Assembly: GCA_903907815.1 (NCBI GenBank)
Contig: CAIVPM010000224.1
Span: 1-33,931, forward strand
DNA length: 33,931 bases
DNA from: an uncultured Chitinophagaceae bacterium
GTDB taxonomy: Bacteria > Bacteroidota > Bacteroidia > Chitinophagales > Chitinophagaceae
Reading direction: 5' to 3'
Positions 1-33,931 of this stretch are shown here, piece by piece; the first letter of the stretch is position 1, and the number at the start of each line of letters is the position of its first letter. A model generated the notes under the pieces. It searched no databases. It saw only the letters and a list, made by a program, of their open reading frames with translations, and had not been told where the DNA came from. The position numbers and the translations under genes are program-made.

Positions 1-61
1 AATTCTATCCTAAAGATTTTTTTGATTCATGCAACAACGCCATTCTTAATTAAGAATTAAA

Positions 62-763
62 TTACTCCACACTCATTACCGTAACGCTTATTATATCGCT
101 AAAGTTGCCTATCTCTTTATTTGCCTGCAGGTAAATAATCTTATATCGCCATACTTTAGTTATGCCTGTTACAGGCAAATCTGCATTGTCTATAAAATCA
201 GCCTGCATACTTACTTTATATTCTATTAGTTTTCCATCACCACTATCTTTATATACCTGATAACCCTGATAAATTCCTTTTTTGCTATGAAGAATAGGGT
301 GACCTGCAGGTGAAATTTTAGCAGTTAATGGTGGCTTAATTACAGCAACCGTGTCACTACGTTCTTCCGTAGCAAGATAAATACCCAGTGCAATACCAAT
401 TGCATTACTAAAATTAGGACTTTTTATACAGTCGTCTGTAATTTTAGCAAATTGAGAAACTACATTTCCTGAAGTGAATACAGGAATAGGTACTGGATAA
501 ACAAATAACGGTGGAAATGGGGTTAATGGCTGAGAAGATGGTCCATCTTTAATCCAGTTTTTGCAGGCAGTAACTGCAACACCGGATAAATTCATAGCCA
601 TTTCTACATCCATTATGTACTGATACAAATGGTAGGCTGCTTTAATGGCCGTTACTTGCTCATCAGTTATATCTAATAATTTCTGGTAAAAACTAATGTT
701 GTCGCAGAATTTTTTAAATTGTCCCAGAAATAACATGTCTGATCTTACTATTATTTTTTTCAT
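62..763 (-). CDS. Protein of unknown function: helical N-terminus, FN3-like C-terminus
   Basis: I do not recognise a named family. The product is about 233 residues, starting MKKIIVRSD. Residues 1-75 look alpha-helical. A proline-rich linker follows (residues 80-95, PLTPFPPLFVYPVPIPV). The last 80 or so residues alternate like a beta-sandwich and end with a pattern (WRYKIIYLQANKEIGNFSDIISV) resembling the last strands of a fibronectin type III domain. No signal peptide or lipobox is visible. From memory, Bacteroidota carry many small proteins with this layout and no known role. The frame stays open upstream to 928, but the extra 55 codons run through a tandem hairpin array, so I take the ATG at 761-763 as the start. 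That ATG has an A-rich leader, as is usual in this phylum. It is complete at both ends. The gene is confident; the function is unknown. Confidence 0.75.
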   Translation of the reverse strand: MKKIIVRSDMLFLGQFKKFCDNISFYQKLLDITDEQVTAIKAAYHLYQYIMDVEMAMNLSGVAVTACKNWIKDGPSSQPLTPFPPLFVYPVPIPVFTSGNVVSQFAKITDDCIKSPNFSNAIGIALGIYLATEERSDTVAVIKPPLTAKISPAGHPILHSKKGIYQGYQVYKDSGDGKLIEYKVSMQADFIDNADLPVTGITKVWRYKIIYLQANKEIGNFSDIISVTVMSVE

Positions 764-850
764 TTTAATTTTTTTGTTAGGAACTGTCAACTGCTTTACC
801 GTTGGGTTCAATTCCTGGTAATAAAATACTTTTTGTTTACGAATACGCCA

Positions 851-1046
851 TTTAACAGCTCTCCGTGTAGGTACCACGGACAATCCGTACCTATACCACG
901 AACTCTTCGTTGTTGTACTACGAACCATCCGTTGTTATGCCCCGACAGTTCGTGTAGGTATCACGGACAATCCGTACCTGTACCACGAACTCTTCGTTGT
1001 TGTACCACGAATCATCCGTTGTTATGCCCGGACAACTCGTGCATGC
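851..1046. repeat. Array of eight 22-bp hairpin units in two 87-bp superunits
   Basis: Units begin at 872, 894, 916, 938, 959, 981, 1003 and 1025, so the period is 22 with one 21-bp step. A degenerate ninth copy may precede them at 851-871. Most units contain a short dyad of the form ACGRA-NNN-TYCGT, for example ACGGACAATCCGT and ACGAACTCTTCGT. Units 1-4 (roughly 864-950) and 5-8 (951-1037) are near-identical, which gives an 87-bp higher-order repeat. The array is about 100 bp upstream of the minus-strand gene that starts at 763. An open frame of 74 codons crosses it but is only the repeat being translated. Confidence 0.85.
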
Positions 1047-1057
1047 TACACCGTTGA

Positions 1058-1681
1058 GTGTGTAATACGTACTTCTTGTATTGTAGATAAGTAACTACTA
1101 CTAAATAATGGTTACCTAACTATGAATATGTATTTACCCAACATGCTGTAGTATAGTCTTTATAGTTGGGTTTTTCCTGCCCGGGTGTTGGATAAACTTA
1201 TCCCTTTCCCCGGAGCTTTATCCCGCGACTTCCGTGGCGCAGCTGCCAAAGTTGTTTTGTAGATAGTGGGAATAATTTACTGTTAAATACAATAGTGGAG
1301 ATTTTGCAAATGTAGTTTTACTATTTAAAGTGAAAACGGATACCAGATAATTGCAAACAAACTGTATATTCATGTAGTTTTATTAGCCCCCAGATGTGTA
1401 CCGGGATTTTTGAAGAATGTCTTCGGGGTGCAATCTAACTTGATAAATAGTATGAAATAATGACCTTCATTGGTTTAGCGTATGATAGATATCATGTATT
1501 CCTTATTTTTAAAAATAATCACTAAATATTTTCAATAGGAAACAATAAATTAATATTAGCTTAACCTTAAGTTAACATTGGACTGTGAAGTTTGCATGTC
1601 AGAACTAAGAGAAATTATGTACCAATCTGTACCATTCTCTATGTTTTGATATATTAATTCGTAAACAGCAAACAAATCTAT
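1058..1681. other. Gene-free leader upstream of the giant adhesin
   Basis: I see no gene in these 624 bases. At 1136-1171, ACCCAAC and GTTGGGT pair across a 22-nt loop and are followed by T residues, a weak terminator-like hairpin. A short GC-richer patch at 1176-1260 looks unlike its AT-rich surroundings. The element ATGTAGTTTTAYTA occurs twice, at 1310 and 1372. A group of small palindromes lies at 1482-1571 and has its own entry. I find no convincing promoter of the TAnnTTTG type close to the adhesin start. Confidence 0.5.
1482..1571. promoter_or_regulatory. Cluster of palindromes upstream of the adhesin
   Basis: Three symmetric elements lie 110-200 bp before the adhesin start. They are ATGATA-GA-TATCAT at 1482-1495, the perfect 16-bp palindrome TTATTTTTAAAAATAA at 1503-1518, and CTTAA-CC-TTAAG at 1560-1571. 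Their position fits operator sites or a structured leader, but AT-rich DNA produces short palindromes by chance, so the regulatory role is inference. Confidence 0.3.
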
Positions 1682-4600
1682 ATGAGCAGTTTTACTCCCA
1701 TCAAAAGTATTAAAAGCAGTAAATTATTTACTGGAATCAAGTTCAGAACCCTGCCTATTGTGGCTTTCATGATGGCTATGATAGTCGGATTATCTGGGTT
1801 GAATGCTCAGATTCTTACATTTAATTTTACAGGTACTGCTCCATCTTTAAATACACCTTGGACATCAACATCCTCCCTTAATGCTAATCTTACTTTAACT
1901 ACTGGTGTAAGTCTTGGTGCTGGTGTTGTTGGGGCAAATACAAATAACCGTGTTAGCACTACTGGTTATAATGTAAATACAACCCTAGCCACAGCAATAA
2001 CTGGAAATAACTACATTAATTTTAAAATTACACCAGCTCAAGGGTATAATTTAAGTCTTGCAGGCAAAACAATAGTATTTACAGTTCAATCAAGTGGTAC
2101 AGGAGTCACAGATTGTGCATTACTTACAAGTATAGATGGATTTACTACTTCCAATGTTATTGGCTCAAATGGGCCTTCCGGAGTAACATCAACTACTACT
2201 TTAAGAAATCTTACAACTACTGGCATAACATATACATTTGGAAATGGTGCACAATACAGCAATATAACCTCTACTGTAGAGTTTAGGTTCTATGCTTATA
2301 ATGCAAGTGGTAGTGGAGGTACATTTAGTTTAAATGCTTGTTCATTAAATGGAACCTTAGCAGCTTGTACGCCTGTAGCTGCAACTGGTTTATCAGGTAC
2401 GGCAGGCGATACAAAGTCTACCGTTTCCTGGACTAACCCTGCTTGTTTTTCAAAAGTAATGTTGGTTGCAAATACTAACGCATTTACTAGTGCTACTCCT
2501 TCGGGGTCTTCCTATACTGCAAACTCTCCATCTTTTACAGATGCTGCCAATACAGCTTTTGATGGTGGTGTAGTATTATATTATGGTACAGGAAATACAG
2601 TAAATTTAACAGGGCTGACAAACGGTACTTCTTATAATTTAAAATTATTTACACAATCTGTATCTGGTACATGGTCTTCTGCAGCTACTGGTACTGCTTC
2701 TCCTATAGCTTGTTCAAGCCCTACAGCTGTAACAGGGTTATCTGCTACTAATGCAAATGCACAGTCTGTGCTTACCTGGACTAACCCTGCCTGTTATGAT
2801 AACATCATGGTAGTAGCTTCTTCATCTTCTTTTACAAGTGCCGCTCCTTCAGGCACTGCTTATACTGCACACTCAGCTAGTTTCACCGACGCTGCCAATA
2901 GTGCCTTTGATGGTGGTGTAGTAGTTTTTTATGGTAATGCCACCACTGCAACAATTACAGGACTAACTAATGGAACAACTTATAATTTTAAAGTATATAC
3001 TGTAAAAGGGTCTACCTGGAATGGTACTGCTACAGCTTCAGCTGCTCCTTACCTTCCTGCTTATTTTTGGAATGGGGCAAATCCTACCAGTGGTAGTTCT
3101 GTTGTTTCTGCAGGTGGTACTGGTACATGGAATACTGCAAATGCTTGGGTACAACCTACTTCAACAGGTACTGGTGCTAATTGGGCTGATGGAAATAATG
3201 CTGTATTTGCTGGTACTGCTGGTACAGTTACTTTAGATGCTTCTAAAACAACTTCAGGAACTTATTTTAATACACCTGGTTATACTTTACAAGCAGGAGC
3301 CACATCAACCTTAACTGGACCAATATATTTAAATTTTAATAGTGGTTCTGCTCCTTATACTTTAACGGTAAAACCGGTTACTTTTACACTTACCATTCCT
3401 AACAGTATCTCTAGTACAGGGTCTAATTCAGGTACTTTAGTTTTAGATGGTGGAAGTCTAGGTGCAACTAACTTTGCAATTCTATCTTTAACTGGAGCAA
3501 GTCAATCTATTTCAACTCCAGTTACTGTTCAGTCAACTGGTAATACAGCTGGTTCTGGTACAGTAGGATTGGTAGTGAGTGCTACAGGTACTTATAATGT
3601 TACTGGAAATATTACCAATAATGCAAATACTTATTTGTTATTAGGCGGTACAAGTGGAGGAACTCTTACTGTTTCTGGTCAGATTTCTTCTTCTACTTAT
3701 GGTATCATGTATGCCAATAAAACAGCAGGTGGTGGTGCTGCTCCTTTATACTTAAATCATGACAATAATTATACGGGTTCTACTTTAATTAATGGAGGTG
3801 GAACTAATGGACTAGTATCATTAGGTACCGATGGTGCTCTTCCTGCTACTACCGATGTAATAATGGGCTATACTAGTAGTAATGGAGGTTTCCTGGATAT
3901 AAATGGACATAATCCTACGATTAATTCTATTTCCAGTGCCAATGCTTCTGCAACTGTAGGGGTTACCAATGGTGCTGCTGGAACTGGAACGAATACATTA
4001 ACTATTGCTGGTAGTACTACTCAAACACTTGCGGTTCCTATTAATAATGGTGCAACTGCTAAAACTGCTTTAGCAATTACAGGTGCTGGTACTTTAACGC
4101 TTTCTCAGGCTTCATCATTTAGCGGAGGATTATCTATCTCTGGTGGAGGTAAATTCCAGGCAGGTATTGCTTCGGTATTCTCTGGTAGCCCCGCCATAAA
4201 CTTGGATGGTGGAACTTATTCAACTGGAGCTACTACTGGATATTCAGCTACTACAGGTAGTTTAAATATTGGTACAAATGGTGGAACAATATCTCTAGGT
4301 ACTGCTTCACATACCTTAACCATTGCTAGTAGCACAGGAAATACATGGGGTGCTGGTAATTTAACCGTTAATGGCTGGACAAGAGCTGCAAATACAGCTA
4401 CTGCAAGCGCTGGCAAAATTGTTATAACATCGGGTGGTTTAACTTCTACTCAATTAGGAAAGATCAGCTTTAATGGATTTAGTGGTCATGCTATATTTAA
4501 TCCTGCTGCTACTACCGAACTGATACCTGATTATGTTGATGGTTCTAACAATACAAATTTTGGAACTGCTACTTATAATCCTTCTTCTACTGCTGCTGCT

Positions 4601-7600
4601 TTAACTGTTGCTGCTACCTGTAATAGTGCTGCTATTTCGGGAACTGCAACGTATCAGTGGTTTAGCAGTCCTAATTCGAATGGTAGTTCAGCAACTAATT
4701 TAGGTGCTGGTGCAAGAACGGCTTCTTATACTCCTTCTGTAACTAACAATACAAGTTCACCTATTACTACTTATTACTATTGTGTAATTACGTATAACAA
4801 CTATACCTATACAACACCAGTTTCAGGTGCAATAATTGTAAATCCTGCTCCTGCAATTAATATATCTGCATTATCTGGTGCTTCTAATCTTACGTATCTA
4901 TTGGGTAATGGACCTTCTGCTATTGCCAGCTTTACGGTAAGCGCTACTTATTTAACAGGCGGTTCTGGTACTATTACCATTGATAACGGTTCTTCTAATG
5001 CACTAAGTTATTTTGAATTAAGTACCGATTATGTAGCTGGTTCAAATCCTGGAACATGGGCTGGTACTGCTTCTATAAGCTATAGTTCAGCTACTCTTGC
5101 CACAACAACTGTTTATGTTAGATTAGCAGCTGGACAAGCAGTTAATAACTCTATTTCTGAAACATATCTTTCTGTGTATGGTGGTGGTGCTACTACCAGC
5201 CAGTCAGGTTTCTTGAATGGTTCAGTTACCTCCAGTACACCTCCGGTAATTACTGGTCAACCTTCATTATTAAACAGTACTTCTTGTAATACAGGATCGG
5301 CTATCAGCCTAACAGTAACACCAGGTACCGATGCAACTCCTGCTTATCAGTGGTGGTATAATACCAGTGCTTCTACATTAGGGGCTCAGGTTCTTACTGC
5401 AAATGCAAATGGGGCAAGTTATACGCCAGCAATTACCAGTCAGACTGTAGCTGGAACTGCTTACTATTATTATTGTACTGTAACAGATACTTACAGTAAT
5501 TTAGCAACCAGTGATTTTTCAGGAGCTATTACTATTAATGCTCCAATTGCTGCTGCAACTGTTTCAATAGTTGCCAGCAGTACTACTATATGTTCAGGTA
5601 GCAATGTTACTTTTACAGCAACCCCTGTTAACAATGGAGGTTCACCTTCTTATCAATGGTCTTTATTTAATGGAACAAGCTGGGTAAATGTTGGTACAAA
5701 CAGTAACACTTATTCTACTACCACATTAGCAGATCAGCATCAGGTAAAAGTTACTTTAACTCCAACGGGTGGATGTTTAACAAGTACTGCAGATGCTATT
5801 TCAAATACGATTACCGAAACAGTTCCGGTTACAGAAACAGCTTCTTTTTCTATTGCTGGTAATTCTGTAGCATGTATCTCTAAAAGTGTAACGTTTACAG
5901 CTGCTGCTCCTACAGCTACACCTTCCAATACCTTCGATGTAGGTGGTGCTGGTGCAACTTACGACTGGTATTTAAATTCCGTTTTACAATCAGGGCATAC
6001 CAATACTTTTACTTATACTACAGGTGCTACCGCTACTACCGATAATGTATATGCTAAATTGCATACTGCTACCGGTGTTTGTGTAAGTTCTAATCTTGTT
6101 ACTTCTACTAATACAGTGAGTGTGGTAGTAAGTGCTGCTATTCCTTCGGTAACTACTACCTCTACAGGTGTAGTACTTTATCCAGGCTTTACCAGCACTT
6201 TTGCTGCTACTGCTTCAGGTACAGGAACATTAAGTTATCAATGGAAAAATAATGGCGCTTCAATTACTAATAATGCTACTAATGGCAATACTGCAACCAC
6301 AGCAAATTATACTGCTAATGCAACTGATTTAACCAATGCTGCAAGCGTTACTTGTACAGTTACATCTTCTTTAGGATGTTCTGCAACAGCTACCGGTATC
6401 ACCGTTTCTATTCCAACCCCTGTTGCATTTACTCCAGGTAACATTGTAGTAGAAAGAGTAGGAGATGGTGTAACCAATAATGCAGCTAATGCAGGTAGAT
6501 TATTTATCGATCAGTTTGCACCTTCTGGTGCAAGCCAAACGGCTATAAGTTCTTCTCCTTTGCCTTATTCAGTGGGTGCATATTCTACTGGTTCTTCTTC
6601 TACCACTAATTTTAGTTTAACCACAAGTGCTAATGCCACTTCAGAAGGATACATGACATTGTCTGCTGATGGTAAATTTCTGGCAGTTCCAGGATATAAT
6701 GCTCCTATAGCTACTGTAAGTATTGCAACTACAACAACAAGTGCTCCTAGTACAAACTATCGTGCTGGTGGTGTTGTTTATGGTTCGGGTATTGCTACTG
6801 TTCCTTTAGCGGCAGATTTTCAATCGGGCAACAACCTACGTAGTGTAGTTTCCGATGGTACATCTTTCTGGTTCTCCGGAGCATCAGGTTTTTATTACTT
6901 CAGCAACTTATATGATAATAGTGCTAAGACTTATGGAAGTGTAAATACAAGAACACTTAAAATATACAATGGCTCTATCTATGGTAGTTCAGCTTCAGGT
7001 TCAAATATAGGTATAAACTTTGTAGATTATCTATCAAACCTGGGTGATAATGGAACTACCGCTGCAATGACATTGTTAACACCGGTTTCTCCTAATAACG
7101 CTCCAAATGCCAATGGATTTGTTATGAATCCTACTGGCGATGTGATATATGTAGCCGATGGAACCAACGGTATTATGAAATTTACTTACAATGGAACAGC
7201 ATGGTCTAAAGCGTATGTATTAAACACTACTACTTGTCTTGGTATTACAGGAATATTTACGGGTACAAATCCAGTAATTTATGCTACATCGTCTTCTGGT
7301 GCACCAAGTAAATTATTTTCTGTTACGGATGCAGGAAATCCAGGCACAGCTACTGCAACTTCAAGCAACTATACACTATTATCTACTTCTGCAAGTACTT
7401 GTGTTTACAAAGGAGTGGCTTTAGCGCCATCTGCCAGCCAAACCAGCATTATATATGCAAACACAACATATCAGGGGAATAATTTTGGTGCTGGTGCTTT
7501 TTCAAATACCTATGCTAATTCACCTACTACTTCAGTAGCTTCAGGTAATGTAAACTTTTTTGCAATTGCTGGAATTTTCTTAAACAATCCGGTAGTTATT

Positions 7601-10600
7601 ACACCAGATGCTGGTTTCGAAGTTTCTCTAGATCCTTCTTTCGGTACTTATTATACCAATGCATCTCCTCTTAGTATTTCTGCTGCAACTTTTGCGCTTA
7701 CTTCTACTTCTTCTACTCAAGTTGTATATGTAAGATTCAAACCAACAACAGCTGGAACTACTTATTCTGCTACCAATATTAAAATTACTTCTACAGGAGC
7801 TGCTGAAATTGATATTCCAGTTTCAGGAACTTCAAATGCTGCATCTGATTACTATTACGTTGGAACAGGCGATTTATCTTTAACCAGTAGCTGGACTATT
7901 AACAGCGATCTTTCTGCAGGTACAGCTCCTCCAACTATGAGTACAACAGGAATTACATGGCATTTAACTAATACAAAAAATGTATCATTAACTACTGCCT
8001 GGTCTTTAGGTACCAATGCAAGAATTATTGTTGGGGATGCTACACATACATTTAACTTAACAGTACCTTCCGGTAATGCTATTACCGGTGGATTAGGAAT
8101 TGAAGTTACCAATGCAAGTTCATTAATCTGGCAGGATGCAACCAGCTCACCAATTTTTACAGTGTTGGATGATGGTAGCACTGTAAACTATGCTGCTGCA
8201 ACTGCACAATTAATAAGAACTGCTGCTTATAGTAATCTTACTTTAAGTGGTGCAGGTTCTAAAACTTTCTCTGGTACTTATTCTATCAGTAAAACATTCA
8301 ATGCAGGTTCTGCTACTATTGCAACTACTGGTTCTTCTATTAGTTTCAATGGTACTGCTGCACAAAATATTCCTGGAATTACGTACGATGCCTTAACGGT
8401 ATCTAATGCAGCAGGTGCAACTTTAACTGGAACTGCCACTGCCGGTAATTTAACTATTAGTACAGGTACTTTATATGTTCCTGTAAATAAATCTTTAACA
8501 GTAACGGGTACTTCAGTTTCATTATCTGCTGCTACCAGTGGATTAGACATTGCTGGTACGTTTAATAATGGTGTTGCTGGTACAACGGCTGCTACCTTTA
8601 CGCAAGCAGTTGGTTCTTCTATAAATTGTAATTATGCAACTACAGTGTATAACCACCTTGCAAATGGTGGAGGCATACCAAAAGCTACCTGGAACGCTAC
8701 ATCACTTTGTAATGTTACCGGTATTACCACCACCAATCCTACCAGTGCTTCTTTTGCTCAGAGCTTTGGTAAGTTTACCTGGAACAACAGTGGTCAGACT
8801 ACTGCATTAAATATAAATACAAATAGCTTTGGTACTCAAGGGTTACTGGATATTGAAGCTTCAGGTACAAGTTATTTTGCCTTAGCAGGTGGATTATCAA
8901 ATACCTACACTTATAGTACTAATGCTATTACGGTAAATAATGCTAAATTCTATACTTGTGTAAGAAGCTCTTCTGTAACGCCAACTGTATCCGTTAATGT
9001 AACTGGTAATATAAATGTTAGTGGTACTGCTACAGTTGATTTAGCAAATGGTACTGCTGCCGCTGCCGCAAGTACTTATGCTACTACCTTAAATGCTGGA
9101 GGCAATATTATAGTTGCTGCAACTGCTTCTTTTGTTGCAGGTACTAATAGCAACACAACAAATGGTGCTAAAATTATATTTACTAAATCGGGTGCACAGA
9201 CTTATACCAATGCAAGTGCAACTGGTAAAATTGATTATATCATTAATACAGGAAGTACGGTTACATTAGGTGCTAATCTTACTCAGTCATCTTCATCTAC
9301 TCCTAATGATTATATAAGCAATAATGGTATACTTAATCTTGGTGGTTATAAATTAACCTGTGGTAATATCAATAATTCTACTGGTAATATTGCTGCAAAT
9401 AATGGAAGTATAACTTTCAATGGTTCTACTGACAATACAGTTTATTTTACTACTGCCTCTTCTAATGTTTTAGGTAGTTTAATATTAAGTGGTTCAGGAA
9501 CGATTAAATTAGGTAATAACCTTGGTATTGCTACGCTATTATCGATTGGTACAGGTACTATATTGGATATCAATGGTCACAACCTTACTTTAAAGAGCAC
9601 CGCTGCTGGTACTGCAGAAGTAGATCAGGTAAATGGTATTATCAAAGATGGTACACAAGCTTCTCCTTACACTGCTACCAATGTAACTGTTGAGCGTTAT
9701 ATTCCTCAAGGAAAGAGAAACTATCGTGATCTTGGTCCATCAGTAGCAAATGCAGGTACTGTGTTTGCAAACTGGCAAGAAAATGGAGCAGGCTCTCCTT
9801 CTGCTACTTATGGTGTTTATATAACTGGTAAAACAGGTACTCCTGGTTATGCAGCTTACGATCCAACTACTGGTTTCGACTACACTACTAATGGTAATAA
9901 TGCTCCTTCACTATATAGTTGTGTAAGTGGCAACTGGGCTGCTGTAACTACAGCAACTGGAGGTACAAAAGGAATAAGCTTAGATCCATTTAAAGGATTG
10001 AGATTATTAGTAAGAGGTTCAAGAAACTTCAATATGGGTACTAACCCTGCTAATATGCTTACTGCAACTACCTTAAGAGCAACGGGTAGTCTTGTTACTG
10101 GAACAGTTACTTTCAATGCAATTGGAACTGGTACAGTATCTACTGGTGGTTATACTTCTACTTATGGATTAACTCCTCAGAGTGCTTATGTAAGCGGAGA
10201 AGGTTGGTCTTTCGTTGCTAATCCTTATGCATGTCCTGTTAGTTGGTCTTCTATAATAAACAATGCAGGTACTACCGGTACCAATGTAGGTAACTTCTAT
10301 TGCTTCCTTGATCCTACTTATCAGAACGGTGGTTTACAACGTTATGTTACTGTACAATACACAGGTTCAACAATTGTTACCAATCTTCCTGCAGGTGTTA
10401 CTGCTGCTAATCTTTTAAATATACAACCAGGACAAGGTTTCTGGGTATACCATACTGCAGCTACTCCTAAACTGGTAATCAGAGAAGCTGATAAAGTAGT
10501 TGGTGGTACTCAAACTACGGTGTTTAGAACTGCTAAATCAAACATGTTGAATGCAAGTATCTGGAAAGATATAGATGGAGTTTCTACTAATGTAGATGAA

Positions 10601-11245
10601 ACTGTTGCAACTTTTGATAATAACTATTCTAGATCAATTGGTGCTGAAGATGTTAAGAAACTAATGAATGGGGGAGAAAATATCTCTATCGTAGAAGCTA
10701 ACACTGATTTAAGTATCAATGGCATAGCATTACCTTCAATAGGAGATGAGATAGCCTTAAGAGTAGGAAATGTAACTGCTAATACTTCTTATCAACTGAA
10801 AGTAGATGCTTCTCAGCTCACAGCTCCTGGTATTCAGGCATTTATTAAAGATGCATTGTTGAATACAATAGTTCCTGCAGAAACAGTAGTGAACTTTACA
10901 CCTACTACCGATGCTAATACATACAAGAATCGTTTCAGTGTTGTATTTAAATCATCTAAAGTGGTACCTGTAACTACAGTTAAAGGAAATGTTAGCGTAT
11001 ATCCTAATCCTGTTATCAGCAAAACATTTACGCTGCAAACAGCAAATGTTGCTGCTGGTAAATACAATGTAGTAATAGTAAACAGTCTTGGTCAGGAAGT
11101 ATTCAATACTACCATCAATCATAAAGAAGGTTTAACAACAGAGACTGTCAAAATGAACAAGTCTTTTGCAGGTGGATTATATACAGTGGTTCTAAGAAGT
11201 ACAGAAGGCAAAGGCGATTATAACACTGAATTGATAGCTAAATAA
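1682..11245 (+). CDS. Giant T9SS-sorted adhesin-like surface protein, 3187 aa
   Basis: Predicted secreted cell-surface protein. Residues 1-43 form a signal peptide (hydrophobic TLPIVAFMMAMIVGLSG, ending LNAQ). Then come an N-terminal beta-domain (about 44-225) and two tandem FN3-like repeats (about 227-342 and 343-456) that share the motifs WTNPAC and SFTDAAN-AFDGGVV. Autotransporter-associated beta-strand-like repeats follow (about 460-960), then several Ig-like modules with QW and YYYC motifs (about 960-1580), a propeller-like region (about 1580-1930), a choice-of-anchor-like beta domain (about 1950-2050), a long beta-helix-like stretch (about 2050-2660) and a region beginning VERYIPQGKRNYRDLG. 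The C-terminal 85 residues are a type A T9SS sorting domain: VYPNP near 3105, GKYNVVIVNSLGQEVF, GGLYTVVL. The protein is rich in Thr, Ser, Gly and Ala and poor in charged residues. The small gene 27 bp downstream is probably co-transcribed. Surface export is well supported; the ligand is unknown. Confidence 0.93.
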   Translation: MSSFTPIKSIKSSKLFTGIKFRTLPIVAFMMAMIVGLSGLNAQILTFNFTGTAPSLNTPWTSTSSLNANLTLTTGVSLGAGVVGANTNNRVSTTGYNVNTTLATAITGNNYINFKITPAQGYNLSLAGKTIVFTVQSSGTGVTDCALLTSIDGFTTSNVIGSNGPSGVTSTTTLRNLTTTGITYTFGNGAQYSNITSTVEFRFYAYNASGSGGTFSLNACSLNGTLAACTPVAATGLSGTAGDTKSTVSWTNPACFSKVMLVANTNAFTSATPSGSSYTANSPSFTDAANTAFDGGVVLYYGTGNTVNLTGLTNGTSYNLKLFTQSVSGTWSSAATGTASPIACSSPTAVTGLSATNANAQSVLTWTNPACYDNIMVVASSSSFTSAAPSGTAYTAHSASFTDAANSAFDGGVVVFYGNATTATITGLTNGTTYNFKVYTVKGSTWNGTATASAAPYLPAYFWNGANPTSGSSVVSAGGTGTWNTANAWVQPTSTGTGANWADGNNAVFAGTAGTVTLDASKTTSGTYFNTPGYTLQAGATSTLTGPIYLNFNSGSAPYTLTVKPVTFTLTIPNSISSTGSNSGTLVLDGGSLGATNFAILSLTGASQSISTPVTVQSTGNTAGSGTVGLVVSATGTYNVTGNITNNANTYLLLGGTSGGTLTVSGQISSSTYGIMYANKTAGGGAAPLYLNHDNNYTGSTLINGGGTNGLVSLGTDGALPATTDVIMGYTSSNGGFLDINGHNPTINSISSANASATVGVTNGAAGTGTNTLTIAGSTTQTLAVPINNGATAKTALAITGAGTLTLSQASSFSGGLSISGGGKFQAGIASVFSGSPAINLDGGTYSTGATTGYSATTGSLNIGTNGGTISLGTASHTLTIASSTGNTWGAGNLTVNGWTRAANTATASAGKIVITSGGLTSTQLGKISFNGFSGHAIFNPAATTELIPDYVDGSNNTNFGTATYNPSSTAAALTVAATCNSAAISGTATYQWFSSPNSNGSSATNLGAGARTASYTPSVTNNTSSPITTYYYCVITYNNYTYTTPVSGAIIVNPAPAINISALSGASNLTYLLGNGPSAIASFTVSATYLTGGSGTITIDNGSSNALSYFELSTDYVAGSNPGTWAGTASISYSSATLATTTVYVRLAAGQAVNNSISETYLSVYGGGATTSQSGFLNGSVTSSTPPVITGQPSLLNSTSCNTGSAISLTVTPGTDATPAYQWWYNTSASTLGAQVLTANANGASYTPAITSQTVAGTAYYYYCTVTDTYSNLATSDFSGAITINAPIAAATVSIVASSTTICSGSNVTFTATPVNNGGSPSYQWSLFNGTSWVNVGTNSNTYSTTTLADQHQVKVTLTPTGGCLTSTADAISNTITETVPVTETASFSIAGNSVACISKSVTFTAAAPTATPSNTFDVGGAGATYDWYLNSVLQSGHTNTFTYTTGATATTDNVYAKLHTATGVCVSSNLVTSTNTVSVVVSAAIPSVTTTSTGVVLYPGFTSTFAATASGTGTLSYQWKNNGASITNNATNGNTATTANYTANATDLTNAASVTCTVTSSLGCSATATGITVSIPTPVAFTPGNIVVERVGDGVTNNAANAGRLFIDQFAPSGASQTAISSSPLPYSVGAYSTGSSSTTNFSLTTSANATSEGYMTLSADGKFLAVPGYNAPIATVSIATTTTSAPSTNYRAGGVVYGSGIATVPLAADFQSGNNLRSVVSDGTSFWFSGASGFYYFSNLYDNSAKTYGSVNTRTLKIYNGSIYGSSASGSNIGINFVDYLSNLGDNGTTAAMTLLTPVSPNNAPNANGFVMNPTGDVIYVADGTNGIMKFTYNGTAWSKAYVLNTTTCLGITGIFTGTNPVIYATSSSGAPSKLFSVTDAGNPGTATATSSNYTLLSTSASTCVYKGVALAPSASQTSIIYANTTYQGNNFGAGAFSNTYANSPTTSVASGNVNFFAIAGIFLNNPVVITPDAGFEVSLDPSFGTYYTNASPLSISAATFALTSTSSTQVVYVRFKPTTAGTTYSATNIKITSTGAAEIDIPVSGTSNAASDYYYVGTGDLSLTSSWTINSDLSAGTAPPTMSTTGITWHLTNTKNVSLTTAWSLGTNARIIVGDATHTFNLTVPSGNAITGGLGIEVTNASSLIWQDATSSPIFTVLDDGSTVNYAAATAQLIRTAAYSNLTLSGAGSKTFSGTYSISKTFNAGSATIATTGSSISFNGTAAQNIPGITYDALTVSNAAGATLTGTATAGNLTISTGTLYVPVNKSLTVTGTSVSLSAATSGLDIAGTFNNGVAGTTAATFTQAVGSSINCNYATTVYNHLANGGGIPKATWNATSLCNVTGITTTNPTSASFAQSFGKFTWNNSGQTTALNINTNSFGTQGLLDIEASGTSYFALAGGLSNTYTYSTNAITVNNAKFYTCVRSSSVTPTVSVNVTGNINVSGTATVDLANGTAAAAASTYATTLNAGGNIIVAATASFVAGTNSNTTNGAKIIFTKSGAQTYTNASATGKIDYIINTGSTVTLGANLTQSSSSTPNDYISNNGILNLGGYKLTCGNINNSTGNIAANNGSITFNGSTDNTVYFTTASSNVLGSLILSGSGTIKLGNNLGIATLLSIGTGTILDINGHNLTLKSTAAGTAEVDQVNGIIKDGTQASPYTATNVTVERYIPQGKRNYRDLGPSVANAGTVFANWQENGAGSPSATYGVYITGKTGTPGYAAYDPTTGFDYTTNGNNAPSLYSCVSGNWAAVTTATGGTKGISLDPFKGLRLLVRGSRNFNMGTNPANMLTATTLRATGSLVTGTVTFNAIGTGTVSTGGYTSTYGLTPQSAYVSGEGWSFVANPYACPVSWSSIINNAGTTGTNVGNFYCFLDPTYQNGGLQRYVTVQYTGSTIVTNLPAGVTAANLLNIQPGQGFWVYHTAATPKLVIREADKVVGGTQTTVFRTAKSNMLNASIWKDIDGVSTNVDETVATFDNNYSRSIGAEDVKKLMNGGENISIVEANTDLSINGIALPSIGDEIALRVGNVTANTSYQLKVDASQLTAPGIQAFIKDALLNTIVPAETVVNFTPTTDANTYKNRFSVVFKSSKVVPVTTVKGNVSVYPNPVISKTFTLQTANVAAGKYNVVIVNSLGQEVFNTTINHKEGLTTETVKMNKSFAGGLYTVVLRSTEGKGDYNTELIAK

Positions 11246-11272
11246 TAACTAACCTAAGTAAAAAGTAAAACA

Positions 11273-11545
11273 ATGAAAAAGATAATAAAAGTTACAGCTC
11301 TTTCACTAATGGTGTTAACACTAGCAATCAGCAAGGGTCATACTCAAGGTACTCCGGTTCCTGGTGGTGGTGGACCTGGTGTAAATGGCGGCGGCGGTTT
11401 TACACCTCCAAGTAATGGAGGTGGTGGAGATGGTGCTGTTCCATTCGATGGTGGTCTTAGTTTAATCTTATTAGCTGCCGGTGCTGGAGTAGGAGCAAAT
11501 AATAGAAAATCCATCACAACTATCAATAGAAATGTTAACAGATAA
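11273..11545 (+). CDS. Small secreted Gly/Pro-rich protein with PID-CTERM-like tail
   Basis: The product is 90 residues. Residues 1-25 are a signal peptide (MKKIIKVTALSLMVLTLAIS, ending GHTQ). Residues 26-55 are a low-complexity Gly/Pro linker (PVPGGGG, NGGGG, PSNGGGG). The C-terminus has PFDGG (57-61), a hydrophobic run LSLILLAAGAGVGA and a basic tail beginning NNRK. From memory, this matches the PID-CTERM type of putative sorting signal in Bacteroidota (usually P-I-D-G-G, here with Phe), a tripartite signal analogous to PEP-CTERM. No exosortase-like gene is in the window. The gene lies 27 bp after the adhesin and shares its terminator, so the two are probably one operon. The homology call is moderately sure; the role is unknown. 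Confidence 0.75.
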   Translation: MKKIIKVTALSLMVLTLAISKGHTQGTPVPGGGGPGVNGGGGFTPPSNGGGGDGAVPFDGGLSLILLAAGAGVGANNRKSITTINRNVNR

Positions 11546-11575
11546 TTAAATTGATTAATATTTTAATTAATTTAA

Positions 11576-11617
11576 AGAGTCTCCTGAAAACTAAAAATTC
11601 AGGAGACTCTTTGTTTT
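11576..11617 (+). terminator. Strong intrinsic terminator of the adhesin operon
   Basis: A perfect 13-bp stem (AGAGTCTCCTGAA at 11576-11588 pairing with 11598-11610) encloses a 9-nt loop and is followed by TTGTTTT. It lies 31 bp after the stop of the small PID-CTERM-like gene. Confidence 0.9.
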
Positions 11618-11809
11618 AGTAAATTAATCAATACATAATTCAGTTGTTATTATTTGTCTTACCCTTTAATATGATGATAAAAAGGATTGAATTGATAGAA
11701 ATGCTTGCGTTTTTTAATTATTTTAAAGGGGGATGTCAGGAGTTATTCTTCTTTCAATCGCTTTTAGGTTACTAACATTTGAAACTTTTTACCTTCAAAT
11801 TCTTTTAAC

Positions 11810-11843
11810 TTGTATGCAGATTATGTCCATTCCCCTATCTTTG
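11810..11843 (+). promoter_or_regulatory. Candidate secDF promoter (Bacteroidota type)
   Basis: TATCTTTG at 11836-11843 matches the TAnnTTTG -7 element of Bacteroidota. A TTG at 11810-11812 lies 23 bp upstream as a possible -33 element. The secDF ATG is 32 bp further down. This argues against a TTG start for secDF at 11810, because that codon would be part of the promoter. Confidence 0.6.
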
Positions 11844-11875
11844 CCGCTCTCAAAAAAAAGTTAAACAGTTTACAT

Positions 11876-14860
11876 ATGCAACTGAAAGGTTTAGTGCGCT
11901 TCTTCGCGATTGCCCTTATTCTAATTTGTCTGTACCAGTTATCCTTCACTTTATGGGTTCGTAATCACGAAAGTGCTATGAATGAAAAAGCGGTTAGTTG
12001 GGTTAAAAGTAATCATCCTACTGCAGATGAAAGTACAACAAAACAATTAGTAGAATCAAGGAAAAAACAACTTCTCGACAGTACATCTGACGACAAAATT
12101 GGTCCATTTGGCTTCACTTCTTACAAAAGTGCTAAAGACAAAGAATTGAATCTTGGTCTTGATTTGCAAGGTGGTATGAACGTTACCCTTGAGGTAGGTA
12201 TGGATGGTTTAATCAAGTCGTTGGCTGATTTTACCAAAGATCCTGCTTTCAATAAGGCTCTTGACAACGCTGTAGCTAAAAAAGCTAACAAAGGGGATGA
12301 TTTAATCACTTTGTTTGTAGCTGAATACAAGGCTGCTAATCCATCGGGTAATCTTGCACCTTTCTTTATTACCAAGAGTGGTACTAAAATAAAATATACT
12401 TCTACGGAACAAGAAGTAGTTACCTATTTACAAGAACAAGCTAAAACAGCTTTCAGTAATACATTACGTATTATGCGTACTCGTATTGATGGTTTTGGGG
12501 TTTCTTCTCCAAACATCAATCCTGATCCTGCTAAGGGTATTATCAACATTGAACTGGCTGGTGCTAACGATCCTGTAAGAGTAAGAAATTACTTACAGTC
12601 AACTGCCAACCTTCAGTTCTTTGAAGTTTACAACCTTGCTGATATCGGCGAAAAAATGAAAGAAGCAGATATCAGAGTACAGAAATACTTAAGTGGTATT
12701 GCTGTTGATTCTGCTAAAAAAGATTCTACTGGTAAAGCAGTTGCTGCTGTTACTAAAGATACTGCTAAACTTAAAAAGAACGAATACCCTATCTGGAAAA
12801 TATTACAACCTGTACAAGCTTATCAAAAAGCGGGCAAGTATGTATTCCCAGGTGCTTTAGGGTATATTCAATCTAAAGATACTGGTACTTTAAATAGTTA
12901 CTTACGTCTGGAGATTGTTAAAAACTTAATGCCTGCCAATTTAGTGTTCCTTTATGGTAAAGCTTCAGCCGGCGATGATCCTAAAACAAGAAACATTCTT
13001 AACCTTTATGCTATCAAAACATTGGACAACGGACAGGCTGAACTGGAAGGTGACCATGTAAAAGATGCACAACAGGATTATGATGGTTCAAACCCGGTTA
13101 TCCGTATGAATATGGATGGTCCTGGTACTGGTATCTGGGGTAGAATGACTACTAAGGCTGCTAACGAAAATCAAAAAGCTATCGCTATTGTATTGGATAA
13201 TGTGGTTTACTCTGCACCAAGTGTAGATGAGCCTATTACTACTGGTACTTCTCAGATCAGAGGTGGATTTACCATTAAAGAAGCGCAGGATTTATCAGAA
13301 ATATTACAGAGTGGTAAACTTCCTGCTCCTGCACGTATCGTTCAGGAACAAATAGTAGGGCCAACTTTAGGTAAAGCAGCTATCCATGGTGGTGCGCTTG
13401 CTTTCTTAATCTCTTTCTTAGTAATATTTGGTTTAATGTTGGTTTATTACAACACGGCTGGTTGGGTTGCTAATATTGCGTTAATACTCAACTTATTATT
13501 TACAGTAGGTATCCTTAGCTCCTTAAGCTTTACGCTTACAGCTGCGGGTATTGCCGGTCTGGTACTAACCATTGGTATGGCCGTGGATACTAACGTTATC
13601 ATCTTTGAGCGTATCAAGGAGGAATTAACCAAAGGTAAAACCTATCATAATGCAGTAACCGACGGTTACAAACGTTCTCTTGCTCCTGTATTGGATGCAC
13701 ACGTTACTACCTTTATGACTGCCGCTATCTTATTCTACTTCGGTTTAGGCCCTGTACTTGGTTTTGCTACTACTCAGATGATTGGTATCGTATTGTCTTT
13801 GTTCTGTGGTATCCTGGTATCTCGTTTGGTAACCGATTTCTACATGAATAAAAATCGTCACTTCGAATATTTTACTACGGTTTCTAAAAAGGTATTTAAA
13901 CAAGCAAGCTTCAAATTCATCGAGTATAGAAAGGTTGCATATGGTATCTCTATAGTAGTATTATTGTTGGGTGTTGGTTCATTCTTCAATGGTTTCGATC
14001 AGGGTGTGGAATTTGCAGGTGGTAGAAGCTATTCTATCAAATTTGGTAAAGATGTAAGCAAAGAAACAGAAGCAATCAGAGATGAGTTGAAACTTGTTTT
14101 TGCTGGAGAATCTCCAATTATTAAAACAGTTGGTACCGATGGTAATCAATTAGATATTACTACTGCTTATAAGATTAAGGAAACTGGTAAAAATGTAGAT
14201 TCTACTGTAGAAGCTGCTTTATATACGGGTCTTCAAAAGCATTTACCTGCAGGAACTTCTTATGCAGAATTCGATTCTAAATTCAAGGTAGGTTCTCAGA
14301 CTGTACAACCTTCTATCTCCGAAGATTTGAAAGCGGGTGCACAATGGGCTACTATCCTTTCTTTATTAGCTATCTGTTTCTACATATTCATCCGATTTAG
14401 AGACTGGCGTTATTCTATGGGAACAATTGTTTCCTTGTTGCATGACGTATTGGTAACATTGGCGGTGTTCTCTTTCGCAAGAAAGTTTGTACCATTCCCA
14501 ATGGAAATTGATCAGCACTTTATTGCTGCGGTTCTAACCGTAATTGGTTTCTCGATGAATGATACCGTAATTGTATTTGATAGAATTCGTGAGTATAGTG
14601 GTATTATGCGTGGTGCTGATAAAGGAACCATTATCAACAAAGCGATTAATGATACATTAAGCCGTACTATCATGACTTCATTAACGGTGTTCTTAACCCT
14701 GTTAATCCTGTTCATCTTTGGTGGTGAAGTAACAAGAGGTTTCTCTTTTGCAATGTTAATCGGGGTTATTACCGGTACTTATTCTTCTATCTTTGTGGCT
14801 GCTCCAATCCTGGTGGATTTTGGCAAAGACACTGCATTAGGATCTAAGGAAAAGAAATAA
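11876..14860 (+). CDS. secDF: Fused protein-export membrane protein SecDF
   Basis: Inner-membrane component of the Sec system that uses the proton gradient to complete protein translocation outside the SecYEG channel. With the ATG at 11876 the product is 994 residues. The first membrane helix is at about 6-27. The SecD motif LGLDLQGG is at 93-100, followed by a long periplasmic P1 domain and a block of membrane helices with GMAVDTNVIIFERIKEE. The SecF half starts with a new helix and GVEFAGGR near residue 710 and ends with GFSMNDTVIVFDRIRE plus membrane helices. Fusion of SecD and SecF is normal in Bacteroidota. The reading frame continues upstream to a TTG at 11810, but that codon lies in the promoter, and the sequence from MQLKGLVRFF onward looks like the family N-terminus. 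A strong terminator follows. Confidence 0.97.
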   Translation: MQLKGLVRFFAIALILICLYQLSFTLWVRNHESAMNEKAVSWVKSNHPTADESTTKQLVESRKKQLLDSTSDDKIGPFGFTSYKSAKDKELNLGLDLQGGMNVTLEVGMDGLIKSLADFTKDPAFNKALDNAVAKKANKGDDLITLFVAEYKAANPSGNLAPFFITKSGTKIKYTSTEQEVVTYLQEQAKTAFSNTLRIMRTRIDGFGVSSPNINPDPAKGIINIELAGANDPVRVRNYLQSTANLQFFEVYNLADIGEKMKEADIRVQKYLSGIAVDSAKKDSTGKAVAAVTKDTAKLKKNEYPIWKILQPVQAYQKAGKYVFPGALGYIQSKDTGTLNSYLRLEIVKNLMPANLVFLYGKASAGDDPKTRNILNLYAIKTLDNGQAELEGDHVKDAQQDYDGSNPVIRMNMDGPGTGIWGRMTTKAANENQKAIAIVLDNVVYSAPSVDEPITTGTSQIRGGFTIKEAQDLSEILQSGKLPAPARIVQEQIVGPTLGKAAIHGGALAFLISFLVIFGLMLVYYNTAGWVANIALILNLLFTVGILSSLSFTLTAAGIAGLVLTIGMAVDTNVIIFERIKEELTKGKTYHNAVTDGYKRSLAPVLDAHVTTFMTAAILFYFGLGPVLGFATTQMIGIVLSLFCGILVSRLVTDFYMNKNRHFEYFTTVSKKVFKQASFKFIEYRKVAYGISIVVLLLGVGSFFNGFDQGVEFAGGRSYSIKFGKDVSKETEAIRDELKLVFAGESPIIKTVGTDGNQLDITTAYKIKETGKNVDSTVEAALYTGLQKHLPAGTSYAEFDSKFKVGSQTVQPSISEDLKAGAQWATILSLLAICFYIFIRFRDWRYSMGTIVSLLHDVLVTLAVFSFARKFVPFPMEIDQHFIAAVLTVIGFSMNDTVIVFDRIREYSGIMRGADKGTIINKAINDTLSRTIMTSLTVFLTLLILFIFGGEVTRGFSFAMLIGVITGTYSSIFVAAPILVDFGKDTALGSKEKK

Positions 14861-14882
14861 TAAATACTTTTTTCAAAATAAT

Positions 14883-14916
14883 AAAGCACCTGCTACAATT
14901 GTAGTGGGTGCTTTTT
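14883..14916 (+). terminator. Intrinsic terminator after secDF
   Basis: AAAGCACC pairs with GGTGCTTT. The stem continues through two G-T pairs and C-G to an inner TAC/GTA with an AATT loop, about 14 bp in all, followed by a T-run. It starts 22 bp after the secDF stop. Confidence 0.9.
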
Positions 14917-15016
14917 GTTTACCCCCTTTTCAAACACAAGATTTAAATCTTTAGTTTTTCTTTTTTTAGTGTTTAGTTTTTATTCTAGTATTTTTTTTAC
15001 TTTTTATTTGATTTTG

Positions 15017-15120
15017 GGCGCGCCTGAAGGCCCGGCTATCCGGTTGTATCTTTTTGCCATATCAGATTCAAAAATTAATTACCCAAAAGGCAAAAAGGAT
15101 ACCCCTGCTATCCGTCGCGC
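15017..15120. repeat. REP-like palindromic element
   Basis: TATCTTTTTGCC (15047-15058) pairs with GGCAAAAAGGATA (15089-15101) with a single bulge. Outside it, GCGCG near 15019 can pair with CGCGC at 15116-15120. GCTATCCG occurs as a direct repeat at 15035 and 15107. The element is GC-richer than its surroundings. I recall very similar pieces (GCTATCCG plus a CTTTTTGCC/GGCAAAAAG hairpin) between genes in other Bacteroidota, so this is likely one copy of a dispersed repeat. A short open frame across it (14915-15163) is not a gene. Confidence 0.65.
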
Positions 15121-15647
15121 AATACCAAATACCTTCTGGTTTCTAATACCTTCTGGTTTTTAAAACCTTATAGGTATGCGCTCATCGTCAGACCAGCAAC
15201 CTATACTCCCAAAAAAGACCAACCCTGCTTTTTAATTGAGTAAGGTAGCTTGCAAAAAGAGCAACACAGATTTTTAAAAGAGCAGCATAGATGTTCGAAG
15301 AACCAAACCAGATTTTTTAGCGTATAAACCAGCTAATCAAATTACCAGCTGAAGTTTCTAATTTAAGCAGGTAGATAGTCAAATTACCACCTCAGATTAA
15401 GGAATCAAGAAATCATGATACATGTGAAAACATAGGATGTAGAAAATAAATCCATCCAGTTCAGGTAGAAATAGTTACAGGTAGAAAATGTTTTCCCTGA
15501 TGCAGAAAAAATATACGTAGAGATTTTTAAATAAATAATTTATGTAAAACAAAATATCAATACATGCAGAAGATATTTTAAGGCAGCTAATGAAAGTATT
15601 CTTATAAGTATTAAAAATATTCACCCTGCTCCAAAAGGAATTAGCAA

Positions 15648-15697
15648 TTGTTGGTGTTCTTAACCAACAATAAACTAAGCCACTTCTTCACCAACAA
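15648..15697 (+). promoter_or_regulatory. Two mutually exclusive hairpins
   Basis: TTGTTGGT at 15648-15655 can pair with ACCAACAA at 15663-15670 (8 bp, 7-nt loop). Alternatively, TTGTTGGTG (15648-15656) can pair with CACCAACAA at 15689-15697 (9 bp). The arrangement resembles an RNA switch, but no T-run or start codon is close, so any function is speculative. Confidence 0.25.
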
Positions 15698-15922
15698 TAC
15701 ACTAATAAACCAATATGTGCATTCACGGTGCTAAACTAATTGAGCGCTCTATCAAAACATCATTACATTTACATCCTGATTTCTAAGAAAAGAGTCCTAT
15801 CTGGATAAATTAAGGCATATCCCCAGCCTTTTTAAATCTTCTTACTTCTTTCTACTTACCAGTCTCAATAAAATGAAACGCTCTATCGGAGTGATGCATC
15901 ACTTATCGAAACGGCAACGAAA

Positions 15923-15955
15923 CACTTATCAGTAAGTGCAATACTTACCAGTAAG
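15923..15955. promoter_or_regulatory. Tandem small hairpins upstream of the 16025 gene
   Basis: CACTTA-TCAG-TAAGTG at 15923-15938 and CTTAC-CA-GTAAG at 15944-15955 are related dyads spaced one after the other, 70-100 bp before the next start codon. A half-site CACTTAT also occurs near 15899. They could be operator sites or hairpins in the leader. Confidence 0.3.
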
Positions 15956-16024
15956 CATTTATTCACAAGACGGTATTGCTTATGTCTTAACCGACAGCAT
16001 CTATCGTCAACAATATTTTTTGTT

Positions 16025-17149
16025 ATGGATAATAAACAAAGTAGAAGAATCAACATGTACACCTTAGTAGCAGCTTTCTTTCTAAAGTATGCTACTATTA
16101 TTGGTACCTACATTCCGTTGTTAGGACAAATTGTCTTTTTTACCGATCAGGAAAAAGAACTCCAGCTGCTCCTTAATCAACAAGGGTATGGTAGCAAAGG
16201 AAAAACACTTAGCAAAGAGTCTTTAAGAGCTGCTCTAATCGAACTCGTTCTATCAATGACGCATAAAGCAAAAGGTTGGGCACTGATTTCTAAAAATAAA
16301 GAAATGATAGAGATGTTCGATATTTATGCATCCGATTTCAAAGTCAAAGACAATGATTTTGTAACCTTCGTTCAAATAATAATGCAAAATATTACTTCAA
16401 ACATTACAGCATTAATACCGTACAATGTGCTTGCTGCAAATGTAACTGCGGCAAACACAATCCTTGCCGATTTCATGGAAGTAAAAGATAGCCCAAAACA
16501 GCAGATAGCGGTTACCAAAACTGCTACCGATGCCATCGTTAAACAAATTGTTATAATCGATAATACACTCACCATTATTGATGCATTATTAATAGGCGAA
16601 TTCTCCATGTCAAATCCCGAAATGGTCACAGAGTACAACAACGATCGTTTGGTAGCCAATAGCATTAGCCGTCATACAGCTGTCAAGGCGCATGTCTATT
16701 CCGATTTAGCTCACATGCATCCTCTTATGGATGCACAGGTAAGTATTGTTTCTTTAAACAGAACAGCACATACTTCTTTCGAAGGCGAAGCAGAAATTGT
16801 TCAGTTCGTAGGAGGTGCCTATACACTTAGTATTGTATCGCCTGGCTATGTTCAAACAAATATTCCATTCGCTATAGCCAGAGGTAAACATGTCGAATTC
16901 AATGTAGTGCTAAAGCCTACATTAATTCATGGCAAAGTAACCAATAAAGGCATTCCTGTAGCAGGCTATAATGTAAATATCGTAAATACCTTATTCTCAG
17001 TTATGACAGACGAAAATGGCGAATACAATATCTACATGGTACTCGATGGCGAAGGTGTTCTCGAAGCCAGCAACGAGGGTGGTGATAGTGTAAGTAAAAG
17101 CTTCACTATGGTCAATGGCCAGACACTCAAAATAGACATTGCATTCTAA
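16025..17149 (+). CDS. Protein of unknown function with carboxypeptidase-regulatory-like C-terminus
   Basis: The product is 374 residues. Residues 1-195 look mainly helical: a hydrophobic start (MYTLVAAFFLKYATIIGTYIPLLG), then EKELQLLLNQQ, RAALIELVLSMTHKAKGWAL and a long helical segment. Residues 205-374 look like two beta-sandwich modules of the carboxypeptidase regulatory type: DAQVSIVSLNRTAHTSFEGEAEI, then GKVTNKGIPVAGYNVNIV with TDENGEYNI. The modules usually carry a signal peptide in exported proteins, but none is clear here. From memory, Bacteroidota have families with a similar Arg/Ala/Leu-rich helical N-terminus and no assigned function. The gene stands alone between gene-free regions, with a terminator after it. 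The layout (helices then beta-sandwich) is loosely similar to the protein at 62-763. Gene confident, function unknown. Confidence 0.8.
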   Translation: MDNKQSRRINMYTLVAAFFLKYATIIGTYIPLLGQIVFFTDQEKELQLLLNQQGYGSKGKTLSKESLRAALIELVLSMTHKAKGWALISKNKEMIEMFDIYASDFKVKDNDFVTFVQIIMQNITSNITALIPYNVLAANVTAANTILADFMEVKDSPKQQIAVTKTATDAIVKQIVIIDNTLTIIDALLIGEFSMSNPEMVTEYNNDRLVANSISRHTAVKAHVYSDLAHMHPLMDAQVSIVSLNRTAHTSFEGEAEIVQFVGGAYTLSIVSPGYVQTNIPFAIARGKHVEFNVVLKPTLIHGKVTNKGIPVAGYNVNIVNTLFSVMTDENGEYNIYMVLDGEGVLEASNEGGDSVSKSFTMVNGQTLKIDIAF

Positions 17150-17217
17150 CTATTGTAGATATGCAATGCATTACGTATCTGCAATTTAATAACAAACTTT
17201 TCAAATAGCTACTAATT

Positions 17218-17250
17218 TAAACAGGTTGGTGTTTCACCAGCCTGTTTTGT
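17218..17250 (+). terminator. Intrinsic terminator after the 16025 gene
   Basis: AAACAGG (from 17219) pairs with CCTGTTT, the stem continues through a T-G pair and TGGT/ACCA, and the loop is GTTTC. A short T-run follows. It lies about 70 bp after the stop codon. Confidence 0.8.
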
Positions 17251-17272
17251 ATTATAGTATAGTTATTTAAAA

Positions 17273-17523
17273 GCTACAGGTAGGCTGTTCAAAACATACT
17301 ATATTTTATCCGACAGGTTGTAGCATTCGCTCAACCGCTTGCGGTGCTCTCTGTTCTCTATGTTTGTATTTTTTAATACACTATGCAACTCCGTGCCGCT
17401 GTGGCTCCGTGGTTCGATGTATTCTGTATTTATCACTACTCACGATGTATTTTCACGACTCACGAAAAGCACCATAAAGTGTAAGATAAAGAACCTCCTA
17501 TTTTGAACACCCTACGCTACAGG
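17273..17523. mobile_element. Possible MITE-like insertion with terminal inverted repeats
   Basis: TAGGCTGTTCAAAACA at 17281-17296 and TATTTTGAACACCCTA at 17499-17514 are inverted copies with 14 of 16 positions matching. GCTACAGG is present as a direct repeat immediately outside each end (17273-17280 and 17516-17523), as an 8-bp target duplication would be. The roughly 235-bp interior has no substantial open frame and includes ACCGC-TT-GCGGT at 17334-17345. One complication is that ACAGGTTGGTGT at 17519-17530 also occurs at 17221-17232 in the upstream terminator, so the direct repeat could have another origin. Confidence 0.4.
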
Positions 17524-17612
17524 TTGGTGTCACAACAACATGAAATATCGTTTTTTTTCACTTTCTTTTTAAAAACATGACGAATGTTAGTTATTTTACA
17601 AAATCACTCCAT

Positions 17613-17620
17613 TACTTTTG
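17613..17620 (+). promoter_or_regulatory. Candidate -7 element for malate dehydrogenase
   Basis: TACTTTTG exactly fits TAnnTTTG and lies 41 bp before the mdh start codon. No clear TTG -33 element is at the expected distance. Confidence 0.5.
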
Positions 17621-17661
17621 CACCCGATTATACATTAAATCATTATAAATAAAATTTAGTT

Positions 17662-18591
17662 ATGAAAATTACAGTAGTAGGTGCAGGTGCAGTAGGTGCA
17701 ACAACCGCCGACAACATTGCTCGTGCAGGATTAGCTGACGAATTAGTGATCCTGGATATTAAAGAAGGTTTTGCCGAAGGTAAAGCGCAGGATATCAATC
17801 AAACAGCCGCTTTATTGGGCTTTGATACCCGTGTTACCGGTACCACTGGAGATTACACTAAAACTGCAGGTTCTGAAGTAGTTGTAATTACTTCTGGCTT
17901 GCCTCGTAAACCAGGGATGACCCGTGAAGAATTGATTGGTACTAATGCAGGCATCGTAAGAGGTGTTGCTGAAAATATATTAAAGAACTCTCCAGATGCT
18001 ATCATAGTGGTGGTTTCGAACCCAATGGATACTATGACGTACCTTGCTTTGCAAGCTACCGGCTTACCTAAAAACCGTGTAATAGGTATGGGTGGTGCAT
18101 TGGATAGTGCTCGTTTTAAATATCAATTAAGTCAGCATCTTGGTGCTAGTCCTTCTGATTTAAATGCTGTAGTTATTGGTGGTCATGGTGATACAACTAT
18201 GATTCCTTTGATTCGTTTTGCTACCTGGAATAGTGTTCCAGTAACAAAATTCTTATCTGAAGAACAACAAAAACAAATTGTTGCTGATACGATGGTGGGC
18301 GGTGCTACTTTAACTAAATTATTAGGTACATCTGCATGGTATGCTCCAGGTGCAGCAGGATGTTCTGTTGTTAAATCAATCGTTAGAGACGAGAAGAAAT
18401 TAATTACAAGCTGCGTATTACTGGATGGAGAATATGGACAAAAAGATATCGCTCTTGGCGTTCCTGTTATCATTGGTAGAAACGGGGTAGAAAAGATTCT
18501 TGACTTCGGTTTAAATGCAGAAGAACAAGCAGCATTTGATAAGAGTGCTGAAGCTGTTCGTAGCATGAACGATGTATTGAAAACCTTATAA
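17662..18591 (+). CDS. mdh: Malate dehydrogenase, LDH-like type
   Basis: Catalyses NAD-dependent interconversion of malate and oxaloacetate in the citric acid cycle, in the cytoplasm. The 309 residues begin with the Rossmann motif GAGAVG (7-12), and Asp32 at the end of the second strand fits NAD rather than NADP. RKPGMTR (82-88) carries the arginine that marks malate rather than lactate dehydrogenases. Asp148 and Arg151 (ALDSAR) and the catalytic His175 (GGHGDTT) are present. The length is normal for the family. It is a single-gene unit, with a TAnnTTTG promoter element upstream and a terminator downstream. Nothing is missing or unusual. Confidence 0.97.
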   Translation: MKITVVGAGAVGATTADNIARAGLADELVILDIKEGFAEGKAQDINQTAALLGFDTRVTGTTGDYTKTAGSEVVVITSGLPRKPGMTREELIGTNAGIVRGVAENILKNSPDAIIVVVSNPMDTMTYLALQATGLPKNRVIGMGGALDSARFKYQLSQHLGASPSDLNAVVIGGHGDTTMIPLIRFATWNSVPVTKFLSEEQQKQIVADTMVGGATLTKLLGTSAWYAPGAAGCSVVKSIVRDEKKLITSCVLLDGEYGQKDIALGVPVIIGRNGVEKILDFGLNAEEQAAFDKSAEAVRSMNDVLKTL

Positions 18592-18647
18592 TAAGTTGAA
18601 GGTTTTAAGTTGTAAGTTATAAGTTAAATACCTTTTAATTAATACAG

Positions 18648-18683
18648 AAGCTGTTAGAGAGTAATCTTTAACAGCTTTTTTTA
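18648..18683 (+). terminator. Intrinsic terminator after mdh
   Basis: AAGCTGTTA (18648-18656) pairs with TAACAGCTT (18669-18677) across a 12-nt loop, followed by a T-run. Confidence 0.88.
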
Positions 18684-18718
18684 TAGATTATATATTTATA
18701 AATCATTTAGTTTGCAGT

Positions 18719-20101
18719 ATGTTTAAGAAGCTCAGTTTACTGTCCTTTATTGTATTGCTGGTATCGGTTACTGTATTTCATACAGGCTGTGCCGTTATTA
18801 TCCCACCCGGCGGTGGTCCGAAAGATTCCTTGCCTCCTGTACTGATGCAGGCTGTTCCTGCTTTATCTGCCAAGAACTTTAATACCAATAAAATAGTATT
18901 GAACTTTGATGAATATGTGGAAGTAAAAGGTATACAGGATAACCTGATAGTTTCGCCTCTTCCTAAAATTAATCCAGTTATTGATTATAAACTAAAGACC
19001 GTTACCATTAAGCTTAGAGACTCTTTGCTGCCTAATACTACTTATTCTTTAAACTTTGGAAATGGACTGGTTGATGTAAATGAAGGCAACCCACTAAAAG
19101 GATTTAACTATGTATTTTCGACGGGTAAATATATTGACAGTAGCAAACTGGCGGGTAATGTAATGCTTGCAGAAACGGGTACTGTAGATACTACTTTAAT
19201 TGCTGTTTTGTATAGTAATCTGAATGATACTGCCGTGCTGAAAACGAAGCCTGTTTATATGGCTAAAATAAATAACAAAGGGGATTTTCATTTTGAACAT
19301 TTGCCGAATCAGCGCTTTAATTTGTTTGTAATGCCCAACGATTACTTAAAGCGATATGATGATAGTACCAAGATGTTTGCTTTTGCAGATAGTAGTCAGC
19401 AGGCTAGTTTAAATCCTGTTACGGTTAAGTTGCTGGCATTTGAAGAAGCTAAAAAGAAGGAGAAGAAAACAACTGCTACCAAGATTGATAAAAAGAAGCT
19501 TGTATATACTACTTCTCTGGATAATTTCAGACAGGATTTGCTGAGTAAGTATATTGTATTGACACCCAGCAATAAACTTAAAAAGGGAGATTCTACTAAA
19601 ATAAGGTTAGTAGATACTGCCTGGAAAACAATTGAGTCAGCCACAGTAATGATAGATACTGCTGTATCGAAAATATACCTGAATAATCAGTGGAAAGCTG
19701 CTGATACACTAAGACTGATTGTAGATAAAATGGCAATGACTGATACTTTTGGGAATCATCTGGAAAAGGATGATACAATTAAGTTTGCAGTAAATAAAGT
19801 AGCAGATTATGGGTCGCTTAAAATAAGATTCAGTAATGTGAATCTGAAAAAGAATCCTGTTATTCAGATTTATTTTAACGATCAGCTGGTTGAATCGAAA
19901 CCATTAATAAAGAATGAACTCTTCTTTAAGCTGTTTCATACAGGGGAATTTGAAGTGAGGGTGTTGTACGATGAAAATCAAAATGGATACTGGGATACGG
20001 GTAACTATAAGCAACATAAACAACCAGAGAAGGTAGAGAAGTTTAAGAATAAGGTATCTGTAAAAGCCAATTGGGATAATGAATCTGAACTGGCATTGTA
20101 G
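18719..20101 (+). CDS. Ig-like domain lipoprotein
   Basis: Predicted envelope lipoprotein of 460 residues. The N-terminus is a signal peptide ending in HTGC (Cys24). The -3 position is a poor match to the strict lipobox, but the following sequence, CAVIIPPGGGPKDSLPP, is the characteristic start of a widespread Bacteroidota lipoprotein family. Residues of about 35-135 form an Ig-like domain of the SbsA/Big_5 type (IVLNFDEYVEVKG, TTYSLNFGNGLVDVNEGNPLKGFNYVFSTG). The remainder is less conserved, with a Lys-rich stretch KKKEKKTTATKIDKKK at 243-258 and a C-terminal beta-rich part (FEVRVLYDENQNGYWDTGNY). The molecular role is not known to me. It follows the mdh terminator and so has its own transcription unit. 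Confidence 0.85.
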   Translation: MFKKLSLLSFIVLLVSVTVFHTGCAVIIPPGGGPKDSLPPVLMQAVPALSAKNFNTNKIVLNFDEYVEVKGIQDNLIVSPLPKINPVIDYKLKTVTIKLRDSLLPNTTYSLNFGNGLVDVNEGNPLKGFNYVFSTGKYIDSSKLAGNVMLAETGTVDTTLIAVLYSNLNDTAVLKTKPVYMAKINNKGDFHFEHLPNQRFNLFVMPNDYLKRYDDSTKMFAFADSSQQASLNPVTVKLLAFEEAKKKEKKTTATKIDKKKLVYTTSLDNFRQDLLSKYIVLTPSNKLKKGDSTKIRLVDTAWKTIESATVMIDTAVSKIYLNNQWKAADTLRLIVDKMAMTDTFGNHLEKDDTIKFAVNKVADYGSLKIRFSNVNLKKNPVIQIYFNDQLVESKPLIKNELFFKLFHTGEFEVRVLYDENQNGYWDTGNYKQHKQPEKVEKFKNKVSVKANWDNESELAL

Positions 20102-20201
20102 AGGAGGGAGTGAGAGGAAAGGCACAAAGGCAACAAGGCGCATAGGCACAAAGGAATACAACTTAACGCTAATACAGAATACAAGGCAATGAGGAATGCA
20201 A

Positions 20202-20270
20202 ATACAGGGAGACAGGAGAATACAAATTTGATAATTTGATGATTTGAAAATTTGATAATGAATACAAGAA
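20202..20270 (+). repeat. Left copy of an inverted AT-rich intergenic repeat
   Basis: About 69 bp, built from GGAGAATACAAATTTGA and then runs of ATTTGA. It matches the reverse complement of 21259-21332 at about 60 of 69 aligned positions, with one 5-nt gap. The two copies flank the HMG-CoA lyase-like gene. Just upstream (20112-20160) is a different low-complexity tract of GGCACAAAGG-like words. Confidence 0.75.
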
Positions 20271-20336
20271 CTATTTACTTATGTAATGGTTGGTAATTCC
20301 TAATTCATAATTATTAATTCATAATTCGCAAGCTAT

Positions 20337-21194
20337 ATGAAAAAGATAGAACTGATTGAATGTCCACGAGATGCTATGCAGGGATGGTCGTATTTTATTC
20401 CTACCCAACAAAAGATTGACTATATCAATACCCTTTTGCAGGTAGGTTTTGATGTACTTGACTTTGGTAGTTTTGTTTCGCCTAAAGCTATTCCTCAGAT
20501 GGCTGATACTAAAGAAGTGCTGGCTAATCTTAATTTAAGTAATACTGCTACAAAACTGCTTGCTATAATTGCCAATGTAAGAGGGGCAGAGGAGGCAGTA
20601 CAATATGATGCTATAAACTATCTGGGTTTTCCTTTCTCTATATCGCCTACTTTTCAGCAGAGGAATACGAATAGTAGTATGGAGGAAAGTATAGAAAGAA
20701 TTGATGCTATTCAGGAGCTTTGTATAAAGCATCATAAAACACTGATAGTATATCTCAGCATGGGCTTTGGTAACCCTTATGGGGATGCTTATGATGATAG
20801 TATTTTATTGAAATGGGCAGATGAAATGGTGAGGAGAGGTATTCAGATTATTTCTCTTGCAGATACAGTTGGGATGGCTACACCAGCGCAAATAAGTTTT
20901 GCATTGAATACGCTGATACCAAAGTATCCAGCTGTTAATTTTGGAGTGCATCTGCATTCTTCTGCAGGTAATAGAAAAGCTAAACTGGAGGCGGCTATTA
21001 ATGCAAACTGTTATAGGATAGATGGAGCACTGAAAGGTTTTGGCGGATGCCCAATGGCGCAGGATGATTTAGTGGGAAATATGGATATGGAATGGGTGTT
21101 AAACTACTTACATCAGCAGAACATACCTCATTGTAAGATTAATCAGGAAGCACTGGAAAAGGCACTGATAATGACTACGGAGATTTTTGTATAA
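20337..21194 (+). CDS. Hydroxymethylglutaryl-CoA lyase-like enzyme
   Basis: Member of the HMGL/DRE-TIM metallolyase family. The canonical reaction splits HMG-CoA into acetyl-CoA and acetoacetate at the end of leucine degradation. In the 285 residues, ECPRDAMQG (8-16) contains the catalytic Arg-Asp and Gln. DFGSFVSPKAIPQMAD (42-57) is the second conserved block, with Asp where the family usually has Glu. VHLHSS holds the metal-binding His205 and His207, and GGCPMAQDD carries the conserved Cys238. The protein is slightly shorter than the usual 300 or so residues but has all blocks. HMG-CoA lyase is favoured over citramalate or isopropylmalate synthases because of the length and GGCP. The gene is alone, convergent with apaG, and lies between inverted repeat copies. 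Substrate assignment is by homology only. Confidence 0.85.
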   Translation: MKKIELIECPRDAMQGWSYFIPTQQKIDYINTLLQVGFDVLDFGSFVSPKAIPQMADTKEVLANLNLSNTATKLLAIIANVRGAEEAVQYDAINYLGFPFSISPTFQQRNTNSSMEESIERIDAIQELCIKHHKTLIVYLSMGFGNPYGDAYDDSILLKWADEMVRRGIQIISLADTVGMATPAQISFALNTLIPKYPAVNFGVHLHSSAGNRKAKLEAAINANCYRIDGALKGFGGCPMAQDDLVGNMDMEWVLNYLHQQNIPHCKINQEALEKALIMTTEIFV

Positions 21195-21258
21195 ATGTAA
21201 CTGTTTAATTGTTTAATGGTTATATGGTTTGATGTTTTTTTTGTTGATTGGGTATATA

Positions 21259-21332
21259 TTCTTGTATTTGTTCCATTTTCAAATCTTCAAATTCCCAGAT
21301 TTTCAAATTTGTATTCTCCTATCTCCTTGTAT
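21259..21332 (-). repeat. Right copy of an inverted AT-rich intergenic repeat
   Basis: The reverse complement of these 74 bases reads ATACAAGGAGATAGGAGAAT and continues as the same pattern as 20202-20270. The first 30 positions match at 28. The copy lies between the convergent 3' ends of the HMG-CoA lyase-like gene and apaG, so it could also fold as part of either transcript. Confidence 0.75.
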
Positions 21333-21339
21333 TAAGCGA

Positions 21340-21726
21340 TTAGTTCAGAATATTAGGTGCTGTCATATCAAAAGCAGGGATATCTATTTTAAATTCTGAC
21401 TGGTTGTTCATGTTCTGAACAATATAGTATCCAACCATTCTGCCAATTTCTGTTTTAATGTTGCAACCACTTACATATTGAAAAGATTCTCCTGGAGGAA
21501 TAACTGGTTGAATACCTACAACACCATCACCTTCCACTTCTTTTTTGTCGGCGCTACTATCCTGTATAAACCAGTGGCGTCGTAAAAGTTTAATTTCAAA
21601 GTTGTTATTGTTTTCAATGGTAATCCGGTATGCAAACATAAATTCATGATTTATAGGGTTGCTATAATCAGATTGATAGAATACTTCTACACAAATTTTA
21701 ACGCCTTTTGAAACCAGTGAAACCAT
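21340..21726 (-). CDS. apaG: ApaG domain protein
   Basis: ApaG (DUF525) proteins are small cytoplasmic FN3-fold proteins of uncertain biochemical role, linked to Mg/Co resistance and Ap4A metabolism in enterobacteria. The 128 residues match the family: FMFAYRITIENN, LLRRHWFIQDSS, EVEGDGVVGIQPVIPPGESFQYVSGC, GRMVGYYIVQN and FKIDIPAFDMTAPNILN, which covers the whole length with no additions. A TATCTTTA on the minus strand (21742-21749) is a one-off match to the TAnnTTTG promoter element and lies 15 bp before the start. It is transcribed away from the deacylase gene at 21814, with 87 bp between them. Confidence 0.94.
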   Translation of the reverse strand: MVSLVSKGVKICVEVFYQSDYSNPINHEFMFAYRITIENNNNFEIKLLRRHWFIQDSSADKKEVEGDGVVGIQPVIPPGESFQYVSGCNIKTEIGRMVGYYIVQNMNNQSEFKIDIPAFDMTAPNILN

Positions 21727-21799
21727 GATTCATTGTTTTAGTAAAGATAAGTATTTTGCATTACTCACCAATTGTTTACAATATTTTAATGATGAGCGT

Positions 21800-21807
21800 T
21801 ATTTTTG
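21800..21807 (+). promoter_or_regulatory. Candidate -7 element giving a nearly leaderless deacylase mRNA
   Basis: TATTTTTG fits TAnnTTTG and ends only 6 bp before the ATG at 21814. If used, transcription would start at or next to the start codon. A TTG at 21772 is 25 bp upstream, slightly far for a -33 element. Confidence 0.4.
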
Positions 21808-21813
21808 ATACTT

Positions 21814-23424
21814 ATGATAACATTATTATACCGCTATTTTTTATTGTACAGAAGGATAATAACAACAATAATATGTATTTGTTCTGTTTATATTGTTAGT
21901 GGGCAGCATTGTAACCTAATAATTAAAAACGGAAGGATTGTTGATGGTTCGGGTAAAGCAATTTATCAGGCTGATATTGCTATTAAAGATGGAAAAATTT
22001 TCCGCATTGGGAAACTCGATACTTTTAAAGCGGATAGTATTATTGATGCTAAAGGACAAATTGTATCCCCGGGGTTTATAGATATCCATACGCATATTGA
22101 AGAAGATGAATTAAAAAATCCACTGGCAACGAACTTTATTGCAGATGGCGTTACTACTGTAATTACTGGTAACTGTGGTGAATCGAACACTAATCTTAAA
22201 AAGTATTTTACCTTTCTTGATAGCCTTAAACTTTCTATCAATGTGGCTTCTCTTGTTGGACATAATGATGTTAGAAAGGCTATTATGGGCAAGGCTATGC
22301 GCAATCCTTCTGCCAGAGAATTAAAACAAATGGACAGTATAGTAGAGCAGGCCATGAAAGATGGGGCGGTAGGCTTTTCTACGGGGCTGATTTATATTCC
22401 CGGTGTATATTCCCGTAAAGAGGAACTGGCCAGCTTAGCCACGGTAGCGGGTAAGTATGGAGGTGTTTATTGTACCCATATGCGTAATGAGGGAGATAGT
22501 GTATTATATGCCATCAGAGAAGCTTTGTATGTAGCTAAAACGGCTAAAATACCCTTGCAGATATCCCACTTTAAAGTAGGCGGACAAAACAACTGGGGCC
22601 TCAGTACAAAGATGTTGCAAATGGTGAAAGATGCCAGGGCAAGCGGTATGGATGTTACAATTGATCAGTATCCTTATACTGCCAGTAGTACGGCTCTTAG
22701 TACTATGCTGCCTGAATGGGTACTTGCCGATGGTGCAGATTCTGTAAAAGCTCGTCTGGAACGACCAAAGATTAAGAAAAAGATGATTGCTTATTTAGTA
22801 CAGCGATTGAAAAATAAAAGGATGATACACTATCATTTTATAGTGGTGGCAAATAATACAAAAGACAGTAGCTATAATGGGAAAAGTATTGAAGACATCA
22901 ATCTTCAATTAAAGAAACCGCATACTGCCTCATCGGAGGCTGCAACTATACTTTATCTGATAAAAGAAGCCAGTCCAAGTTGTTTGTTTCATACTATCAG
23001 CGAGAAAGATGTATGCACTATCATGCAATATCCTCTCAATATGGTTGCCAGCGATGGTACAATCCGTATAAAAGGGGTAGGAGTGCCTCATCCCCGCAGT
23101 TATGGTACTAATGCAAGGGTATTGGGTAGATATGTGCGTGAAAAGCACCTGATAACGCTGGAAGACGCTATAAAAAGAATGACTTTCTTACCTGCTCAGA
23201 AGTTCCATCTTCAAAACAGGGGATTGCTTCAGGAGGGGTATGCAGCGGATATGGTGATTTTTGATGAAAAAACTATTATTGATCAGTCAACTTTTATTAG
23301 TCCACATCAGTATTCTACAGGTATTTCTTGTGTAATTGTCAACGGTAAAATTGACTGGCAAAATAACGAACCAACTGGTATCAGGAATGGAGTAGTGCTT
23401 TATGGGGTAGGGAAGGAGAATTGA
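21814..23424 (+). CDS. N-acyl-D-amino-acid deacylase family amidohydrolase
   Basis: Metal-dependent amidohydrolase of the D-aminoacylase type, which removes acyl groups from N-acyl-D-amino acids. The 536 residues begin with a signal peptide (about 1-31, IITTIICICSVYIVSGQ), so it probably acts in the periplasm. Motifs are NGRIVDGSGK, the metal site PGFIDIHTHIEED (His92, His94), TGNCGES with the conserved Cys at about 121, FSTGLIYIPGVYS, YCTHMRNEGDS (His about 222), QISHFKVGG (His about 252), VASDG, HPRSYGTNARVLGRYV, and the closing amidohydrolase strand GYAADMVIFDE. I use the ATG at 21814 because the open frame beyond it begins with a TTG that is part of a promoter-like TATTTTTG. The natural substrate is unknown; peptidoglycan- or D-peptide-derived compounds are possible. 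Confidence 0.9.
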   Translation: MITLLYRYFLLYRRIITTIICICSVYIVSGQHCNLIIKNGRIVDGSGKAIYQADIAIKDGKIFRIGKLDTFKADSIIDAKGQIVSPGFIDIHTHIEEDELKNPLATNFIADGVTTVITGNCGESNTNLKKYFTFLDSLKLSINVASLVGHNDVRKAIMGKAMRNPSARELKQMDSIVEQAMKDGAVGFSTGLIYIPGVYSRKEELASLATVAGKYGGVYCTHMRNEGDSVLYAIREALYVAKTAKIPLQISHFKVGGQNNWGLSTKMLQMVKDARASGMDVTIDQYPYTASSTALSTMLPEWVLADGADSVKARLERPKIKKKMIAYLVQRLKNKRMIHYHFIVVANNTKDSSYNGKSIEDINLQLKKPHTASSEAATILYLIKEASPSCLFHTISEKDVCTIMQYPLNMVASDGTIRIKGVGVPHPRSYGTNARVLGRYVREKHLITLEDAIKRMTFLPAQKFHLQNRGLLQEGYAADMVIFDEKTIIDQSTFISPHQYSTGISCVIVNGKIDWQNNEPTGIRNGVVLYGVGKEN

Positions 23425-23648
23425 TAATGGCGCTTATTTAGGGTGTAAAAAAACAGAACAATATCGTTCTTGCGTAGATAGGGTTAGTTTTCACTACTTT
23501 TTATTAATTCTATAACATTCATATTGATTCAGCCTTAAAATAAAGGGGGCTATTACTATTATTAGTTTGTTTAATGTCTGTATAACAGCCTATTTTTGTG
23601 GATAACCTCACTATTTTTGATAGATTTTAAAAATTATTACAATTAAAG

Positions 23649-23679
23649 TTGTTCAATTAATTCAAGACCCTTACTTTTG
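23649..23679 (+). promoter_or_regulatory. Promoter of the rpmB-rpmG-DUF4295 operon
   Basis: TTG at 23649-23651, a 20-bp spacer and TACTTTTG at 23672-23679 match the Bacteroidota TTG/TAnnTTTG consensus well. The rpmB start is 33 bp downstream. The 23425-23648 stretch before it holds no gene that I can see. Confidence 0.7.
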
Positions 23680-23712
23680 CCGTCCGAAAAAATCGGGAGT
23701 AAAATTAAGGTT

Positions 23713-23949
23713 ATGGCAAGAGTATGTCAGGTTACAGGTAAAAGACCAATCACAGGAAATAAAGTATCGCACTCTAACATTAAGAGCAAGCGCAGGTTTT
23801 TACCCAATTTACAAACTAAGCGTTTCTTTTTTGCAGAAGAAGATCGTTGGGTAACAATTAAAGTTTCTGCTGATGCAATCCGTACTATCAATAAGAATGG
23901 ATTAGCTTCTGTTATTAAGCAATTAAGAGCAGAGGGAACAAAATTATAA
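23713..23949 (+). CDS. rpmB: 50S ribosomal protein L28
   Basis: Structural protein of the large ribosomal subunit, 78 residues. [27 protein letters not shown] is the L28 N-terminus, followed by [13 protein letters not shown] and [21 protein letters not shown]. The frame extends 12 codons upstream to a TTG inside the promoter's -7 element, so ATG 23713 is the start. It is the first gene of the operon with rpmG (27 bp later) and the DUF4295 gene, the order that is standard in Bacteroidota. Confidence 0.97.
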
Positions 23950-23976
23950 TTCTATTAAAGTAAACAATCCGCTACA

Positions 23977-24159
23977 ATGGCAAAGAAAGGAAATAGAGTT
24001 CAGGTTATACTAGAGTGTACTGAGCACAAAACATCGGGTAAACCGGGTACTAGCAGATACATCTCTGTTAAGAATAAGAAGAATACTCCTGAACGTCTGG
24101 AGTTGAAAAAGTACAATCCAATTTTGAAAAAAGTAACTGTTCATAAAGAAATTAAATAA
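23977..24159 (+). CDS. rpmG: 50S ribosomal protein L33
   Basis: Large-subunit ribosomal protein of 60 residues: [18 protein letters not shown], then [29 protein letters not shown]. It has a single Cys and no CxxC pairs, so it is the zinc-independent form of L33. It lies 27 bp after rpmB and 3 bp before the DUF4295 gene, so translation of the three is probably coupled or co-transcribed. Confidence 0.97.
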
Positions 24160-24162
24160 AAC

Positions 24163-24333
24163 ATGGCAAAGGCAGCAAAAACGGCGATTAAAACTAAGGA
24201 TCAAAAGGCAGCAGCAGATGCAAAGAACTGGACAAAAGTTATCAAGGCTGTTCGTAGTCCAAAAACTGGTGCATATACTTTTAAAGAAGCGATCGTTCAC
24301 AAAGATAATGTGAAGGATTTTCTTGCAAAATAA
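24163..24333 (+). CDS. DUF4295 small basic protein
   Basis: A 56-residue Lys/Ala-rich protein: MAKAAKTAIKTKDQKAAADA, then KNWTKVIKAVRSPKTGAYTFKEAIVHKDNVKDFLAK. This is the DUF4295 family, found in Bacteroidota directly after rpmG. The conserved placement with two ribosomal proteins and the basic composition suggest a ribosome-associated role, which is inference. It begins 3 bp after the rpmG stop and is followed by a terminator. Confidence 0.92.
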   Translation: MAKAAKTAIKTKDQKAAADAKNWTKVIKAVRSPKTGAYTFKEAIVHKDNVKDFLAK

Positions 24334-24358
24334 ATCGCATTCGTACAAAAATATTACT

Positions 24359-24395
24359 AAAGCTGTTCGGTTAAAACCGTAACGGCTTTTTTGTT
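24359..24395 (+). terminator. Intrinsic terminator of the rpmB operon
   Basis: AGCTGTT-CGGTT pairs with AACCG-T-AAC-GGCT, with a single bulged T, and is followed by a run of T residues. It separates the ribosomal operon from ftsY. Confidence 0.8.
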
Positions 24396-24494
24396 TTAAC
24401 GTCATAAGGAAATACATAATTAGCTAATTGAATACAAAGAATACAAATCTGTAAATTTGTGTTTTATAATTCGGAATCTGAAAATTAATCCATC

Positions 24495-25454
24495 ATGAGC
24501 TTTTTTAGCAAACTCTTTGGCAAAAGCGAAAAGGAAAGTCTGGATAAAGGCTTGCAGAAGACTAAGCAAGGGTTTCTGTCGACCATATCAAGACTCATAG
24601 CAGGTAAAAGTGCTGTGGATGATGAGGTATTGGATGATTTAGAAGAAGCGCTGATTACTGCCGACGTTGGAATGGATACTACTATTCAGATTATTGAAAG
24701 AATAGAAGCCAGGGTAAAGAATGATAAGTATGTTGGTACAAGTGAATTAAATAGAATTTTACAGGAAGAAATAGAAGCTGTACTTATTGATGCTGATGAC
24801 GTTTCCTACAAAAACTTTGATGTGCCTGCTGGCAAAAAGCCCTATGTAATCTTGGTGGTAGGTGTAAACGGAGTAGGTAAAACAACTACTATTGGTAAGC
24901 TGGCGCATAACTATAAAAAAGCTGGTTACGATGTGCTTCTTGGTGCTGCTGATACCTTCAGAGCAGCTGCTGTAGATCAATTAACTATCTGGAGCGAAAG
25001 AGTTGGCGTTCCTATTGTAAAACAACCTATGGGGAGCGATCCTGCAGCTGTTGCATTTGATGCTGTTAAAAGCGCTGTTTCACGTGGTTCTGATATAGTA
25101 ATTATAGATACTGCTGGAAGATTGCATAATAAGCTTCATTTAATGGATGAACTTACTAAAATCAAGAGAGTAATTCAAAAAGTAATTCCTGATGCTCCTC
25201 ATGATGTGATGCTGGTATTAGATGGATCTACAGGGCAAAATGCTGTTGAACAAGCTAAGCACTTTACAACTGCTACAGATGTAACGTCAATAGCAATTAC
25301 CAAGCTGGATGGAACTGCGAAAGGTGGTGTAGTACTGGCCATTGCAAATCTCTTTAAAATACCGGTGAAGTTTATAGGGGTAGGAGAGAAAATAGATGAC
25401 TTATTGATATTTGATAAACATGAATTTGTAGATAGTCTGTTCAAACTTGATTAG
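24495..25454 (+). CDS. ftsY: Signal recognition particle receptor FtsY
   Basis: SRP-family GTPase at the inner membrane that receives ribosome-nascent chain complexes from SRP and hands them to SecYEG. The 319 residues comprise a short N-terminal amphipathic start (MSFFSKLFGK), a helical N domain (about 15-100) and the G domain: P-loop GVNGVGKT (123-130), DTFRAAAVDQL (153-163), DTAGR (205-209), TKLDGTAKGG (269-278). There is no long acidic A domain, as is usual outside proteobacteria. The start at 24495 fits the family N-terminus. It follows the rpmB operon terminator, so it has its own promoter or depends on read-through, and it has a terminator of its own. Confidence 0.97.
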   Translation: MSFFSKLFGKSEKESLDKGLQKTKQGFLSTISRLIAGKSAVDDEVLDDLEEALITADVGMDTTIQIIERIEARVKNDKYVGTSELNRILQEEIEAVLIDADDVSYKNFDVPAGKKPYVILVVGVNGVGKTTTIGKLAHNYKKAGYDVLLGAADTFRAAAVDQLTIWSERVGVPIVKQPMGSDPAAVAFDAVKSAVSRGSDIVIIDTAGRLHNKLHLMDELTKIKRVIQKVIPDAPHDVMLVLDGSTGQNAVEQAKHFTTATDVTSIAITKLDGTAKGGVVLAIANLFKIPVKFIGVGEKIDDLLIFDKHEFVDSLFKLD

Positions 25455-25476
25455 ATATTGATAGTGAATAATAATA

Positions 25477-25514
25477 AGGGCTTCAGGAGAGTTAATCTGC
25501 TGAAGCCTTTTTTT
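25477..25514 (+). terminator. Intrinsic terminator after ftsY
   Basis: GGCTTCAG (25479-25486) pairs with CTGAAGCC (25500-25507), followed directly by seven T residues. Confidence 0.9.
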
Positions 25515-25684
25515 ATAGATTGAATTTTACTCAGTAGCTTCTTTGTTATTGATTATTTTTTTGTTAATAAGGATGCAAGGAATCCAATGTAAAAAACTTG
25601 CTATCATTTTTGTTTAACTTTAAAACAAACCTTTCATGGAATTGGTTGTTTATTATAGAATAATTTAGTTTGAAATATTTATAT

Positions 25685-28024
25685 ATGATGTATAAAAAGA
25701 ATTTGTTTTCTAATCATTTTTCAAGGCTCTTACTGTTAACCCTTATTTTCCTGACAACAAAATCTGCTATTGCTCAGAATTATACTATCAGCGGCAGAGT
25801 AAAAGATAAATCGTCGGGAGAAGTAATGATTGGCGCTTCGGTAATGGTTCAAAGTAGTAAATCGATTGGAACTTCTACAAATGAGTATGGGTTTTACTCT
25901 ATTACCTTAGCTAAAGGTACTTATGCTATTAAATTTTCCAATGTCAATTTTGCGGAATATATTGATACTGTAGTGCTCGATAAAAATAAAGTGCTCAATG
26001 TAGTTTTAAACACTAAATCGCAGATGAATGATATAGTGGTAGTCTCCAGAAAAAGAGATCCATCTATCAGTAAGGCACAAATGGGCGTGGAGAAACTGGA
26101 TGTAAAAGAAATTAGTAAGTTGCCAGTAATATTTGGTGAAAAGGATGTGATAAAAACGTTGCAGCTTTTGCCTGGGGTAAAATCTGAAGGGGAGGGTAGT
26201 AGTGGTTTCCTAGTAAGAGGTGGTGCACCAGATCAGAATTTAATATTGCTTGATGAAGCACCTGTTTACAACGCCTCCCATTTATTGGGTTTCTTCAGTA
26301 CTTTTAATAGTGATGCCATAAAAGATGCAACCCTTATTAAAGGAAACACCCCTGCTCAGTACGGTGGAAGATTATCTTCAGTGCTGGATGTGAAAATGAA
26401 TGATGGAAATAATAAAGAGTTTCATTATGCTGGAGGTATAGGTCTTATCAGTAGTCAGTTAAGTGCAGAGGGACCATTACAAAAAGGTAAATCGTCTTTC
26501 CTTGTTACCGGAAGAAGAACTTATCTGGATATGTTCCTTAAGGCATCTCCTCAATACAAGGATAATAGCCTTTATTTCTACGATTTAAATGTAAAAGCAA
26601 ACTACGATATCAATAATGCAAACCGTATTTATATATCGGGATATTTTGGTAGGGATAAACTAGGTCTTGCAGATGCTTTTGGAATAGACTGGGGCAACAC
26701 TACTGCTACAATCCGCTGGAACAGTATTATTCATCCTAAGCTTTTTTCTAATACAACTTTTATTTACAGCAACTACGATTATAAAATTAATATCAAAGGA
26801 AGCAGTATCACGTTTAATATTAATTCCAGGATCAGAGATATTAATTTTAAACAGGATTTTCAGTGGTATATTAATACTAAAAACACACTGAAGTTTGGCG
26901 TTAATGTTATAAAACATGAAATTACTCCAACCCGCTTTCAAGGAGATATATCGAATGATACTATCTCTACAAAAAGTACCCGTAAATCTTTAGAATCTGC
27001 TGTATATATCACCAACACCTATAATCCTACAAACCGCATTAGCATTGATTATGGAGCAAGATTGTCTATTTATAGTATCATAGGAAACGGTAGTCAGTAT
27101 TATATGTATAAAGGAGATGTAAAGGCGGATAGTATTACGGTTGCCGATGGTACTGTTGGGAAAACATTCTATAACTTAGAACCCCGTATTTCGATGTCGT
27201 ATAAACTGGACAATAACAACAATTTAAAAGTTGCTTATAGTCGCAATACACAACATCTTCATTTGTTGAGCAACTCTACCAGTACTAATCCAACGGATCA
27301 ATGGATTGGTAATTCCTATAATATTACTCCAGAGTTAGCAGATCAGGTTAGTCTGGGCTATTTTAGAAATATGGCTAATAATAAATATGAGCTAAGTGTA
27401 GAGACTTATTATAAAGATTTGCAACATCAGATTGATTATAAGAATGCTGCTGATATTATTACTTCTAATGATGTTGAAAGTCAGCTTTTATATGGTAAGG
27501 GACGCGCTTATGGATTAGAGTTATCTATTAAAAAGAAGACAGGAAGGTTTACAGGATGGTTAAGCTATACTTTATCCAGAACAGAAAGAAAGATTGATGG
27601 AATTAATAATAATGACTGGTACGTAACAAAGCAGGACAGAACACATGATATCTCTATTGTAGGTACTTATACCATTAATAAAAAATGGTCTGTATCGGGC
27701 ATAATTGTTTATTATACTGGTGCTGCAGTTACCTATCCGGAAGGCAAATACAATGTAGGAGGGAATACTACTTTCCTTTATTCTACCCGCAATGGCTATA
27801 GAATGCCAGCATATCATCGTATGGACTGGAGTGCTACTTATGAACCTCAAAAGAAAAAGAAGTATCATAGTAGCTGGAACTTTAGTATTTACAATGTGTA
27901 TGGCAGAGAGAATGCCTATACTATAAAGTTTGAGGACGATACAAATAATCCAGGAACCACAAAAGCAGTTCAGACTGCTCTTTTCAAATGGGTGCCTAGT
28001 ATATCTTATAACTTTAAATTTTAA
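25685..28024 (+). CDS. TonB-dependent outer-membrane receptor
   Basis: Outer-membrane beta-barrel that imports a substrate using TonB-delivered energy. From ATG 25685 it is about 779 residues. Residues 1-31 are a signal peptide (RLLLLTLIFLTTKSAIAQ). Residues 32-115 form a carboxypeptidase-regulatory-like domain (YTISGRVKDKSSGEVMIGASV, STNEYGFYSITLAKGTY). A plug domain follows (DVIKTLQLLPGVKSEGEGSSGFLVRGG, LDEAPVYNASHLLGFFSTFN), then the barrel, which ends in an aromatic residue (SISYNFKF). The frame also has a TTG at 25670, but an ATG start is more likely; ATG 25688 is equally possible. The gene is 8 bp upstream of a DUF4249 lipoprotein, a regular pairing in Bacteroidota. The substrate is unknown: it lacks a SusD partner, so a glycan role is not indicated. 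Confidence 0.92.
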   Translation: MMYKKNLFSNHFSRLLLLTLIFLTTKSAIAQNYTISGRVKDKSSGEVMIGASVMVQSSKSIGTSTNEYGFYSITLAKGTYAIKFSNVNFAEYIDTVVLDKNKVLNVVLNTKSQMNDIVVVSRKRDPSISKAQMGVEKLDVKEISKLPVIFGEKDVIKTLQLLPGVKSEGEGSSGFLVRGGAPDQNLILLDEAPVYNASHLLGFFSTFNSDAIKDATLIKGNTPAQYGGRLSSVLDVKMNDGNNKEFHYAGGIGLISSQLSAEGPLQKGKSSFLVTGRRTYLDMFLKASPQYKDNSLYFYDLNVKANYDINNANRIYISGYFGRDKLGLADAFGIDWGNTTATIRWNSIIHPKLFSNTTFIYSNYDYKINIKGSSITFNINSRIRDINFKQDFQWYINTKNTLKFGVNVIKHEITPTRFQGDISNDTISTKSTRKSLESAVYITNTYNPTNRISIDYGARLSIYSIIGNGSQYYMYKGDVKADSITVADGTVGKTFYNLEPRISMSYKLDNNNNLKVAYSRNTQHLHLLSNSTSTNPTDQWIGNSYNITPELADQVSLGYFRNMANNKYELSVETYYKDLQHQIDYKNAADIITSNDVESQLLYGKGRAYGLELSIKKKTGRFTGWLSYTLSRTERKIDGINNNDWYVTKQDRTHDISIVGTYTINKKWSVSGIIVYYTGAAVTYPEGKYNVGGNTTFLYSTRNGYRMPAYHRMDWSATYEPQKKKKYHSSWNFSIYNVYGRENAYTIKFEDDTNNPGTTKAVQTALFKWVPSISYNFKF

Positions 28025-28032
28025 TACAGAAG

Positions 28033-28827
28033 ATGAAAATAATATATAGTACTATTCTTGCCGCCGTTTTATTACTGGGCTGTAAAAAGGATATAAAATT
28101 AGATCTAAATCAATCTGCTTCTCAGATTGTAATTGAAGGGATTGTTTCCGACAAAAGCACTACACAAACTATTACTATCAGTAAGAGTGTAAATTTTTAC
28201 GAAAATAATATTTACCCTGCTGTAACAGGAGCTGTTGTGACTATTTCCGATAATGGGGCTACACCTGTTGTAGCTACCGAGTTGCCTGGTGGGATTTATC
28301 AGAATCAAGGTATGGCTGCTGTTTATGGACATACCTATTATATGTCTGTAACCATTGCTGGTATTACTTATACTGCAAAAAGTACAATGCCTTATCCAGT
28401 TACTTTAAATGATATTACATTTTACAATAACAATCCGGGAGCTAAGCCTGATAAATTAGAATATTCAGCTATTCCTAAATTTGATGATCCTATATTATAC
28501 CAGAATAGTTATAAGTTTGTTCAATATGACAATGGTTTAAAAGATAATACTGTAATTGTAAGGAATGACAATGTTACGAATGGAATAACGAATGAAGAAC
28601 CTATCTTCAGCAGAGACTTTAAAATCCATAAATCGGATGTAATAACAGTTGAAATGTATTGCATAGACCCGAATGTGTATCATTACTTTTTCTTGTTAAG
28701 CACACAAGCTGGTTCAGGGCCTGGAGGTGGCACTACACCTACTAATCCGGAGAGTAATATCAGCGGTGGAGTATTGGGATATTTCTCTGCTCAAACCTAT
28801 CAAACTAAAACAGTAACGGTTCCATAA
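28033..28827 (+). CDS. DUF4249 outer-membrane lipoprotein
   Basis: A 264-residue lipoprotein. MKIIYSTILAAVLLLGC is a lipoprotein signal peptide with Cys17 in a good lipobox (LLGC), followed by KKDIKLDLN. The pattern QIVIEGIVSDKSTTQTITISKS, then ITGAVVTISDNG-like strands and a GIYQ turn, is the start of DUF4249. The tail GGGTTPTNPESNISGGVLGYFSA is also typical of the family. The start is 8 bp after the receptor stop, so the two are one operon. A likely role is as an accessory lipoprotein on or beside the receptor barrel; this is inferred from pairing, not shown. Confidence 0.9.
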   Translation: MKIIYSTILAAVLLLGCKKDIKLDLNQSASQIVIEGIVSDKSTTQTITISKSVNFYENNIYPAVTGAVVTISDNGATPVVATELPGGIYQNQGMAAVYGHTYYMSVTIAGITYTAKSTMPYPVTLNDITFYNNNPGAKPDKLEYSAIPKFDDPILYQNSYKFVQYDNGLKDNTVIVRNDNVTNGITNEEPIFSRDFKIHKSDVITVEMYCIDPNVYHYFFLLSTQAGSGPGGGTTPTNPESNISGGVLGYFSAQTYQTKTVTVP

Positions 28828-28849
28828 AACATATTCTTAAATTATTGCT

Positions 28850-28899
28850 ATAAACAGAAAGCTCTTTGTGTATAAAATGCGAAGGGCTTTCTGTTTATT
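28850..28899 (+). terminator. Intrinsic terminator of the receptor operon
   Basis: TAAACAGAAAGC-T-CTT pairs with AAG-G-GCTTTCTGTTTA across a 15-nt loop. A short T-rich tail follows. The stem is at least 15 bp, counting one T-G pair. Confidence 0.85.
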
Positions 28900-29137
28900 A
28901 TTTACTGCTTGAAAAAGATCTAATAATTCATTCCCCCTATTTTAAGGGATTGTACAGCTACTCTTTTGTTATCACATTTGCATTGTTATTAAAAAGTAAC
29001 AATCGCTAAAGGCTCCGTCTTTAATATACAATATCACCAATGAACTTTAACCAGCGTTCAAACTACTTTAAAATCCAATATCTAAGGAAAAACCATTTTT
29101 AAAGTATTGATTATTAATAAATATAATTTGTATTTAG

Positions 29138-29533
29138 ATGAAAAGGTATAATACTCTTTTTACTACCAGTGTAGGTGTGTTTGTTTTTATTTTGATTTGC
29201 TCATTTACTACTAAAATTGTAAAAGGAGGAAGCGTTTCTTTAATGGAAAAACACATGATAATTAATGGTAGTTCTTCAGAGGTAATACCAAATCCACAAA
29301 CAGGTGTTTTAAATTTGTACTGTAACAATGAATTGATATCTCCAATAAGCGTTTGCCTGATTAATACAACAGGAAATACAGTTCAATGTAATATCATTTT
29401 GAAAGCTGAAGGAATAAAAGATCATAAATTTATTCAATTAATTACTACAGATTTCCCTACAGGTGAATACCAGTTAAAGCTTAAAGATGCAAGAGGTATT
29501 GAAAGTTGCAGACAAATTTTTATTAAGAAATAA
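29138..29533 (+). CDS. Small exported protein that is mostly a T9SS sorting domain
   Basis: The product is 131 residues. Residues 1-29 are a hydrophobic export signal or membrane anchor (TLFTTSVGVFVFILICSFTT). From residue 49 on it resembles a type A T9SS C-terminal sorting domain: VIPNPQTGVLNLY (the PNP-x-x-G motif), SVCLINTTGNTVQ (the usual LINTLGQVV strand), FPTGEYQLKLKD (usual LPxGxYxLxL) and the closing QIFIKK. About 20 residues lie between the signal and the domain, so there is almost no cargo. It could be a remnant of a longer protein, a periplasmic decoy or regulator, or a divergent domain with another job. It has no obvious operon partner. Domain call moderate. Confidence 0.72.
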   Translation: MKRYNTLFTTSVGVFVFILICSFTTKIVKGGSVSLMEKHMIINGSSSEVIPNPQTGVLNLYCNNELISPISVCLINTTGNTVQCNIILKAEGIKDHKFIQLITTDFPTGEYQLKLKDARGIESCRQIFIKK

Positions 29534-29618
29534 CCTTCCTGATTTTTAAACTTTCACGATAATCCCTGCAATTTACAATTGTTTAATTATTCATGCAATG
29601 CAACAATAATTTGTTGCC

Positions 29619-29626
29619 TATGTTTG
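29619..29626 (+). promoter_or_regulatory. Candidate -7 element giving a nearly leaderless pseudouridine synthase mRNA
   Basis: TATGTTTG matches TAnnTTTG and ends 7 bp before the ATG at 29634. Transcription from it would begin at or next to the start codon. No TTG is seen at -33 spacing. Confidence 0.4.
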
Positions 29627-29633
29627 CGCCAAC

Positions 29634-30233
29634 ATGAATGAGCAGCATCATTATTTTATTGTTCATAAACCATTTAATATGGTTTCGCAATTCGTTAGTC
29701 CTGACGATGTTGTTTTGCTGAATCAACTTGATTTCAATTTTCCAGAAGGTACACATGCTATTGGTAGACTGGATAATCATTCCGAAGGGTTATTGATTTT
29801 AACTACCGACAAAAGAGTTACGAGATTATTATTCAATAGCGATACTCCTCATATAAGAACCTATTACGTTCAGGTAAAAAACATTGTTACCGAAGAAAGA
29901 TTACAACAGTTAAAAGAAGGTGTTACTATAAAGATTGAGAACGGAGAAGATTACCTTGCTAAGCCTACCGATGTTTCAATTATACCATCGCCATTATTGT
30001 TTAAAAGAGATTCAGAGGAGTTTCAGCATCATATACCTAATACCTGGTTAAGTATCACGTTGACTGAAGGTAAGTTTCATCAGATTCGAAAGATGGTTGC
30101 TGCTATACATCATCGATGCAGAAGATTGATTAGAGTGTCAATCGAAGATTTACTACTGGAAGATTTGCCAGCAGGTAAAGTAAAAGAATTGTCTGCAGAA
30201 GAATTCTTTAGGAAGTTAAAAATAAAGGTATAA
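29634..30233 (+). CDS. RsuA/RluE-family rRNA pseudouridine synthase
   Basis: Isomerises a uridine in ribosomal RNA to pseudouridine. The 199 residues begin directly with the catalytic domain (YFIVHKPFNMVSQFVS) and lack an N-terminal S4 RNA-binding domain, as in E. coli RluE. The catalytic motif HAIGRLDNHSEGLLILTTD places the nucleophile at Asp47. Later blocks are RTYYVQVKN, WLSITLTEGKFHQIRKMVAAIHHRCRRLIRVSI and the C-terminal AGKVKELSAEEF. RluE-type, acting on 23S rRNA, is the best guess from length; the exact uridine cannot be read from sequence. The gene converges with the protease gene, with only 12 bp between their stop codons. Confidence 0.93.
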   Translation: MNEQHHYFIVHKPFNMVSQFVSPDDVVLLNQLDFNFPEGTHAIGRLDNHSEGLLILTTDKRVTRLLFNSDTPHIRTYYVQVKNIVTEERLQQLKEGVTIKIENGEDYLAKPTDVSIIPSPLLFKRDSEEFQHHIPNTWLSITLTEGKFHQIRKMVAAIHHRCRRLIRVSIEDLLLEDLPAGKVKELSAEEFFRKLKIKV

Positions 30234-30245
30234 TTACTATAAATT

Positions 30246-31916
30246 TTACTGAGCGTTTTGTTTCTTGATACCTTTTAGGTTTGCCGATATATTATAGGCA
30301 TTCTCTACTGCTTTTGCAGCATTTACTACGCCACCTGTTACACACATATCCAACAGATTTACTTTCATATCGGGGTTGCCAGGTTTTAAATTAGTAACAG
30401 TAGAATCAGTATAGGTAACTGATTTTAGTATGGCTTCTTTTACCTGCGCATAATTAAGTTTAGGAAAATAGCTTCTTATCAAAGCTGCAACTCCACTTAC
30501 TATCGGTGCGGCCATACTGGTACCGTTCAGATTGCCATACTGATTGGTAGGAGATAATGTAGAATATATCCTTACTCCGGGTGCAAGTATGTCTACATTA
30601 TTCTTACTATAGTTACTGAAATCAGCAATAACACTACCATTTCCATAGTTGTTACTACTGCTGGCACCAACCACAATAATGTTGGATGCTTTGTTTTTAT
30701 AAAACTCAGAGTAGGCAGAAGGATAACTTTCTATAGTATCTAGATTTTCAGCATCATTACCTGCAGAATGAATAATTAATACGTCTTTTTTCTGAGCATA
30801 TCTAATAGCAGAATCCACCCAATATTTTTCGGGTGAGTATTCTTTACCAAAACTCATGTTTATTACTTTGGCGCCATTGTCGGCAGCATATATTATTGCC
30901 AGTGCAATATCTTTATCATACTCATCACCCTCCGGTACGGCTCTTAATATCATGATGCGTGCATTATCAGCAATGCCATCTATTCCAATTCCATTATTTC
31001 TTTGTGCAGCAATGATTCCAGCTACATGTGTACCATGCAAACAGGAAGGTCCTGTTACATCATTATTACCGTAGTACTTGTCATTAATGTCAGCGTAGTT
31101 ATCCTTAATTATGTTAGCTCTTACCTCCTCTGGTTTATTTTCTTTTCCTACTAACTCTTTACGTTTATTTTCAATATAATCATCCAGTTCAGTAAGTGTA
31201 GTAGTGTTCTTTTCATCCGATTCTATTCCCAGTATACTGGAGTATTGCAGATACTGGTTTTTAGCCTCTTTACCTTCCTTTGTTTTAGTAGCATGTTTCT
31301 CTAAATATGCAATTGTATATTCAGCAGTATCAATTTCAGCAATAATTATTTTGTTTAGTTTTTTAAGTTCTTTTATAGATGCTTCCAGTACTTCATAATT
31401 AGTATAATCTTCGGGTTTAATATCCAGCTTTTTTGCTGCTCTCATCCATGTTTTATATAAGAACTTTTGTTTAAAACTCATGGAAGCAGTATCCTTCCAT
31501 TCTTTCTTCAGGAAAGAGTCTTTATAGGCATGGTAGATTCTTATTTTTTCGTCAGGGGATTTTGCTAAATTCTCTCTGTTAGCGTTTCCTAAGAAGTTCC
31601 AGCCATGTACATCATCTATATAGCCATTATGATCTTCATCTTTACCATTGCCATTAATTTCTTTAGGGTTAGTCCAGAGTACATTCTTTAAATCTTCCTG
31701 TGTTGTATCTATACCAGAGTCAATCACCGCAACGGTTACTGTGACGGGCTTTAAATTCTTTTGTTGTAAAAAAAGGTATGCGTCTGCCAGACTGATTCCA
31801 TATACAGAATCTTTTTTCAAATCCTGCAAATGCCATCCTTTAGCTAAATCACTTTGAGCAAAACTGAACTGTACAACTAAGAGTGATAATATTAAAAAGC
31901 TATATTTATTTTTCAT
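30246..31916 (-). CDS. Subtilisin-family (S8) serine protease, exported
   Basis: A 556-residue peptidase with a signal peptide (residues 1-20, SFLILSLLVVQFSFA then Q). The catalytic triad is Asp66 (VAVIDSGID), His294 (HGTHVAG) and Ser467 (GTSMAAP), with the oxyanion Asn387 (SAGN). A calcium-binding-like loop DEDHNGYIDD lies at 93-102. The Asp-to-His distance is about 228 residues, against about 30 in subtilisin. The insert, about 110-285, is Lys/Glu-rich and helical. There is no T9SS sorting domain, so it is probably periplasmic or secreted by another route. The TonB-like gene is upstream on the same strand, 84 bp away. The substrate is unknown. Confidence 0.94.
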   Translation of the reverse strand: MKNKYSFLILSLLVVQFSFAQSDLAKGWHLQDLKKDSVYGISLADAYLFLQQKNLKPVTVTVAVIDSGIDTTQEDLKNVLWTNPKEINGNGKDEDHNGYIDDVHGWNFLGNANRENLAKSPDEKIRIYHAYKDSFLKKEWKDTASMSFKQKFLYKTWMRAAKKLDIKPEDYTNYEVLEASIKELKKLNKIIIAEIDTAEYTIAYLEKHATKTKEGKEAKNQYLQYSSILGIESDEKNTTTLTELDDYIENKRKELVGKENKPEEVRANIIKDNYADINDKYYGNNDVTGPSCLHGTHVAGIIAAQRNNGIGIDGIADNARIMILRAVPEGDEYDKDIALAIIYAADNGAKVINMSFGKEYSPEKYWVDSAIRYAQKKDVLIIHSAGNDAENLDTIESYPSAYSEFYKNKASNIIVVGASSSNNYGNGSVIADFSNYSKNNVDILAPGVRIYSTLSPTNQYGNLNGTSMAAPIVSGVAALIRSYFPKLNYAQVKEAILKSVTYTDSTVTNLKPGNPDMKVNLLDMCVTGGVVNAAKAVENAYNISANLKGIKKQNAQ

Positions 31917-32000
31917 TGTGGATGTTAATGAACTGCTATGTTGATATGTAATGGCGTAAGAATAATGACAGAAACAATTGATGAAATAATGTACTGTTGA

Positions 32001-32840
32001 TTAGTTAGAATTTACTTTAAAACTAAAGTTTACAGAACCATTTTGTTCATCTTCGTTACCAGCATTAAATGTAAGCTCGTAAGCTTTTCTTTTTGCAATA
32101 GCACGTATGGTAGCGTTGGAGGTAGTAGTTCCTCTTGGGTTAATTTCAGCACCAATTACTTTACCTAGTTTGTTTACGGTTATATCAACAATAACTTTTG
32201 CATTTTCATTAAAATCATCCTGGAAAGTAGGATACATTTTTATTCTTCTACCTTTTAATCCAGAACCAATACTAACGCCTGATCCTGCTCCATGTCCGGC
32301 GTGTGTTCCACTACCTTCTCCGTTACCAGTAGAAGTACCATTCCCGTTTCCATTTCCCCCTAATTTATCATTGTATTTATTAAAGTCGTCGTTATTATCA
32401 CTATTGTTGGTACTGGTACCTTTTGATCCTGTAAACACTGCTTTAGGGCTATTTTCTTTAGCAGGGTTTTTATTTCCCGATGTGTTCGATCCGGCACCAT
32501 GTAATGCAGGCGGATTAGTTTTAGGAGCTGTAGATGGAGTAGCAGCTGCTTTGTCGGGAACATTGTTTGGTGGAGCACTGTTATCTGCATCAGTTCCTAC
32601 TGATGAACTTGCTTTTGATCCATCTCCTGTATTATCGTTTACAGGAAATACTGGTACTGGTAGATGACTATCTAAAATTATCTCAATAGGAGCGTAAGCA
32701 GGCTTTGGTACAACCTGAATAGTAGGAATAATTATCCATATAAAACAAAGCAATAGAACCAACGAAATCAACAGCGTGATTCCCGCTGCTTTTAAATTCT
32801 TCTCTCTTTCAAAAGAGGCTGTTGTTTGTATATTAGCCAT
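32001..32840 (-). CDS. TonB-like energy transducer
   Basis: A 279-residue inner-membrane protein that probably links the proton-driven motor to outer-membrane receptors. The cytoplasmic N-terminus (1-18) precedes a single membrane helix (about 20-41, ITLLISLVLLLCFIWIIIP). A long periplasmic low-complexity region follows (about 60-190), rich in Pro, Asn, Gly, Ser and Thr, with runs such as GNGNGNGTSTGNGEGSG. The C-terminal domain (about 200-279) contains YPTFQDDFNENAKVIVDITVNKLGKVIGAEINPRGTT and ends FSFKVNSN, like the TonB C-terminal fold. No exbB or exbD is adjacent. It diverges from hscB, with 143 bp between the start codons. An alternative is a non-TonB envelope protein using the same domain. 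Confidence 0.82.
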   Translation of the reverse strand: MANIQTTASFEREKNLKAAGITLLISLVLLLCFIWIIIPTIQVVPKPAYAPIEIILDSHLPVPVFPVNDNTGDGSKASSSVGTDADNSAPPNNVPDKAAATPSTAPKTNPPALHGAGSNTSGNKNPAKENSPKAVFTGSKGTSTNNSDNNDDFNKYNDKLGGNGNGNGTSTGNGEGSGTHAGHGAGSGVSIGSGLKGRRIKMYPTFQDDFNENAKVIVDITVNKLGKVIGAEINPRGTTTSNATIRAIAKRKAYELTFNAGNEDEQNGSVNFSFKVNSN

Positions 32841-32983
32841 GTATGGTGTGAAATTTCCAAACTAAAGTATGTGTTTTCAATTATATTATGGTTAAAGATT
32901 AGTTATCGTTGATTTAAAATAATATTGCAGTCTATTTAATAACATTTGTTAACAGGAATTTACGACAAATCCGCACAGCATAT

Positions 32984-33496
32984 ATGAACTTTTATACATT
33001 ATACAACATCCCGGCTGCACCTCTGGTAGATAAAACAGCGGTGAAAAAGAAGTATCTGGAACTTAGCAGAACGCATCATCCTGATTTTGCAGATAGTACC
33101 GATGAAGCAGGTATGCAAGAGGCGCTGGAACAATCATCTGCAATTAATAAAGCCTACAAAATATTTAATAATGCTGCGCTATCCATTCAATACTATCTTC
33201 AATATAAGCAGGTAATACTGGAGGATGAAAAATATCCACTGCCTCCCGATTTCTTAATGGATATGATGGATATTAATGAATCGCTGGAAGATGCAAAAGC
33301 CAGTAAAGATGCAGCAGCAATTGCCAGAATTCAGGAGCATATTGAAACTTTTGAAGAAGAATTAATGGAGGAAGTTAAAGATATACTGGAGAAATATACC
33401 GATGAAACTATGGATGCTGATAGCCTGGGAAAACTAAAGGCATATTACTACAAGAAAAAATACATTCATCGAATTTTGGATGGAATATCCCGATAA
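32984..33496 (+). CDS. hscB: Fe-S cluster co-chaperone HscB
   Basis: J-domain co-chaperone that stimulates HscA in the transfer of iron-sulfur clusters from IscU. The 170 residues have an N-terminal J domain with the HPD motif at 32-34 (THHPDF) and a helical C-terminal domain (about 85-170) with LPPDFLMDMMDINESLEDA, the HscB pattern that binds IscU. Length and arrangement fit HscB rather than DnaJ, since there are no Gly/Phe or zinc-finger regions. No other Fe-S assembly gene is next to it. tRNA-Leu follows 56 bp later. Confidence 0.93.
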   Translation: MNFYTLYNIPAAPLVDKTAVKKKYLELSRTHHPDFADSTDEAGMQEALEQSSAINKAYKIFNNAALSIQYYLQYKQVILEDEKYPLPPDFLMDMMDINESLEDAKASKDAAAIARIQEHIETFEEELMEEVKDILEKYTDETMDADSLGKLKAYYYKKKYIHRILDGISR

Positions 33497-33552
33497 CATA
33501 CATTTGCGCTCCCAGCGAGAAAAGGAACTGGTTTAAATCAGTTTTTTCTACT

Positions 33553-33636
33553 GCCCAGATGGCGGAATTGGTAGACGCGCTAGACTCAAAATCTTGTATT
33601 CGCAAGGGTGTGCAGGTTCGATTCCTGTTCTGGGCA
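33553..33636 (+). tRNA. tRNA-Leu (anticodon CAA)
   Basis: The acceptor arms GCCCAGA (33553-33559) and TCTGGGC (33629-33635) pair, with discriminator A at 33636. The anticodon loop CTCAAAA (33585-33591) places CAA at 33587-33589, reading UUG codons. The anticodon stem has one U-U mismatch. A long variable arm (about 33597-33610) fits leucine, and the T arm contains GGTTCGATTCC. CCA is not encoded. Confidence 0.95.
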
Positions 33637-33652
33637 CTTAACCTCTGATGTT

Positions 33653-33691
33653 AAAGCCTCATAGTTATCAACACTTTGAGGCTTTTTCTTT
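33653..33691 (+). terminator. Intrinsic terminator after tRNA-Leu
   Basis: AAAGCCTCA (33653-33661) pairs with TGAGGCTTT (33677-33685), followed by TT and a T-rich stretch. The DNA up to 33873 is AT-rich with no other gene. Confidence 0.88.
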
Positions 33692-33873
33692 TCCACTAAG
33701 TAACGCTTTAGTAACGGTTTCATCTTTTTTATGTATTTATTTTCATGGCTAAGTACGGTATTTATTTTGATACTTTTCTTTTTATTTACCTTTTATTTCT
33801 TTTTCTTCTTTTTTATTAATTATATCTTTCAAAACTTATATTTGCCAATATTTGTCAAGACAATATATTTATA

Positions 33874-33931
33874 ATGGCAACTCAATGTGGAAATAAAATA
33901 AGGGAACTAAGAACTGAGCAAAATTTGTTAC
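33874..33931 (+). CDS. Start of an XRE-type helix-turn-helix regulator (cut by window edge)
   Basis: Nineteen codons are visible: MATQCGNKIRELRTEQNLL. The pattern xxGxKIRELRxExxLx is the first helix of XRE/Cro-type DNA-binding domains. The gene continues beyond the window, so length, partner and function cannot be told. It follows tRNA-Leu by 237 bp. Such regulators can be solitary, part of restriction-modification or toxin-antitoxin pairs, or phage or island repressors. Confidence 0.6.
   Translation, partial: MATQCGNKIRELRTEQNLL

Follow-up and report, generated by a model that had tools for sequence, protein, structure and literature searches.

Bacterial tandem repeats of constant size and variable sequence, with several families per species, were catalogued by Subirana & Messeguer (PMC8161180). 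The repeats measure 20-21 or 20-23 nt, with multiples near 40-44 nt; the authors equate this constancy with two turns of the helix, and the class is delimited by at least four tandem repeats of which at least 60% have one length within 1 nt. These constant-size satellites have been catalogued without known function, and satellites of Bacillus coagulans are transcribed (PMC8625621). A further relevant system is BrickBuilt, a MITE/minisatellite of Porphyromonas gingivalis with 19 intergenic copies, in which inverted-repeat ends enclose a leader, a 23-nt array and a tail (PMC4596501).

We analyzed a 33,931-nt stretch of DNA from an uncultured Chitinophagaceae bacterium (hereafter the window) and found a non-coding satellite array at 857-1041, made of eight 22- or 21-bp units (approximately ACGGATNATTCGTGGTACAACA), as delineated by TRF, unit alignment and a second genomic copy whose orientation places the array on the minus strand. 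TRF assigned 864-1041 a period of 87 bp (2.0 copies, 92% match) and 871-1023 a period of 22 bp (7.0 copies, 63% match), and the unit-by-unit spacings were 22, 22, 22, 21 / 22, 22, 22, 21 bp. Hence, a sequence-only reading was right in proposing two 87-bp superunits with four distinct units each; these lie at 864-950 and 951-1037 (both minus strand) and comprise three units of 22 bp and one of 21 bp apiece. That reading had also taken every unit to be a small hairpin, which holds for fewer units: the ACGRA-N3-TYCGT dyad is present in six of the eight and absent from the 21-bp unit of each superunit. The window contains four occurrences of the double dyad ACGRA-N3-TYCGT-N9-ACGRA-N3-TYCGT, against none in 100 dinucleotide shuffles, and the linkers of the array are conserved in part, as in an ordinary minisatellite. 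A CRISPR array, which needs near-identical repeats and unique spacers, was rejected, since the units here are diverged, contiguous and free of spacers, as had been noted. A coding repeat was also ruled out, because only short open frames cross the array and the second copy is built of 65-bp blocks, a length indivisible by three.

The array lies in a divergent intergenic region between a minus-strand gene (65-763; open frame of 233 aa), whose start codon is ~90 bp from the array, and a plus-strand gene for a giant protein, which starts at 1682, ~640 bp from the array. The former has no Pfam match, so the array was correctly placed upstream of a gene of unknown function; this gene family has four further matches in the same genome and four in a sister genome. 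The latter (1682-11245, plus strand) encodes a 3187-aa, repetitive and secreted-looking protein whose C-terminus resembles, by eye, a type IX secretion sorting domain. A possible terminator (1136-1175, plus strand), consisting of ACCCAAC...GTTGGGT with a long loop and then a T run, was noticed by eye and was not flagged by a terminator scan. A sigma-70 promoter scan, with a model ill suited to Bacteroidota promoters, gave sites no commoner than in shuffles. Elsewhere in the window, a Flavo-1 RNA (RF01705) scored just over the gathering threshold at 15025-15125 (minus strand). TCGTGAG-like units form scattered short arrays, at 17425-17465 of the window and at L102:1641-1709, L191:14370-14519 and L096:13124-13190.

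Within the same genome (a draft of 3.9 Mb in 511 contigs, 100% complete, with a gene content suggestive of Bacteroidota, probably Chitinophagaceae), we found one further, diverged array on contig C97 (11475-11660), oriented as the minus strand of the window. It has the same period, but its block duplications are of 65 bp and three units, versus 87 bp and four units in the window. Both arrays have the same start, AACGGTGTAGCATRCACG (1038-1055 in the window, minus strand; 94% over 18 bp by pairwise alignment), and the same end, CACGGRGAGCT (857-867, minus strand; pairwise alignment), and both are preceded by a leader-like segment (1121-1150 in the window, minus strand) with 24/30 identical positions (local score 30, with shuffles averaging 17.3; P = 0.001). 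Hence, with array ends and leader in common yet different block sizes, the two arrays probably have a common origin and were then re-amplified separately. The concern that the unit might be found only here, with an unconserved dyad, thus falls away, as the second genomic copy exists and the dyad is kept. We found no match to the array in 60 relatives by sequence search or in 395 other genomes of the family by exact-pattern search (419 different genomes in total), and the leader-like segment had no further copies elsewhere. The C97 array is flanked by a HigBA-like pair (Gp49 and HTH_3) and by a convergent gene for a MauG-type cytochrome c peroxidase, all unrelated to the window genes. An interspersed repeat, GGATTTTCCCTTTCTATCCGTAACGCAACTACAAATACATCGCTC (~30 matches in the genome), flanks the C97 array in inverted orientation (L012:11190-11253 and 11736-11763, on G000:C97), and it is adjoined there by a hairpin, ATACATCTGACGAT...ATCGTCTGATGTAT (~10 further matches).

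Scanning 711 kb (~18%) of this genome with TRF in an unbiased manner, we found 24 non-coding tandem arrays, non-coding being defined by the rough criterion of no open frame of at least 120 aa across the array. A period of 20-22 or 40-42 bp was found in 18 of the 24, with mostly unrelated sequences (for example, L091:365-676, L092:3838-4038, L094:15893-16007, L103:4525-4627, L109:6991-7101, L201:6138-6304, L226:8941-9154 and others), so there is a genome-wide excess of these periods; the same scan of 400 kb from each of two complete genomes of the family (one stretch per genome) gave one array and none. Among the options raised from the letters, a copy of a genome-wide repeat family comes closest: judged by sequence, the family comprises only two copies in the genome; judged by period, there are many mostly unrelated non-coding arrays. 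With its eight units, all 22 or 21 bp long, the window array falls within the class definition of at least four repeats of which at least 60% share one length within 1 nt; it is non-coding; and it is accompanied by several families of the same period and different sequence. A species-wide short signal, reported for many species and not strictly defining, was not found, as no 4-mer or 5-mer exceeded the shuffled maximum in 17 arrays of this genome. Hence, it is well supported that the window array belongs to the constant-size non-coding bacterial satellites (20-23 nt; here 22). Consensus units were strongly palindromic in three arrays of this genome (L094, L109 and L206); with free choice of centre, a consensus-level palindromy test reached P < 0.05 in 3 of 18 arrays, and the window and C97 arrays were not among them. 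Since the other satellites of this genome share the period, mostly lack the dyad and have no common short signal, one protein for all of them is unlikely.

Because the consensus-only test does not single out the window array, support for its dyad rests on a unit-level test, in which the 22 columns were permuted in all units together; this control keeps composition, repetition and divergence and breaks the dyad. The dyad exceeded the control in the window (WC, P = 0.004) and, with both arrays pooled, was matched in 0 of 500 permutations. We also searched 84,980 species in one scan and found the exact double dyad in 45 stretches versus ~4 expected by chance (our own arithmetic, assuming even base composition). 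Two groups of these stretches are prominent. In the first, from Prevotella species, arrays are numerous and mostly intergenic; Prevotella sp. RGIG5089 (G420, L111-L130) has genome-wide arrays of AACGGAGSCTCCGTT palindromes, whose arms resemble those of the window, and gave 271 unit-pair matches versus 0 control matches. When gaps of 1-31 bp were allowed in this genome, all 31 forward matches fell at a spacing of 22 or 44 bp, and in a sample of 21 arrays, 49/49 spacings were multiples of 22. The five central linker positions of the same 21 arrays carry 0.04-0.12 bit, i.e. they are saturated. Covariation between the outer arm positions is absent at three of five pairs and weak at two, so it was discarded as evidence for a hairpin; at the most variable well-paired position, C-G gave way to T-G and to C-A 13 times each and to T-A a single time. 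Hence, with rigid spacing, free linkers and mostly uncompensated arm changes, a DNA-binding dimer on two phased half-sites fits the Prevotella arrays better than hairpins do. The likeness of the window and Prevotella arms is partly due to the search pattern, and homology between them is not claimed.

The second group consists of ACGAA-N3-TTCGT pairs exactly 22 bp apart in other Bacteroidota (Daejeonella, Sphingobacterium, Massilibacteroides, Porphyromonas and a Sphingobacteriales MAG). At 10 of its 11 loci, the distance between the pair and the start of a BlaI-like gene is 4-22 nt, and PF03965 was confirmed by Pfam for four of these genes. These paired palindromes (L036, L044, L047, L051, L053, L054, L058, L066, L067 and L071) are probable BlaI operators; the eleventh locus (L052) has the same kind of initial sequence and no frame of 80 aa. 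Hence, a dimeric repressor plausibly reads the 22-bp-spaced geometry. As an explanation of the window array, a BlaI operator was rejected, since PF03965 (BlaI/MecI) has 0 matches in its genome; for BlaI, as for the Y1 transposase considered below, failure to match a family in a draft genome argues strongly, though not absolutely, for its absence.

These BlaI-adjacent pairs, together with the divergent intergenic position close to a start codon, would suit a local multi-operator, in which the eight dyads would be bound by a regulator, whether repressor or activator, of either gene 65-763 or the divergent giant gene. The proposal that the array is such an operator is disfavored and we consider it highly improbable, in view of the missing BlaI match, the C97 array between convergent genes unrelated to those of the window, and the paralogues of gene 65-763, which have no array. 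The convergent setting of C97 also speaks against a structured RNA, proposed earlier as a leader, since a copy placed there is no 5' leader. As a minus-strand transcript, either the 5' leader of gene 65-763 or a small RNA, the array would act through its hairpins, and some evidence leans this way: the minus strand of the window array has a better fold than dinucleotide shuffles (z -4.2) and, marginally, than column-permuted arrays (P = 0.027), several units retain in the sense orientation a G-U pair that would be A-C on the other strand, and the transcribed satellites of B. coagulans offer a precedent. The C97 array, however, folds no better than its column-permuted controls (P = 0.39), Rfam gave nothing above threshold at either array, and the Prevotella arms mostly lack covariation. 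The leader proposal is thus weakly supported, with the fold of the window in its favor, and a structured RNA appears improbable; regularly spaced docking sites for a protein agree somewhat better with the evidence than RNA hairpins do. Joint movement of leader, array and tail as a non-autonomous, MITE-like element, as for BrickBuilt, would account for the leader-like segment and the array start and end common to both loci, and BrickBuilt likewise consists of an intergenic leader, 23-nt array and tail. We judge it distinctly improbable here, given that inverted repeats near the window array are short, distant and at chance level, convincing terminal inverted repeats and target-site duplications are lacking at the window, the family comprises two copies with a leader not found elsewhere, and the inverted repeats at C97 are part of the separate interspersed repeat. 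Mobilization by a RAYT, a link that the sequence-only reading had suggested checking, was rejected: Y1_Tnp (PF01797) has 0 matches in this 100%-complete genome (versus two in the sister genome, G001, and one in the Prevotella genome, G420), and RAYT genes elsewhere are accompanied by different hairpins. RAYT-like genes at L079 and L080 are adjoined by REP-like hairpins of their own, unrelated to the arrays.

The main rival to phased protein binding, the mechanism that we prefer, is neutral amplification, by which slippage and unequal recombination would have produced a functionless minisatellite, kept by chance, whose period would stem from the genesis of the array and not from selection. Strong divergence of the units inside each array, block sizes that differ between the two loci, the lack of a dyad in most other arrays of this genome and the failure to find the array in relatives all agree with this origin. 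Against it, periods are concentrated at 20-22 and 40-42 bp, and the Prevotella spacing is rigid though the linkers are saturated, which is not expected from neutral drift; we regard a functionless array as possible, though rather unlikely. The window array is one constant-size, variable-sequence satellite in a genome with many, enlarged by duplication of multi-unit blocks, of four units in the window and of three at the second locus. With moderate confidence, we infer that it most likely works through phased binding, although the window linkers, partly conserved as in a minisatellite, and the satellites of this genome that mostly lack the dyad count against this. The array would then be a row of weak symmetric binding sites, set two helical turns (~22 bp) from one another along a single face of the DNA and occupied by a putative DNA-binding protein that may organize the nucleoid.

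The Prevotella arrays provide a sharp constraint for any explanation of such repeats, in that the spacing keeps to multiples of 22 bp even with randomized linkers and with arm changes that are mostly uncompensated, a pattern indicative of DNA-level selection for phased symmetric sites. It is conceivable, though we suggest it only tentatively and think it unlikely, that in Bacteroidota as distant as this Chitinophagaceae bacterium and rumen Prevotella, ACGRA-N3-TYCGT-like palindromes at 22-bp spacing serve as helically phased platforms for a putative dimeric chromosome-organizing protein; this would account for at least some of the constant-size satellites.

Compared with described systems, the window array resembles REP/BIME elements, which are mobilized by RAYT/Y1, in its palindromic intergenic units; unlike them, it lies in a genome free of Y1_Tnp matches, and in the sister and Prevotella genomes the hairpins next to RAYT genes are different ones. 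With the BlaI/MecI operator pairs of Bacteroidota, themselves inferred from position, it shares ACGAA-N3-TTCGT palindromes exactly 22 bp apart, but those are two sites at one promoter versus eight in the window, in a genome without a BlaI match. BrickBuilt (PMC4596501) is alike in its spacer-free intergenic 23-nt tandem repeats with leader and tail, its predicted stem-loops and its Bacteroidota host, and differs by inverted-repeat ends and 19 copies from a family that has two copies, a 22-bp unit and no convincing inverted ends; of a BrickBuilt-type leader and tail, the window shows the 24/30 leader-like match and the common array ends, between two copies only. From the constant-size satellites (PMC8161180), as presented in the sections used here, the array is set apart by its dyad, its nested superunits and the missing species-wide short signal; palindromic units and Bacteroidota are not described in those sections. 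It matches these satellites in being non-coding and species-specific, in its period of 21-22 bp with multiples at 40-42 bp, and in sharing its genome with many unrelated families of the same period.
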